From positions 62,001 to 126,000 of the forward strand of contig NZ_PZJG01000004.1 of the NCBI RefSeq assembly GCF_003259675.1: a DNA stretch of 64,000 nucleotides, given 5' to 3'. The position numbers were made by a program, and so were the translations under genes. Shown one piece after another: positions 1-64,000 of this stretch (position 1 is the first letter of the stretch; each line of letters starts with the position of its first letter). The notes below the pieces were generated by a model. The model ran no database searches. It was not told the DNA's origin and worked only from the letters and a program-made list of their open reading frames with translations. Source of the DNA: Macrococcoides bohemicum. GTDB lineage: Bacteria; Bacillota; Bacilli; Staphylococcales; Staphylococcaceae.

Positions 1-669
1 TGCTTTAGGATCTGTATATGTCCTATACATTGGATGCTGAGCAAAGATAATCAATCCACATGATGGTGTTAGCAATACACCGATTGCAAAAATATATCCT
101 AATTTCATTAATCCAGACAACTGTTTCTTTGTTTCAGCATTTTGATTAAAAATCGGATACCACATTGTAAAAGCGGTGATTGTTAATAAAATCGTATATA
201 GTGAATGCGGTGTTGCATTCTGTTTTAAGAAATCTAAAACAATCGGTAAATGGTACAATGAAAAGAATGCATTAAAAGTGACGAGTGCAATAATTGGTCG
301 TGTCATAAATTGAAATACGGGCTTAACATATGGAAGATTGATTACATATTCTATTAAGTAATTTGGAATTGCAAAATAGAATAACGGCACCATTAATAAA
401 AATATAATTGCCATCTGTAACATATGAAAGCTAAAAATAATATGACTAAGTAAATCAATAGGTGCACCTTTCATGATATAAAGTAATATCATTAAAAAGA
501 CAAATAAGATACCTTCTGACCTCTTGAGAGGGCGTCCTCCTGGGATATCTTTATACCATTTCACAGTAATTAAGAAAAAGACAATTGTTGCAAAAATAAT
601 TGCAACTAAGAAAAATGGACTCCAGTTTGCTAAAAATCCAAAAATTGAGATAGAACGAATACTACCCAT
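1..669 (-). CDS. ctaG: Cytochrome c oxidase assembly factor CtaG (3' end beyond window)
   Basis: The minus strand is open from an ATG at 669 to the window edge, giving 223 codons, so the C-terminus lies outside. The product begins MGSIRSISIFGFLANWSP and is a polytopic membrane protein with about six hydrophobic segments, as expected for the CtaG family of copper/oxidase assembly factors (about 300 residues in Bacillus). An SD-like GGAG sits just before the ATG, and a TATAAT box on the same strand at 699-704 could start a short leader. It follows the ctaF terminator, so it may be expressed by readthrough or from that weak promoter. It likely helps mature the CuA/CuB centres of the adjacent oxidase; this role is inferred from the family. 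Confidence 0.85.
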   Translation of the reverse strand, partial: MGSIRSISIFGFLANWSPFFLVAIIFATIVFFLITVKWYKDIPGGRPLKRSEGILFVFLMILLYIMKGAPIDLLSHIIFSFHMLQMAIIFLLMVPLFYFAIPNYLIEYVINLPYVKPVFQFMTRPIIALVTFNAFFSLYHLPIVLDFLKQNATPHSLYTILLTITAFTMWYPIFNQNAETKKQLSGLMKLGYIFAIGVLLTPSCGLIIFAQHPMYRTYTDPKA

Positions 670-765
670 ATTATCACTCCATAAAATATACTGTCACCAT
701 TATAACGCAAATTATGGCAGATGAGTGGATAAAATATATCAAATTCTTGACGAAATCATGATAAT

Positions 766-795
766 AAAAAAACTGAGACAATCGTCTCAGTTTTT
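766..795 (-). terminator. Intrinsic terminator after ctaF
   Basis: The arm AAAACTGAGAC pairs with GTCTCAGTTTT around a four-base loop. On the minus strand the stem is followed by a run of T, closing the ctaB-CDEF transcript ahead of ctaG. Confidence 0.85.
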
Positions 796-800
796 ATTGA

Positions 801-1154
801 TTATTTTAATAATGGCTCACCTAACCACGTGATATATATAGCCGTTATTACAAAAGTCCCAGCAATAAACAATCCAGAAAGCATCATTAATTTAGCTGTC
901 CCATGACCTGGATGTTTCATATGCATGAAATAATAGAATTGAAGTATGACTTGAATTAACGCCATTAATAATACTGCAGGAATAACAAATTCTTTACTTA
1001 ATCCAGCTGCAACCATAGCAAAAGCAATTAATGTCAAGAAAATCATTATAGCAAATGTAGTAACCTGCATTCTCATTTCTTCAGTTCTTGTTCTTTTTTC
1101 GAAGTTGTTACGTTCCTGATTAAACTTTAAGTTGTTGTTAGTTTTATTTGACAT
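801..1154 (-). CDS. ctaF: Cytochrome c oxidase subunit IV (caa3 type)
   Basis: A 117-residue protein starting MSNKTNNNLKFNQE, with a charged N-terminus and three transmembrane segments, the pattern of the CtaF/COX4-prokaryotic family. It stabilises the haem-copper oxidase complex in the cytoplasmic membrane. The ATG at 1154 shares one base with the stop codon of ctaE (TAATG), typical translational coupling. A longer upstream in-frame start exists but lies inside ctaE and lacks support. It is the last gene of the ctaB-C-D-E-F operon before the terminator. Confidence 0.9.
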   Translation of the reverse strand: MSNKTNNNLKFNQERNNFEKRTRTEEMRMQVTTFAIMIFLTLIAFAMVAAGLSKEFVIPAVLLMALIQVILQFYYFMHMKHPGHGTAKLMMLSGLFIAGTFVITAIYITWLGEPLLK

Positions 1155-1783
1155 TATCCTAACACCCCTAACAAGTAAACTACTGTGAAGATAAATACCC
1201 ACACGACATCAATGAAATGCCAGTATAAAGCAGCTGTATTAAACTTCGCAGCGTTGTATACACTTAAACCACGTTTCATATTACGGATGATTAAAAGTAT
1301 AATCCAAGTCAATCCAATAATTACGTGGAATGCGTGAGTTCCTACTAAGAAGTAGAAGGCTGAAGCAAATGCACTTGATCTGAAAGTATGACCTTGATGG
1401 ATATATTTAGCGAACTCATAAATTTCTAAACCTAAGAAACTTAAACCTAAAATTACAGTAACGATAAACCATGTAATCATTTTGCCGAAATCATAGTTTT
1501 TCATATGATATAGCGCATACACACTTGTTAATGAAGATGTTAATAATAACATCGTCATAACAAATGCTAAAGGTAAATGGAATAAATCTTTTGCTAAAAG
1601 GTGATCTTCACTTGGGACATGATCTTTTAATGCTAAGTAAGTAGCGAATAAAGATGCGAATAATGCAGTCTCTCCACCAAGGAATACCCAGAATCCTACT
1701 AACTTATTTTTACCTTCTAAAGAAGCTGTTTCAGGATGACTTGGCCATCTTTCAGCCGTCATTTTCTCTTCGTGATGTGCCAT
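1154..1783 (-). CDS. ctaE: Cytochrome c oxidase subunit III
   Basis: A 209-residue membrane protein with five predicted transmembrane helices, the short bacterial form of subunit III. A motif around HAFHVIIGLTW and the YWHFIDVVWVFIF stretch near the C-terminus are characteristic of the family. It supports proton uptake and stability of the oxidase core. Its ATG shares a base with the end of ctaD, and its stop overlaps the ctaF start, so the three genes are tightly coupled. Confidence 0.95.
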   Translation of the reverse strand: MAHHEEKMTAERWPSHPETASLEGKNKLVGFWVFLGGETALFASLFATYLALKDHVPSEDHLLAKDLFHLPLAFVMTMLLLTSSLTSVYALYHMKNYDFGKMITWFIVTVILGLSFLGLEIYEFAKYIHQGHTFRSSAFASAFYFLVGTHAFHVIIGLTWIILLIIRNMKRGLSVYNAAKFNTAALYWHFIDVVWVFIFTVVYLLGVLG

Positions 1784-3675
1784 TATTTAACACCTCTTTC
1801 GTACTCAATTAGCTCATCTTTAGTAATATGATATCCTAAATCATCTTTTAGTGAACGCGCAATCATTGCGCCTGCTGTAATCGCTAAACCTAAAATTAAT
1901 ACAAATGGAGCCCAAGGTTGAACTGGTAAATCTTTTACTGCATCTAACGCCCATTTTTGACCATCAGCTAAGTATAAAGCACCAAAAGCTGCTACAAATA
2001 ATCCAAGTGATTGCATAAATGGCAAGATTGAATTATTAGGCATATGAATATCACCTAAAGATTCAGCAGGTAAAATCTCACCGTTACCTTGTTTTTTCTC
2101 TAAATCAAACGCATCTAAACCACGAACAAGTGGTGTTTGAGCAAAGTTGTAGAATGGAGTTGGTTGTGGAAGTGACCATTCTAAAGTACGACCGTCGCCC
2201 CAAGCATCGCGACCTACTTTTGGCGCTTTAGCTAAAGTAATCACAACGTTAATTAACAAGATAATTACTGCCACAGCCATCGTTAATGCACCGATCGTAG
2301 ATACTAAGTTAAATGTATCGTAACCTTGACCAGGTAAGTATGTGAATACACGTCTTGGCATACCCCATAAACCTAAGAAATGTTGTACTAGGAATGTTAA
2401 ATGGAAACCTGTTACGAATAAAACAAATGAAATTTTACCTAATTTTTCGTTTAAAATCTTACCGAACATTAACGGGAAGTAAAAATGTAATCCTGCAAGT
2501 AATGCGAATACTACCCCACCAACGATAACGTAATGGAAATGCGCTACGATAAAGTAAGAATCATGATATTGATAGTCAGCTGGCGCTGATGCTTGCATTA
2601 CACCAGTAACTCCACCCATAACGAATGATGGAATAAATGCTAATGCATAAAGCATCGGCGTCGTAAATTCGATACTACCACCCCAGATTGTTAATAACCA
2701 GTTAAAGATCTTAACACCTGTTGGTACTGCAATTGCCATAGTAGCAACCGCGAAAATTGCGTTTGCAGTTGGACCCATACCTACTGTAAACATGTGGTGA
2801 GCCCAAACCATGAATCCTAAGAAACCAATTAATACTGTAGCGAATACCATCGCTGAATATCCGAATAAACGTTTTCTTGAAAATGTAGCGAAAATCTCAG
2901 AGAAAATACCGAATGCCGGTAATACTAAGATGTAAACTTCTGGGTGACCGAAAATCCAGAATAAATGTTCCCAGATAATTGTGTTACCACCTTGTGATAC
3001 TACGAAGAATCCTGTACCAAACATTCTATCGAAAATTAATAAGAATAATCCGATAGTAAGTGGTGGGAATGCGAATACGATTAATACTGAAGCAACAAAC
3101 GTTGTCCATGTAAATAACGGCATACGCATATATGTCATACCTGGTGCACGCATATTCATAATTGTAACCATAAAGTTAATCCCTGCAATTAATGTACCAG
3201 CACCAGAAATTTGTAAACCTAAAGCATAGAAATCAATACCGTGTCCAGGTGATGCTAAAGATAATGAAGCATATGATGTCCAACCTGCGTCAGGTGCTCC
3301 ACCTAGGAACCAAGATAAGTTTAAGAATATTCCACCAAAGAAGAATAACCAAAAACCTAATGCATTTAAGAATGGGAATGCTACGTCACGTGCACCAATT
3401 TGTAAAGGTACTACAGCGTTCATAAATGCGAATAATAACGGCATAGCCGCTAAGAAAATCATTGTTGTACCATGCATCGTAATTATTTCATTAAATAGAC
3501 CTGCTGAAACAAAATCATTTTCAGGAACAGCAAGTTGAATTCGAATAATCATTGCTTCAATACCACCCATGGCGAAGAATAATCCACCCATGATAAGATA
3601 TAATATTGCAATTTTTTTATGGTCAACTGTTGTTAAATATTCCATAATTAAACCACGTTTTTTTTGTGTAGCCAA
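1783..3675 (-). CDS. ctaD: Cytochrome c oxidase subunit I
   Basis: The 630-residue catalytic subunit, with about 13-14 transmembrane segments. Visible ligands are His68 (MHGT, low-spin haem), His244/Glu246/Tyr248 in FGHPEVY (CuB, proton channel and cross-linked Tyr), His293-294 (WAHHMF, CuB) and His379/His381 in AHFHY (haems a3 and a). It reduces oxygen to water and pumps protons. The start is TTG at 3675, eight bases behind a strong GGGAGG site; an internal ATG at codon 11 has no comparable site. It lies 22 bases after ctaC in the same operon. Confidence 0.97.
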   Translation of the reverse strand: MATQKKRGLIMEYLTTVDHKKIAILYLIMGGLFFAMGGIEAMIIRIQLAVPENDFVSAGLFNEIITMHGTTMIFLAAMPLLFAFMNAVVPLQIGARDVAFPFLNALGFWLFFFGGIFLNLSWFLGGAPDAGWTSYASLSLASPGHGIDFYALGLQISGAGTLIAGINFMVTIMNMRAPGMTYMRMPLFTWTTFVASVLIVFAFPPLTIGLFLLIFDRMFGTGFFVVSQGGNTIIWEHLFWIFGHPEVYILVLPAFGIFSEIFATFSRKRLFGYSAMVFATVLIGFLGFMVWAHHMFTVGMGPTANAIFAVATMAIAVPTGVKIFNWLLTIWGGSIEFTTPMLYALAFIPSFVMGGVTGVMQASAPADYQYHDSYFIVAHFHYVIVGGVVFALLAGLHFYFPLMFGKILNEKLGKISFVLFVTGFHLTFLVQHFLGLWGMPRRVFTYLPGQGYDTFNLVSTIGALTMAVAVIILLINVVITLAKAPKVGRDAWGDGRTLEWSLPQPTPFYNFAQTPLVRGLDAFDLEKKQGNGEILPAESLGDIHMPNNSILPFMQSLGLFVAAFGALYLADGQKWALDAVKDLPVQPWAPFVLILGLAITAGAMIARSLKDDLGYHITKDELIEYERGVK

Positions 3676-3697
3676 TTGTGTAACCTCCCTTTATTTA

Positions 3698-4759
3698 TTA
3701 CTCTTCAACTTTTCGTTCCATTAAGTATTTAGTTAATGCATCGATGTCTGAATCAGATACTTTATACGCCCCAGTCATTTTATTTCCTGGTTTGTATTTT
3801 TCAGGATCCTTAATCCATTTTTTTAAGTTTTCTTCGTTATGTTCTAAAACGCCAGCAACTGTTGTTCTTTCTCCGAAAGTTGTTAAGTTAGGACCTTTTG
3901 CTCCTTTACCAGTTGGCGTTACCGCGTGACAGCCTAGACAAGATTGTTTAAATACTTCTTCACCTTGTTTAGCATCAGTTGTTGCCACAGGTTTTTTCAC
4001 ATCCTGCATTTTAGATACCCAAGTTTTAAAATCATCTTTAGACATTGTTTTAACTTTAAAGTCCATCAATGCATGTGAAGGTCCACATAACTCTGCACAT
4101 TTACCATAGAACATATTTTTAGCATCTTTAGCTTTATCACCATCAAATACTAAATAGAATTTATTGATGTTCTCAACATTCGTATCCATCTTACCACCAA
4201 CTGCTGGAATCCAGAATGAGTGTTTAACATCTGCTGAATGTAATTTGAAATAAACTTTTGTATCCGTCGGTACAACAAGTTCTTGGCTTGTCACAATCTT
4301 TTGGTTTGGATATTCAAATTCCCACCAGTAAAGATTTGCAGTTACATTGACTACGATTTCTTTATTTTTTCCTTTTGCATCTACTTTATCCATAGCTTTC
4401 GTATCAGCTAATTTAAAAGTTAGCATAACTGTTGGAATTGCTAAAATTATTAATAAAAGAATTGGAATAGTTGTCCAGATAATCTCTAACTTATGATTAC
4501 CGTGCACATCTTTCGGTACAAAATTCTCTCCAACTTTACTACGTCTGAATTTTACAACTGCTAAAACGAAAATAACGACAACAACTGCAATAACAAATAG
4601 CATGATGTAAACCGCTAACATCATTAAGTTGAATTGATCTTTTGCAACTTCCCCTGCTGGACGTAAAGCTGATAAATGTGGTTCACCACAACCAGCTAAA
4701 GTCATTAATAATAATGAAATTAAGCCCATCAACTTTACATTCTTAAATTTGTTTTTCAT
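3698..4759 (-). CDS. ctaC: Cytochrome c oxidase subunit II fused to a cytochrome c domain
   Basis: A 353-residue lipoprotein: lipobox LAGC with Cys24, two transmembrane segments at about 43-68 and 92-115, then an extracellular CuA domain with His180, Cys221, Cys225, His229 and Met232. The C-terminal part carries a haem c motif CLGCH (Cys274, Cys277, His278) and a likely distal ligand Met328 in the GNKM segment. The fusion defines a caa3-type oxidase that carries its own electron donor domain. It lies 31 bases downstream of ctaB. Confidence 0.97.
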   Translation of the reverse strand: MKNKFKNVKLMGLISLLLMTLAGCGEPHLSALRPAGEVAKDQFNLMMLAVYIMLFVIAVVVVIFVLAVVKFRRSKVGENFVPKDVHGNHKLEIIWTTIPILLLIILAIPTVMLTFKLADTKAMDKVDAKGKNKEIVVNVTANLYWWEFEYPNQKIVTSQELVVPTDTKVYFKLHSADVKHSFWIPAVGGKMDTNVENINKFYLVFDGDKAKDAKNMFYGKCAELCGPSHALMDFKVKTMSKDDFKTWVSKMQDVKKPVATTDAKQGEEVFKQSCLGCHAVTPTGKGAKGPNLTTFGERTTVAGVLEHNEENLKKWIKDPEKYKPGNKMTGAYKVSDSDIDALTKYLMERKVEE

Positions 4760-4790
4760 TAAATTCTAACCCCTCTTTCACCATTCATAA

Positions 4791-5714
4791 TCAAATCATT
4801 TGAATTAATGTAACTACTACTATCATAACAAAAAAGATCATCAAATAGTTTAAAGAATAAATAAACATTGTCATTGCCCATCTGTTTTCTTTAACATTTG
4901 ACTTAAACCCTGATACAGCAAGCAAAAGCCAACCTAGATTTAAGATTGTAGCAAGTACTATAAAAATAGTTCCTAGTTCATCCATTAAAAATGGTGTTGG
5001 AAGAAGTAAAGCAACCCAGAAAAGCATTCCAAGTCTAGTTCTTTCAAAACCTTTAACAGATGGCAACATCGGTATCCCCGCCATAGCATATTCTTCTTTA
5101 CGTTTTATAGCCAGCGCATAAAAATGTGCCGGTTGCCAAATAAACATAATGACGAATAACATCCATGCTACCTTTGAAAGATTAGGATCAATTGCAGCCC
5201 AACCCACAAGTGGTGGAATCGCTCCTGGAAAACTACCTATTATAGTATTTGACACTAAATGACGTTTAGACCAAACAGAATACATCACCACATAACCAAA
5301 TATCCCTAAGAATCCGATTATTCCTGTTTCAATATTTATCATGAAAAGTAAAACTTCTCCGATGAACATCAATAATAAACTTAGCTGGAATAGTGATTGA
5401 GAAGCAATTTTCCCAGTAACACTTGGCCTTTCCTGTTTACTTGGCATAATGCGGTCAATATCTTGATCATAAAAATTATTTAATGCACAACTTCCTGCCA
5501 TAATAAGTGTAGATCCCGTAAGCATCGTTAATAATTCAGGAATGCTATTTAAAAATGAACGTTGTGTCATCATCATAGCAAGAAATGCTCCCGCAAACGT
5601 CGGTATCAAATTTCCTTGAACGAGACCAAGTTTGACAATTGCTTTGACATCTTTAAATGTCAATCGCGTTTGTTCGACCGATTTGACGCTCTTTAAGACT
5701 TGTTCATTTTGCAT
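4791..5714 (-). CDS. ctaB: Protohaem IX farnesyltransferase (haem O synthase)
   Basis: A 307-residue UbiA-superfamily prenyltransferase that farnesylates haem B to haem O. The first Asp-rich motif [10 protein letters not shown] is at about 79-88, and the second region around [15 protein letters not shown] at about 200. Around eight to nine hydrophobic helices follow. It is first in the ctaB-C-D-E-F operon and divergent from ctaA, which uses its product. An AGGAGGGCG-type ribosome site precedes the ATG at 5714. Confidence 0.96.
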
Positions 5715-5768
5715 TTTCGCCCTCCTTTAACAATACTAACGCATATAATAACAATAATATATGAAAAC

Positions 5769-5857
5769 TGTCACATTTTCTATACATTTTCGAAATTAAA
5801 TTGTGACATTTTTCTATTTCTCTACAATTATAAATAATTCACGAATGTGACACATTT
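5769..5857. promoter_or_regulatory. Three TGTGACA-type boxes in the ctaA/ctaB divergent region
   Basis: TGTCACATTTTCTAT at 5769, TGTGACATTTTTCTAT at 5803 and TGTGACACATTT at 5846 occur in 90 bases between the divergent genes. On the minus strand the first box supplies GTGACA, 18 bases from TATTAT, a possible ctaB promoter. The repeats resemble the TTTGTGAAT-like sites of ResD/SrrA response regulators, but this assignment is inference. Confidence 0.5.
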
Positions 5858-5967
5858 ACTTTAAGGTTAGATTGTTATACTATATTTTAAGTATATACTG
5901 AAGTCGCGATGTAATAAAGTTTACATTTACACTTCACGTGCATAATGATAATTAGAGGTGAAGGTAT

Positions 5968-6876
5968 TTGTTAAAAGAAAAGAATTTAAAATGGTTATCT
6001 TTGTTTACGACCGTACTGATGATCCTTGTACAAATCGGTGGTGCGCTAGTAACAAAGACGGGTTCTGCTGACGGATGTGGTAATAGCTGGCCACTTTGTC
6101 ATGGTAAGTTTGTACCGACACATATTCCTATGGAAACATTGATTGAACTCGCACATCGTGGTGTATCTGGACTTGCTTTGATTTCGGTAACATGGCTTGT
6201 TGTTTTAAGCATTAAATATATTGGTCATAAAAGAGAAACAAAGTTTTTATGCTGGATGAGTATCGGGTTTATTTTTGCACAAGCTTTAATCGGTGCAGCT
6301 GCTGTAATCTGGCAACAAAATGGATTTGTATTAGCATTACATTTCGGAATTTCATTAATTAGTTTCAGCTCTGTGTTTTTACTCACGTTATTAATATTTG
6401 AAGTAGATCAAAAGTTCGACGCTACAAAATTAGTGATACATTCTCATTTAAGAAGACATACAATAGCTTTAACAAGCTTTATTTATATTGTAATTTATAG
6501 TGGCGCCCTTGTACGTCACGAAAAAGCTAGCCTTGCTTGTCTGAGCTGGCCACTTTGTAAACAAGGACAAATCGGTTTGCCCGAAACATTTTTTGAATGG
6601 GTACAGATGAGTCACCGTACACTAGCTTTTATCTTATTTATATGGTTAAGTTACGTTGTTTACCATGCCGTAAAAAATTATAGTCAGTATCGTGTTATTA
6701 AATACGGATACTCAATCGCATTTTTATTAATTTGTTTACAAGTAACGACAGGTGCGTTGTCAATATTTACGATGCTAAATTTATATGTGGCATTATTACA
6801 TGCATTATTTATTACGTTACTATTTGGGTTGCTGTGCTATTTCTTACTTCTCATTTCTCGTGCAACGCAAAAATAA
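5968..6876 (+). CDS. ctaA: Haem A synthase
   Basis: A 302-residue integral membrane protein that oxidises haem O to haem A for the adjacent oxidase. Eight hydrophobic segments fall in two homologous halves, each with a Cys pair: Cys37/Cys44 in GCGNSWPLC and a second pair in ACLSWPLC near residue 195. Haem-ligand His63 (LAHRG) and a later MSHRT are present. The start is TTG at 5968, six bases after GAGGTGA; no upstream ATG fits. It is transcribed away from ctaB. Confidence 0.95.
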   Translation: MLKEKNLKWLSLFTTVLMILVQIGGALVTKTGSADGCGNSWPLCHGKFVPTHIPMETLIELAHRGVSGLALISVTWLVVLSIKYIGHKRETKFLCWMSIGFIFAQALIGAAAVIWQQNGFVLALHFGISLISFSSVFLLTLLIFEVDQKFDATKLVIHSHLRRHTIALTSFIYIVIYSGALVRHEKASLACLSWPLCKQGQIGLPETFFEWVQMSHRTLAFILFIWLSYVVYHAVKNYSQYRVIKYGYSIAFLLICLQVTTGALSIFTMLNLYVALLHALFITLLFGLLCYFLLLISRATQK

Positions 6877-6900
6877 CCTGCCGTGGCAGGTTATTTTTTT
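6871..6900. terminator. Bidirectional terminator between ctaA and pyc
   Basis: The arm AAATAACCTGC pairs with GCAGGTTATTT around CGTG and is followed by T8 on the plus strand; the minus strand also ends in a short T run. The ctaA stop lies in the first arm, and pyc ends convergently at 6910. Confidence 0.9.
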
Positions 6901-6909
6901 TGCTATTTT

Positions 6910-9900
6910 TTAAGCTTCTGAAATTTCCACTAATAAATCTGTCGTTTGTATACTATCTCCTGTATTAACATAAACTTTGTCAATAGTACCTGAGAATGGT
7001 GCTTGGATTGTCGTTTCCATCTTCATCGCTTCAGTAATAAGTAATGATTGGCCTTTAGTTACAATATCACCTTCTTTTACTTTTACGACACCGACTGTTC
7101 CAGGCATTTGTGCTCCGATATGACTTCTATTTTTTGGATCTGCTTTAGGAATTGTAGCTAGACTTGGTTCAACGTTTGTATCTTTAACGTATACTTTACG
7201 ACTCATACCATTAAAGTCGAAGTATACCCATCTATATCCATCTTCATGAACATGTCCTACACTGATTAAATTCACAATCAATGTTTTACCTTCATCAATA
7301 GCTATTTCAACTTTCTCATTTTTACGCATTCCATAGAAGAATGTTGGTGTGTCTAGTAGCGATACATTTGCAAACTTTTCATTTGTTGTAATGTATTGTT
7401 CATATACTTTTGGATATAAGGCATAACTGATAATATCTTGTTCTGTTACCTGTTTATTCTGTTTTTCCTCAAGTTCTTTACGTAACAAATCGAAATCAAT
7501 CGGTGCTAATAATTCACCAGGACGAACATAGATACTTTCAATATCTTTCAGTACTACTTTCTTAAGTGCTTCCGGGAAACCATTCACTGGTTGGCCAATC
7601 TCACCCTTAAAGAACGATACAACTGATTCCGGAAAATCTAATGATGCCCCACGATCGATTACTGACGTTTCATCTAAGTCATTTTGAACCATGAATAAGG
7701 CCATGTCTCCTACTACTTTAGATGACGGTGTAACTTTAACAATATCACCAAACATTAAATTAACACGTCTATACATATCTTTAACTTCACTAAAACGATC
7801 TCCTAAACCTAAACTCTTTGCCTGCATCCCTAAGTTAGAGTATTGACCACCAGGCATTTCATGTTTGTATATTTCTGTATGTGGAGATTTAATATCACTT
7901 TCAAAGTCTTTATAGTAGTGACGTACGCCTTCCCAGTAATGCGATAATTTTTCCATACCGTCAATGTCAGCTCTCATTTGACGTGTTTTACCATTTAATC
8001 CGTAGAATAATGTATTGGAACTTGGTTGACTTGTTAACCCACTCATTGCTCCGAGTGCTGTATCTACGATGTCAACTCCAGCTTCTATAGCTCTTGAATA
8101 GAGCATTACACCATTTCCACTCGTATCATGTGTATGCAAATGAATCGGTATATTTACTGTTGCTTTTAATTCACTTACAAGTTCATATGCAGCTTCTGGT
8201 TTTAGCAGACCGGCCATATCTTTAATCGCTAAAATATGGAATCCTTCACGCTCCATAGCTTTTGCCATTTTCTTATAATAATCCAGCGTATAAATGCTTG
8301 AACGTTCTGGATTTAATATATCCCCAGTATAACAAATTGCACCTTCAGATATCTTACCGGCTTTCAGAACCGCTTCATTGGCCACTTTCATTTGATCTAA
8401 CCAGTTTAATGAATCAAATATTCTGAAGACATCTATTCCAGCTTTTGCACTTTCCTCAACGAATTTTGTTACTACATTGTCCGGATAATTTTTATATCCA
8501 ACAGCATTGGAAGCACGGAGTAGCATCTGGAATAAAATATTCGGTATAGCGTTACGTAATCGCTCAAGGCGTTGCCACGGATCTTCTTTCAGGAAATTAT
8601 ACGCTACATCGAATGTAGCTCCTCCCCACATCTCGAGAGAAAAACTATCCTTAAGATAATGACTAGTCATCGGTGCTACTTCTAAAATATCTTTCGTACG
8701 GACACGTGTTGCAAGTAATGATTGATGTGCGTCACGGAAAGTAGTGTCCGTAATTAACACGTCTTTTTGATCAAGCAACCATTGTTTAACATATTCAGGT
8801 CCATGCAAATCTAATAACTGTTTAGTTCCTGATTCTGAACTCGGTTCTATTTTTTCGATATATAGTGGCTCAAAACTAGGTTTTTCTTTTTTTTCAACAC
8901 CAGGAAAGCCATTCACAGTCACATTTGCAATATATTCTAATGTCTTCGTACCACGGTCACGCGGTGTTTTAATCTCAAATAGTTCTGGTGTATCATCGAT
9001 AAATTTTGTCGTATAATTGCCGCTCACAAACTTAGGGTGCTTCACGACATTAATTAAAAACTGTAAGTTCGTTTTAATACCTCGAATACGCATTTCTCTT
9101 AATGAACGTATCATTTTCTCTTCAGCTTGTTTAAAAGTAATCGCTTGTGTAGAAATTTTTACAAGTAATGAATCATAATATGGAGATATTTCTGCTCCCT
9201 GAAAACCATCACCGGCATCTAAACGCACACCAAAACCTCCAGTAGAGCGATATGCCATAATTGTTCCTGTGTCTGGCATAAAATCATTCAGGGGATCTTC
9301 AGTCGTAACACGGCACTGAATTGCATAACCTAACGTAATAATATCCTTCTGCATAGGCATAGCGATGCGCTCGTCATGCATGTTCTCACCATCAGCAATT
9401 AATATTTGTGTTTTGACAATATCAACACCCGTTACCATCTCAGTTATAGTATGCTCTACTTGTACACGAGGATTAACTTCTATAAAGTAAAATTCATTTC
9501 CGCTCACTAAAAATTCAACAGTTCCTGCGTTTACATAATTAATTTTTTTCATCAACTTGACAGCAGCTTCACAAATGCGCATTCTTAAATCATCATCTAA
9601 ACCAACAGAAGGCGCAACTTCAACCACCTTTTGATGACGACGCTGTACTGAACAGTCACGTTCAAATAAATGAACTAAATTACCATACATATCGCCAAGT
9701 ATTTGTACTTCAATATGTTTTGGCTGATCGATATATTTCTCTATGTAGACTTCTGCATTACCAAATGATTTGAATGCCTCAGACTGTGCACGTTGATATG
9801 CTTCTTCCAGTTCTTCCTGATTGTTAACGATTCTCATTCCTTTTCCGCCACCACCAGAAATAGCTTTAATAATAATAGGGAAACCATATGAATCTGTAAA

Positions 9901-10347
9901 TTGCTTTACTTCTTTAAAAGAAGTAACAGCATCCCTTGTCCCAGGGATAATCGGTAATTCTGCCATTTCTGCTGTCGCACGGGCTTTAACTTTATCTCCA
10001 AACATATCTAAATGTTTCGTTTCTGGTCCAATAAAGATAATATCTTCTTCTGCGCAGCGTTCAGCAAAAGTCATATTTTCACTTAAAAACCCATAACCAG
10101 GATGAATTGCATTAGCACCACATTTTTTTGCTATTTCAATGATTCGTTCGATATGAAGATAACTTTCAGTCGGACCAATATTCTCACCAACTAAATAAGA
10201 CTCATCCGCTTTGTATCTATGAAGGGAACCTTTATCTTCTTTAGAATAAATTGCTACAGTTGGTATCTCTAGTTCGGTTGCTGCGCGGAAAATTCTTATT
10301 GCGATTTCCCCACGATTTGCTACAAGTAACTTGTTAATGCGTTTCAT
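6910..10347 (-). CDS. pyc: Pyruvate carboxylase
   Basis: A 1145-residue biotin enzyme making oxaloacetate from pyruvate, bicarbonate and ATP. Domains in order: biotin carboxylase (about 1-455, ATP-grasp loop with GGGGKGM), carboxyltransferase (about 530-800, starting near DTTFRDAHQS), linker/allosteric region, and biotin carrier with the biotinylated Lys in EAMKMET near 1110. The start is ATG at 10347 behind an AGGAGG site; in-frame codons further upstream lack one. It replenishes the TCA cycle and sits next to cta as in staphylococci. Confidence 0.97.
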   Translation of the reverse strand: MKRINKLLVANRGEIAIRIFRAATELEIPTVAIYSKEDKGSLHRYKADESYLVGENIGPTESYLHIERIIEIAKKCGANAIHPGYGFLSENMTFAERCAEEDIIFIGPETKHLDMFGDKVKARATAEMAELPIIPGTRDAVTSFKEVKQFTDSYGFPIIIKAISGGGGKGMRIVNNQEELEEAYQRAQSEAFKSFGNAEVYIEKYIDQPKHIEVQILGDMYGNLVHLFERDCSVQRRHQKVVEVAPSVGLDDDLRMRICEAAVKLMKKINYVNAGTVEFLVSGNEFYFIEVNPRVQVEHTITEMVTGVDIVKTQILIADGENMHDERIAMPMQKDIITLGYAIQCRVTTEDPLNDFMPDTGTIMAYRSTGGFGVRLDAGDGFQGAEISPYYDSLLVKISTQAITFKQAEEKMIRSLREMRIRGIKTNLQFLINVVKHPKFVSGNYTTKFIDDTPELFEIKTPRDRGTKTLEYIANVTVNGFPGVEKKEKPSFEPLYIEKIEPSSESGTKQLLDLHGPEYVKQWLLDQKDVLITDTTFRDAHQSLLATRVRTKDILEVAPMTSHYLKDSFSLEMWGGATFDVAYNFLKEDPWQRLERLRNAIPNILFQMLLRASNAVGYKNYPDNVVTKFVEESAKAGIDVFRIFDSLNWLDQMKVANEAVLKAGKISEGAICYTGDILNPERSSIYTLDYYKKMAKAMEREGFHILAIKDMAGLLKPEAAYELVSELKATVNIPIHLHTHDTSGNGVMLYSRAIEAGVDIVDTALGAMSGLTSQPSSNTLFYGLNGKTRQMRADIDGMEKLSHYWEGVRHYYKDFESDIKSPHTEIYKHEMPGGQYSNLGMQAKSLGLGDRFSEVKDMYRRVNLMFGDIVKVTPSSKVVGDMALFMVQNDLDETSVIDRGASLDFPESVVSFFKGEIGQPVNGFPEALKKVVLKDIESIYVRPGELLAPIDFDLLRKELEEKQNKQVTEQDIISYALYPKVYEQYITTNEKFANVSLLDTPTFFYGMRKNEKVEIAIDEGKTLIVNLISVGHVHEDGYRWVYFDFNGMSRKVYVKDTNVEPSLATIPKADPKNRSHIGAQMPGTVGVVKVKEGDIVTKGQSLLITEAMKMETTIQAPFSGTIDKVYVNTGDSIQTTDLLVEISEA

Positions 10348-10424
10348 ACATTTCCTCCTCATTATGTTATACTTTTCACATATATTATATACAATCATTT
10401 AATGAATTAATATTGTTAAGTTAT

Positions 10425-10453
10425 ATTATACATAAAATATTCATTTATGTCAT
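10425..10453 (-). promoter_or_regulatory. Sigma-A promoter for pyc
   Basis: On the minus strand ATGACA and TATAAT are separated by exactly 17 bases, leaving a leader of about 70 bases to the pyc ATG. Confidence 0.65.
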
Positions 10454-10513
10454 ACTAATATTATAATGTGTTATACTCATGAAATGTCTTTACATCAGTG
10501 ATTAAAATCAAAA

Positions 10514-10539
10514 ATGCATGTGTCAGAAGACACATGCAT
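10514..10539 (-). terminator. Terminator after ftsW
   Basis: Perfect 11-bp stem ATGCATGTGTC/GACACATGCAT with an AGAA loop, followed on the minus strand by TTTTGATTTTAAT. Confidence 0.8.
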
Positions 10540-10541
10540 AC

Positions 10542-10557
10542 TTGTAAACGTATTCAT
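10542..10557. promoter_or_regulatory. Consensus cre (CcpA) site between ftsW and pyc
   Basis: TTGTAAACGTATTCAT fits every defined position of the cre consensus WTGNNARCGNWWWCAW. It lies between the ftsW stop and its terminator, about 90 bases upstream of the candidate pyc -35 and 195 bases upstream of the pyc ATG. Its target is uncertain. Confidence 0.55.
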
Positions 10558-10575
10558 TTTTTAGAATAAATTTTA

Positions 10576-11763
10576 TTATTCTAATGATTTCTTTTTCACA
10601 TCTTTTGCAGCCATTAATAGTAATCCAACCGCTATCGATAAGCTTAACAAGCTTGATCCACCATAGCTTAAAAATGGAAGAGGAACACCTGTTAATGGAA
10701 TTAAGCCAGATATACCTCCAAGATTAATAAAAGTCTGAATTCCGATATAACTTGCTACACCAACACATATAAGCTTATAGAAAACAGTATCTGCAAGTGC
10801 GGCATACATAAATCCTTTATATACGATAAAGAATAATAATGAAATAATGATAATAACACCAACGAGCCCTAATTCTTCAGAAATAACTGCAAAAATAAAG
10901 TCTGTGTGTGGTTCAGGAAGATACCCCAGCTTCATTACACCATTTCCTAAACCTTTACCAAATATCCCTCCATTACCAATTGCCATTAAAGAGTTAGATA
11001 AATGATAACCTGCGCCTTCTTCATCTTTAAAAGGATTTGCAAGCACTTCAAAACGTTGTTGTTGGTGCGTCGCTAATAGCTTCCCAGTGATTAAAAACAT
11101 TCCGGTCATAATAAGTACAACAGCCCCACTTACTAAACCAACCATAATCATCATGGCACGAAATGCGATACCTGAATATAAAAAGATACATCCGATAATC
11201 ATTAATATTATCATCGTTGAGCCAAAGTCATTCTGAATAATTACAAGCCCTGCACATATACCTACCAGAACAAGTGGCGCTATAATATCCCAGCTCATCT
11301 TTTCCAGGTTTTCTTTCTTATCATAGATATAGGCTAAATAAATAATTACAACAATTTTTAGTAATTCAGAAGTTTGTAACTGCATGAAACCAAGAGGCAA
11401 CCAACTTTTTGCACCATTAACTTCTATTCCAAACAAACGCGTAAAAAGTAATAGAATCATAATCGCAATGATCGAAAATTGTTGGACACGTTTATTTTTA
11501 ATGATTTTTATGGACATGAAATATGCCATAAAAAAGACGATTCCAAAACTTAAAATAATAGTCACTAATTGACGTATATAAAAATAATTTGGTGATTTAG
11601 GTATACCACCTGTCAACGTCCCACGCGTTGCAGCGACCATACTCGCACTGTAAATCATCACTAAACCTATCAATACGAGCGAAACATAACTCAATAGTAG
11701 AGGGAAATCCACGTACTTTGTATAATCTTTTATGTATTCGATAAAATTTCTTATGTGTTTCAA
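10576..11763 (-). CDS. ftsW: SEDS-family peptidoglycan glycosyltransferase FtsW
   Basis: A 395-residue polytopic protein with about ten transmembrane segments. It has the SEDS signature regions, including the LQTSELLK stretch and the C-terminal PLTGVPLPFLSYGGSSL segment. It polymerises lipid II at the septum with a partner class B PBP. RodA is the alternative family member; the position next to ylaN and pyc is that of ftsW in Bacillus and Staphylococcus. It is preceded by ylaN on the same strand, with a hairpin between them. Confidence 0.9.
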   Translation of the reverse strand: MKHIRNFIEYIKDYTKYVDFPLLLSYVSLVLIGLVMIYSASMVAATRGTLTGGIPKSPNYFYIRQLVTIILSFGIVFFMAYFMSIKIIKNKRVQQFSIIAIMILLLFTRLFGIEVNGAKSWLPLGFMQLQTSELLKIVVIIYLAYIYDKKENLEKMSWDIIAPLVLVGICAGLVIIQNDFGSTMIILMIIGCIFLYSGIAFRAMMIMVGLVSGAVVLIMTGMFLITGKLLATHQQQRFEVLANPFKDEEGAGYHLSNSLMAIGNGGIFGKGLGNGVMKLGYLPEPHTDFIFAVISEELGLVGVIIIISLLFFIVYKGFMYAALADTVFYKLICVGVASYIGIQTFINLGGISGLIPLTGVPLPFLSYGGSSLLSLSIAVGLLLMAAKDVKKKSLE

Positions 11764-11788
11764 AAGAATCCGCTCCTGAAATAAAATT

Positions 11789-11814
11789 AAGTCTAAAGCA
11801 AACGCTCTAGACTT
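11789..11814 (-). terminator. Terminator-like hairpin after ylaN
   Basis: On the minus strand AAGTCTAGAGC pairs with GCTTTAGACTT (one G-U pair) around GTTT, followed by AATTTTATTT. It overlaps the ylaN stop and lies about 25 bases before ftsW, so ftsW may depend on readthrough. Confidence 0.6.
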
Positions 11815-12089
11815 TAGACATTTGTGAAGGCATCATGTAATTTAGAAAGTTCTTTCTCGAGAGCAGATAAAATCTTTTTGCCTTCATCTTTTTCAATTAA
11901 TCCGATACGTGTTGCAAAATCTACTTCACGACTTAAACCGAACATTTGTGTATCTAACACCTCTTCATAAAGAGGACATTGTGGCATTGTTAAATTGTCC
12001 ATTTGAACTTTAATCAACTGCAAAATTTTCTCTGCATCTTGATTGAGCTGGTCATATGCCTTTTGTTTGTAATCTAAATGGTCACGCAT
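11814..12089 (-). CDS. ylaN: YlaN family protein (UPF0358)
   Basis: A 91-residue soluble helical protein with the conserved core [18 protein letters not shown], closely like staphylococcal YlaN. Family literature links YlaN to iron homeostasis and Fur function in S. aureus; the sequence alone shows no catalytic motif. The start is ATG at 12089, because AAGGTG lies six bases upstream. The earlier ATG at 12104 and longer extensions have no ribosome site. It lies directly upstream of ftsW, as in other Bacillales. Confidence 0.9.
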
Positions 12090-12158
12090 AGCATACACCT
12101 TCATTTCATTATTCTTATACTTTAAAATTCTATATGACAAGTCCTTAAAAATCAAGCA

Positions 12159-12187
12159 TTTACTTAAATAGAATATGGTATTATAAA
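12159..12187 (+). promoter_or_regulatory. Possible promoter for the 12205 gene
   Basis: TTTACT and TATAAA are spaced by 17 bases. The predicted transcript would start only about 11 bases before the ATG, so the call is tentative. Confidence 0.35.
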
Positions 12188-12204
12188 TATGAAAGGGTGA
12201 TAGT

Positions 12205-12684
12205 ATGATTATACAGATTAAAGGGAAAGTAAAATTCAATATTACATTAGATCCATCTACTTTTATCTTTGATGATCGCAAAGTTGAAATGGATGCGCTT
12301 TTGCAAGGTGAATCTTCAGGTGAAGAAAAAATAAGCTTCCAGGATAATTATGAATGGAACCGTGAAATATTAGAAGGTGGTTCAAAACCTCCGACACTTG
12401 TTTCTGAAAAGAAATTTAAGAAACAAGCATTATTAGAAGGTACTTTCTTAATGAATATGCATTCATTTATTATTAATGCAGAACCAGATAGCGATGCAAC
12501 AAAAGTCGAATTATCGAATGAAGATACTAAAGTGCAAATTACTTTAGCTGAATTGAAGACACTATACTTCCAGTTTTCTAAAGACGGTAAACGTTTATAC
12601 GACGATGGCATGGTTGATGCTTATTTATATAACGACGAACTCAAATTAATCATGAAACACGTTACAGGTATTGCGTTAATTTAA
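12205..12684 (+). CDS. Conserved hypothetical protein (YlaL-like by position)
   Basis: A 159-residue soluble protein starting [20 protein letters not shown], without signal peptide or membrane segment. The ATG at 12205 follows AAAGGGTGA. It is divergent from ylaN and convergent with ylaH. No catalytic motif is recognisable; the alternating hydrophobic pattern suggests a mainly beta fold. B. subtilis ylaL is beside ylaN and of similar length, which is the only basis for the comparison. Confidence 0.75.
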
Positions 12685-12719
12685 TTTTTTTAGATAATCA
12701 TTCGAAATTTATTATCACA

Positions 12720-12756
12720 AAAAGAAGCTCAAGACATTCGTCTTAAGCTTCTTTTT
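12720..12756. terminator. Bidirectional terminator between the 12205 gene and ylaH
   Basis: AAAGAAGCTCAAGAC pairs with GTCTTAAGCTTCTTT around ATTC with one mismatch. Runs of A and T flank it on both sides. The ylaH stop codon is inside the stem. Confidence 0.75.
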
Positions 12757-13084
12757 GTTGTCGCTCTTTATGCAATCGATATCGATACAATCCAAGTACA
12801 ATCGCTGCAATGATTAAACTTTCACCGACAGGTAAAAATACTGCCAGGAAGTTTAATATAATACAACCCAGGAATAATAAAATATATATGACCACATTTT
12901 GCCAAGGTTTTAATTTTCTCGCAAATCCTAAATTATAAACTATTGCACTTAATATAAATATCGCAATCAGTAAATACCACATTCCACTCTCTGGATGTTT
13001 ATCAACTGCAAAAAGTTTAGCAAGAAATGACATTCTTTGTTCAGGATCTACGCTGACTTGCGCATTGCCGATCATAAAATTCAT
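12743..13084 (-). CDS. ylaH: YlaH-like membrane protein
   Basis: A 113-residue protein with three predicted transmembrane helices (about 36-54, 62-82, 86-101) and a charged C-terminal tail RLHKERQQKE. It matches the YlaH-like family found beside typA in Bacillales; the function is unknown. Its ATG is three bases after the typA stop, and its AGGAGG site lies inside the typA 3' end, so the two are co-transcribed. Confidence 0.8.
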   Translation of the reverse strand: MNFMIGNAQVSVDPEQRMSFLAKLFAVDKHPESGMWYLLIAIFILSAIVYNLGFARKLKPWQNVVIYILLFLGCIILNFLAVFLPVGESLIIAAIVLGLYRYRLHKERQQKEA

Positions 13085-13087
13085 TGA

Positions 13088-14932
13088 TTACTCCTCCTCT
13101 TGTATCGCTGCTTTTGCTTTCTTTTGCTCTCTTTCACGTTGAGATTTATCTAATGTTTTCTTTCTTAAACGAATTGATTCAGGTGTAACTTCAACTAATT
13201 CATCGTCATTTAAATATTCTAAAGCTTCTTCTAACGTTAAAGTTCTTGGTTTTTTCATCGTTGTTGTTTGTTCTTTAGTAGCACTACGGATATTGTTTGC
13301 AGCTTTAACTTTAGTAATGTTTACTGTTAAGTCATTATCACGTGAGTTTTCACCAACGATCATACCTTCGTATACTTCAGTACCCGGTTCCATAAAGTTT
13401 ACACCACGATCTTCTAGAGCTAAGATAGCATATGTTGAAGCTACACCTTTATCCATAGAAACTAATACGCCGTTACGACGTCCGCCGATACGCCCTTTTA
13501 ATAATGGACGGTATTCATCAAATGTGTGATTTAAAATCCCATAACCACGTGTCATTGACATGAATTCAGTACGGTAACCGATTAATCCACGTGCAGGTAC
13601 GTTAAAGATTAAACGTGTTTGACCATTACCACTGTTAACCATATCAACCATTTCACCTTTTCGTGTTCCTAAAGATTCAATAACTGATCCAGTATTTTCT
13701 TCTGGTACATCAATTTGAACGCGTTCATATGGCTCATATTTCTTACCATCAATTTCTTTTACGATAACTTCTGGTTTAGAAACTTGTAATTCGAATCCTT
13801 CACGACGCATATTTTCAATTAAGATAGATAGATGTAATTCACCACGACCAGAAACAGTCCAGCTATCAGGACCAACAGACTCAACGCGTAATGATACGTC
13901 TGTCTCAAGTTGTGATTCTAAACGATCTTGGATATTACGCGCAGTAACAAATTTACCTTCTTTACCTGCAAACGGAGAATTGTTTACTGAGAAAGTCATT
14001 TGTAATGTAGGCTCATCGATACGTAATATCGGTAAAGCTTCCGGTGTATCTACAGGCGTAACAGTTTCACCTACGTTAATGTCTTCCATACCAGATACGG
14101 CAATTAAATCACCAGCATATGCTTTTTCAACTTCAACACGTTTTAAACCGAAGAAACCAAAGATTTTAGTAACACGGAAATTTTTAATTGTTCCGTCAAT
14201 CTTTATTAATGAAACTTGTTGTCCTACTTCCATCGTTCCACGGAACACTCGGCCAATACCGATACGACCAACATAGTCATTGTAATCTAATAAAGCGACC
14301 TGGAATTGTAATGGCTCGTCACGGTTATCAACTGGTGCTGGTACATAATCGATAATCGTTTCGTATAAGCTTTGCATGTTTTCATCTTGAGTCGACGCAT
14401 CAAGACTAGCAGTACCATTAATAGCTGAAGCATATACTACAGGGAAATCTAACTGCTCATCATTTGCTTCTAATTCAATAAATAAATCATATACTTCGTC
14501 TAAAACTTCTTCAGGTCTTGCTGAAGGTTTATCTATTTTATTTACTACCACTACAGGTTTTAAATTTTGTTCTAATGCTTTCTTTAATACGAAACGTGTT
14601 TGAGGCATAGTTCCTTCGTATGCATCTACAACCAAACATACACCATCTACCATTTTCATGATACGCTCTACTTCACCACCGAAGTCAGCATGCCCTGGTG
14701 TATCCAGAATGTTGATACGCGTTCCTTTATAATCGATTGCTGTGTTCTTTGCTAAGATCGTGATACCACGTTCTCTTTCGATATCATTCGAATCCATCGC
14801 ACGTTCTTCAACGTGTTCATTTGAACGGAATGTACCTGATTGTTTTAATAATTCATCAACTAGGGTAGTTTTACCGTGGTCAACGTGGGCGATAATTGCA
14901 ATATTACGAACATCTTCTCTAAAATTTGTCAT
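13088..14932 (-). CDS. typA: Ribosome-associated GTPase TypA/BipA
   Basis: A 614-residue translational GTPase related to EF-G. The G1 motif [10 protein letters not shown], the G3 motif [14 protein letters not shown] and G4 NKID are all present, followed by EF-G-like domains II, III and V and the TypA-specific C-terminal domain. It acts in ribosome assembly and stress or cold adaptation. It is the first gene of a typA-ylaH pair, with ylaF divergent upstream. Confidence 0.95.
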
Positions 14933-15001
14933 TAATTTGTTTCTCCTTAATCGAACTACAGTTTATTATGTAACTGTGATATTATAACATATTATAGGTT
15001 A

Positions 15002-15029
15002 ATTATATATCGATAAATTCCAGATTCAA
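15002..15029 (-). promoter_or_regulatory. Candidate typA promoter
   Basis: TTGAAT and TATAAT on the minus strand are 16 bases apart. Further TATAAT-like boxes lie closer to typA, so the true start site is uncertain. Confidence 0.45.
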
Positions 15030-15049
15030 AATTTAAGGAGTGTTTTTTT

Positions 15050-15235
15050 TTGAAAAAAAGTAAGTTACCATTTTTTTTGTTAGCAATTTTTGCCGTGTTA
15101 ATGTTAATTCTTTTCAGCATCGGATTAGCTGAATTAAATTATTTATTAATCGTCCTATCAATTATTTTATTCACAGTAACGTTTGGATATGGATTTACAC
15201 TAAAAAGTCAATACCGAAAAAATGATTGGTTATAG
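15050..15235 (+). CDS. ylaF: YlaF-like two-helix membrane protein (DUF5325)
   Basis: A 61-residue protein, MKKSKLPFFLLAIFAVLMLI onwards, with two transmembrane helices (about 7-26 and 30-50) and a basic tail. The start is TTG at 15050, nine bases after AAGGAG; there is no ATG in reach. Size, topology and position divergent from typA match B. subtilis ylaF. Function unknown. Confidence 0.75.
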   Translation: MKKSKLPFFLLAIFAVLMLILFSIGLAELNYLLIVLSIILFTVTFGYGFTLKSQYRKNDWL

Positions 15236-15244
15236 TAATTTTGT

Positions 15245-15273
15245 AAAACTGCAAAGTAATCTTTGCAGTTTTT
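15245..15273 (+). terminator. Terminator after ylaF
   Basis: Stem AAAACTGCAAAG/CTTTGCAGTTTT with a TAAT loop, ending in a T run. Confidence 0.85.
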
Positions 15274-15338
15274 CTTATATTTCGAATCAAAATTAATTTT
15301 CTGAACAAATATTTATTAAAAAATTGAAATGCTGCAAT

Positions 15339-15367
15339 TTGCACACAATTCAATCGTCTATTATATT
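15339..15367 (+). promoter_or_regulatory. Promoter for the NERD gene
   Basis: TTGCAC and TATATT are separated by 17 bases, leaving a leader of about 25 bases to the ATG at 15401. Confidence 0.55.
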
Positions 15368-15400
15368 ATGACTGTATTGATTCTATATAGAGGTGATAAC

Positions 15401-15967
15401 ATGATATTAAAACCAAGACAAAAGAATAAACATCTTGCTTATTTAGAAGCTTTAGAAGGAAGAATTGAATTTTCTGAAGAACAGTTAGAGAGATTAGCAT
15501 TACTGCGTAATACCGAAAGATTAGAAATTGAATTTGAAACTTTTCTTAATCATTTAAACACCGATTGTTTTGATATGATATGGCAATTTAATTATTCAGA
15601 TTATCATGTTGATGCATTAATTAACGTCATATTAGTATCTGAATCTGCAATTTATCTTTTTAAACTCAACAATTATTCAGGACCGCATTATGTTAATAAC
15701 GAAGGCATTCTTGCGCACTACATTACTGAACAGCCGCAGTTGGATATATTGCAGTTAAACTGCGTAAAATATTCAATATATTCAATATTAGATACTAAAT
15801 ACAAACATTTACCAATATATATTAAATGTGTGTGCATGGATGAAACGTTTGAACTTGATTCCAATTCTGATCACTATCCATTTCTTTTTAGACACGATAT
15901 TATGCCATATATTAAAAAAATCAACAAAATGAATAAAAAAAAAGCACTCAGAACAGTGAGTACTTAA
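15401..15967 (+). CDS. NERD-like protein, N-terminal part (ends at a frameshift)
   Basis: A 188-residue product, MILKPRQKNKHLAYLEALEG onwards. The region from about residue 30 resembles the nuclease-related (NERD) fold, with an FDMIWQFNYSDYHVDALINVIL core. The start at 15401 follows AGAGGTGATA; earlier in-frame codons lack a site. The frame stops right after a run of nine A at 15935-15943. In the -1 frame, translation continues for about 100 more codons including a zinc ribbon. The intact relative in staphylococci, as I recall it, is a single protein with both parts. So the gene is disrupted, phase-variable or recoded here. Confidence 0.7.
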   Translation: MILKPRQKNKHLAYLEALEGRIEFSEEQLERLALLRNTERLEIEFETFLNHLNTDCFDMIWQFNYSDYHVDALINVILVSESAIYLFKLNNYSGPHYVNNEGILAHYITEQPQLDILQLNCVKYSIYSILDTKYKHLPIYIKCVCMDETFELDSNSDHYPFLFRHDIMPYIKKINKMNKKKALRTVST

Positions 15968-16278
15968 AAAGTGCACATATTGAGCCAATCATTATCAAAC
16001 AATCTGCTTATAGTACAGGCATCGTCTGCCCAAATTGTAAAGCATTAAATCACATTTCAAAATACAAATCACTTGCATATTGCGGTCAATGTCAGACGAT
16101 ACATACTATCGATGAAATTTTTAACTATACTTTGAATGCGTTAATACAATTACACCCCGATCAATCCATCACTAAAGCGAAAATACAAAGATTTTCTGAT
16201 TATTTCTTTACGAATTATCAATTACAAAAACTTTTTCCGAAATCCAAAAAGAAGCAAATAAACCAAATTATCTTTTAG
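15944..16278 (+). pseudogene. Zinc-ribbon C-terminal part of the NERD gene, out of frame
   Basis: This stretch is open in the -1 frame relative to the upstream part and runs without stop to TAG at 16276-16278. It encodes KKSTQNSEYLKSAHIEPII, then CPNC and CGQC pairs 18 residues apart (a zinc ribbon), then a helical tail rich in Lys and Gln. There is no start codon or ribosome site of its own at the junction. Its end overlaps the convergent 3' end of the inositol monophosphatase gene by 11 bases. Confidence 0.7.
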
Positions 16279-17089
16279 AAAATCTGCCTTGATGTATTTT
16301 TTCTAATTCAAGTTTAAAAGGATTAAGATAATCATTCATTATTTCAGCGTGTAGTGTTTTATTCGCTACGACGATTGAATTAGCAGTTAATAGATTAACC
16401 GTTTCACCTAACTGGTTAGTAACGACACCGCCAACTTCTTCGACAATAATTAATCCGCCAGCGAAATCCCATGGATGTAGTCGAAGTGTAATATATGCAT
16501 TTATCTTGTTTGATGCTACATAAGCAAAATCTAATGCAGCAGAACCATAACTTCTTGCACTGCGTGAATCTCTGACAAGCGGGATATAAATATCACGCGT
16601 AAAATCTTTCGTTAACCAATTTGGGTTCATAGAAATAATAGACGTTGCGAGTGGTGTTTCTGTTAGATTTTCTAACTTTACACCGTTTTTGTATGCACCA
16701 TGTCCTGCACGTGCTTCAAATAATATATCTCTCATAACATCATAGACAACACCAGCATATTTTTCACCATCAATAAATATTCCGATAGATATCGCAAAAT
16801 TTTCTTGTTGATGGACAAAATTCAAAGTCCCATCTATTGGGTCTATAATCCAGATGACACCATTTAAATCATCTATATCTTTTCCACTACCTTCTTCACC
16901 AATAATTCTATGGTCCGGATATTTAATTTGTATACGATTAAAAAGGAATTTTTCTGTTGCTTTATCCATATTTGTTACTAGGTCATTTGGGTTTGATTTT
17001 GTTTCTATTAAAAGTGGTTCATTTAATTGCTTGCGGATATTTTCTCCAGCCTGCAATGTGATATCAATTAAAAAATTATAAAGTTCCAT
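16268..17089 (-). CDS. suhB: Inositol monophosphatase family protein (YktC/SuhB-like)
   Basis: A 273-residue Mg-dependent phosphatase. Metal-site motifs visible are EEGSG (first Glu of the site), the DPIDGTLNFVH core, and the C-terminal WDFAGGLIIVEEVGG. Likely substrates are inositol phosphate or related sugar phosphates; the specificity cannot be read from sequence. The start is ATG at 17089, seven bases after AGGAGG. A GTG at 17095 is only one base from the site and is rejected. No separate terminator is visible at its convergent 3' end. Confidence 0.9.
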   Translation of the reverse strand: MELYNFLIDITLQAGENIRKQLNEPLLIETKSNPNDLVTNMDKATEKFLFNRIQIKYPDHRIIGEEGSGKDIDDLNGVIWIIDPIDGTLNFVHQQENFAISIGIFIDGEKYAGVVYDVMRDILFEARAGHGAYKNGVKLENLTETPLATSIISMNPNWLTKDFTRDIYIPLVRDSRSARSYGSAALDFAYVASNKINAYITLRLHPWDFAGGLIIVEEVGGVVTNQLGETVNLLTANSIVVANKTLHAEIMNDYLNPFKLELEKIHQGRFSKR

Positions 17090-17223
17090 ATGCACACCTC
17101 CTGTTCAATATATTATACACAAGAATAAATATATGCAAAAACGTTTTATCATTATGTTTTTTCATGTAATGTTATAATTATTATAATTCAATTGAATTCA
17201 AATTAAAAATAAGCGAGGTTACT

Positions 17224-17835
17224 ATGGTTAAATATACTTTTACAAAAAAAGATTTCGATGTTTTTTATATTGATGGACTTGCACCACGTATGGAAGCATT
17301 GATAGAAACGACGCGACCTAAGTTAGAAGCTTTAGGAGAACATTTTAGTGCGTATTTAAGTGAACATACCGATGAAACTTTCTATCCGCACGTTGCCAAA
17401 CATTTACGCAGAAAGACTAATCCCCCAAATGATACATGGGTTGCCTTTGCTACGAATAAACGGGGCTATAAAATGTTGCCACATTTCCAAATTGGACTGT
17501 TTGGCAGTCACGCATTTGTATTATTCGGAGTTATATATGAGTCTCCTGATAAGGAACGTATGGCGAAAAAATGGAAGAAACAAATCAAAACAATTCAAGA
17601 ATTAGGTGATGAATATATCATTAAAGGCGATCATATGAAAGAAAATTATGATGTCATTAAAGATTTAAAGCAGAATGATATCGAAGCTTATATCAATCGA
17701 CTTATCAATGTCAAAAAAGGTGAATTAATGTTTGGTAAAGTATTTTATCCTGGTGATGCTGCATTAAAATCGGATAAAGCATTTATTCAGGAAATTGAGA
17801 AAACATACTTTGAATTATTACCTTTATATCAATAA
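17224..17835 (+). CDS. yktB: DUF1054 family protein (YktB, UPF0637)
   Basis: A 203-residue soluble protein starting MVKYTFTKKDFDVFYIDGL, matching the YktB family in length and in the conserved PHFQIGLFGSHAFVLFGVIYE core. The function is unknown. A TATAAT box at 17173-17178 probably drives it; no good -35 is visible. The divergent suhB-like gene is the usual yktB neighbour. Confidence 0.85.
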   Translation: MVKYTFTKKDFDVFYIDGLAPRMEALIETTRPKLEALGEHFSAYLSEHTDETFYPHVAKHLRRKTNPPNDTWVAFATNKRGYKMLPHFQIGLFGSHAFVLFGVIYESPDKERMAKKWKKQIKTIQELGDEYIIKGDHMKENYDVIKDLKQNDIEAYINRLINVKKGELMFGKVFYPGDAALKSDKAFIQEIEKTYFELLPLYQ

Positions 17836-17856
17836 AAAACGCCTAGGGCGTTTTTT
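17834..17856. terminator. Bidirectional terminator after yktB
   Basis: AAAAAACGCC and GGCGTTTTTT pair around a three-base loop. It also covers the stop of the convergent DUF4064 gene. Confidence 0.85.
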
Positions 17857-18697
17857 ATTGGTTACGATTATTATTATAATTATCACGGCGTTCGTCAACG
17901 GCATCTTTTGTTTTATCTACATAAGTTACTCGGTCACGGTCACCATCATGATTATTATCAAATGTGTTTCGCTCATTTGAAACGTTGAAATCATGATCAA
18001 CGTTTGAATGATTTTTCTGCTCGATTACAGTATCACGATCAGCTTCAACTGTACGATTGTTATAGTTAACTTTACGTTCTTTCGTTACATCTGCATCATA
18101 AACGTATTCGTTATTACGTTCACGTTCGATATTTTCATCACGTTCCACATAATCAGGTGCAACGTTACGTTTTCTTTCAACAGTTTCTACTTCACGATGA
18201 TCTTCATAATAATCATTATTAGTAATTACTTTATCTTTACGCGCAAACAATAAAATTGCTGCGATAAAGAAAAATAAAGGGATAAATCCTAATACGATAG
18301 TTAAGAATAATGGTGCAGTAAATAATCCTGCTAGTAATAACATAACTCCCGCTAAAATACGCTTTTTCATTTTAAGTAATCCAATTAGACCAAATAATAA
18401 CGGTAAAATAGTATAAGCTATAATGCCCCATACACTTTTAATCATTAAAGGAACTAATTCATCAACTGACATATTTGCTTCATTTAATGAATTCTGCAAA
18501 TCAGGATTTTTTCCTAATTCATTATTCAATGCTTCTTTTAACTGTGACACAAACTCCGGATTATTACCATTCACTAATAATTGATAAAGACCAAAGATTG
18601 ATAGTGCAAGTAATGGTAGCCAAGCTAACCAACCAAAGATTTTTTCCGGAACGCGACTTACAGGTTTAACTGTTTGTGTGTATTCTCTACGACTCAT
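17855..18697 (-). CDS. DUF4064-like membrane protein with a charged Asn/Asp/Arg-rich tail
   Basis: A 280-residue protein. Hydrophobic segments lie at about 21-42, 90-107, 112-130 and 133-152, with a soluble stretch around 45-85. The last 120 residues are a low-complexity polar tail rich in Asp, Arg, Glu and Asn (for example YNNNRNQ at the end), probably cytoplasmic and disordered. The domain arrangement fits staphylococcal DUF4064 proteins at this place beside potD. No enzymatic motif is visible. An AAGGAGATG site precedes the ATG. Confidence 0.7.
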   Translation of the reverse strand: MSRREYTQTVKPVSRVPEKIFGWLAWLPLLALSIFGLYQLLVNGNNPEFVSQLKEALNNELGKNPDLQNSLNEANMSVDELVPLMIKSVWGIIAYTILPLLFGLIGLLKMKKRILAGVMLLLAGLFTAPLFLTIVLGFIPLFFFIAAILLFARKDKVITNNDYYEDHREVETVERKRNVAPDYVERDENIERERNNEYVYDADVTKERKVNYNNRTVEADRDTVIEQKNHSNVDHDFNVSNERNTFDNNHDGDRDRVTYVDKTKDAVDERRDNYNNNRNQ

Positions 18698-18777
18698 ATA
18701 TTCATCTCCTTATTACCTTACTTAAATATTCTATACCCTACTATAACCTATATATGCAAGAATTTAAAAATAAAATA

Positions 18778-18805
18778 AAAAAGTAAGGCAATGACCTTAC
18801 TTTTT
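18778..18805 (-). terminator. Terminator of the pot operon
   Basis: Stem AAAAAGTAAGG/CCTTACTTTTT with a CAATGA loop; on the minus strand it is followed by TTTTATTTTATTTTT. Confidence 0.85.
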
Positions 18806-18806
18806 A

Positions 18807-19880
18807 TCAATTTAAACTCATCTTAAATTTTAAAAATAGTTCATTATAGCGCTTAATATTCTCAAATCCTAGATCTTCGTATACTTCAAGTTTTTCCTGT
18901 ACTGCTTTACTTGGGTAAAAGCGCTCATCTTCTCTCGTTTCTTTATCAAGTAATTTATAACTTGCTGTGTTTGGTGTAGCATAACCAACCCATTCAGTAT
19001 TCTGCTTACCAATTTTTGCATCTAATAAAAAGTTAATAAATGTATGCGCACCATCAACATTTTGTGCTGTTTTAGGAATGACCATATTATCAAACCAAAG
19101 ATTCGATCCTTCTTTCGGTACTACAAAATCTAAATTTTCATTTTCAGTCATAATATCAGCACCCATACCACTCCAAACAACTGCAACGTCCGCTTCCTTT
19201 TGAACCATCATCGTATTGATTTCATCACCAACGACACCTTTAACATTCGGACCTAACTTTTCAAGCTTTTGTTCTGCCTTATCAAGTTTTTCTGGGTCTT
19301 TTTCATTTAATGATTCACCCATGCTGTTTAGTGAGAATCCAAGTGCCTCACGCGCACCATCTACAATAAGGACGTTATTTTTAAGACGCGGATCCCAAAG
19401 ACTTTCCCAGCTTGAGAAGTCAATGTCTTTTGTTTTATCAGGATTATAGAGAACGCCTACTGTTCCCCAGAAATATGGGATCGAATATTTATTTCCTTTA
19501 TCAAAATCAAGATTCATAAAATCCGGATTAATATTTTTTAGATTCGGTAGTTTCTTATGATCTATCGGAATAAGAAGTTTCTCTTCTTTCATCTTCTGAA
19601 TCGCATATTCACTTGGTACTGCAATATCATAATGTGTACCACCATTTTTAATTTTTGCAAGCATTGATTCATTAGAATCGAAAGTTTCTAAAATTACGCG
19701 AATGCCGTACTCTTTTTCAAACTTTTTAAGTAAAGCAGGATCGATATATTCTCCCCAGTTATAGACATAAAGTATATTACCTTTACCGCTTTTTGGTGGT
19801 GGATCGATAAATTTAGCTGAGAAAAGTAAAAGTACAGCTACTGCTAGTGATATAAAAATTAACTGCATTAATTGCTTCAT
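18807..19880 (-). CDS. potD: Spermidine/putrescine ABC transporter substrate-binding protein
   Basis: A 357-residue extracytoplasmic binding protein. Residues 5-23 form a hydrophobic anchor or signal, followed by the PotD start NILYVYNWGEYIDP at about 35 and the conserved Trp/Asp/Glu polyamine pocket regions (YFWGTVGVLY, VVWSGMGADI). There is no lipobox Cys after the hydrophobic segment, so it is either membrane-anchored or secreted, unlike most Gram-positive binding proteins. Its ATG overlaps the potC stop by four bases. Confidence 0.93.
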   Translation of the reverse strand: MKQLMQLIFISLAVAVLLLFSAKFIDPPPKSGKGNILYVYNWGEYIDPALLKKFEKEYGIRVILETFDSNESMLAKIKNGGTHYDIAVPSEYAIQKMKEEKLLIPIDHKKLPNLKNINPDFMNLDFDKGNKYSIPYFWGTVGVLYNPDKTKDIDFSSWESLWDPRLKNNVLIVDGAREALGFSLNSMGESLNEKDPEKLDKAEQKLEKLGPNVKGVVGDEINTMMVQKEADVAVVWSGMGADIMTENENLDFVVPKEGSNLWFDNMVIPKTAQNVDGAHTFINFLLDAKIGKQNTEWVGYATPNTASYKLLDKETREDERFYPSKAVQEKLEVYEDLGFENIKRYNELFLKFKMSLN

Positions 19881-20689
19881 TTCACAACACCTGCTTTCAC
19901 TTTTCTTCTTTTATCTTGTTTATTTGAGATATAGTAATAGATTAAAATAATTGTCATGACAATTATGAATAGTAATGTACTAATCGCATTGATTTCCATA
20001 GAAATACCTTTTCTCGCCATTGAGTAAATTTCAACGGATAACACACTAAATCCATTACCAGTTACAAAGAAGCTTACTGTAAAGTCATCAAGACTATAAG
20101 TTAATGCCATAAAGAAACCAGCAATAGCGCCAGGTAATATATGCGGAATGACAACCTTTGAAATCGTCTGGTAAGTACTTGCACCTAAATCATAACTTGC
20201 ATTGATAAGCGATTGATTCATATCGTATAACTTCGGTAATACCAGTAGTACGACAATCGGCACACAAAATGCAATATGCGAAATCAATACAGACCAAAAT
20301 CCTAATCCCATACCAGTATAGTGCCCGATGACAGTAAAAAGAATCAGGAATGATGAACCGATAACGACATCACTACTTACCATCAATATATTATTTAGTG
20401 TCAGTAAACCAACCTTTATTTTCTTGTTTCTCAAGTAGTGTATTCCCAAAGCACCACAAATACCGATCACTGTAGAAATACTTGCTGCAATTAATGCAAC
20501 AGCTAGTGTATTGACAATGATGACCATCAACCGTTTATTTTGAAAAACTGCTGCATAATGATCCAATGTAAATGATTTAAAGTGATTCATATTTCCTGCT
20601 GAGTTGAAAGAATAAAACATGAGGTAGAATATTGGAAAGTATAAAATGAATAATGCAAATGCTAAAAATATTTTAGATCTTAGTTTCAT
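19877..20689 (-). CDS. potC: Spermidine/putrescine ABC permease PotC
   Basis: A 270-residue permease with six transmembrane helices. The EAA-type loop near LINASYDLGASTYQTISKVVIPHILPG contacts the ATPase PotA. It pairs with PotB to form the membrane channel. It overlaps potB by four bases (ATGA) at its start and potD by four at its end. Confidence 0.95.
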   Translation of the reverse strand: MKLRSKIFLAFALFILYFPIFYLMFYSFNSAGNMNHFKSFTLDHYAAVFQNKRLMVIIVNTLAVALIAASISTVIGICGALGIHYLRNKKIKVGLLTLNNILMVSSDVVIGSSFLILFTVIGHYTGMGLGFWSVLISHIAFCVPIVVLLVLPKLYDMNQSLINASYDLGASTYQTISKVVIPHILPGAIAGFFMALTYSLDDFTVSFFVTGNGFSVLSVEIYSMARKGISMEINAISTLLFIIVMTIILIYYYISNKQDKRRKVKAGVVK

Positions 20690-21492
20690 TTGACACCCTC
20701 ACTTCCATCTTTCGACTTCGTAATAATCATCACTAACGCCATTGCTAAAATTAAGAATACTGCTATTGTAGAACCCATTCCGTAGTTTTGTGTGACAAGA
20801 AATTGTTCTTCAATCGCTGTACCTAAGTTAACAACTTTGTTGCCTGCAATAAGACGCGTAATCATGAATAAACTTAATGCAGGAATAAATGTCACTTGAA
20901 TACCTGTTTTAACGCCTTCCCATGATAAAGGCATAATAACTTTTCTAAAAGTTGTTATTTCATTCGCACCTAAATCACGTGAAGCCTGTAATAAGTTTTC
21001 CGGAATTGCGTTCATGCTATTAAATATCGGTAAAATCATGAAAGGAATATAAATATACACCGATACAAAGATAAATGCCGTGTTTGTAAATAATAAACTA
21101 GTAGCAGGTAGATGCATCCAGTTCAATAAATCGTTTATAGTACCTTGTTTACTAAAAATACCGATAAATGCATAGGTTTTTAATAAAAGATTTATCCATG
21201 TCGGCAGAATGATAATAAGTAGCCAGAACTGCTTATTTTCAGCGGTACGTAAAACCATTGCTATGGGATAAGATATGATTAAGCACAACAATGTGATTAT
21301 TACTGCATACCAAATTGAACTGATTGTCATTTTAAAATATGACATCGTAAAGAAATCTTTATAATTTTCTAATGTAAAATGACCACTGTTGTTTGTGAAA
21401 CTTGTATAGAATATCATCACTAACGGTGCAATGATAAATATAACAATCCAGATTAAATAGGGAATTAGAAAATATTTTTTTGCTTTTTCCAT
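20686..21492 (-). CDS. potB: Spermidine/putrescine ABC permease PotB
   Basis: A 268-residue permease starting MEKAKKYFLIPYLIWIVIFI, with six transmembrane helices and the ATPase-contact loop ASRDLGANEITTFRKVIMP. The start is ATG at 21492, supported by GAGGTG immediately upstream and by the fit of the first helix. Longer in-frame extension runs into potA and is rejected. One base separates it from the potA stop. Confidence 0.95.
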   Translation of the reverse strand: MEKAKKYFLIPYLIWIVIFIIAPLVMIFYTSFTNNSGHFTLENYKDFFTMSYFKMTISSIWYAVIITLLCLIISYPIAMVLRTAENKQFWLLIIILPTWINLLLKTYAFIGIFSKQGTINDLLNWMHLPATSLLFTNTAFIFVSVYIYIPFMILPIFNSMNAIPENLLQASRDLGANEITTFRKVIMPLSWEGVKTGIQVTFIPALSLFMITRLIAGNKVVNLGTAIEEQFLVTQNYGMGSTIAVFLILAMALVMIITKSKDGSEGVK

Positions 21493-21493
21493 A

Positions 21494-22576
21494 TTACACC
21501 TCGTATGACTCAATACGTGCATCAAATTCTTCTTCAGTTTCTCCAGGTAGCATAATATGAATAGCTTCCTCATCAAATGTTAGACCAACATGTTCTCCAG
21601 GTGTGGCCCTTTTCGTTGATTGAATAATCCACTCATTACCAGCCTCGTCAAAACAGCAAATTTCATAATGTACACCACGGAATAATTGTGAATCTACAAC
21701 TGCTTTAACTTTACCAGCATGAGTAGTAGTTATTTCAATATCTTCAGGGCGAATGACAACGTCGACCTTAGCATTTGCTTTAAACCCTTTATCTACACAA
21801 GCATATTCATTGTCATACATTTCAACAACAAAATCGCGTTTCATCACACCAGAAACGATATTAGATTCTCCTATAAAATCTGCAACATATCGATTAACTG
21901 GTTCGTCATAAATATCAGTTGGTGTGCCACTTTGCTCAATTCTACCTTTGTTCATAACGAAGATATAATCACTCATTGCTAGTGCTTCTTCCTGATCATG
22001 TGTAACGAAAATAAATGTCTTACCTAAACGTTGCTGTATTTCGCGTAATTCATACTGCATCTCTGTTCTGAGTTTTAGATCAAGTGCTGATAATGGTTCA
22101 TCAAGTAAGATAATTTCCGGTTCATTGACGATAGCGCGTGCAATAGCAACACGTTGACGTTGTCCACCACTCATATCTTTTATTTCACGATTTTCAAAAC
22201 CATCAAGTTTTACTAACTTTAAAGCATCCATTACGCGGGTTTGCACTTCATTATTATTTACTTTTTTGATGCGTAAACCATATGCTACATTTTCAAATAC
22301 ATTTAAATGTGGGAATAATGCATAATCCTGAAACACTGTATTAACGCGTCGTTTATTCGCAGGAATATCATTAATACGTTTACCTTCAAAATATATGTCA
22401 CCCGTCGTAGCCTTTTCAAAACCAGCAATCAAGCGTAAAATTGTTGTTTTTCCACAACCAGAGGGTCCAAGTAAAGTGTAGAATTTACCCTCTTCAATTT
22501 CAAAATTAATATTATCCAGAACTTTGTTTTCGCCATATGATTTAGACACATTGTTAAATTGTATAAAATCTTTCAT
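21494..22576 (-). CDS. potA: Spermidine/putrescine ABC transporter ATPase
   Basis: A 360-residue ABC ATPase. The Walker A motif GPSGCGKTT is at 37-45, then a Q-loop (FQDYALFPH), the signature [10 protein letters not shown], Walker B IILLDEP and the switch His in [10 protein letters not shown]-terminal TOBE domain (about 260-345) is typical of PotA/MalK-type importers. It energises PotBC. It lies nine bases after the XRE-cupin regulator gene. Confidence 0.96.
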
Positions 22577-22585
22577 GACACTCTC

Positions 22586-23128
22586 CTATAAATATGATTC
22601 AGTTGCGACGATTAATACACGTGCATCTTTTTTATATTTGTTAAATAATTGATGTGATTCATTTGCTTTAAAATAAAATGATTCCCCACGACGTGCTGTA
22701 TATTCTTTTCTACCAATTCTTATACTTGCTGTACCATCTAATACATAAATAAAGCTGTCAGAAAGACTCGGTTCAAACTTTTTATATTCAGAATCTGGTC
22801 TTAATGTAATAATAACAGGCTCCATATCAAATTCGTTTGAATCCGGAACCAACCACTGAATTAAATAGCCATTATCATATTCATCATATATTGTCTGTTC
22901 AGATTTAGGGTAATAAATGCGCTGCTCATGCATCTTCTCATTAAAGAAGTCTGATGGTTCTGATCCTAAAACTTCTAGTATATTAAAGAATGTCTCCATA
23001 GACGGTGAACATAAATTACGTTCAAGTTGAGAAATATATCCTTTTGATAAATCCGTTCTTTCCCCTAGTTCTTCTTGCGTTAAATTCTTTTGACGTCGTA
23101 AATCTTTTATTTTTTTCCCTATATCCAT
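22586..23128 (-). CDS. XRE-family regulator with C-terminal cupin, likely controlling potABCD
   Basis: A 180-residue protein. The N-terminal helix-turn-helix is at about 5-60 (LTQEELGERTDLSKGYISQLE); the C-terminal cupin at about 105-178 has IYVLDGTASIRIG and a YFKANESHQLFN segment. This PuuR-like architecture often senses polyamines or related ligands. The start is ATG at 23128 behind AAGGTGTGA. It is the first gene of the pot operon, so autoregulation is likely; the ligand is inferred from context. Confidence 0.85.
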   Translation of the reverse strand: MDIGKKIKDLRRQKNLTQEELGERTDLSKGYISQLERNLCSPSMETFFNILEVLGSEPSDFFNEKMHEQRIYYPKSEQTIYDEYDNGYLIQWLVPDSNEFDMEPVIITLRPDSEYKKFEPSLSDSFIYVLDGTASIRIGRKEYTARRGESFYFKANESHQLFNKYKKDARVLIVATESYL

Positions 23129-23154
23129 GTATTCACACCTTAGTTTAATAATTG

Positions 23155-23169
23155 TAAACAATTTGTTTA
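23155..23169. promoter_or_regulatory. Palindromic candidate operator upstream of the pot operon
   Basis: TAAACAA-T-TTGTTTA is a perfect inverted repeat with seven-base arms, 27 bases upstream of the regulator ATG. It overlaps a minus-strand TACAAT -10 candidate (plus 23151-23156). It is the natural candidate for autoregulator binding. Confidence 0.5.
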
Positions 23170-23236
23170 ATAACGTTTTAAATATAGCAGAAAAAAAGGT
23201 TTAAAACAACAGTAATACTAAATTTTTAATTCAAAA

Positions 23237-23512
23237 CTACACTTTAAAAGTTTTTTCGTTCGCAGTTTGTGCTTCTTTAAAGCGTTTCGTTACAACATAT
23301 CCGTCATAGTCAGAAACTTCCTTAAATTCTTTATAAATTTTATTTTCATCTGATTTCATTGGTGCGATTCTTTTAAATGCTTTATATACTGCAGCATAAT
23401 CCTCAGTGTTTACTTTAGATTCATAAGCATCTTCAATAAGTGCTAAAAAATTAACAACATCAATGATTTCTTCCTGTGTCCATTCCGGATTAATTGGATA
23501 ACTATAGCTCAT
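23237..23512 (-). CDS. yktA: UPF0223 family protein (YktA)
   Basis: A 91-residue soluble helical protein, MSYSYPINPEWTQEEIIDVV onwards, of unknown function. It matches UPF0223 in length and in the N-terminal WxxEEI pattern. A GGAGGAAGCAA site precedes the ATG. It sits just past the pdh terminator, with no room for a promoter of its own after the hairpin. Confidence 0.88.
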   Translation of the reverse strand: MSYSYPINPEWTQEEIIDVVNFLALIEDAYESKVNTEDYAAVYKAFKRIAPMKSDENKIYKEFKEVSDYDGYVVTKRFKEAQTANEKTFKV

Positions 23513-23524
23513 TTGCTTCCTCCG

Positions 23525-23559
23525 TTAAAAAAAGCACTATTCATCTCTGAATAGTGCTT
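23525..23559 (-). terminator. Terminator of the pdh operon
   Basis: A 12-bp stem AAGCACTATTCA/TGAATAGTGCTT with a four-base loop; on the minus strand it runs into T7, immediately followed by the yktA ribosome site. Confidence 0.85.
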
Positions 23560-23578
23560 AATATTTTGTAAAAATAAA

Positions 23579-24985
23579 TTACATAGTATGAATTGGATTA
23601 CCTAAAGCTACTTCTGCTGCTTCCATTGTAATTTCACCTAAAGTTGGATGCGCATGAATTGTTAATGCGATATCTTCAGCTGTCATACCAGTTTCAATTG
23701 CTAATCCTAATTCAGCGATCATATCAGATGCACCAGAACCAGCGATTTGAGCACCGATTAATAATCCGTCTTCTTTTAATGTGATTAATTTTAAGAATCC
23801 GTCAGTTTCGCCGATAGATAAAGCACGACCATTTGCTGCATAAGGGAATTTAGAAGCTTTATATTCTAATCCTTCTTCTTTCGCCATCGCTTCAGTGTAA
23901 CCAACTGTAGCTAATTCAGGCTCAGTGAAACATACTGCAGGGATTGCAAGATAGTCAACTTCTGATTTTTCACCAGAGATAACTTCAGCTGCAACTTTTC
24001 CTTCGTATGATGCTTTATGTGCTAATGGAGGTCCAGCAACGATATCACCAATTGCAAAGATATTGTCTACTGAAGTGCGTCCTTCTTCATTTACTTCTAC
24101 TAAACCACGTTCAGTCATCTTAACGCCTAATGACTCTAAACCGATTTCTTCAGTATTAGGACGACGACCAACAGTTACTAAACAGTAATCTGCTTCAATT
24201 GTTTGAGTTTCACCTTTAGCTTCATAAGTTACCTTAACACCAGTTTCGCTCTCTTCAGCTGATTTAGCCATCGCTTCAGTAACAATGTCTACACCTTTAG
24301 CTTTAAGACCTTTTTTAACTACTTGTGTCATTTGTTTTTCGAATCCGCCTAAAATATCTTTCGCGCCTTCTAGAATTGTAACTTTAGTACCGAAGTTAGC
24401 GTAAGCAGTTCCTAATTCAGAACCGATATATCCACCACCAACTACGACTAAGCTTTTTGGAATTTCAGTTAATGCTAATGCACCTGTTGAATCGATTACA
24501 CGTTTGTTGAATTTGAAATTAGGAATTTCAATTGGACGTGAACCTGTAGCGATAATTGCATGTTTGAAAGTATAAGTTTGAGATGCTTTTTCAGTCATAA
24601 CTTTTAAGTTGTTTTGATCAACGAAATAAGCTTCACCTTCAACGATTTCAACTTTGTTACCTTTTAATAATGCACCAACACCGCCAGTTAATTTCTTAAC
24701 AACGCTGCCTTTGAATTCTTGCACTTTAGAAAAATCAACAGTAACGTTTTCAGCTTTAATTCCGAAATCTTCAGAATGAACAACAGTTTCATATTTATGA
24801 GATGCTGATAATAAAGCTTTTGAAGGAATACAACCGACGTTTAAACAAACGCCACCTAAACTACCTTTTTCAACGATTGTTACTTTTTGTCCTAATTGAG
24901 CTGCACGAATTGCTGCAACATATCCTCCAGGACCTGCTCCGATTACAATAGTATCTGTTTCAATAGGAAAATCTCCAACTACCAT
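23579..24985 (-). CDS. pdhD: Dihydrolipoamide dehydrogenase (E3)
   Basis: A 468-residue flavoprotein that reoxidises dihydrolipoamide with NAD. FAD-binding [10 protein letters not shown] is at 17-26, the redox disulfide GGVCLNVGC uses Cys47 and Cys52, the NAD-binding [10 protein letters not shown] is in the middle, and the catalytic HAHPTLGE lies near the C-terminus. It is the last gene of pdhABCD, four bases after pdhC. Confidence 0.97.
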
Positions 24986-24989
24986 GTGC

Positions 24990-26288
24990 TTACCCCTCCA
25001 TTAATAATAATTCTGGATTATTTAATAAACGTTTAATATGATTCATAGCATTTTGTCCAGTTGCACCATCAATTTGACGGTGGTCAAAACTTAATGATAA
25101 TGCTAATACTGGTGCTGCAACGATTTCTCCATCTTTAACGATTGCTTTTTGAGCAATTCGACCAATACCTAAGATAGCAACCTCTGGGTGATTGATTACT
25201 GGAGTGAACCATTGTCCACCAGCTGAACCTATATTACTAATTGTACATGATGCACCCTGCATTTCGCTAGGAGAAAGTTTTCCATCACGAGCTTTTACAG
25301 CCAATTCGTTAATTTCATCAGAAATAGCGAAGATTGATTTACGATCAGCATTTTTAACGACAGGAACTAATAATCCACGTTCAGTATCAGCTGCAATACC
25401 GATATTGTAGTAATGTTTGTGTACCACTTCTTCTGTAGCGTCATCTAAAGAAGTATTTAATGCAGGATATGCTTTAAGTGCCGATACTAACGCTTTAACA
25501 ACATATGGTAAGAATGTTAATTTCGTACCTTGTTCTGCTGCAACTTCTTTAAATTTCTTACGGTGATCCCATAATGCCTGTACTTCTACTTCATCCATTA
25601 ATGTAACGTGTGGAGCAGTGTGTTTTGAGTTAACCATCGCTTTAGCGATTGCTTTACGCATTGCAGGAATTTTTTCACGTGTTTCAGGGAATTCACCTTC
25701 AGGTGCTGCGATTGGTTGTGGTGCAGCCTTTTCAGTTGATGCTGCTGGCGCATCAGCTTTTGGTGCTTCTGTAGCTTGAGTATTACCGCCACCATTTAAG
25801 TAAGCAGTGATATCATCTTTAATTACACGACCATTTTTACCAGTACCAGTAACCGCTTTAATATTTACACCTTGTTCACGTGCAAATTTACGTACTGATG
25901 GCATAGCGATTACTCGACGATTTTCATCAACTTCAACATTTTGTGCAGGTGCTTGTGCAGGTTTTTCTTCTTTAACTTCTTCTGTAGCTTTTTCTTCTGT
26001 AGCCGGTGCTTCTTCTTTTGATTCAGAAGCTGATTCTTGTGCATGTGCATCATCAGAATCAATTGTTACGATTACGTCTCCTAAGTTAGCTACTGTTCCT
26101 TCTTCAGCAACGATCGTATTGATTGTTCCTGTTACTGGAGATGGAATTTCTACTACTGATTTATCATTCTGTACTTCACATAAAATATCGTCTTCTGCGA
26201 TGTTATCGCCAGCTTTAACGAACCACTTAACGATTTCACCTTCAAAAATCCCCTCACCAAGAGCGGGTAATTTAAATTCAAATGCCAC
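24990..26288 (-). CDS. pdhC: Dihydrolipoamide acetyltransferase (E2)
   Basis: A 432-residue E2 subunit. One lipoyl domain (about 1-78) carries the lipoylated Lys43 in QNDKSVVEI, followed by an Ala/Glu/Pro-rich linker. A peripheral subunit-binding domain (about 126-162) and a second Ala/Pro-rich linker come next. The catalytic acyltransferase domain (about 200-432) has the HRQIDG active-site motif. It forms the core of the pyruvate dehydrogenase complex. A structured 124-base gap separates it from pdhB. Confidence 0.97.
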
Positions 26289-26309
26289 AATAAATTCCTC
26301 CTAAGAATT

Positions 26310-26329
26310 AATTTTATAATTATAAAATT
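26310..26329. repeat. 20-base perfect palindrome upstream of pdhC
   Basis: AATTTTATAATTATAAAATT is identical on both strands and lies about 20 bases upstream of the pdhC ATG. It holds a TATAAT on each strand and could be a -10 or a protein site; no -35 fits well. Confidence 0.45.
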
Positions 26330-26344
26330 CATTTTATTACATGA

Positions 26345-26380
26345 TGAAAAGTAACATAGTTAAAACAATGTTACTTTTCA
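26345..26380 (-). other. Hairpin in the pdhB-pdhC gap
   Basis: A perfect 13-bp stem TGAAAAGTAACAT/ATGTTACTTTTCA with a ten-base loop. On the minus strand no T run follows, so it looks like an mRNA processing or stability element, or a protein site, rather than a terminator. Confidence 0.55.
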
Positions 26381-26412
26381 CATTACCTTATTACTCGATT
26401 TTAAAACTCAAA

Positions 26413-27390
26413 TTAGAATTCTAAAGTCTTTTTAGCTGCTTCAATGATGTCTTCTTTGTTAGGTAACCAGACATTCTCAGCTTGCGTGTATGGATATGCT
26501 GTATCAACAGCTGCTACACGTGCAATTGGAGCTTCTAATGATAAAATCGCACGTTCTGAAATTTCAGATACTACAGTTGCACCAACACCAGCTTGTTTTT
26601 GAGCTTCCTGAACCACTACAACACGTCCAGTTTTTTCAACTGATGCAATAATCGTTTCGATATCTAATGGTTGAACAGTACGTAAGTCGATTACTTCAAT
26701 TGAGTGACCGTCTTTTGCTAACTCTTCAGCAGCTTTCAATGATTCCTGAACCATTGCACCATAAGTAATGATAGATAAGTCAGTACCTTCTTGTTTCACT
26801 GCTGCTTTACCGATTTCAATTGTGTACTCTTCTTCTGGCACTTCTTCACGGAATGAACGGTATAATTTCATATGTTCTAAGAATACAACTGGATCATTAT
26901 CACGAATAGCAGAAATTAATAATCCTTTTGCATCATAAGGGCTTGATGGAATTACCACTTTTAAACCTGGCGTTTGAGCTACTAAACCTTCTAAGTTATC
27001 TGCGTGTAATTCAGGTGTGTGAACGCCACCACCGAATGGTGAACGGATAACAACTGGTGCAGATTTCGTTCCACCAGAACGGAAACTTTGACGTGATAAT
27101 TGTGCTGCTAATGAATCAAATACTTCGAATACAAATCCGAAGAATTGAATTTCCATTACCGGACGGAATCCAGTTAAAGTTAAACCTACTGCTAAACCAC
27201 CGATACCTGATTCTGCAAGTGGAGTATCGAATACACGATCTTCACCGAATTCTTTTTGAAGTCCTTCAGTCGCACGGAACACACCACCGTTGACACCAAC
27301 GTCTTCTCCGAATACTAAAACGTTTTCGTCATTTTTAAGTTCAGTTTGAAGTGCATTTGTTATTGCTTGGATCATCGTTAATTGTGCCAT
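26413..27390 (-). CDS. pdhB: Pyruvate dehydrogenase E1 component, beta subunit
   Basis: A 325-residue transketolase-like subunit starting [20 protein letters not shown]. It has the pyrimidine-binding domain, including [15 protein letters not shown] and a [10 protein letters not shown] segment with the catalytic Glu region, and a C-terminal transketolase domain. It pairs with PdhA to decarboxylate pyruvate using thiamine diphosphate. Three bases separate it from pdhA. Confidence 0.97.
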
Positions 27391-27393
27391 GAC

Positions 27394-28530
<1,137 letters not shown>

Positions 28531-28663
28531 TTATGTTTTAATTACATAATCTATCATAGCATATTTGTGTGCTACAGATAAAGAAAAAGATATAAAAGAA
28601 AAAACAGCGTCACAACAATGGTTGTCGGCACTGTATTACCACAATATTTTCACTGTTATATAT

Positions 28664-28679
28664 CAGTAAACGCTTTCAT
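28664..28679. promoter_or_regulatory. Near-consensus cre (CcpA) site upstream of pdhA
   Basis: CAGTAAACGCTTTCAT matches 11-12 of the 13 defined cre positions on either strand. It lies between inverted arms ACTGTTA (28652-28658) and TAACAGT (28682-28688), about 155 bases upstream of the pdhA ATG. Confidence 0.45.
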
Positions 28680-28701
28680 TTTAACAGTTTTGTCACAATA
28701 A

Positions 28702-29334
28702 TTAGTTTTTATTCAATGTTTCTACAATTAGCTTTTTATTTTGTTCAACAACTCGCGTTATCTTAGTATAATCATCTGTCTTTGTCTGAAACTGTTTATA
28801 TAATTTAGAAATAACATTGATTTTTTCATTAACCACGTTTTTATCTAATGTATCTTTTTTTAAATATTGAAATAATTCATTCTCTTTATTAAGGATATTT
28901 TGATATGAAGTCATTAAGTCTGAGTGTTTAGCATATTTCTCGTCTAAAGTACCAACTAACTTCTCAACCTGTTGCTTTTGCGTTTTATCTTCAATTGCTT
29001 TTGCATCTTTCTTTGATTTATCAAAAATTTCTTTAGATTTCTTCATAATTTCTGCTTCTTTTTTAGCGATTGCTTTACGTTCTGACGTATTTTTTGTCAG
29101 TTGATCTGCAAGGCCAGTCATCTCACCTGATTTCGCTTTATTCACCTTATTAAATAGCTGTAATTTATTATTTTCTAATTTCTCTAATTTTTCACTGACA
29201 CTAACTATTTGCTGCTCTTTAGTATTTGCTTCATCAATTTTTTGATAAAAAGCTTCTAAGTTTGCTGTTTTGTTCGTACATGCTGCAAGTATTACAACAA
29301 AGAATACTAATATAAAACCTTTTAAACACTTCAT
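28702..29334 (-). CDS. ykyA: YkyA-like cell-wall-associated lipoprotein
   Basis: A 210-residue lipoprotein: signal MKCLKGFILVFFVVILAAC with lipobox LAAC, then a long Lys/Glu-rich, mostly helical, probably coiled-coil region. Size, composition and location between pdhA and def match the YkyA family of B. subtilis, whose function is unknown. The start is the ATG at 29334, eight bases after AGGAGG; the ATG at 29340 is too close to that site. No terminator separates it from pdhA. Confidence 0.85.
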   Translation of the reverse strand: MKCLKGFILVFFVVILAACTNKTANLEAFYQKIDEANTKEQQIVSVSEKLEKLENNKLQLFNKVNKAKSGEMTGLADQLTKNTSERKAIAKKEAEIMKKSKEIFDKSKKDAKAIEDKTQKQQVEKLVGTLDEKYAKHSDLMTSYQNILNKENELFQYLKKDTLDKNVVNEKINVISKLYKQFQTKTDDYTKITRVVEQNKKLIVETLNKN

Positions 29335-29457
29335 TAACATTGCCTCCTCTTATTTGCTTATAATGTTATATTTTTTTACATATTATTTCAATGTATATAA
29401 TGCATTTCCTCTGATTATCTGATATATTTTATAATAATAAAGTGAGGAGATGTTACG

Positions 29458-30012
29458 ATGCTAACAATGAACGACATCATTCGAGATGGCCATCCAACTT
29501 TGCGAGAAAAAGCACAGGAAGTTGAACTACCATTATCGAATGAGAACCAAAAATTAATCGATGATATGCTAGAATTTCTAAAAATGAGTCAGGATGAAGA
29601 ACTCTCAAAAAAATATAAATTGCGTAGCGGTGTTGGTATAGCTGCGCCTCAGCTTAATCATAATAAACGTATGCTTGTTATTTATTTTTATGATGAAAAA
29701 ACTGAAAAGTACGTTGAACATCAATTGATTAATCCAAAGATTATCAGTCACAGTGTTGAAAAAGCTTATTTACCTACTGGAGAGGGTTGCCTTAGCGTCG
29801 ACGAAAACATTCCAGGTTTAGTTCATAGATATGCTCGTATTACTGTTAAAGCATTTAAACCTGATGGCAGCGAAGTAAAATTACGTCTAAAAGATTTTGC
29901 TGCGATTGTTGCTCAACATGAAATTGACCATTTAAACGGTATAATGTTCTATGACTATATCAACAAAGAAAATCCGATGGCAGTTCAGGACAACGCTATC
30001 GCTGTGCAATAA
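29458..30012 (+). CDS. def: Peptide deformylase
   Basis: A 184-residue type II deformylase removing formyl from nascent N-termini. All three motifs are present: [16 protein letters not shown] (metal Cys) and QHEIDHLNG (two metal His and catalytic Glu). The start is ATG at 29458, seven bases after GAGGAGA. A TATAAT at 29430-29435 is the likely -10. It is divergent from ykyA. Confidence 0.96.
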
Positions 30013-30056
30013 AAAATTATCTGTTAAAACATTAATGTTTTAACAGATAATTTTTT
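30011..30056. terminator. Bidirectional terminator after def
   Basis: A 20-bp stem of AAAAAATTATCTGTTAAAAC with its complement around ATTAAT, followed by T on the plus strand. It also closes the convergent gene ending at 30057. Confidence 0.9.
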
Positions 30057-30320
30057 TTAAATAAATTCATCTTTTCTTTTTTCGTAGCGAATTCCTACTT
30101 CTTCTAAATACGAAATCACTTCTCGCATCGTTTCTACATCCATGAATATTGGATCATTAACATGCGGTGCTGTGTGTACTTCTACTGGATTAAATTTCTG
30201 ATAAACAAAGTTCATAATAACTTCGTTATCTCTTCTGTTAAACTCAAGATGATCTAGTATTAAAGTTTCATGATTGGCAGCGCTACTAATGACTTTTTTT
30301 ATATTTGCTATATTATCCAT
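30057..30320 (-). CDS. Conserved hypothetical protein
   Basis: An 87-residue soluble protein, MDNIANIKKVISSAANHETL onwards. It has no membrane segment, signal or known catalytic motif; predicted helices flank a short strand-rich centre (DNEVIMNFVYQKF). It lies 11 bases after the ykrA-like phosphatase gene and is probably co-transcribed with it. I do not recognise the family. Confidence 0.7.
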   Translation of the reverse strand: MDNIANIKKVISSAANHETLILDHLEFNRRDNEVIMNFVYQKFNPVEVHTAPHVNDPIFMDVETMREVISYLEEVGIRYEKRKDEFI

Positions 30321-30331
30321 TTAATTATCTC

Positions 30332-31108
30332 CTAGTCTATCAATTTAAAATGTTTGAATGCTTTTGTTAATCCTTCTTTATGCACATCTTCAGTCACATA
30401 ATCTGCTACTTCTTTTAATGCATCTACCCCATTACCCATTACAATACCTAGCCCGACACCGTGAATCATTTCCAGATCGTTCAAACCATCTCCGACAGCG
30501 ATACAATCTTCTATCGGAATATTCAATGCCTCACTTACTTTTTTAATCCCTTCAAACTTCGAACCGTTTACTGGCACAACATCACGACTAACTTCATGCC
30601 ATCTAATAAACTTTATCATTTTATATTGATCGTCATATAATTTATCTTCTTCTTCACTATTGAAGATTAAGGTCTGATAGATTGGTTTATCGATATAGTA
30701 ATTTTTTTCGTATCTTGGATGTTCAAACTTTAAAGTACTAATACTCTCCTTAATGTTCTCATGAAATTCAATATTAGAGACCATCTCATGTTCATTTAAA
30801 AATACGAGTGGATGATCATTTGAACTTGCATCATTCTCTAATTGCTTCAAAGTTTCCAGATCTAACGGATTTTCATAGATTACTTCGCCATTCATCACCG
30901 CATATTGTCCATTAAATGAAATATAATTTGTTATCCCGGTTTCTTTAATTACCTCTTGTAACATAAAAGGTGCACGGCCAGTAGCAATCGCTAATAAATG
31001 CCCATTTTCCTGCAACTTTTTAATCGTTTCTTTCGTATCCTCACTCATTTCTTTATCGTCATTATATAATGTTCCATCAATATCAAAGAAAATCAAATGC
31101 TGCTTCAT
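30332..31108 (-). CDS. ykrA: Cof-type HAD hydrolase (YkrA-like)
   Basis: A 258-residue HAD phosphatase. Motif I is FFDIDGTLY (nucleophile Asp), motif II ATGR, and motifs III/IV lie around the KFEGIK Lys and GDGLNDLEM. A C2-type cap lies between. It likely dephosphorylates sugar or nucleotide phosphates; the substrate is unknown. The start is ATG at 31108 after GGAGG; a longer start lacks a site. The position near def matches ykrA of B. subtilis. Confidence 0.88.
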   Translation of the reverse strand: MKQHLIFFDIDGTLYNDDKEMSEDTKETIKKLQENGHLLAIATGRAPFMLQEVIKETGITNYISFNGQYAVMNGEVIYENPLDLETLKQLENDASSNDHPLVFLNEHEMVSNIEFHENIKESISTLKFEHPRYEKNYYIDKPIYQTLIFNSEEEDKLYDDQYKMIKFIRWHEVSRDVVPVNGSKFEGIKKVSEALNIPIEDCIAVGDGLNDLEMIHGVGLGIVMGNGVDALKEVADYVTEDVHKEGLTKAFKHFKLID

Positions 31109-31287
31109 GTTTAAGCCTCCGTACAATATTTTTACCTTTAGTTTACCTTTTTCTACGCATTATTTCAAAAATGTATTATTATATATATGAAGAAGTTGCA
31201 TGCAAAGACTTTACACTAGCATATTAATTCATGTAAGATAAGAATACTTATACATTTAATATAAATGTCTTGTACGGTTTATGTTTA

Positions 31288-31305
31288 GCCCTAGACTCCT
31301 AGGGC
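31288..31305 (+). promoter_or_regulatory. Leader hairpin upstream of rpoY-rnjA
   Basis: GCCCTAG and CTAGGGC form a perfect seven-bp stem around ACTC, followed by ATTCTTTATG. It ends 38 bases before rpoY and could be a weak attenuator or an RNA stability element in the leader. Confidence 0.45.
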
Positions 31306-31343
31306 ATTCTTTATGTATATAATAATAAGGAGGCTATTTATTA

Positions 31344-31556
31344 ATGGCAATTTTTAAAGTATTTTTTCAAGAAGACAAAAGTGAAGTAATTATTCGTGAG
31401 AACACACAAGTTAAATATTTTGAAGCTGTAAGTGAAGAACAAGTTAGAAGATATTTAATTGATCGTCCTTATAACATTGAATTTGTTCAGGAATTAAAAG
31501 GTGCTCATTTAGAGTACGAACAAAAAGCTGAAAATTACAGCGTGGAGACGATCTAA
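31344..31556 (+). CDS. rpoY: RNA polymerase epsilon subunit (YkzG)
   Basis: A 70-residue protein, [20 protein letters not shown] onwards, typical of the Firmicute epsilon subunit that binds core RNA polymerase. A TAAGGAGG site precedes the ATG. Its stop TAA is directly followed by the rnjA ATG, so the two are translationally coupled, as in other Bacillales. Confidence 0.92.
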
Positions 31557-33269
31557 ATGAAGCCTTTACAAAAAAATGAAGTTGGTGTATTCGCCCTTGG
31601 TGGTATGGGTGAAATCGGTAAAAATACCTACGCCGTTGAGTATCAGGACGAAATTATCGTTATTGATGCAGGTATCAAGTTTCCCGAGGACGAGTTACTT
31701 GGTATCGATTATGTCATTCCTGATTATACTTATCTTGTACAAAATCAGGAACGTATAAAAGGATTATTCATTACCCATGGACATGAAGATCATATCGGTG
31801 GTGTACCATTCCTATTAAAACAGTTAAACGTTCCAATTTACGGTGGACCACTTGCACTAGGTTTAATCCGAAATAAACTTGAAGAACATGGTTTACTTCG
31901 CACTGCACAGTTAAATCCAATAACAGAAGACAGTGTCTTTGAATTTAAACATCTGAAAGTGTCTTTCTATTTAACAACGCATTCTATACCAGAAGCATAT
32001 GGTATTATCGTTGATACACCAGAAGGAAAAATAGTGCATACTGGTGACTTTAAATTTGATTTCACGCCTGTTGGTGAACCTGCTAATATCGCAAAGATGG
32101 CACAGCTTGGTGAAGAAGGTGTGTTATGTCTATTATCAGATTCAACAAATGCTGAAATTCCGAACTTCACGATCAGTGAACGTGAAGTCGGACAAAACGT
32201 AGAACAAATTTTTAGAAAATGTACCGGCAGAATTATTTTTGCTACATTTGCTTCAAATATTTATCGTGTACAGCAAGCGATTGAAGCGGCAGTTAAATTT
32301 GACCGTAAAATAGTTATATTCGGCCGTTCAATGGAGAATAATATTAAAATTGGTACTGAACTTGGATACATCAAAGTACCACCAGAAACATTTGTAGAAG
32401 CAAATAAAATTAACAGTATTCCTAAACATAAATTATTAATTTTATGTACGGGTTCTCAAGGTGAACCAATGGCAGCATTGTCACGTATTGCTAATGGTAC
32501 ACATCGTCAAATCTCTATCATTCCTGATGATACTGTTATTTTCTCGTCTTCACCAATCCCGGGTAATACATTAAGCGTTAACCGTACGATCAACGCTTTA
32601 TACAAAGCAGGTGCTGATGTCATCCACGGTAAGCTATCAAATATTCATACATCGGGTCATGGTTCTCAGGAAGAACAAAAACTTATGCTAAGATTAATGA
32701 AACCTAAATTCTTTATGCCTATTCACGGAGAATATCGTATGCAAAGCTTACATGGTCAACTCGGTATTGATTGCGGTGTAAATCCTGATAACGTATTTAT
32801 CCATGAAAATGGTGATATTCTAGCATTGACTAAGGACAGCGCGCGCTTCGCAGGTCATGTACCTTCGGGGAATATACTCGTTGATGGTAGTGGTATTGGT
32901 GATATCGGCAATGTTGTAATCAAAGACCGTAAAATATTATCTGAGGAAGGTCTGGTAATTGTTGTTGTGAGTATTGACTTTAAAACGAATCAGTTACTAA
33001 GTGGTCCAGATATTATTTCAAGAGGCTTTGTTTACATGAGAGAATCAGGTCATTTAATCTATGATGCGAGTCGTTTGCTGAAAAAGAAAGTCATTGAAAA
33101 ACTAAATTCTGGTGAAGCACTTGAATGGCATCATATTAAAAATGTCATTTCTGAAAATTTATCACCATTTTTATATGAAAAAACAAAACGTAAGCCGATG
33201 ATTTTACCAATGATTATGGATGTTAATAAAAATAACGAACAACTTGTTGAACAAGAAACGACAAAATAA
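31557..33269 (+). CDS. rnjA: Ribonuclease J1
   Basis: A 570-residue metallo-beta-lactamase/beta-CASP nuclease. The zinc motif HGHEDHIGG places His74, His76, Asp78 and His79; a later HTGDFKFD, the beta-CASP motifs and a C-terminal dimerisation domain follow. It combines 5'-3' exo- and endonuclease activities in mRNA turnover and rRNA maturation. It is linked to rpoY, consistent with J1 rather than J2. Confidence 0.95.
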
Positions 33270-33297
33270 AAATAGACCCGACAGGGTCTATTTTTTT
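33270..33297. terminator. Bidirectional terminator after rnjA
   Basis: Stem AAATAGACCC/GGGTCTATTT with a GACA loop and T7 on the plus strand. The convergent ktrC ends at 33305. Confidence 0.85.
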
Positions 33298-33304
33298 CGA
33301 TCAT

Positions 33305-33967
33305 TTAGTCATTAATAATCTTTTTCTCAAAACGATTTAAGTCATTATCATGGCCAATCATAATTAATATATCACCATTTTCAATAATAACGCTCGGGTC
33401 TGGTGAAACGATAATTTCTTTTCCTCGTTTAACCGCAATAATGTTTAAGCCATAATTCGCTCGGATATCTAAATCTAAAATAGAATTACCTGTTAATGTT
33501 TCACCTGCTCGAATTTCCACAATTGAATGCTGATCTGATAGTTCAAGATAATCCAATACAGAAGAACTTGCAACATTGTGCGCAATTCTTCTTCCCATGT
33601 CTCGTTCAGGGTGGACAACTGTATCTGCACCAATTTTATTTAATACTTTAGCATGATAATCATTTTGCGCTTTTGCTGTAACTTTTTTTACACCGATATC
33701 TTTCAAGATTAGAGTTGTTAATATACTTGCCTGTATGTTATCTCCTATCGCAACAATAACGTGATCGAAGTTGCGTATACCTAAACTCTTTAATACGTTC
33801 TCATCAGTTGTATCTGCAATAACAGCATGCGTTGCAATATCTGCATATTCATTGACTCGTGCTTCATCAGAATCTATAGCCATTACGTCCATATCCAATG
33901 CATTTAATTCTTTTACAATGCTCCCACCAAAACGTCCTAAGCCGATAACTACAAATTCTTTTTCCAT
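33305..33967 (-). CDS. ktrC: KtrC/TrkA-type potassium channel regulatory subunit
   Basis: A 220-residue RCK protein. The N-terminal Rossmann domain starts with VIGLGRFGGSIVKEL (nucleotide-binding Gly motif) and the C-terminal RCK_C domain is at about 135-218. It gates a KtrB/D-type K channel in the membrane; in S. aureus the orthologue at this locus is KtrC, whose RCK_C domain binds cyclic di-AMP. It follows cydB by 12 bases, so it may share the cyd transcript. Confidence 0.88.
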   Translation of the reverse strand: MEKEFVVIGLGRFGGSIVKELNALDMDVMAIDSDEARVNEYADIATHAVIADTTDENVLKSLGIRNFDHVIVAIGDNIQASILTTLILKDIGVKKVTAKAQNDYHAKVLNKIGADTVVHPERDMGRRIAHNVASSSVLDYLELSDQHSIVEIRAGETLTGNSILDLDIRANYGLNIIAVKRGKEIIVSPDPSVIIENGDILIMIGHDNDLNRFEKKIIND

Positions 33968-33979
33968 ACTACACCTCCG

Positions 33980-34999
33980 TTATTTCTTCTTACCTTTAAC
34001 ATATTCGGTATCAAATACGAATAGTCTCAATAATAAATATAAAGAAGGAAGTAATAAAAGTAAACCTAAAATAAACACCACGACTAATCCGAATGCCATT
34101 GTTTCATTTACTACAGCTTTATCCATATTGACATAAGGATATAAAATATAAGGTAACTTAGAAATACCATACCCATAGAATGCTGTAGCAAATTGAAGAA
34201 TTACCATGACAAGGCCAATTTCAAGATTTTTCTCAAAATAATATAATGCAAAAGCGATTAAGAAAAATACGATACTTAGTCCAAATAACCACCAGTATTG
34301 TCCTGTTGCAATATCGAAATGCTCTTTATTTTGTTGTCTTAAACTCAAAAATGTAAACTGACAAATCACAAGCATTGGTAATGCCCATATTAAAAACCAT
34401 GTTCGAAGTATCTTATAAGCAGGTCTATCTTTTGCTTTGTGCGCATAAACTGTTAAAAATGCTGATGAAATATATAACACAGAGATGATACATAAAAATA
34501 CAACACTCCATGCATATGGGCTCATTAATAATTCAAACCATTTCAATTCAACACCTTTGGCAGTCTTTGTGATAAAGCCACCTTCTGAAATGGTTAATAC
34601 TGTTGAAAAAGCTGCAGGAATAAGTAATCCTGAAATACCATATAACGCGACCCACGCAAGCTTAGAGTCTTTACCATACGTTTCAAACGCATAAAATGAG
34701 CCACGAACTGTGAGTAGCAATAAAGCAACACTTACAGGCAGCAACAAAGTTGAACCGAAATAATAAGCCGTATCAGGGAAAAATCCTACGATACCTACAA
34801 AGAAAAATACTAAGAAAACATTAGTAACTTCCCATACAGGATTCAAGTATCTTGAAATAACGTCCTTTAATTCATTTTCCTGATCTGTAAGTTTTGCATA
34901 TAGTATAAAGAAACCTGCACCGAAATCAATTGCCCCTAAAATAACGTAACCAAATAGAAATGTCCATAATACTAAAATACCAATATGTTGATAATCCAT
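33980..34999 (-). CDS. cydB: Cytochrome bd ubiquinol/menaquinol oxidase subunit II
   Basis: A 339-residue membrane protein with about eight to nine transmembrane helices and the N-terminal GAIDFGAGF motif of CydB. It is a partner of CydA in the high-affinity bd oxidase. Its start ATG shares one base with the cydA stop (TAATG). Confidence 0.95.
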   Translation of the reverse strand: MDYQHIGILVLWTFLFGYVILGAIDFGAGFFILYAKLTDQENELKDVISRYLNPVWEVTNVFLVFFFVGIVGFFPDTAYYFGSTLLLPVSVALLLLTVRGSFYAFETYGKDSKLAWVALYGISGLLIPAAFSTVLTISEGGFITKTAKGVELKWFELLMSPYAWSVVFLCIISVLYISSAFLTVYAHKAKDRPAYKILRTWFLIWALPMLVICQFTFLSLRQQNKEHFDIATGQYWWLFGLSIVFFLIAFALYYFEKNLEIGLVMVILQFATAFYGYGISKLPYILYPYVNMDKAVVNETMAFGLVVVFILGLLLLLPSLYLLLRLFVFDTEYVKGKKK

Positions 35000-36342
35000 T
35001 ATTTGGCACCTCCTTTGGTATATTGCTCAACATCAAATTGGGCTGGTTTATCTTTGTACATACGCAGTAAAACGTAACTACATGAAAACCCTAATACAAG
35101 ATACAGTAATCCGAATGCAACAAGCACAAGGCTCACACCATCAGCATGTGTAGCACCTTCGGCAACTTTCATATAACCACGTAACAACCATGGTTGACGT
35201 CCCATCTCAGCTAGGAACCATCCAAATTCTATGGCTAACATACATAGAGGACCAGTTAAAGCAATTAAGTATAGCATGAAATTATGCGTTGCTAACTTAT
35301 TTTTCATCTTATTTAATATTACATATAAAATACTGACTGCAAAGCTAAACATACCAAAGAACACCATTAAATCGAAGAAGTAATGAATGATCAAAGGAGG
35401 TTGTTCATCTTTAGGTATTTCATCTAACCCTTTTACAGTAGTATCAAAACTGTTATCAGCAAGAAAACTCAGCATACCAGGTATTTTAATTGCACCTTTT
35501 ACTTCTTGTGTTTTTTCATCAAGAACACCGAATAAGACTAAGTCAGCATTTTTATCACTTTCAAAATGCCATTCCATTGCAGCTAATTTTTCAGGTTGTT
35601 CATTGTGCAGGAACTTCGCCGATAAATCGCCCGCTAAAATCGTCAGTAAACTAAAAATTACCCCTACGATCATCGCCATTTTTAAAGATTTCATATGATA
35701 ATCTTTATCTTCCGGGAATTTATTTCGTAGTAATTTCACGGCTGCTACACTCGCAATACAGAAAGCAATCGTCATTCCACCTGTCGTTACAACATGAAAA
35801 GCACGTACAAAAAATGAACTGTTTAACATCGCTTGTATCGGATCAATATCAACCAGCACTCCATTTTTCACTTTAAAACCTTCCGGTGTGTTCATAAATG
35901 AATTCACACTCGTGATAAATAATGCGCTTAATGTTGAACCAATAATGATAGGAATATTTAGTAACCAATGCGTCCATTTATTTTTAAATCGATCCCATGT
36001 ATATAAATATATACTTAAGAAAATTGCCTCAAAAAAGAACGCAAATGTTTCCATAAAAAGTGGTAGTGCAATAACTTGTCCACCCAACTGCATAAATGAT
36101 GGCCATAATAATGAAAGTTGTAAACCAATAATCGTTCCAGTTACAACACCTACTGCGACAGTTATCGTGAATGTTTTAGCAAAACGTCTCGCCATAGCAG
36201 TATACTTCGGATTATTATATTTTATCCCTAATCCTTCTGCAATCATTATCATCAGTGGCATACCTACACCAATGGTGGCAAAAATTATATGAAAACCTAA
36301 CGTCATCGCTGTTAATAAGCGACTTAAAATAACACCATCCAT
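34999..36342 (-). CDS. cydA: Cytochrome bd oxidase subunit I
   Basis: A 447-residue haem-bearing subunit. The N-terminal LTAMTLGFHIIFATIG holds haem ligand His18; GRQPW in the Q-loop/C-terminal half is characteristic. The Q-loop is the short form usual in Firmicutes. It oxidises menaquinol and reduces oxygen without CuB. An AAAGGAGG site precedes the ATG. The upstream gap holds TGTGAY repeats that may mediate oxygen control. Confidence 0.96.
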   Translation of the reverse strand: MDGVILSRLLTAMTLGFHIIFATIGVGMPLMIMIAEGLGIKYNNPKYTAMARRFAKTFTITVAVGVVTGTIIGLQLSLLWPSFMQLGGQVIALPLFMETFAFFFEAIFLSIYLYTWDRFKNKWTHWLLNIPIIIGSTLSALFITSVNSFMNTPEGFKVKNGVLVDIDPIQAMLNSSFFVRAFHVVTTGGMTIAFCIASVAAVKLLRNKFPEDKDYHMKSLKMAMIVGVIFSLLTILAGDLSAKFLHNEQPEKLAAMEWHFESDKNADLVLFGVLDEKTQEVKGAIKIPGMLSFLADNSFDTTVKGLDEIPKDEQPPLIIHYFFDLMVFFGMFSFAVSILYVILNKMKNKLATHNFMLYLIALTGPLCMLAIEFGWFLAEMGRQPWLLRGYMKVAEGATHADGVSLVLVAFGLLYLVLGFSCSYVLLRMYKDKPAQFDVEQYTKGGAK

Positions 36343-36428
36343 GATAATCCTCCTTTTGTGATTGTACTCACATTTCTTTAAGTTTAATACACCTTATAAG
36401 GAATATAAAGCGAAACGCCTAACAGTTT

Positions 36429-36445
36429 TGTGACAAATATGTGAT
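36429..36445. promoter_or_regulatory. TGTGAY direct repeats upstream of cydA
   Basis: TGTGAC at 36429 and TGTGAT at 36440 are 11 bases apart, one helical turn, about 90-100 bases upstream of the cydA ATG. They resemble the boxes between ctaA and ctaB; ResD/SrrA-type binding is inference. A CCTTATAAGG palindrome lies nearer cydA at 36392-36401. Confidence 0.4.
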
Positions 36446-36491
36446 CATCTTCGAACTATTTAAATTACATTTGCATATAATACCATTAATA

Positions 36492-36520
36492 TTGATAATT
36501 CTGTCTGAAATCGCTATAGT
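36492..36520 (+). promoter_or_regulatory. Promoter for the glutaredoxin-like gene
   Basis: TTGATA and TATAGT are separated by exactly 17 bases, giving a leader of about 30 bases with AAAGAGG before the ATG at 36558. Confidence 0.7.
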
Positions 36521-36557
36521 ATTTATAGTTATTAAAAAGTAGTAAAGAGGTAATGAT

Positions 36558-36791
36558 ATGAATATTGAAATATACACACAAGATGATTGTCCACCATGCG
36601 AATTTATCAAAAACTATTTCAGACACTCTTCTCTTCAATTTAAAGAAAAAAATATCAAAAATATGGCATATAAAATAGAGATGATTGATTACGATGCTTT
36701 GAGTACCCCTCTAATTAAAATAGATGAAAAATTATTCTATACACCAGATATCGAAGCCATTGAAAAGTATATGGAGACTAAAAATGTTTAA
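36558..36791 (+). CDS. Glutaredoxin-like (NrdH-type) thiol protein
   Basis: A 77-residue thioredoxin-fold protein with a CPPC redox centre at residues 11-14 (DDCPPCEFIK), a length typical of NrdH/Grx-like proteins. A cis-Pro is visible in STPLIK. It is probably a small disulfide reductant; its partner is unknown. It overlaps the next gene by eight bases. Confidence 0.8.
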   Translation: MNIEIYTQDDCPPCEFIKNYFRHSSLQFKEKNIKNMAYKIEMIDYDALSTPLIKIDEKLFYTPDIEAIEKYMETKNV

Positions 36792-37614
36792 GTTTTTAAT
36801 GTATAGCATGATAGACCGCTTCGGAAAAAGTTTGGTACCATTATTTCATTCCAATCCAAAAAATGTTGATGTTGATAGTATAACTATTAAAGGTTTGAGA
36901 TTACACCATGTTCGACCGTTATCAATTGTACATATCTCAGATTTACACGTCGGCTTTCAGTATAATTATCATGATTTAATAGAACACATTAAAATAATCA
37001 ATAAACTACAGCCTGATATCGTCATGATTACCGGAGATTTATTTGATAATTTAGAAGTGTTTAAAGAGAATCCTCATGATTATATACCATTGCTAAAAAC
37101 AATTAAAGCCCCATTAGGCGTGTACTTTTCTTATGGTAATCACGATCAGCGTACACACTTAACACATAATTTAGAAACAGTATTGACTAATAGTCATATT
37201 ACAGTGCTGAATAACTTTGGTAAATATATAAACTATGATGGAGAAGATATATATATTTGTGGCACTGATGATATTCTTAATGCATCCGGAAATATTGAAC
37301 AGGCACTACGCAACAGAAAGCATGTCAATGACTACACCATCACTTTAGTACATGAACCAGATTATGCAGACTTTGTTAAGCAATTTAATGTTGACCTCCA
37401 ATTATCCGGACATAGTCATGGTGGACAGATTTTTATCCCTATTCTGGGTGCACCAATTAAACCATCATTAGGGAGAAAATATTTAAAAGGTTTATTTAGA
37501 TTAAAATATAAAAAACATAGCATGTATCTTCATGTGTCCCGTGGTCTTGGTAGTACACATTTACCAATTAGAATATTCGCTAAACCACAAATTACAAAGA
37601 TTTACATCAAATAA
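36784..37614 (+). CDS. Metallophosphoesterase (YkuE/YaeI-like)
   Basis: A 276-residue calcineurin-like phosphoesterase. Metal motifs in order are HISDLHVG, GDLFDN, YGNHDQ, VHEPDY and SGHSHGGQ. An N-terminal hydrophobic or amphipathic segment (MFKFLMYSMID) suggests membrane proximity; relatives act on lipid A or phospholipid-like substrates, but the substrate here is unknown. The start is ATG at 36784, inside the last codons of the upstream gene, with GGAGA just before it. Confidence 0.85.
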   Translation: MFKFLMYSMIDRFGKSLVPLFHSNPKNVDVDSITIKGLRLHHVRPLSIVHISDLHVGFQYNYHDLIEHIKIINKLQPDIVMITGDLFDNLEVFKENPHDYIPLLKTIKAPLGVYFSYGNHDQRTHLTHNLETVLTNSHITVLNNFGKYINYDGEDIYICGTDDILNASGNIEQALRNRKHVNDYTITLVHEPDYADFVKQFNVDLQLSGHSHGGQIFIPILGAPIKPSLGRKYLKGLFRLKYKKHSMYLHVSRGLGSTHLPIRIFAKPQITKIYIK

Positions 37615-37649
37615 AGAAGAAGCTGAAAATTTTCAGCTTCTTCTTTATT
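37610..37649. terminator. Bidirectional terminator between the phosphoesterase gene and ptsI
   Basis: An 18-bp stem AATAAAGAAGAAGCTGAA with its complement around AATT, flanked by A and T tracts. Confidence 0.85.
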
Positions 37650-37657
37650 TTGTTTAA

Positions 37658-39367
37658 CTATAGATAAGCATCTACTAAAGAGATTACTTCTTCTTGCGTT
37701 GAGCAGTTTAATGCCTGTTCAGCTATTTTAGCCATTTCAACTTGACTTAAGTTTTTAATTTGACGACGCGCTCTTAAAATACTTGTCGCACTCATAGAAA
37801 ACTCATCTAAGCCTAATCCTAATAATAGTGGAATAGCTGTTGTATCCCCAGCCATTTCTCCACACATACCTGTCCATTTACCTTCTTTATGGCTTGCATC
37901 AATGACTTGTTTCACAAGTCTCAATATTGCAGGGTTATATGGTTGGTATAAATAAGAAACACGCTCAGACATACGGTCAGCAGCCATAGTATATTGAATT
38001 AAATCATTCGTACCAATACTAAAGAAATCTACTTCTTTAGCAAAGATATCAGCCATAGCTGCTGTTGATGGGATCTCAACCATGATACCTAATTCAATAT
38101 TATCGCTAAATTTAATATTTTCTTTCGTTAAGTTAGCTTTTTCATCTTCTAAAATAGCTTTTGCCTCACGGAATTCGTTAATTGTTGCAATCATCGGGAA
38201 CATGATACTTAAATTGCCATGAACAGATGCACGTAATAAAGCTCTAAGTTGAGGTCTGAAAATTTCAGGTTGTGCAAGACATAAACGAATTGCTCTGTAA
38301 CCTAAGAATGGGTTCATTTCTTTAGGTAAGTTGAGATAAGGTAACTCTTTATCTCCACCAATATCTAATGTTCTTACAACAACACGTTTACCTTTCATCT
38401 CTTTTAAAACTTTAGCATATGCTTCATACTGTTCATCTTCAGATGGCATAGTATCGCGTCCCATATATAAAAACTCTGTACGATATAGACCAATACCTTC
38501 AGCGCCATTGTTTACAACACCAGTTAAATCATCAGGTGTTCCAATATTTGCTGCTAGTTCTACATGTTTTCCTTCTGAAGTTACAGTTTTATCATTAACA
38601 AGTTGTTTCAGTAATTCTTTTTCTTCAATAAATTGAGATTGTTTCTGCTTATAGGCAGTAATTGTAGCTTCATCAGGATTAAGAATTACTTCTCCTTCGA
38701 TGCCATCAACGATTATAAAATCACCTTGCTCAACGAGAGCAGTAATATTTTTTGTACCAACAACAGCAGGAATTTCTAACGAACGACTCATAATTGCAGA
38801 GTGTGAAGTACGTCCACCGATGTTCGTGGCAAATCCCTGAACAAAAGCCTTGTTTAATTGCGCTGTATCAGAAGGTGTTAAATCTTCTGCAATAATTACT
38901 ACAGGCTCATCAATTAAAGTCGGATTTGGTAATGTAACACCTAATATATGAGATAAGACACGTTTAGACACGTCTTTAATATCTGCTGCACGTTCTCTCA
39001 TATATTCATTATCCATAGATTCAAATATAGTAACAAAATTAGTTGCAACTTCAGATAAAGCAGTTGCAGCATTTGATTGATTATTTTTAATATTTTCTTC
39101 AATTGGGTTAATAAGTTCCGGATCTTCTAAAACTAATAAATGCGCATCAAATATAGCAGCTTTATCAGCTCCTAATGCAACTTCTGCATTATTTCTAATT
39201 TGCATTAACTCTACTTTTGATTGATTTACAGCTGCTTTAAATTTTTCAACTTCAGCAGCTGTATCTGTAACTTTTTCTTCTGAAAAAGATAAGTCTGGCT
39301 CAATCATAAGGTAGGCTTTAGCAATCGCTACACCATCAGATGCGCCTATCCCTTTAATGTGTTCCAT
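37658..39367 (-). CDS. ptsI: Phosphoenolpyruvate-protein phosphotransferase (Enzyme I)
   Basis: A 569-residue enzyme transferring phosphate from PEP to HPr. The active-site His189 lies in [18 protein letters not shown], the C-terminal PEP-binding domain has [10 protein letters not shown]-like and MVEIPS motifs, and Cys in TGMCGE is present. Its ATG overlaps the ptsH stop by one base (TAATG). Confidence 0.97.
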
Positions 39368-39633
39368 TATTTACTTAAACCTTCTTTAACTAAAATATCT
39401 GTGATAGCTTCGATAGCTTCTTTTTCATCTGAACCTTCAGCATAGATAGTGATTTCAGCATCTTTGCCTACTCCTAAACTCATTACACCCATAATTGATT
39501 TTAAGTTAACTTTTTTAGCGTTATATTCTAATTGAATATCTGATTCAAATTTGCTTGCAGTTTGTACTAACATCGTTGCCGGACGTGCATGAATTCCTGT
39601 TTCATCAATAATTACGTAAGATTGTTGTTCCAT
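39367..39633 (-). CDS. ptsH: Phosphocarrier protein HPr
   Basis: An 88-residue protein with the catalytic His15 in TGIHARPA and the regulatory Ser46 in [10 protein letters not shown], the HPr kinase site that makes it a CcpA corepressor in Firmicutes. A CAAAGGAGAG site precedes the ATG, and a small GTTGC/GCAAC hairpin lies just upstream of that site. Confidence 0.97.
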
Positions 39634-39706
39634 AATAAAAACTCTCCTTTGGTTGCATTTGCAACAGTTTATTTTATATATAACTTTATTAGTCTATACG
39701 ATAGAT

Positions 39707-39735
39707 AATATATCAAATAAATACCTTAACTTCAA
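39707..39735 (-). promoter_or_regulatory. Promoter of ptsHI
   Basis: TTGAAG and TATATT on the minus strand are 17 bases apart; the leader would be about 65 bases. Confidence 0.55.
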
Positions 39736-39813
39736 TTAATTCAACGTCTTATAATAAACAATTAACATTATAAATATCAAAATGTCTGAAATATGTAAAA
39801 TTTAAATTTTGAT

Positions 39814-40347
39814 TTATATTAACGCTCTTGCTACTTTTTCACATTTTTCAATATGTGCTTTACCTAACCTTTGCATCATATAATAACTTATTGTACCAGA
39901 GACAGCTTGTCCGATAACGGGTACCCATTTTGATTGTTTCAGAACTTCTCTTCGAAGTAAAGTTTTAAATAGTACTGCAACTAATCCTTTTGAAATTTTT
40001 TTACCGATGAAATCGCTGCCTGTTTTAGCAGCAGAAAAAACTATTTTTTGTTTCATTTCGTCAGTATATCCACTCACCTGTTTATGACTTAATCCATATA
40101 TCGCATTAATTTCCTCAATGATATCTGTCATTATTTTCATATCAGCAGTTACATCAACGCCAGGAATCGGAACAACAGCTGCTGCAGAACTCATTAACGA
40201 TTTATTATGAATTAATTTTTCTGAGCGTTCTCGACGTTCTATTAAATCACTTTCATTTTTTGGAAGGTGATCAATTTCTTTCTTAACTTTTTGTTCTTTA
40301 TTTATCGTATTTGTTGCCATATTAATTGCTGTATTTAAAATTCCCAT
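39814..40347 (-). CDS. DUF697-like protein
   Basis: A 177-residue protein, MGILNTAINMATNTINKEQK onwards. The first 50 residues are polar and helical. The region from about 52 (SLMSSAAAVVPIPGVDVTADMKIM) matches the DUF697 pattern, with a Gly/Pro-rich amphipathic turn, and a second hydrophobic stretch at about 140-160 (VPVIGQAVSGTISYYMM) could insert in a membrane. The start is ATG at 40347 behind AGAGGTGATAA. Function unknown. Confidence 0.75.
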   Translation of the reverse strand: MGILNTAINMATNTINKEQKVKKEIDHLPKNESDLIERRERSEKLIHNKSLMSSAAAVVPIPGVDVTADMKIMTDIIEEINAIYGLSHKQVSGYTDEMKQKIVFSAAKTGSDFIGKKISKGLVAVLFKTLLRREVLKQSKWVPVIGQAVSGTISYYMMQRLGKAHIEKCEKVARALI

Positions 40348-40386
40348 GTTATCACCTCTAAAATTATTCAAATTTCTTAAGAGTAT

Positions 40387-40412
40387 ATTCCCTAAATTAT
40401 ATATTTTTAATC
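40387..40412 (-). promoter_or_regulatory. Sigma-B-like promoter for the DUF697 gene
   Basis: GATTAA, 14 bases, GGGAAT on the minus strand, against the sigma-B consensus GTTTAA-N12..14-GGGWAW. It is about 40 bases before the ATG. Confidence 0.4.
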
Positions 40413-40420
40413 TAAAAATT

Positions 40421-41590
40421 TTATTCTGATAAGATTTTAATAGTAATTACCTTTAAATATTTCGAAGCCTTATATTTATCAGTTGTTTTAAAATCTTTAG
40501 GGAGCCCCATAATAGATTCGATTTCAAATTGGCATAATGGCGTAAGCGTATCTGTTATCATTTTTTTAAATTGTTTTAACGGTACATTAGAAGCATTCGT
40601 TGATAAAATTAAATACCCATTATAGTTCACGAGCGGAATAGCAGCTTCTATAAGTTCATGATAATTATCTTTTACAGAGAATACTTTTTTCTTATTGCGT
40701 GAAAAACTAGGGGGATCTATGATGATTGCATCAAAAGTTTTAAGATGACGGGCAAAATATTTTAATGCATCGAATGCATCTAATGTATAAAATTTTTGTT
40801 TTTCAAGAGGTAATTCATTAATCGCAAAATTTTGTTCCATCAACTCAATAGAACGCTTAGCAATATCCACATTTGTCGTTTTATAGCTATTCGTTGCTGC
40901 AGCAATAGAAAATCCACCAGAATAGGCAAATAGATTTAGGAAGTCACTTCCTTTAGTCTCAAGTTTCAATAATTTTTTACGTACATCACGTTGATCTAAA
41001 AATAAACCCGTCATAGCTCCATCATTTAAATCAATCATATAATTGAGATTATTCTCTAATATCATTATCGGAAATTCAACTGTTTCATCAGTAATTTGGT
41101 GAGTCGTCACATTTTTATCATATCTAAGTTTTTCAAATATACTTTTATATTCGAAGATTTGCTTAATTGCTTCTACAATCACAGTTTTAAATTGAAAGAT
41201 ACCTTTTGAATACCATTGAATTAATAAATGGCCATCATAATTATCTATCGTAAATCCACCTAATCCATCACCTTCACCGTTGTATAGTCGAAATGCATTT
41301 GTATCAGTCGCATTGAATAAAGACGCTCTAAAGTCTTTTGCTGTTTCAAATAAATCAATAAAGTATGATGTCTCTAAAGCTGATACATATCCATCACTAA
41401 CTTTCCAACCGAATCCTCTATTTTGTAATCCACAATAAAACGTACCTAAATGCTGGCCGGTATCACTTTGAACTGTGAACAATTCTCCTTCATGGATATC
41501 ATCTTTTTGATAAATATCATCTTTTTCTATTAATAGATAACCTTGTTTAAACTTTTCCTGTTTATTTTTTTTGAGTAATACGCTTTTCAT
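40421..41590 (-). CDS. Class I SAM-dependent rRNA methyltransferase (RlmI-like)
   Basis: A 389-residue protein. An N-terminal PUA-like RNA-binding region (about 1-75) precedes a central DGLGGFTIDNYDG element, then a Rossmann methyltransferase with NLFAYSGGFS (SAM site) and DPPSF (catalytic region). It belongs to the RlmI/YwbD/YccW group that makes m5C in 23S rRNA; the exact target base is not readable here. An AAAGGAG site precedes the ATG. Its promoter must overlap or follow the hairpin at 41633. Confidence 0.88.
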   Translation of the reverse strand: MKSVLLKKNKQEKFKQGYLLIEKDDIYQKDDIHEGELFTVQSDTGQHLGTFYCGLQNRGFGWKVSDGYVSALETSYFIDLFETAKDFRASLFNATDTNAFRLYNGEGDGLGGFTIDNYDGHLLIQWYSKGIFQFKTVIVEAIKQIFEYKSIFEKLRYDKNVTTHQITDETVEFPIMILENNLNYMIDLNDGAMTGLFLDQRDVRKKLLKLETKGSDFLNLFAYSGGFSIAAATNSYKTTNVDIAKRSIELMEQNFAINELPLEKQKFYTLDAFDALKYFARHLKTFDAIIIDPPSFSRNKKKVFSVKDNYHELIEAAIPLVNYNGYLILSTNASNVPLKQFKKMITDTLTPLCQFEIESIMGLPKDFKTTDKYKASKYLKVITIKILSE

Positions 41591-41627
41591 GTTTGTACTC
41601 CTTTAGTTTGATAATTTTACTATAACA

Positions 41628-41711
41628 CAAAAACGGCAGCTGCCATCAAAGGCAGCTGCCGTGATATTTATTCGGAAAAATGAACTCCCATCCCCATGGG
41701 TTAATGTTTAC
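41628..41711 (-). ncRNA. Candidate small RNA, about 84 nt
   Basis: A minus-strand promoter (TTGTGT, 17 bases, TATAAT) predicts a start near 41711. A 12-bp GC-rich terminator ends the transcript near 41628. The RNA contains CCCAU-GGGG-AUGGG, a five-bp hairpin with a GGGG loop at 41687-41700, and the string GGGGAUGGGAG. It has no ORF with a ribosome site. It lies between the rRNA methyltransferase gene and a membrane protein gene. I cannot assign it to a named family. Confidence 0.55.
41633..41662 (-). terminator. Strong GC-rich terminator
   Basis: A perfect 12-bp stem ACGGCAGCTGCC/GGCAGCTGCCGT around a six-base loop; T5 follows on the minus strand but no T run on the plus strand. Confidence 0.85.
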
Positions 41712-41717
41712 TCTTAG

Positions 41718-41746
41718 ATTATATACCGTATTGTTGTAGTACACAA
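41718..41746 (-). promoter_or_regulatory. Promoter of the candidate small RNA
   Basis: TTGTGT (41741-41746) and a perfect TATAAT (41718-41723) read on the minus strand, with a spacing of exactly 17 bases. It is located after the stop of the upstream membrane protein gene and before no protein gene closer than the methyltransferase. Confidence 0.65.
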
Positions 41747-41790
41747 CAATAATTTCACAAATTAATTAGCCGTGTGTTATATCACGTTTA

Positions 41791-43071
41791 TTAATATCGT
41801 TTACGTATGTGAATAATATACAACGGTACAACAAATATAAACATCAGCAATAAAATAGGTGGGATAAACAGGGCTAAGTTTACACCTTTAAAAACCATTA
41901 AATAAATACTCGTCACAATTTTTAACGTCAAAAAAGAAATAGTAAAAAGTTGTCCAAAGTATCCTTTTCTTTTGAAATAAATTCTAACAGAGAAATAAAT
42001 ATATCCTATGATAATAATCAGTAGTCCAACAAGATTAATCCATTCATAGAAATATTGCATTTTAACGACATTAAATTTACTTGCATCAAATAAGATATTA
42101 CGATTATTCAATTCAATCACTGTAATGATAAACATTAATGAACTAAGTAAAATTTCTATATGAAATGACTTTATCCATCGTGGACGTTTATACCACGAAG
42201 GTATGTCCTCTTCTACAAGATTAATTTTATCTTTAACGGTATTAATCACTCTTTTAAAGAATAATATTATTTTTTCATCAACCTTTAATGATGTTGTTGA
42301 TATTTTTTCTATCGTCGAATTTGTTCCTTCCTGCAACTTCTGATTGATTTGTAAATCTCTTTTCTTTTTATTACGGCGACTTAATTTATCATGTTCATCA
42401 TCTTTTGAACCTAATGATCTTTTCAGGAATACATAATTAAAGAGACATAATGCAGCAATTATAAGTAGCACTATAAAATAAAAGTTAATACTCATGACAT
42501 CTAAAGGTGTCACTTTTTCTTTATTTAAATTATCATAGACAGCAAGTTGTGACATAAAATAAGCCAACCCGTATACTCCAATCAAAACCACAAAATGAAA
42601 TTTGCGATAATGCACATTGAGTTTGCGACGATTAATCGTATAATAAACGAGAAGGATAAAAAATAGTAAATAAAACAAAGAAAATATACCATATACCTCA
42701 AATAAAAAGATGATAATTACAAGTAAAATGATACTTGCCGCTAAAAGATAATAGTATGCAATCGTTTTATCAAATATAGTTGTTTCTTTAAGCTTTCTTG
42801 AAACATAAATAAATGATAATCCGATAATGATTAATAATACGCCATAAATAGCAGGAGAATGCTTGATATAATGACTTAAGAGTTTAATTAATTCAAAAAT
42901 ATAAATATTAATAAAATCAAAAAAGTTATACATGTGTAATTTATTGATATCTATATCTTTAAAATGAGCAATCCGATTGCCATGGTAAATTATAAAAATA
43001 CCTAAAAATATACTAATAGCAGCAATAAAGTAGCCAATTAGTATTTCAAAATGTGTTTTAATCCAGTTCAT
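41791..43071 (-). CDS. Multi-pass membrane protein of unknown function
   Basis: A 426-residue protein. About seven hydrophobic helices lie in the first 220 residues, then a basic polar loop of about 90 residues (KDDEHDKLSRRNKKKRD onwards), then four more helices at about 305-420. No transporter or enzyme motif is recognised. An in-frame basic end RKRY follows the last helix. It is transcribed alone, with a short AT-rich leader. Confidence 0.75.
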   Translation of the reverse strand: MNWIKTHFEILIGYFIAAISIFLGIFIIYHGNRIAHFKDIDINKLHMYNFFDFINIYIFELIKLLSHYIKHSPAIYGVLLIIIGLSFIYVSRKLKETTIFDKTIAYYYLLAASIILLVIIIFLFEVYGIFSLFYLLFFILLVYYTINRRKLNVHYRKFHFVVLIGVYGLAYFMSQLAVYDNLNKEKVTPLDVMSINFYFIVLLIIAALCLFNYVFLKRSLGSKDDEHDKLSRRNKKKRDLQINQKLQEGTNSTIEKISTTSLKVDEKIILFFKRVINTVKDKINLVEEDIPSWYKRPRWIKSFHIEILLSSLMFIITVIELNNRNILFDASKFNVVKMQYFYEWINLVGLLIIIIGYIYFSVRIYFKRKGYFGQLFTISFLTLKIVTSIYLMVFKGVNLALFIPPILLLMFIFVVPLYIIHIRKRY

Positions 43072-43152
43072 AATTCCACCTCACTACCATTATATGAAAA
43101 TACTTATTAAATGTCTTTTAAATCATAAAAAATCATCCTTAAGTATGAGAAT

Positions 43153-43177
43153 GTTTAACACATTGAATTCAGGGAAT
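43153..43177 (+). promoter_or_regulatory. Sigma-B-type promoter for the small acidic protein
   Basis: GTTTAA (43153-43158), 13 bases, GGGAAT (43172-43177) matches the sigma-B consensus GTTTAA-N12..14-GGGWAW. The predicted start is about 25 bases before the ATG at 43212. Confidence 0.65.
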
Positions 43178-43211
43178 TAATAAAACATAACAAATATAGG
43201 AGGTAGTTAAT

Positions 43212-43343
43212 ATGACTGATAAATACGAAGAAATTAAAGAAGCTGCTGAAGAAGCAAAAGAAAATAATGACAAACATGAGCAAGATAAAGATAATGGTGG
43301 TAACGAACAAACTAAAGAAGATATCCAAAAAACATTTGAATAA
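43212..43343 (+). CDS. Small acidic, charged protein (43 aa), probable stress gene
   Basis: ATG at 43212 follows a strong TAGGAGGTAG site and runs to TAA at 43341, encoding MTDKYEEIKEAAEEAKENND and a further 23 residues. It is very rich in Glu, Lys, Asp, Asn and Gln, with no hydrophobic core, so it is probably a disordered or helical hydrophilin-like protein. A sigma-B-type promoter and a terminator frame it as a single-gene unit between two minus-strand genes. No family was recognised; it is only loosely reminiscent of CsbD-type stress proteins. Confidence 0.75.
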   Translation: MTDKYEEIKEAAEEAKENNDKHEQDKDNGGNEQTKEDIQKTFE

Positions 43344-43346
43344 TAC

Positions 43347-43373
43347 AAAAAGTCGCCTAAATGGCGACTTTTT
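43347..43373. terminator. Bidirectional terminator between the small gene and purD
   Basis: Stem AAAAAGTCGCC/GGCGACTTTTT with a TAAAT loop. It ends the small gene and, on the other strand, the purine operon. Confidence 0.9.
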
Positions 43374-44604
43374 AAATACCTTTATTCCCAATGTCTGTTC
43401 GATAAAACAATCCATCGCTTTTGATGCTTTCAACAAGCTTGTAACTATTTAACTGAGCCTCTGCTAAATCATGACCTTCTCCTAGAGCAATCATTACTCT
43501 GCCTCCTGAAGTGACCCACTCACCGTCCACTTGTTTTAAAGCGGATACAATATAATCTTGCTGGTAATCATAGCCTTTAACAACAATTCCCTTATCATAA
43601 TTATCTGGGTATCCCTTAGATGCAAGCACTACACCACATATCGTCTTATTTCTCCATACTAAATCAAGCGGTTGTTTTTGATCAACTGCTTCAATCAAAT
43701 CAATGAAATCTGTTTCTAGTCGGCGTAATAATACTTGTGCTTCCGGATCACCAAATCTTGCATTAAATTCAATGACTTTCGGACCTTCTGCAGTTACAAT
43801 AGCACCAACATAAAGTATACCGAAATAATTGAGTCCTTCTTTATACATTGCATCAACGACAGGATAAACAATTTCATGATTTGTGCGTTCTAACATTGCA
43901 TCACTAATGTGACTTACAGGACAGTATGCACCCATCCCCCCTGTATTTGGCCCGTTATCGCCATCAAAGGCACGTTTATGGTCTTGAGCAATTGTATCAA
44001 ATGGAATACAGAAATCATCATTGACAAACACCATCAATGAAAATTCTTCACCTTCCAGATATTCTTCAAAGACAACTTTTGCACCCTCTTCAGCATAAAA
44101 ATCATTGATAGCATCTAATGCAGTTTCATCGTCCATTGCTACAACTACACCTTTACCTGCTGCTAATCCGTCATATTTAATAACGATAGGCGCGCCTTGA
44201 GCTTTTACATAAGCAATTGCTTCTGCTTTATCGTCGATTGTTTTATATTTTGCTGTCGGAATATTATATTTTTCCATTAATATTTTTGCAAAATCTTTTG
44301 ATCCTTCCATTTGGGCTGCGTTTGCATTCGGACCAAACGTTTTGATACCTGCTTCTGATAAACGATCACTTAATCCATCAATGAGTGGTTGTTCTGGACC
44401 GATAACGACTAAATCAATTTGACTATCTTTTGCAAACTTTACAATCGCTTCATGATCATTTTCAGCAATATCAATTACCTTTGCTTCCCTTGACATAGCT
44501 TCATTACCACAAATTACATATACTTCTTCTACGCGTTCAGATTGACCAATCTTTCGCACTAAAGCATGTTCTCTACCACCAGAACCAATAACTAATACTT
44601 TCAT
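43372..44604 (-). CDS. purD: Phosphoribosylamine-glycine ligase
   Basis: A 410-residue ATP-grasp enzyme making glycinamide ribonucleotide. It has the N-terminal VIGSGGREHAL, the ATP loop KYDGLAAGKGV, and FNARFGDPEAQ metal/ATP residues. It is the last gene of the pur operon, ten bases after purH. Confidence 0.97.
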   Translation of the reverse strand: MKVLVIGSGGREHALVRKIGQSERVEEVYVICGNEAMSREAKVIDIAENDHEAIVKFAKDSQIDLVVIGPEQPLIDGLSDRLSEAGIKTFGPNANAAQMEGSKDFAKILMEKYNIPTAKYKTIDDKAEAIAYVKAQGAPIVIKYDGLAAGKGVVVAMDDETALDAINDFYAEEGAKVVFEEYLEGEEFSLMVFVNDDFCIPFDTIAQDHKRAFDGDNGPNTGGMGAYCPVSHISDAMLERTNHEIVYPVVDAMYKEGLNYFGILYVGAIVTAEGPKVIEFNARFGDPEAQVLLRRLETDFIDLIEAVDQKQPLDLVWRNKTICGVVLASKGYPDNYDKGIVVKGYDYQQDYIVSALKQVDGEWVTSGGRVMIALGEGHDLAEAQLNSYKLVESIKSDGLFYRTDIGNKGI

Positions 44605-44613
44605 AACTGCCTC

Positions 44614-46092
44614 CTAGTGTTTAAAGTGACGAACGTCTGTCATAACCATTGCGATACCGAATTCATTTGCTTTATCGATTGAATCCTGATCTTTAATTGA
44701 TCCACCAGGTTGAACGATACATTTAATACCGGCAGCATGTGCTGTTTCTACAGTATCACTCATCGGGAAGAATCCATCACTCGCCATGATTACATTATCA
44801 TTTATTTCAATTGCACGTTCAATAGCAATTTTAGCTGAACCAACGCGATTCATTTGACCTGCACCGATACCAACAGTTTGTTTATCATTCGCTAAAACTA
44901 TTGCATTCGATTTCACACTTTTTACAACTTTCCAGCCTAATTCAATCGCTTTCCATTGTGCTTCTGTAGGTTGTGTATTTGTTACAACGCGCATGTCTTC
45001 TTTTCTAACGTTTAATAAATCTTTATCTTGTATTAAATATCCGCCAGAAACAGATACAAATTCTTTTTCTTTATCTTCAATCGTCATATCAATTACAAGT
45101 AAACGTAAATTTTTCTTTTGCGTAAGCACTGCTAATGCTTCGTCACTATAGCTTGGTGCAATAATGACTTCTAAGAATATTGAATGCATCATTTCAGCAG
45201 TTGCTTTATCAACTTCACGATTCACTGCAACAATACCACCAAAGATACTTTGTACATCCGCATCATAAGCATTTTGGAAAGCTTCCTGAATTGTACTGCC
45301 CGTGCCAACACCACAAGGATTCATATGTTTTACAGCTACTGCTGCAGGCATATCAAACTGTTTCGCTAAGAAAAGCGTAGCATCTGCATCTTTAATATTG
45401 TTAAAGCTAAGCGGTTTACCATGCAGTTGTTTCGCACCTGCTAATGTATTATTTGCATCACTCGTTTTAACAAATTCAGCCGCTTGATGAGGGTTTTCAC
45501 CATATCGTAATGATGCTTTATTGTTGTTAAAGAAGTTTACTATCGCTTGGTCATATTTATTTGTGTGAGAAAATACTTTTACCATTAATGATTTACGGAA
45601 TTCGTAATCAACCGCATCTGTTTTAATTTTTTCAATTATTGTATTGTAATCTGAAGGATCAACTACTGTAATAACATGTTTAAAGTTTTTAGCAGAAGAA
45701 CGTAACATTGTTGGTCCACCAATATCGATATTTTCAATTGCATCTGTTTCAGTAACATCTGGTTTAGCTACTGTTGCTTCGAAAGGATAAAGGTTTACAG
45801 CAACGAGGTCAATTGGAGCAATGTTATGCGCTTTTAATGCTGCAACATGTTCGCTATTATCACGGTCCGCTAAAATACCACCATGAATATTTGGATGTAA
45901 AGTTTTTACTCTGCCATCCATAATTTCAGGAAAATTAGTTAATTCGCTCACTGATTTTACGGGTACATTGTTTTCTTCTAAAGTTTTTTTAGTACCGCCA
46001 GTAGAATATACTTCGAAATCATTTGCAACTAAATTTTGTGCAAATTCAATAATACCAGTTTTATCAGATACACTTAATAATGCTTTTTTCAT
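44614..46092 (-). CDS. purH: Bifunctional AICAR transformylase/IMP cyclohydrolase
   Basis: A 492-residue protein. The N-terminal IMP cyclohydrolase domain ([33 protein letters not shown]) is followed by the C-terminal AICAR transformylase domain with KHMNPCGV. It catalyses the last two steps to IMP. Confidence 0.97.
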
Positions 46093-46102
46093 TGTCGACT
46101 CC

Positions 46103-46669
46103 TTATTGAATCAATTTTTTTATTACTCTTGGGTACAATTCATATTCAAGATTTTGTACGCGCAACTGTAAAGTAGCTTCTGTATCGTCTTCGTAAATTG
46201 GACAACTCATTTGATCTATAATCTTGCCGGTATCCATCCCCATATCAACATAGTGCACTGTTGCGCCCGTCACTTTAACACCATATTGCAAAGCTTGTCC
46301 AACTGCGTTCTTGCCTGGGAAGCTAGGTAAAAGTGAAGGATGAATATTGAGTATTTTACCTTCATAAACATCCAGCAAAGTTTCCCCAACAAGTTTCATA
46401 TATCCAGCAAGAATTATCCACTCTACATTATCTTTTTTAAGTTGTTCTAAAATAGCTTTTTCGTACGCAATTTTATTGTTGTAATGTGCGCGTTCAAAGA
46501 TTTGAATAGGTGTTCTAAATCTTCTTGCGCGTTCTATAGCAAAAGCTTCTCTTTTGTCAGTATATAGTCCAACGACTTCAATATCTGTTAAATAGTCAGC
46601 CTGAATATTTTCCATAATCTTTTCATAATTAGAACCATTACCGGATGCAAAAATTGCAACTTTCTTCAT
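46103..46669 (-). CDS. purN: Phosphoribosylglycinamide formyltransferase
   Basis: A 188-residue folate-dependent GAR transformylase. It has [15 protein letters not shown] at the N-terminus, the catalytic Asn/His/Asp in [12 protein letters not shown] and a VDMGMDTG segment. One base separates it from purM. Confidence 0.96.
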
Positions 46670-46670
46670 G

Positions 46671-47702
46671 TTAAACCCCCGTGATTTCTATCTCTTTATC
46701 ACCTGAGACAACTTTACCAATCGTATAAATTTCTTCATTGCATTGAGATTGAATAATTGATTGAATTTTTTCAACTTCACTTTCATTCACGATAAAGATG
46801 AAACCAATCCCCATATTAAAAATATTATACATTTCTAAAGCATCGATTTTACCTTTTTCCTGTAATAAATCAAAGATCGGTAATTTAGGTACTGCAGCAA
46901 CATTAATTTCGGGATAAACCCCTTCAGGAAATACACGTGGAATATTCTCGATAAATCCTCCACCAGTAACATGACACATACCATTTACTTTTGCATTTTC
47001 TAAAACAGCTTTAGCTGCTTTGACATAAATTCGCGTCGGTTCCAATACTGTGTCTAGAAGGGTTTTACCTTCAGCAAACTCAGCATTTAAATCTAAATGA
47101 TTATCTTTAATAATTTTTCTTACTAAACTATAACCATTGGAATGAATGCCGCTTGATGCTAATCCTAAAATAACATCACCATCAGCAATTTTTGAACCAT
47201 CGATGTATTCAGCTTTCTCTACAGCACCAACTGCAAATCCAGCAATATCATAATCTCCAGTGTGATACATATCACCCATTTCAGCAGTTTCACCACCGAT
47301 TAATGCACATTCACTTTGTACACACCCTTCAGCTACACCTTTAACAATTTGTTCAACGATGACTGGGTCAACTTTATTTAATGCCAGATAGTCTAAGAAA
47401 TATAGCGGCATTGCACCTGTCGTTAAAATATCATTAACACACATTGCCACAGCGTCAATACCAATGGTATCGTGCTTGTCAGCATCAATTGCTAAACGTA
47501 ATTTCGTTCCGACTCCATCAGTACCTGAAACAAGTACAGGTTGCTTCATGTTTAACTGTGAAAGATCGAATGCTGCACCGAAGCTACCTAATCCACCAAG
47601 TACCTCTTTACGCATCGTTCTATCTACGTGTTTCTTCATTCTTTCTACCGCTTCATACCCAGCGTGAATATCTACACCAGATTCTTTATAACTTTCAGCC
47701 AT
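46671..47702 (-). CDS. purM: Phosphoribosylformylglycinamidine cyclo-ligase (AIR synthase)
   Basis: A 343-residue PurM-fold ATPase. Conserved segments are [24 protein letters not shown] and [13 protein letters not shown]. It closes the imidazole ring to give AIR. It starts two bases after purF. Confidence 0.97.
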
Positions 47703-47704
47703 GG

Positions 47705-49123
47705 TTAGACTCCCTTCTTCTTTTTCTCTTTGTCTTCAGGTAATAAGTGATCAACAATTTCAATCGGATAGTTTCCAGTAAAACAAGCGTTACATTCACC
47801 TTTTGAATCAAATTGACTAAACACTTCGTGCATACCTTCAACAGATAAATATGTTAATGAGTCTACTTCTAAAATATCTTTAATTTCTTCTACACTTTTA
47901 TCAGATGCAATGAGTTCGGCATGTGTTGATACATCAATACCGTAATAGCAAGGATGGATAAGTGGCGGAGAAGAAATTGCCATATGTACTTCTTTAGCTC
48001 CCGCATTTTTTAAAGTCTTAACAATAAACTTACTTGTTGTCCCACGTACGATAGAATCATCGATGACAACAACACGCTTCCCCTCAATGACGTCTCTAAC
48101 TGGTGAATGTTTCATGCGTACAGCACGTTCACGTAGTGTTTGGTTAGGTGCGATAAATGTACGACCCACATAACGATTCTTAATTAATCCTTGTTCATTC
48201 GGAATACCAGATTCAATAGAGAATCCTTTTGCTGCTTGTAAAGAGGAATCTGGAACACCGATAACGATATCAGCCTCTATATTCATTTCTTTCGCAAGTT
48301 GTTTCCCTAAAGCTTTACGGACTTCATAGATAGAGTGTTTTCTGAATTCAGAATCAGGACGGGCAAAATAAACATATTCCATTGAACACATATGGGATTC
48401 AGTGTTCGTTGTATAAGTATCTTCTACTAAACCGTCATGAGAAAATACAAGTACTTCACCTGGCTCTATATCACGAATGTATTCAGCACCAATTGCTGTA
48501 AATGCACATGTTTCACTTGCAACACAATAAGCCCCGTCCACTTTTCCTAACATTAACGGACGTACACCATTACTGTCACGGGCCACAAACATTTGCTCCG
48601 GATGTAAAACTAGAAATGCAAATGCACCTTTAATTTGATTTAGTGCAGCTTTAAAATTAGCTAATTTATTATTTGATTTTGCCTTTAATAGTAGATGCCC
48701 TAATACTTCCGAGTCACTTGATGTCTGGAAGATTGCACCTTCAGATTCCAGCGCTAATTTTATTTGTTCTGCGTTGGTTAAGTTACCATTGTGTGCTAAA
48801 CCGATATCACCTTTAGAATGTTTAAAGATAAACGGCTGCACATTTGACAGTTCAGATGCTCCTGTTGTTGCATATCGAACATGTCCAATCGCATGATTAA
48901 AATCACTTAATGAACTTAGTTTAACTTGACTGATCGCCTCTGGTAATAAACCCATACCACGTGCACCGTAAATATTCGACTCGTCAGAACATACAATACC
49001 AGCACCTTCCTGCCCACGGTGCTGTAATGAATGTAGTGCCATATACGTGAGGTCAGCGGCATTTGGGTGACCCCAAATACCGAAAACGCCACATTCTTCA
49101 TTTAGGCCTCTGATGTCATACAT
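47705..49123 (-). CDS. purF: Amidophosphoribosyltransferase
   Basis: A 472-residue glutamine amidotransferase catalysing the first committed purine step. Maturation should remove ten residues to expose Cys11 ([10 protein letters not shown] then CGVFG). The PRPP motif [13 protein letters not shown] is at about 350, and late cysteines (GECNACFTG) suit the Bacillus-type Fe-S cluster form. The start is ATG at 49123, ten bases after AAGGGG. An upstream TTG extension inside purL is rejected. The gene overlaps the purL 3' end by 22 bases. Confidence 0.95.
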
Positions 49124-51282
49124 GTTTCGATTGCCCCTTTCCAAGACTGACTGATTGTTTCAACACTTTCAGTAATTTCGCCTTGGCTTGTTTTTAATGT
49201 AAATGTATCTCCACCAAATGTTCCAATTTCAACCGCATTCTCAGGAACAAAACCTTCTTTTGCGATTAAAATATAATTGCCTTGTGTTTCTGCAAATACT
49301 GCTGCGTTTGATGCATCCACTTGAGCATCAATTCCTGTATTAAAATAAGCAGTGATTTGCGCTAATTTAATCGCTAATCCACCTTTACCTACTGCTTGTA
49401 CGTGTGATAATTTACCTTCAGTAATCGCTTTACGAATAGTTTCTCCACGTTCTACTTCTTCTGTCAAATTAATATTTGACGTTACGTGAGATACTTCATT
49501 GAATAATAATTTTTCAATCTGTGATCCACCGAAATCTGGTTTAATATCTCCAACTAAGTAAATTCTCTCACCTGCTTGTGGTTTGAAATCATTTAAATAA
49601 TTAACATCTTCAATTAATCCAACCATACCTACAACTGGTGTCGGGAAGATCGCATCACCTTTTGTTTCATTATATAAAGATACGTTACCTGATACTACTG
49701 GCGTATTAAGTGCAGCACATGCTTCGGCCATACCTTTAGTAGAATCAGCTAATTGCTGATAAATTTCAGGCTTTTCTGGATTACCATAGTTTAAGCAATC
49801 TGTCATCGCAAGTGGTAAACTACCAACTGCAATTAAGTTACGGTAGCTTTCCGCTACTACCATTTTTCCACCTTCATATGGATTATTAAAGACATATCGT
49901 GCTTCACCGTCAATTGTTGAAGCAATTGCTTTTTTTGTGCCTTCCACACGCGTCACACCAGCTGATAAACCTGGTTTAATAATCGTATTTGCACCAACTT
50001 GTTGATCATACTGTGAATATGCCCATGTTTTAGATGCAATTGTTGGATGATTTAAAAGGCGCGTAAAAACGTCTTTTGCATCAATGTTGTCATAGTTATG
50101 ATCAACATCCGCAAATTCAGCTGCTTTACCTTCTAATACGTAAACAGGTGCTTCATCGCTTAACGGTTGAACAGGAATGTCAGCAAAGACTTCTCCTTCA
50201 TATGTTAAAACGAAGCGATCTGTGTCTGTTACTTCTCCGATTACTGCTGCATCTAATTCGTGGTGTTCAAATAATTTCAAGAATTTTTGTTCAGTGCCTT
50301 TTTCAACAACTAGTAACATACGTTCCTGCGTTTCAGATAACATCATTTCATATGGAGAGATGCCCGCTTCACGCGTTGGTACCTTCTCTAAATGTAAGTG
50401 AATACCGGACTCACCTTTCGCAGCCATTTCTGAACTTGAAGAAGTAAGACCAGCAGCACCCATATCCTGGATACCAACTAATTCTGGATAAGTAATCGCT
50501 TCAAGTGTTGCTTCCATTAACTTTTTACCTACAAACGGGTCACCAATTTGTACGGATGGACGTTTCGCTTCACTTTCTTCACTTAACTCTTCAGAAGCGA
50601 ATGTCGCGCCGTGAATACCGTCACGACCTGTTTTTAAACCAACATAAATTACAGGGTTGCCAGTACCTTTAGCTGTCCCTTTCTGAATTTTATCGTGGTC
50701 AATAATACCTACGCACATTGCGTTAACAAGTGGATTTCCATCATATCTTGAATCAAATTCAATTTCACCAGCTACCGTTGGAATACCGATACAATTACCG
50801 TATCCACCGATACCTGCAACAACGCCAGAGAATAAGCGTTTATTTTGTTTTTCAGTTAATTCACCAAAACGTAATGCATTTAATAATTGAATTGGACGTG
50901 CGCCAATTGATACGATATCACGTACAATACCTCCAACACCTGTTGCAGCACCTTGATAAGGTTCTATTGCAGATGGATGGTTATGAGATTCAACTTTAAA
51001 TACAACTGCCTGGTTGTCACCGATATCAACAACACCCGCACCTTCTCCAGGACCCATTAACACACGTTCTCCGGTTACAGGAAATTGCTTTAAGAAAGGT
51101 TTAGAATGTTTATATGAACAGTGTTCACTCCACATTACAGAGAAAATTCCGATTTCAGTGTAGTTTGGCTTACGCCCTAATATTTCTACTACTTTATCGT
51201 ATTCTGTATCAGTTAGACCCATTTCTGCATATAACTTATGCTCTTTAATCTCGTTTTCATTTGGCTCTAAAAATTTAACCAT
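49102..51282 (-). CDS. purL: FGAM synthase subunit II
   Basis: A 726-residue small-form PurL that works with PurQ and PurS. It has the [10 protein letters not shown] substrate motif, [22 protein letters not shown] and two PurM-like repeats. The start is ATG at 51282, after GGGGGA; a TTG at 51297 sits within purQ and overlaps that site. Two bases separate it from purQ. Confidence 0.96.
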
Positions 51283-51284
51283 CC

Positions 51285-51947
51285 TTATTTCCCCCAACTT
51301 TCTAAAATTGATTGGAATAACTTCACACCATCATCAGAACCAAGTAATGATTCCATTGCACGTTCCGGGTGAGGCATCATACCACATACGTTACCTTCTT
51401 TATTCACGATGCCTGCAATATCTTCAACTGAACCATTTGGATTGTTTTTATAAGTTAAAATGATCTGATTGTTATCTTGTAATTCTTTTAATGTTTCAGG
51501 TGAGCAGTAATAATTACCTTCACCGTGTGCGATAGGATAGATGACTGTTTCGTCTTTATCATATTGATGCGTAAATTTCGTCTCATTATTAACAATTGTC
51601 AATGGTTCATTTTGACAAATAAATTTATGACTCGTATTATGCATTAATGCACCAGGTAATAAACCAATTTCAGTTAATATTTGAAATCCATTACAAACAC
51701 CTAATACAGGACGACCTTCTTCAGCTAAACGCTTAACCTCAGGAACGATTGGTGCAACGCGAGCCATCGCGCCACAACGTAGATAATCTCCAAATGAAAA
51801 TCCACCAGGAATTAGTACACCGTCGAATCCTTCTAATGAAGTTTTTCTATAATCTACATACTCCGCTTCAAAACCTGTGTTAAGAGCTGCATTGAACATA
51901 TCTCTATCACAGTTAGAACCAGGAAATTCAATAACAGCAAATTTCAT
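51285..51947 (-). CDS. purQ: FGAM synthase glutaminase subunit
   Basis: A 220-residue class I glutamine amidotransferase with nucleophile Cys in [11 protein letters not shown], the [13 protein letters not shown] oxyanion segment and MMPHPER with His/Glu of the triad. It provides ammonia to PurL. The start shares a base with the purS stop. Confidence 0.97.
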
Positions 51948-52207
51948 TATTTTGTCTCCTCATCTTCAATAATTTTGTAGCTGTACTCCTCGATAACTGT
52001 GTTTGCAAACAATTTTTCACTTAATGTATTTACAACATTCGCTACTGCTTGCTCACTTGCTTCGTCAACCGTCATATATAATACTTTTCCAACGCGAATA
52101 TCATCAACTTGCTTATATCCTAAATCGTGTACCGCGCGCGTTAAAGCTTGTCCTTGCGTATCTAATACCTGTGGTTGTAAAGTGATATGTAATTCAATTT
52201 TAGTCAT
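51947..52207 (-). CDS. purS: FGAM synthase subunit PurS
   Basis: An 86-residue protein, [20 protein letters not shown] onwards, matching PurS, the bridging subunit of the PurLQS complex. It lies two bases after purC and overlaps purQ by one base. Confidence 0.95.
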
Positions 52208-52209
52208 GA

Positions 52210-52911
52210 TTATAATGCCTCCAGTTTATTATAAAATTTAGTATATGTTTCAATTAGTGAGCCTGTATCATTGCGGTAAACATCTTTATCGAAGTTCTCA
52301 TTTGTTTCTTTATCCCAAATACGACAAGTATCCGGTGAAATTTCATCAGCTAAAAGAATTTTCCCTTCGCTGTCCTTACCAAATTCAATTTTAAAATCAA
52401 TAAGTTTTAAATTCATTTCATCCATTATCTTAATTAATGTTTCATTTACGATTAATGCCTGACGTTTTAATTCAGCGATATCTTCGTCATTTGCAAGACC
52501 TAATAACTTAACATGGTCATCTGAGATAAATGGATCATTCAGTGCATCTTCTTTGTAATAGAATTCAACAAGTGGTTTTTTAAATGCCTGTCCATTTTCA
52601 AAGCCTAGTCTTTTTACAATTGATCCTGCAGCAAAATTTCTTACAACAACTTCTAATGGAATAATCGTTACTTTCTTCACGCGTTGCTCAGTGTCACTAG
52701 TACGTTCAATAAAATGACTGTCAACGCCATCTTGTGCTAATCTTTCAAAGAAATAACTCGTAATTAAATTATTTAAACGTCCTTTTCCTTCCATCTTATC
52801 TTTCTTTGCACCATTACCAGCTGTTACCTCATCTTTATATTCAATACGATAAATATTATTATCATCAGTATTGAATACACGCTTCGCTTTACCTTCATAA
52901 ACTAATGTCAT
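52210..52911 (-). CDS. purC: SAICAR synthetase
   Basis: A 233-residue ATP-dependent ligase joining aspartate to CAIR. It has YEGKAKRVF at the N-terminus, a VVRNFAAGS segment, and LIDFKIEFG followed by [12 protein letters not shown]. It overlaps purK by four bases (ATGA). Confidence 0.97.
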
Positions 52912-54026
52912 GACATCATCTCCTCATATATAGGATAAAATGTATCCTCTTTATCGTCTAACAAAAGGGTAATATGTCCCATTTTACGATTTTCTTTTCT
53001 CACTTCTTTGCCATACACATGAACATGCCATTCCGGATGATCATTGAAATAAAGCTCCATAGCATCTAAATCTTGTCCTAATAAGTTATACATCACAGCT
53101 TTTTCGTGTAGTCTGATTTGTTTAGGTAATGCATAGCCAATTACTGATAAGATATGTGTATCAAACTGTGAATAATCACACGCTTCTATAGAATAATGAC
53201 CTGAATTATGAGGTCTTGGCGCAATTTCGTTAACGTATAATTCACCAGTCTTATCAATAAAGAATTCAACAGTAAACGTACCGACAAAGTGAATTTTAGA
53301 GATAATTTTTTCAACTTCTGCAACCGCTGCATCTTTATAAGCATGTTCCTTTTCAACCGTTGTCTTAAAAAGAATTTGGTTACGATGAATATTTTCCTGT
53401 AAAGGGAAATAAACAATTTCTCCTTGTATGTTACGCGATGCAGTGATAGAAATCTCTCTATCAAGTTCGATCATTTTTTCAGCAACAAGTACTGCATCTT
53501 CTACCATTTTATATGCTTCATCCAGCTCAGCATCACTTTTCAATACAAGCTGACCTTTACCATCATATCCACCAAAAATTGTTTTTAATACAATCGGATA
53601 GTCAAGATCTGCTATCGCATTATCAAGAGAAGCTTTAGAATCCACTTTATAGTATGGTACGACTTTAGCACCGCTTGATGCGATTGCTTCTTTTTCAGAA
53701 AGACGATTTTGCAAAATACCAACAGTTTCATATCCTTGGGGAACATTGTTTTCGCTGCATATTTCTTTTAATGTTGCTGCATTGATATTTTCAAATTCAT
53801 ATGTGATTACATCACTAACGCTGCTTAACGCTTTCAAACCTTCTAAATCATTGTAGGGTGATTCAATAAATTTATGTGCAACAAATCTTGCTGGACATTT
53901 TGGGTCTGGATCTAAAATATTCACTTTAAATCCCATTCTCTGAGCGGACTGTGCCATCATCTTTCCAAGCTGTCCACCACCAATGATTCCAATCGATTGA
54001 CCAATTTTAAATTTATTTAAGGTCAT
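52908..54026 (-). CDS. purK: N5-carboxyaminoimidazole ribonucleotide synthase
   Basis: A 372-residue ATP-grasp enzyme with [16 protein letters not shown] at the N-terminus, [12 protein letters not shown] in the ATP loop and [13 protein letters not shown] near the C-terminal third. It makes N5-CAIR from AIR and bicarbonate for PurE. It overlaps purE by 14 bases. Confidence 0.97.
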
Positions 54027-54495
54027 GCTGCATCCCCTCCACTTTCTTGACTAAAGATGCTTCGTAATCATCCAGCTGCGCTTCTAAAGCAGCATCCTTC
54101 AAACTGAGCATTCGTGCTGCAAGAATACCGGCGTTCTTCGCACCAGCTTTACCGATAGCAGTCGTAGCTACCGGAATCCCACCAGGCATCTGTACAATTG
54201 ATAATAAGGAATCCATTCCCTTCAAAGCCTTCGATTCAATCGGCACACCGATCACCGGAAGCGTCGTCATCGAAGCGACCATTCCCGGCAAATGCGCCGC
54301 ACCACCAGCACCCGCGATAATAATCTCAATACCTTTACTGCGTGCAGACTTCGCAAAATCAACCATCGCGAGCGGTGTACGATGCGCAGATACAACACTT
54401 GCCTCATAGTCGATGCCGAAAGCTTCAAGCATTGTCACCGCTTCTTTCATCGTCTCCCAGTCAGAAGAAGAACCCATTATTACTGCTACTGTCAC
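54013..54495 (-). CDS. purE: N5-CAIR mutase
   Basis: A 160-residue class I PurE with [29 protein letters not shown] and [15 protein letters not shown]. The start is GTG at 54495, five bases after AAGGGTGA; the in-frame GTG at 54504 lies inside that site. With the GTG the protein begins [10 protein letters not shown], matching relatives. It is the first gene of the operon. Its sequence is visibly GC-richer than purK. Confidence 0.95.
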
Positions 54496-54555
54496 AACTA
54501 TCACCCTTTATAATTATTTGAAAATCGACTTCATTTATGTGTATATTACATATAT

Positions 54556-54584
54556 AGCATAACAATGACACATACATTTTTCAA
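54556..54584 (-). promoter_or_regulatory. Promoter of the purine operon
   Basis: TTGAAA and TATGCT on the minus strand are spaced by 17 bases. The leader is about 55 bases, too short for a purine riboswitch. A CGAACGA box lies seven bases upstream of the -35. Confidence 0.6.
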
Positions 54585-54590
54585 TGCAAA

Positions 54591-54638
54591 AAACGAACGA
54601 TTATGTATTTTTTTCTTTAAAATTATTTTTTCGTTCGT
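54591..54638. promoter_or_regulatory. Inverted PurBox-like sites between purE and folD
   Basis: AACGAACGA (around 54592-54600) and TCGTTCGT (54631-54638) are inverted copies of the CGAA core of PurR boxes. A third GTTCGAA is near 54675. One copy flanks the purE -35 and the other precedes the folD extended -10 (TGCTATAAT, box at 54659-54664). PurR control of both directions is inferred. Confidence 0.55.
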
Positions 54639-54699
54639 ATTTTCTGGTTGTTTATTGCTATAATAATATTAAACGTTCGAATAAATGGAGGGAACTGGA

Positions 54700-55548
54700 A
54701 TGTCAGCAAAAGTATTAGACGGAAAGAAAATTGCAGCGGATTATCGTGCGAAACTTGCACAGGAAGTCGAACAGTTAAAGGCACAAGGGGTTACGCCAAA
54801 TTTAACGGTTATTCTTGTAGGAAATGACGGTGCAAGCCAGAGCTATGTGAACAATAAGAAGAAATCTGCTGAGAAGATCGGTATGAGCTCAAGTATCATC
54901 CATCTTGATGAAAGTACGACTGAAGCGGCATTATTAGAAGAAATCGACAAGTTGAACAACGATGACAATGTACATGGCATCCTTGTTCAAGTCCCACTAC
55001 CGAAACAAATCGATGAAACGAAAGTGCTAGAGAAGATTGCACCGGAAAAAGACGTTGATGGATTCAATCCAATCAACATCGGCCGACTCTATGCAGGTGT
55101 TGAAACATATATCCCATGTACGCCACTGGGCATCATGGAAATCTTAAAGCATGCAGATATCGATTTAGAAGGAAAAGATGTCGCAGTCATCGGAAGAAGT
55201 CATATCGTAGGACAACCCGTCGCAAAACTATTAACAGATGCGAATGCAACAGTAACATTACTACACTCTCGCAGTAAAGACATGGACGCAGTATTAAAAC
55301 GCTCTGATGTTATCGTATCTGCTGTCGGTAAACCAGGATTAGTGACGAAGGATGTCGTGAAACAAGGTGCAGTGATCGTAGACGTAGGAAACACAGTCGT
55401 TGACGGAAAGTTAACAGGAGACGTTGTATATGATGAAGTTGCTGAAGTCGCAGGCGCAATTACACCGGTGCCAGGTGGCGTTGGACCACTGACAATTACA
55501 ATGGTATTAAATAATACATTACTCGCAGCGAAACGTGCTGAGAAGTAA
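54700..55548 (+). CDS. folD: Methylenetetrahydrofolate dehydrogenase/cyclohydrolase
   Basis: A 282-residue bifunctional enzyme supplying 10-formyl-THF for PurN and PurH. It has the active-site [13 protein letters not shown] Lys, the VQVPLPK segment, the EKDVDGFNP motif and [14 protein letters not shown] of the NADP domain. The start is ATG at 54700, seven bases after GGAGGG; the ATG at 54685 overlaps that site. It is divergent from purE. Confidence 0.96.
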
Positions 55549-55556
55549 ATAGATGA

Positions 55557-55586
55557 GACACTCAACTGCAGTTGGGTGTCTTTTTT
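55557..55586 (+). terminator. Terminator after folD
   Basis: A ten-bp stem GACACTCAAC/GTTGGGTGTC with a TGCA loop, followed by T6. Confidence 0.9.
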
Positions 55587-55710
55587 GTAAAATCCCGACT
55601 TTATTGAACTTTATCCGGCCAATATTCAGGATGCTATTATTTTGGTACATTTTTATACGCGTCTCATCAATGGGGGTAGCAATGATAGTAACAATCCAAC
55701 ACAAAATACA

Positions 55711-55742
55711 TAAAAAAATAAAGCACAGTTAGCGCTGTGCTT
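55711..55742 (-). terminator. Terminator after hmp
   Basis: Stem AAGCACAG/CTGTGCTT with a six-base loop; on the minus strand ATTTTTTTAT follows. The rest of 55587-55710 shows no gene. Confidence 0.75.
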
Positions 55743-55763
55743 CAATTATTCTTACCATACCTA

Positions 55764-56906
55764 TTATACTGTAATACTCATCTTCGGACCAAACGGCTCG
55801 AAGTGGACGCGGCTTCGATCAATGCCCATATCACTGAAGATCTCAAGCATGCCTTCCATAAATCCTACAGAACCACACATATAGATTTCTTCGTTACCGT
55901 TCATAATTTTAGATAACTTCTCTTTCGTTAAGCGACCTTCACTTTCCGAATAGTTAAAGAAGAACGCTACGTTACGATTATTATGGAACTTCGTAATCTC
56001 ATCTTTAAATGGAACAGCATCACGGTTATATGCTGAATGGATAAATTTAATACTGCGTTTATCCACCTCATCCTCTAACATACTCATGAGCGGCGTCATA
56101 CCTACGCCCCCACTTATAAATACGAGGTCCTCATTATCAGTCTCAACTAAGAACTCGCCCGCCGGTGCAGATAATAGAAGCTCATCTCCTGCTTGAACAT
56201 GATCATGTAAATAGTTAGAAACCATCCCTCTCTCTTCACCAGCAACGTCACGCTTAACCGCAAACTTAAGTCCACGAGATGTATCAACAGAACAGATTGA
56301 ATAATGACGTAATGCATCATTTGTTTCATCTTCAGGATGCACCTTCACTGTGATATACTGACCCGATTTAACAGGTTTCAATTGAATCGCATCACTCTGC
56401 ACCGTGAATGACTTAATTTCAGGAGACTCCTCCTTAACCGCTACAACCTTGAACGGTACAAATCCTTGCCAGTCCGCTTCATCATACAGTGCTGCCTCCA
56501 TCTGAATAAATACATTAGCAATCACTCCATATGTCTTTGTCCAGGCTTCCACAATCTCAGGCGTCGCCGCATCACCTAATACATGCTGAATCGCCCAGAT
56601 TAAATTCTCACCCACAATCGGATAATGTTCCGGTTTAATCTCTAACGCTCTATGTTTATGTGCGATTTGGTTGACATTCGGAACAATCGCCTCCAGATGA
56701 TCAATATGCTTAGCCGCAGCGATAATCGTCTGCGCTAATGCCGTCTGCTGACGCCCTAACTTCTGGTTCGTCTTATTGAAGACATTGAGTAACTCAGGAT
56801 GCGCTTCAAACATATGCTGATAGAATGCTGAAGTGATCTCCGTACCATGCTCCTCCAGTACCGGAATCGTCGCTTTGACGATATGCTTAGTTTCTTCTGT
56901 TAACAC
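55764..56906 (-). CDS. hmp: Flavohaemoglobin (nitric oxide dioxygenase)
   Basis: A 380-residue protein. The globin domain (about 1-138) has the proximal His in QIAHKHRALEI. The FAD-binding domain has RHYSICS, and the NAD domain SGGVGMTPLMSML, with a C-terminal FEPFGPKM. It oxidises NO to nitrate. The start is GTG at 56906, the second base triplet of ATGTG; the ATG two bases upstream is followed by a stop after one codon. A GGGGGAG site precedes it. It is divergent from nsrR. Confidence 0.95.
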   Translation of the reverse strand: MLTEETKHIVKATIPVLEEHGTEITSAFYQHMFEAHPELLNVFNKTNQKLGRQQTALAQTIIAAAKHIDHLEAIVPNVNQIAHKHRALEIKPEHYPIVGENLIWAIQHVLGDAATPEIVEAWTKTYGVIANVFIQMEAALYDEADWQGFVPFKVVAVKEESPEIKSFTVQSDAIQLKPVKSGQYITVKVHPEDETNDALRHYSICSVDTSRGLKFAVKRDVAGEERGMVSNYLHDHVQAGDELLLSAPAGEFLVETDNEDLVFISGGVGMTPLMSMLEDEVDKRSIKFIHSAYNRDAVPFKDEITKFHNNRNVAFFFNYSESEGRLTKEKLSKIMNGNEEIYMCGSVGFMEGMLEIFSDMGIDRSRVHFEPFGPKMSITV

Positions 56907-56921
56907 ATTAACTCCCCCTAT

Positions 56922-56950
56922 TTAAAGATACATTATAAATACATCTTTAA
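56922..56950. promoter_or_regulatory. NsrR-type operator between hmp and nsrR
   Basis: The arms TTAAAGATACATT and AATACATCTTTAA form an inverted repeat (11 of 13 bases paired) around ATA. It contains the minus-strand TATAAT (56932-56937) and lies 16 bases from the hmp start. The AAAGAT-CATT form resembles known NsrR half-sites. Confidence 0.65.
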
Positions 56951-57048
56951 TATACACTTCATCCACACAAATTACAATCATTTATATAATATATGAACAA
57001 AAAATTCACAGTCTAATGCTATAATATGGATGATAAGGAGAGATGACC

Positions 57049-57465
57049 ATGAAATTAACACTTTACTCAGATTACTCATTACGTGTCCTGATGTATATCG
57101 CACGTCAGGAGCACCGGGTTCAGATAGATGAAATTGCGAAGTTTTACGGGATTTCTAAGAATCACCTGACGAAGGTAGTAAATAACCTCGCGACGCTCGG
57201 TTATATTGAAACGACGCGCGGACGCGGCGGCGGAATTCGCATCAAGATGACACCAGAAGAGATTAATATCGGTGCTTTAATCAGAAAGACTGAGGAGCAT
57301 TTCAACTTAGTCGAATGTTTTGATCGTGAGACGAACACATGTCCGATTGCAGGGATATGTGGTCTGCAAGGTGTACTCGGTGAAGCGCTAGGCGCCTATC
57401 TTTCGGTACTGGATGGCTATACACTTAATGATATACTGCATAACAAAAGGACTCAAAATGTTTGA
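57049..57465 (+). CDS. nsrR: Rrf2-family NO-sensing repressor NsrR
   Basis: A 138-residue Rrf2 regulator with a winged HTH (about 1-60, ISKNHLTKVVNNLATLGYI) and three Cys spaced C-x7-C-x5-C (CFDRETNTCPIAGIC), the spacing of the NsrR iron-sulfur cluster. The start is ATG at 57049, eight bases after AAGGAG; the ATG at 57043 is too close. An extended -10 TGCTATAAT ends at 57025. It lies divergent from hmp, which it probably represses until NO appears. Confidence 0.88.
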   Translation: MKLTLYSDYSLRVLMYIARQEHRVQIDEIAKFYGISKNHLTKVVNNLATLGYIETTRGRGGGIRIKMTPEEINIGALIRKTEEHFNLVECFDRETNTCPIAGICGLQGVLGEALGAYLSVLDGYTLNDILHNKRTQNV

Positions 57466-57478
57466 GTCCTTTTGTTAT
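57440..57478. terminator. Bidirectional terminator between nsrR and icaC
   Basis: An 18-bp stem ATAACAAAAGGACTCAAA with its complement around ATG. It contains the stops of both convergent genes. Confidence 0.8.
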
Positions 57479-58506
57479 CTATAAGGTTGTGTCCCCATTA
57501 CATACTTGAAGATGTTAAAGGTTCTCAGCAGACTACCGACACCGATGCATGCGCCGAACGTCAGCAGTACAGAGAACAGCATGAACAGCAGCGTGCTCCC
57601 TTCAAAGCGTTCTGTGTATGCATACACATACTGCAGTATGACCGGATGGAACAGGTAGATAAAGAACGAATACGTACTGATGAGCGTCACAGCTTCCAGC
57701 AGCATCCCCTGAACCTTGATACTGAAATGGATGATGCAGTAGAATGCACTCATACAATACAGCATGATATACTCGTTATTGCTCGTCACATCAGTAAAGC
57801 TATGGTCTCCTGTCATCACGAACAGGATAAACGCAAGCACAGTGATACCGATAAAGAATAATCCGTAATCTTCAAAGTAAGCTTTCAATCGCTCATAATG
57901 ACTGCCAAGATATGAACCTACGAAATAATAGCCGATCCAGCCGAACAGCACCGTATTTCCTTCAAAGAAATACGAATTATCGATCCAGTCGCCCACCATA
58001 GCATTATGATGATAGACATACAGATAGACGATATTGATGAGGATGGCGATAACGACTGCAGTACGCGATGAAAGCAGCTTCGGCCACAGTTTCGTGATCA
58101 ATACATTAAGGATGAAGAACTTCAGGATGATTAAAATAAAGTAGCCGTACCACTGTCCTTTTAGTACGTTCTCGACAAACTGCGTGATAAACGGTTTACG
58201 CAGATATATAGCCTCACTATAGCTGTAGAAGGCCCCCATCACGATATACGGGATGAAGACATATTGCAGACGGCGTCTTAAGTAGTTGTTTGGTATGCCT
58301 TGCAGGTTCAAGGTGAAGATGAGCTGCGTGAGCATCAGAAACCCCGGCGTTCCGAAGATGAGCAGCATCCTGATCCAGTACAGTGTCTCAAGCTGTGCTG
58401 CATTGTTACTATGGGCATTCGTGTACTCAGTCAGTACATGTGTGATAACGATTAACACGCACAGAATCACCCTTACATAGTTCAGTTCCAGTCTATATTT
58501 TTTCAT
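57475..58506 (-). CDS. icaC: PNAG O-succinyltransferase/acyltransferase IcaC
   Basis: A 343-residue membrane protein of the acyltransferase-3 family with about ten transmembrane helices and an N-terminal ELNYVRVILCVLIVITHVLTEY segment. It is thought to modify or help export poly-N-acetylglucosamine. It lies one base after icaB at the end of icaADBC. Length and order match staphylococcal IcaC. Confidence 0.88.
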   Translation of the reverse strand: MKKYRLELNYVRVILCVLIVITHVLTEYTNAHSNNAAQLETLYWIRMLLIFGTPGFLMLTQLIFTLNLQGIPNNYLRRRLQYVFIPYIVMGAFYSYSEAIYLRKPFITQFVENVLKGQWYGYFILIILKFFILNVLITKLWPKLLSSRTAVVIAILINIVYLYVYHHNAMVGDWIDNSYFFEGNTVLFGWIGYYFVGSYLGSHYERLKAYFEDYGLFFIGITVLAFILFVMTGDHSFTDVTSNNEYIMLYCMSAFYCIIHFSIKVQGMLLEAVTLISTYSFFIYLFHPVILQYVYAYTERFEGSTLLFMLFSVLLTFGACIGVGSLLRTFNIFKYVMGTQPYR

Positions 58507-58507
58507 A

Positions 58508-59323
58508 TCAATTAAAACCTTTCCAGTTTTTTACGACTTTCTCAAATGAATCTCTGCTCACCAGGATACGTGGCAGCGTGTAATTATAATCATCGACGTG
58601 AATCGGCGTCTCCTTCAGCACATAGGCATGACGGATTGCCGAGTGCTCCAGCGTATCGATCACTTCATCGTCATACTGCCCGTATGGATAGGCAAGAGAA
58701 GTGGCCTTCTTGTTAAAGTGCTGATCGAGATACTTGACGCTCCTGTCGATATCCGCACCGGCCTCGCTAGAGTGCTTCACTAGGTCTGAGGTCGAACGCT
58801 TCAAGTTATGCAGATCATGTGTATGTGAATTGAACTGCCATATGCCGGATGCTTCCATCTCCTTAAGCGCCTTCAGATCGATCAACTTAAGGTTATGGAA
58901 CGAGTCATCCCCTACATGACCCGTAATCACGAAACCCGTCGCCGGAATGCCACGTTCCTTGAGGATTGAATGTGCCAGTTTTAGCGCTGACTGATCCATA
59001 TCGTCGAAGTTCACCCATACACAGCGCTCAGGAAACTTACCATGCTTCTTGCCCTGAATCAACGTCTCTTCTGTAACAAAAGTCGCGTCATGTGCAACCA
59101 GCCAGTCCATCTGTGCCTCAAACTCACTATCCTTAATCGAATAGAAGTTCAGTTCTTTATTCGAAGTGAGCAGCCTGATGGTATTCGTAAACAGATTATC
59201 TTTAATCAGTCGATGATAGTTGAGCGCAAGACACTGCTTAGACACATCATTACTCTTTGCCTCTACCGGCTGTCCATTCAGCAATAGCAAAGCAATTAGC
59301 AACAGACTAATCCATCGTTTCAT
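58508..59323 (-). CDS. icaB: PNAG N-deacetylase IcaB
   Basis: A 271-residue secreted polysaccharide deacetylase. The signal peptide ends near VEA at about residue 22. The NodB domain has VNFDDMDQS (catalytic/metal Asp) and SHTHDLHN (metal His). It partially deacetylates PNAG at the surface. It overlaps icaD by 17 bases. Confidence 0.9.
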   Translation of the reverse strand: MKRWISLLLIALLLLNGQPVEAKSNDVSKQCLALNYHRLIKDNLFTNTIRLLTSNKELNFYSIKDSEFEAQMDWLVAHDATFVTEETLIQGKKHGKFPERCVWVNFDDMDQSALKLAHSILKERGIPATGFVITGHVGDDSFHNLKLIDLKALKEMEASGIWQFNSHTHDLHNLKRSTSDLVKHSSEAGADIDRSVKYLDQHFNKKATSLAYPYGQYDDEVIDTLEHSAIRHAYVLKETPIHVDDYNYTLPRILVSRDSFEKVVKNWKGFN

Positions 59324-59621
59324 AACGGCGCTTCCTCCATTTCGTCAGACTGAACGTACTCAGCAGATAGACGGTGACGACACCAACCGCTGCCAGAAGA
59401 CCCATCATCGTATGGTCCAGCGCACGCTTCTCCAGGTTAAAGATATTTCTGAAGAACAGAGCCACTTCAAAATCCTGCAATGAGAACAAAGCAAACAGGA
59501 TGAACACCGATATCAGACAATATAACCATAACGTGCCTGAGAGTATATAGAGCACACACTCATTGAAGAAGTTCAATGTAGACTTTACTGTTGGATGTTT
59601 CCTCTGTCCGGACTTGACCAT
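59307..59621 (-). CDS. icaD: PNAG synthase accessory protein IcaD
   Basis: A 104-residue protein with two transmembrane helices (about 25-48 and 73-92). Its start, MVKSGQRKHPTVKSTLNF, resembles the staphylococcal IcaD N-terminus. It supports full activity of IcaA. The ATG lies 37 bases inside the icaA 3' end; the protein match supports this overlapping start. Confidence 0.88.
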   Translation of the reverse strand: MVKSGQRKHPTVKSTLNFFNECVLYILSGTLWLYCLISVFILFALFSLQDFEVALFFRNIFNLEKRALDHTMMGLLAAVGVVTVYLLSTFSLTKWRKRRYETMD

Positions 59622-60829
59622 GTCGCAAACTCCCCTTTCTTACGGCGCAGTGCTTTAGGAAAGGCAAACACTGCAACACACGCATTAATCAACCAGTAGA
59701 AGGTCGGATACCAGCATAAGAAGAACAGATAGAAGAAGTTCTTGCGCTCATATCTGCTATCTATCACAAGTGACACCGTAAACTGAATGATGTTCACCGT
59801 CGTCAGAATGATAGAACCAATGATCAGCAAATTCACATTGTAAGCATAGAAGTAATAATCCAGAACGTCGATGTTGATGATAGTAAAAGCCAGCAAGAAT
59901 AATACTGAGTAGACCCAGATGATAGAAATAAGCTGTTCCAGGTATAATAACCATAACGGCAGGTTCGGTTGCTTCAGCATCGATTTAAACTCTCTCAAGA
60001 CAACCTCGTGTCCCCCTTGAGCCCATCTCAAACGCTGTTTCCATATGCCGGTGAACGTCTCAGGAACGAGCATCCAGCACAACGCACGAGGTTCATAGCG
60101 GATCTCAAAATGGTTCAAATGGAATTTCCAGGACACTGCAATATCTTCTGTGATCATATCATCATCCCAGTACCCTACCGCTTCAAGGGCTGACTTTCTG
60201 AACAGCGTGAACACACCTGAAATCGTATTGACATAGCCATTCAACGTCTGTGCACGCTTGATACTCCCGATGATACTTGCATATTCAACTGTCTGGATCT
60301 TACCTAGGATAGACGACTTGTTTCTGATGCGCGGATTGCCAGTCACAGCACCGAGATTTGGCGCATGTCTAAAGTTGTCTATCATGAAGTAAGGCGCGGC
60401 ATCGTCAATAATCGTATCTGCATCGATACCCATGACGAAATCATACTGCGCATGTTTCACTGCTGTATTCAGCGCATTCGCCTTACCTCTGTTCTGTTGT
60501 AAATCGATGAATCTGAAGTCGTAATGATCTTTGAGCGCGTTAATTTTCTCTGCTGTATTATCGCTACTCCCATCATTTATCAAGATAATCTCTTTCTTCG
60601 GATAAGAGAGCTTTAGCACGTTGACCAACGTCTCCTCTAATGTATCCGCCTCGTTGTAACAAGGAATAAGAAAGGAAATCCCTTCATACTCATCCCTCTC
60701 TGGTAGCGTTTGCTTCAGTCTTCGCTCTATGAGTAAGAAATAGAGCACTGCACCGATAATCCATACTAAGGACATCAGTACAGGATAGACGATCAGAAAC
60801 CCACCAAAGAAGTTAGCTAAACCTTTCAT
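59585..60829 (-). CDS. icaA: Poly-beta-1,6-N-acetylglucosamine synthase IcaA
   Basis: A 414-residue GT2 processive glycosyltransferase. It has two N-terminal helices, the catalytic domain with CYNEADTLEETL, DGSSDNT, DAD (Asp136/138), TEDIAVSWK and QRLRWAQGG (QxxRW), then three C-terminal helices. It polymerises UDP-GlcNAc into PNAG at the membrane. It is the first gene of icaADBC. No icaR-like regulator lies upstream, unlike in staphylococci. Confidence 0.93.
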   Translation of the reverse strand: MKGLANFFGGFLIVYPVLMSLVWIIGAVLYFLLIERRLKQTLPERDEYEGISFLIPCYNEADTLEETLVNVLKLSYPKKEIILINDGSSDNTAEKINALKDHYDFRFIDLQQNRGKANALNTAVKHAQYDFVMGIDADTIIDDAAPYFMIDNFRHAPNLGAVTGNPRIRNKSSILGKIQTVEYASIIGSIKRAQTLNGYVNTISGVFTLFRKSALEAVGYWDDDMITEDIAVSWKFHLNHFEIRYEPRALCWMLVPETFTGIWKQRLRWAQGGHEVVLREFKSMLKQPNLPLWLLYLEQLISIIWVYSVLFLLAFTIINIDVLDYYFYAYNVNLLIIGSIILTTVNIIQFTVSLVIDSRYERKNFFYLFFLCWYPTFYWLINACVAVFAFPKALRRKKGEFATWSSPDRGNIQQ

Positions 60830-61049
60830 ACCTTCACTTCCTTTTATAAATATAGTGTCATACTTTATTATTATGATTTAAATGAAAATATATAACAAAA
60901 GTACACAACATAGCTTACCACAATATTCTTTAATCACACTCTAATCAAACTCTAGAGTGTAAAAAAGACCCTATTTTCTATGAGAATGAAGTATTAGAAG
61001 AACAAAAAGAGCAGCAACAAAATTATTACAATCTTGAATATATAACGCA
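60830..61049. other. Intergenic gap upstream of icaA, with a coding-like remnant
   Basis: Two hundred and twenty AT-rich bases hold the icaA leader. There is no icaR. A plus-strand stretch (about 60923-61063) is open for about 45 codons without a start, reading DPIFYENEVLEEQKEQQQ; it may be a gene remnant or chance. Confidence 0.4.
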
Positions 61050-61084
61050 AAAAAATCACCCCTGATATATATATCGAGGGGTGA
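61050..61084 (-). terminator. Terminator of the polysaccharide cluster
   Basis: TCACCCCT pairs with AGGGGTGA, extended by an inner GATAT/ATATC; on the minus strand TTTTTTTG follows. Confidence 0.9.
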
Positions 61085-61102
61085 CATAACTTAAGTTATA
61101 TA

Positions 61103-61729
61103 TTATGCAGAACCTTTACCAGCAATTACTTGCCAGAAAGTAAGCCATATAATCTTCAAATCTAACATTAAACTTTGATTTTCTAAATAGTATAGATCAT
61201 ATTTAATCTTGTCTCCATGGTTCATATCACTTCGTCCATTTACCTGAGCCCAACCAGTGATACCTGGTTTGACATTCAACCGTTGTCTTTGATTATCATC
61301 ATACTGTTCAGTAATTTCTATTATTTCAGGACGTGGCCCGACAATACTCATCTCACCTTTTAACACATTATAAAACTGTGGAAGTTCATCCAGCGAATAT
61401 TTTCTTATGATTTTTCCGAAATTCGTTATGTTAGGATTCGAATCTGAGGTTGTTTTAAATACGAAATCATCAGGAACATGACCATTCCAAGCTTTGTACG
61501 GATTTTCTTTTTTCACAGAATTATTATTCACTTTCATAGAACGCAATTTATAGATATCAAAAGGTTCATCATTTAAACCACTTCTTTTTTGTTTAAAAAA
61601 TACTGGTCCATTATCTTCTTTTTTTATTTTATAAGCAGCATATACAATAACAGGAGCTATAACTCCTAAAGCAGCAGCACTTGCAGTGATGTCCAATGCA
61701 CGCTTAATGACTTTCCCAAATATATTCAT
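61103..61729 (-). CDS. Undecaprenyl-phosphate sugar phosphotransferase
   Basis: A 208-residue bacterial sugar transferase (PF02397 type). One N-terminal membrane segment (about 12-32) precedes VFFKQKRSGLNDEPFDIYKLRSM, SLDELPQF, MSIVGPRPE and KPGITGWAQVNGRSD. It transfers a sugar phosphate to the lipid carrier, the first step of capsule or EPS repeat assembly. The donor sugar is unknown. It overlaps the upstream gene by 26 bases and is last in the cluster. Confidence 0.92.
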   Translation of the reverse strand: MNIFGKVIKRALDITASAAALGVIAPVIVYAAYKIKKEDNGPVFFKQKRSGLNDEPFDIYKLRSMKVNNNSVKKENPYKAWNGHVPDDFVFKTTSDSNPNITNFGKIIRKYSLDELPQFYNVLKGEMSIVGPRPEIIEITEQYDDNQRQRLNVKPGITGWAQVNGRSDMNHGDKIKYDLYYLENQSLMLDLKIIWLTFWQVIAGKGSA

Positions 61730-62645
61730 TAATTTTATGTATCCTTTCTATTTCCGTGTCGGATAAACTATCTCTTCTTTTCACTCCGCCAAAACCATCA
61801 GCCAAACCAATTACTGTTTTTGGATTTGAAATATTATCAACGATAACATCATTCTCTTTGCCAATGATGCCGCCACCAACAAGAATAATCCCTTCAACTT
61901 CTTTCCTTCCGATGCAATTAAGAAATGGATTATTAGTAAGAGACTTAATATGACTTTCTAATATTACATCGCCCATTCTTACATCAACTCTTCTAATATC
62001 TAAACCTTGTTCATTGCCTTTAGCAATAAAATCTTTAGAAAAGTTTCCTATCCCACCATCTAGGCAAAGTGCATCATTATCAAGATAACTTAAATAAGTT
62101 GAGTCAATTGCTTCATTTGCAGAAACAAATGATACAAAACAATTCAATTTAACTTGTTGATTATATATATGTACTTTATTTTGATTAAAAGTCATTTGAT
62201 CAACAATGTTCTTTATGTTAACAACCTTTTCCTTATCTCTGCCCAATAAATAGATATTTGCATTTCTTTCCGCAAATCGAATAGCTAGTTTAGTAGCGAT
62301 ATTTCCGGTACCATATATTCCTACATTTATATTTGTCAATGTATTATCAAAATAATTCAACACGGAGAGATCTGCGGCTTCAAGCGTGATATCATTCGGT
62401 TTATAAGGAATACATTTAATTTCTTTTATTGCTTTTGCAATATCAAATAATGAAATACCTTGTTTCGTTTCACAGTCAATGACGAATAAGATATCCTCAT
62501 CATTATTTTCTAAAAGGAAAGTAATTAATACATCTTTATGAGTTATCAATACATTTCTACAATAAGTATTAAAAATATATTTTTTAGGTAATTCTAAGAA
62601 TTCTGTATTGTGTTTCGAAGTTGTACTTATAAAAATATAGTTCAT
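61704..62645 (-). CDS. Unrecognised Rossmann-fold protein of the polysaccharide cluster
   Basis: A 313-residue soluble protein. A nucleotide-binding GIYGTGNIATKLAIRFAERN occurs at about 108-127, and the chain has a shikimate-dehydrogenase-like order: an N-terminal alpha/beta part, then the dinucleotide domain, then DGGIGNFSKDFI and LVGGGIIG. No catalytic residue set is assignable. It is embedded between a glycosyltransferase and the sugar phosphotransferase, so a role in making or modifying a sugar is possible but unproven. Confidence 0.7.
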   Translation of the reverse strand: MNYIFISTTSKHNTEFLELPKKYIFNTYCRNVLITHKDVLITFLLENNDEDILFVIDCETKQGISLFDIAKAIKEIKCIPYKPNDITLEAADLSVLNYFDNTLTNINVGIYGTGNIATKLAIRFAERNANIYLLGRDKEKVVNIKNIVDQMTFNQNKVHIYNQQVKLNCFVSFVSANEAIDSTYLSYLDNDALCLDGGIGNFSKDFIAKGNEQGLDIRRVDVRMGDVILESHIKSLTNNPFLNCIGRKEVEGIILVGGGIIGKENDVIVDNISNPKTVIGLADGFGGVKRRDSLSDTEIERIHKINEYIWESH

Positions 62646-62654
62646 AATAACTCC

Positions 62655-63842
62655 TTATTTAGATGTGATATCTTTAAAATCATTTAACAATATTTGGATG
62701 AACTTATCCTTACCAAAATTATCGTTATAATACTCTATACCTTTAATACCAGACTTCTTAAGTTCGTCATATTTATTAACAAATTGGTTAATATTTTCAG
62801 CTAATTTTATTTCATCTTCAGCCGGTGAAACAATACCAGCTTTTGATTCTTTAATAACATCAGCAGCCTCACCATTTATTGACCCTATAATAAATTTTCC
62901 ACTTTTTAAATATGATTGAACTTTCGCAGGAAGTGTATAAGATATGACTTCATCATTTTTCATCGTAACGAGTAGCGCATCACTATTTTCCATGACAGAT
63001 TTCATCTGTTCTACGGGCTTTCTACCATGGAATTTAATCTTACCAATAACATTTAGTTCATTTGCAAGTTTTTCTAGAGATTCTTTTTTCGATCCATCAC
63101 CAACAATATGAAGAACTACTTTCTCATCTACATTTTTCATTGCTTTGATAGCAACTTCTAAACCTTGCATTTCCCCAATATTACCTGTAAATGAAATATT
63201 AATTTTATTCTTTGGAAAATTTATATCAGTATCAGCATAATCTGAGTTCTCATCTACTGCGTATTGAGGATTGTATACGAAATCACCTTGAATTTTAAGC
63301 GTTTGTTTAAAATACTTTTCAAAAGACTTACTTGAAATCTCAATTCTATCAATTGCTTTATAAATCTTCTTACTAATTAATTTGATAATGTTATATATAA
63401 TCGAATTTTTCTTAATTCCTCCTGATACTAGGCTTTCCGGCCATAAATCAAGACAATATAAAATTATAGGTCTATTTATTCGTTTTTTTAATACTATTGC
63501 AGGAATTGCCATGAATACAGGCGATAATTGATATACAAATATCTCATCATAACTATCTTCTAATTTTCTAGCATAGTTTGAAGCTTTCATAGCATATGAA
63601 AGATAATTAAGAAAAAGGTTTTTTGTACCTTTCTTTCTCGGTCTTATAGGTAATCTAACGATTTTCACTCCGTCTACTTCACTGTTTCCAGCTTTATATC
63701 CAGATATTAATTCACCTTTAGGATAATTCGGTAGACCAGTAACAACTGTAACCTCATGTCCTAGTTCTACTAAACGCTTCATTTTATCATGAATAAGAAA
63801 TGGTTCTGGTTCGTAATACTGTGAAAATACAATAATATTCAA
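62655..63842 (-). CDS. Family 4 glycosyltransferase
   Basis: A 395-residue GT-B enzyme (WbuB-like). The N-terminal part has SQYYEPEPFLIHDKMKRLVE and GLPNYPKGEL; the C-terminal GT4 domain has FTGNIGEMQGLEVAI, HIVGDGSKKE, FHGRKPVEQM and a short E-x-x-x motif region. The start is TTG at 63842, nine bases after AAGGA; no ATG is in reach. It probably adds a sugar to the lipid-linked repeat. Confidence 0.88.
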   Translation of the reverse strand: MNIIVFSQYYEPEPFLIHDKMKRLVELGHEVTVVTGLPNYPKGELISGYKAGNSEVDGVKIVRLPIRPRKKGTKNLFLNYLSYAMKASNYARKLEDSYDEIFVYQLSPVFMAIPAIVLKKRINRPIILYCLDLWPESLVSGGIKKNSIIYNIIKLISKKIYKAIDRIEISSKSFEKYFKQTLKIQGDFVYNPQYAVDENSDYADTDINFPKNKINISFTGNIGEMQGLEVAIKAMKNVDEKVVLHIVGDGSKKESLEKLANELNVIGKIKFHGRKPVEQMKSVMENSDALLVTMKNDEVISYTLPAKVQSYLKSGKFIIGSINGEAADVIKESKAGIVSPAEDEIKLAENINQFVNKYDELKKSGIKGIEYYNDNFGKDKFIQILLNDFKDITSK

Positions 63843-63857
63843 ATGATCAAGTCCTTA

Positions 63858-64000
63858 TTATAATATTTCTTTTAATTGATATAAATTCCCCATGTTAAAG
63901 TATTGATAGTTACTATGTGTTGAAACAATATTTTTAGTATCGATAATAATATTATGATTCATTAGTTCAGCTACATTGTCTAAATCTTTAAATTCATTAT
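63858..64000 (-). CDS. C-terminal end of a probable nucleotide-sugar dehydrogenase (partial)
   Basis: The last 47 codons before TAA at 63858-63860 read NEFKDLDNVAELMNHNIIID and then TKNIVSTHSN onwards, like the C-terminal domain of UDP-sugar dehydrogenases (IIDTKNIV-type strand). The start is outside the window. Such an enzyme would supply a uronic or mannosaminuronic acid. The call rests on a short fragment. Confidence 0.6.
   Translation of the reverse strand, partial: NEFKDLDNVAELMNHNIIIDTKNIVSTHSNYQYFNMGNLYQLKEIL

Follow-up and report, generated by a model that had tools for sequence, protein, structure and literature searches.

On the minus strand of the window (the whole 64,000-nucleotide, or 64-kb, stretch of Macrococcoides bohemicum DNA that was analysed), a small RNA of about 84 nt is predicted between auxA and an rlmI-like gene. 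Judged from its sequence, this RNA is quite likely a sponge of the small RNA RsaE that works like RosA of Bacillus and RsaI and constitutes a separate RNA family. Computation identified a promoter, a G-rich core and a terminator, their conservation among relatives, and an unusually good complementarity to RsaE.

Layout of the predicted RNA

The order on the minus strand within 41628-41746 is promoter, G-rich hairpin, terminator. The features of the locus are:

41629..41712, minus strand: predicted small RNA of about 84 nt, with its start placed by the -10 element and its end by the terminator
41741..41746, minus strand: -35 element TTGTGT, a 3/6 match to the consensus TTGACA
41718..41723, minus strand: -10 element TATAAT, perfect, with a 17-nt spacer to the -35 element
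41687..41700, minus strand: hairpin CCCAU-GGGG-AUGGG with GGGG in the loop, from sequence and folding
41685..41695, minus strand: GGGGAUGGGAG (DNA letters GGGGATGGGAG), exact complement of CUCCCAUCCCC in the host RsaE (3' UCCCC motif)
41705..41710, minus strand: UAAACA, an additional 6-bp contact with UGUUUA of RsaE beside the 11-bp helix in the predicted complex
41629..41662, minus strand: intrinsic terminator from the terminator scan, a 12-bp stem (41662-41633, 9 G-C pairs) followed by a T-run
41619..41627, minus strand: extended -10 element TGTTATAGT of the next gene, read from the sequence, right behind the terminator
41730..41750, no strand assigned: palindrome ATTGTTGT-GTACT-ACAACAAT across the -35 element, a possible operator, in the host's own clade only
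40421..41590, minus strand: downstream gene, RlmI-like SAM-dependent RNA methyltransferase (PF10672, PF17785 and PF03602 above cut-off)
41791..43071, minus strand: upstream gene auxA, lipoteichoic acid stability factor (NF047417, 328.6 bits, cut-off 250)

No NCBIfam equivalog scored above its cut-off for the rlmI-like gene. The initial annotation had called the promoter near-ideal; the promoter is present and its -10 element is perfect, but with half of the -35 positions matching, that wording was too strong, and the promoter was absent from the output of the consensus promoter scan. The GC-rich terminator and the RNA length given there held, and the hairpin was located at 41700-41687. Terminator-like sites were enriched in the region (5, compared to a shuffle mean of 0.3); promoter-like sites were not (7, compared to a shuffle mean of 11.0). 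The predicted RNA, folded as 87 nt, reached -34.6 kcal/mol compared to -19.6 +/- 3.4 kcal/mol for shuffles, none of which was as good (0/200), and the drawn structure indicates that most of this energy lies in the terminator. Part of the segment that would pair with RsaE sits in the predicted hairpin stem.

There was no gene-sized ORF between promoter and terminator, as had been stated; a listed 32-aa GTG ORF begins upstream of the -10 element. Short ATG frames in the RNA differ in length among species. A mini-peptide was considered, given that an ATG in the core opens frames of 5-16 aa (MGMG...) in 9/9 Macrococcoides genomes, and was rejected because the length and the letters that follow vary and no Shine-Dalgarno sequence precedes the ATG.

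Complementarity to RsaE

Few small RNAs are conserved in both Bacilli and Staphylococci, and RsaE/RoxS is one of them. A single RsaE (RF01820; 93.8 bits, cut-off 79) was identified in the host genome, outside the window at C25:190682-190779, and RsaE was above cut-off in all 24 genomes that carry the new RNA. The host RsaE reads CTCCCATCCCC and contains CUCCCAUCCCC, which bears out the RsaE string on which the proposed complementarity was based. The 11-mer occurs in only two places in the 2.4-Mb host genome, in RsaE and opposite the predicted RNA, and a backwards-read control gave none. By chance, the window has other perfect complements of some part of RsaE: six span 11-13 nt and 17 span 10 nt, all with 4 or fewer G/C compared to 8 in the 11-mer of the RNA.

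The duplex of the 57-nt core with the host RsaE had an energy of -32.7 kcal/mol, compared to -18.6 +/- 3.2 kcal/mol for shuffles (0/300 as good). A two-strand fold of the RNA with RsaE gained 16.0 kcal/mol and joined the 11-bp helix to the 6-bp helix UAAACA/UGUUUA. When each core was paired with the RsaE of its own genome, the shuffles that did as well were at most 1/300 in 9/9 Macrococcoides, at most 2/300 in 6/6 Macrococcus, 1/300 in the single genome of a fourth genus, and between 6 and 23/300 in 8/8 Mammaliicoccus, in which RsaE pairing is only modestly above shuffles. Three Macrococcoides have 17 consecutive nucleotides paired with RsaE (GGGGAUGGGAGAAAUUU, 15 without G-U). Mammaliicoccus has UGGGGGAAAUUUU or a close variant, which pairs over 12-14 nt including G-U, the longest run without G-U being 8-9 nt. 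The UCCCC motif of the host RsaE is the one predicted to pair with the RNA, and passages of one report describe the 3' UCCCC motif of S. aureus RsaE as needed by RsaI for RsaE binding in vitro (PMC9217828).

Conservation across genera

The RNA was found between auxA and the rlmI-like gene in all nine Macrococcoides genomes. CCATGGGGATGGG, TTGTG and TATAAT are invariant in 9/9, with identities down to 72% for the RlmI-like protein and 60% for AuxA, and the letters of the terminator differ among the nine while the G-rich core stays the same. A G-rich RNA with a terminator also precedes the same gene in 6/6 Macrococcus, 8/8 Mammaliicoccus and the fourth-genus genome, so that a G-rich RNA lies upstream of the rlmI-like gene in 24/24 genomes of the four genera. 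AuxA is the upstream neighbor in 16/16 genomes of Macrococcoides, Macrococcus and the fourth genus and in 5/8 Mammaliicoccus; for the other 3, the examined stretch or contig was short, or there was no match. The RNA of Macrococcus has GAUGGGAGAA unpaired and a hairpin with a GGGG loop, and base pairs in which both sides had changed numbered one in the hairpin and three in the terminator. Lengths across genera run roughly from 80 to 110 nt. The initial annotation had named a lack of conservation in related genomes as grounds for abandoning the RNA; this did not come true, as promoter, G-rich core and terminator are conserved.

Specificity and a possible second target

A C-rich small RNA with Fur-box-like repeats is present in Macrococcoides, Macrococcus, Mammaliicoccus and the fourth genus (G000:C13:599196-599276, L276, with relatives among L261-L289). 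We refer to it as IsrR-like, a label that comes from C-rich motifs and from repeats resembling the Fur-box consensus, and many of its Staphylococcus matches cover the repeat only. Available passages on IsrR describe it for the genus Staphylococcus only (PMC9410917). Pairing of the new RNA with the IsrR-like RNA was calculated in 22/24 genomes (G006 and G014 left out). For the host, 165/200 shuffles paired equally well or better, and pairing was no better than shuffles in 8 Macrococcoides, 5 Macrococcus and the fourth genus (44 to 197 of 200 as good). Because pairing outside Mammaliicoccus was no better than shuffles, the RNA is not simply G-rich glue. The proposal that this is an undescribed G-rich sponge or target mimic of a UCCC-type small RNA therefore gains support from the absence of unusual IsrR-like pairing, along with the conservation in nine Macrococcoides, the genome-unique complement and the pairing energies.

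The RNA could alternatively be a multi-target G-rich sponge of several C-rich small RNAs, RsaE and the IsrR-like RNA among them, as RosA is with RoxS and FsrA. In all 8 Mammaliicoccus the RNA paired with the IsrR-like RNA better than almost every shuffle (between 0 and 4 of 200 did as well) and more strongly than with RsaE, and four of them have CATAAAAGGGG, a perfect 11-nt complement to the IsrR-like RNA. Passages of the RosA report describe binding of both RoxS and FsrA (PMC8216469). However, in Macrococcoides, Macrococcus and the fourth genus, IsrR-like pairing stayed at the shuffle level in all 14 genomes examined, the host among them. Among the C-rich partners compared, namely RsaE and the IsrR-like RNA, we consider a multi-target sponge possible, although on the unlikely side. 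The Mammaliicoccus sequences suggest a second or changed target in that genus and, RosA also serving two small RNAs, the target set of the RNA may therefore have shifted between genera. In Mammaliicoccus genomes, the 5' region of the IsrR-like gene (its promoter and Fur-box portion) is also partially matched a second time, about 100 bases beyond the first match and on the same strand (e.g., G018:C1:1541003-1541067).

Apparent independence from the neighboring genes

Promoter, hairpin, terminator and gene follow one another on one strand, as they would if the RNA were a cis-acting leader or attenuator of the rlmI-like gene with a terminator switched by leader folding. That reading appears improbable to us. 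The rlmI-like gene has its own extended -10, TGnTATAGT, behind the terminator in 9/9 Macrococcoides and, with Macrococcus and the fourth genus, in 16/16 genomes of three genera (not in Mammaliicoccus); it is a sequence element read from the letters, not a mapped transcription start. The letters of the terminator vary freely and those of the G-rich core do not, casual inspection noticed no conserved antiterminator, and neither an Rfam family in the window nor a leader or riboswitch in the scanned loci reached the cut-off. Since that extended -10 follows the terminator and would belong to the methyltransferase gene, the RNA appears to be a unit of its own, flanked by auxA and the rlmI-like gene.

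The window has no terminator-like site between the auxA stop codon and the promoter of the RNA, so part of the RNA could stem from auxA read-through. The RNA could accordingly be pictured as the processed 3'-UTR tail of the auxA mRNA, with the terminator belonging to auxA and RsaE binding still possible. The promoter of the RNA is conserved, however, and in two Mammaliicoccus loci (L094 and L095) a hairpin and T-run were seen by eye upstream of it, and we regard such an origin as hardly likely.

Distribution and relationship to RsaI

RsaI (RsaOG, RF01775; 50-bit cut-off) was above cut-off in 84/84 Staphylococcus genomes and in 0/24 genomes of other genera. There was no RsaOG match at the locus (E up to 10) or in six loci scanned (E up to 5). 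Models of the new RNA were built from six Macrococcus genomes (R1), from Mammaliicoccus (R2) and from Macrococcoides (R3) and were searched in extracted loci. In 9 RsaI loci, none of the three gave a match where RsaI lies. The new RNA was not found in 36 Staphylococcus loci with R1 or R3; the only R3 match in the gap, in S. argensis (E 0.16), covered, by eye, the auxA terminator without a G-rich core. A G-run without cre was present in 2/35 Staphylococcus loci. The initial annotation had also entertained a divergent RsaI-like RNA, and this suggestion of family membership fails: a relocated RsaI homologue would account for the same predicted partner, the cre-like promoter site in several genomes and the complementary distribution, but is very improbable indeed given the 0/24 genomes with RsaOG, the empty searches in both directions, and a length of roughly 80-110 nt compared to 147 RsaOG model positions.

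Outside the family, 31 loci (L189-L220 without L191) were scanned for G-runs and cre sites only over the 500 bases before the rlmI-like gene; short G-runs were present in 7 and a cre site in none of them, and nothing like the RNA was recognized. In the order outside the family, 19 genomes have an rlmI-like gene, and the RNA was in none of the 18 stretches examined (G137 left out). In 17/18, the sequence preceding the gene resembles a further coding frame on visual inspection, and in G108, from another family, AuxA ends about 14 bases before rlmI, which leaves no room for the RNA. From the distribution of the RNA and RsaI, we infer that an ancestor of the family probably acquired the RNA and that Staphylococcus lost it, with RsaI presumably doing the job there.

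Whether the RNAs of the four genera form one family was addressed with the same models, the E-values of which are rough in the locus searches, as such scores arise by chance over whole genomes. R1 matched 8/8 Mammaliicoccus (E 2.3e-6 to 1.6e-4), the fourth genus (4.4e-4) and 4/9 Macrococcoides (E up to 0.01), with one more at 0.88 and none in the remaining four, which include the RNA of the window. R2 matched, among the loci given, one Macrococcus (8.3e-4), the fourth genus (0.0023) and, weakly, two Macrococcoides (0.057 and 0.25); it did not match the RNA of the window. R3 matched three Mammaliicoccus (two at 1.2e-4, one at 0.024), 2/6 Macrococcus (0.13 and 0.19) and the fourth genus (1.6). 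When R1 was searched order-wide (157 genomes, stricter filters), it was strong only in its six source Macrococcus genomes, gave matches of 25-33 bits at unrelated places as well (e.g., 32.9 bits elsewhere in G022), and had no match in the genome of the window. The apparent kinship across genera is thus significant only in searches limited to extracted loci. Position and model matches make common descent of the RNA across genera likely, without its being proven by sequence alone.

An Rfam scan of the window gave 0 matches at cut-off, and Rfam has no family for the RNA. Near the locus, 15 matches below cut-off (GibS at 27.7 of 115 bits, Ref1C, greA and others) were dismissed as arising by chance or from the terminator, the families being those of other organisms. 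No paper describing the RNA was found in the open-licence PMC literature.

Control of expression

Scored against the cre consensus, a cre-like 14-mer lies near the predicted start at 10/11 in 8/8 Mammaliicoccus, the fourth genus and 2/6 Macrococcus (equalled by 0 to 4 of 200 shuffles) and at 9/11 in 4/9 Macrococcoides (20 to 32 of 200). Over the 24 genomes, the site is clear (10/11) in 11, suggestive (9/11) in 4 and not convincing in 9, the species of the window included. The best site in the host scored 8/11, which 90/200 shuffles reached, and the clade of the window (5 genomes) and 4/6 Macrococcus had none above chance. As no cre-like site is better than shuffles there, control by CcpA or sugar is unproven in the host. 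RosA is CcpA-repressed in B. subtilis and RsaI is CcpA-regulated, according to passages of PMC8216469.

Three genomes have the palindrome ATTGTTGT-GTACT-ACAACAAT (41730-41750) in perfect form, and two have a shortened version. Lying over the -35 element, it is a possible operator in place of a cre site in the clade of the window. In several Macrococcoides, a TTTGTGAA-type element (41754-41761 in the window) also lies upstream of the promoters of both the RNA and RsaE (L001); it could be a ResD/SrrA/Rex-type site.

Discussion

The RNA is probably ordinary in kind and new in identity, an RsaE sponge unknown to Rfam. We infer that it is transcribed, that it binds and titrates RsaE, and that in cre-bearing relatives it is under CcpA control. 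As a stand-alone RNA, its transcription would start at a promoter and stop at a terminator of its own, both within the gap that separates auxA from the rlmI-like gene. Its G-rich segment, partly displayed as a GGGG loop, would pair with CUCCCAUCCCC, the 3' C-rich motif through which RsaE binds its targets. Titration of RsaE would then relieve its repression of central-metabolism mRNAs, and the RNA would fill the role of RosA in Bacillus subtilis and RsaI in Staphylococcus.

The likeness to RosA lies partly in G-rich sequence, by which RosA binds C-rich motifs in RoxS/RsaE, as described in passages of PMC8216469. It may extend to a CcpA link, in that some relatives of the window have a cre-like site close to the predicted start, and it includes a stand-alone organization with its own promoter and terminator, represented here by sequence elements only. 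In contrast, the same passages give RosA as about 229 nt and heavily processed (PMC8216469), compared to about 84 nt for the RNA; the two are likened by description. RsaI/RsaOG likewise has G-rich segments complementary to RsaE, according to passages of PMC9217828, but differs in locus, length and sequence, and the models of the two do not match each other. RsaI is also described in part of PMC8216469 as having a C-rich region for mRNAs, whereas none is obvious in the RNA. The proposed partner in the same genome, RsaE/RoxS (RF01820), is itself C-rich and mRNA-binding, and the RNA is its G-rich complement.

In its widest form, the proposal is that an undescribed RNA family holds the anti-RsaE post in four genera of Staphylococcaceae, that Staphylococcus lacks it there and has RsaI instead, and that the Mammaliicoccus version was re-aimed at, or widened to, the iron-sparing IsrR-like small RNA. 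We offer this whole only tentatively, with more doubt than confidence. If it is true, the sponge job is kept by selection, and the RNA and even its target are exchangeable. Bacillus and Staphylococcus each have a known sponge of RsaE/RoxS, and the two differ. If the sister genera had a third, which is predicted here to single-base precision, this would suggest that RsaE requires a counter-RNA in every lineage that carries it, and would amount to a natural experiment in the replacement and re-aiming of such RNAs.
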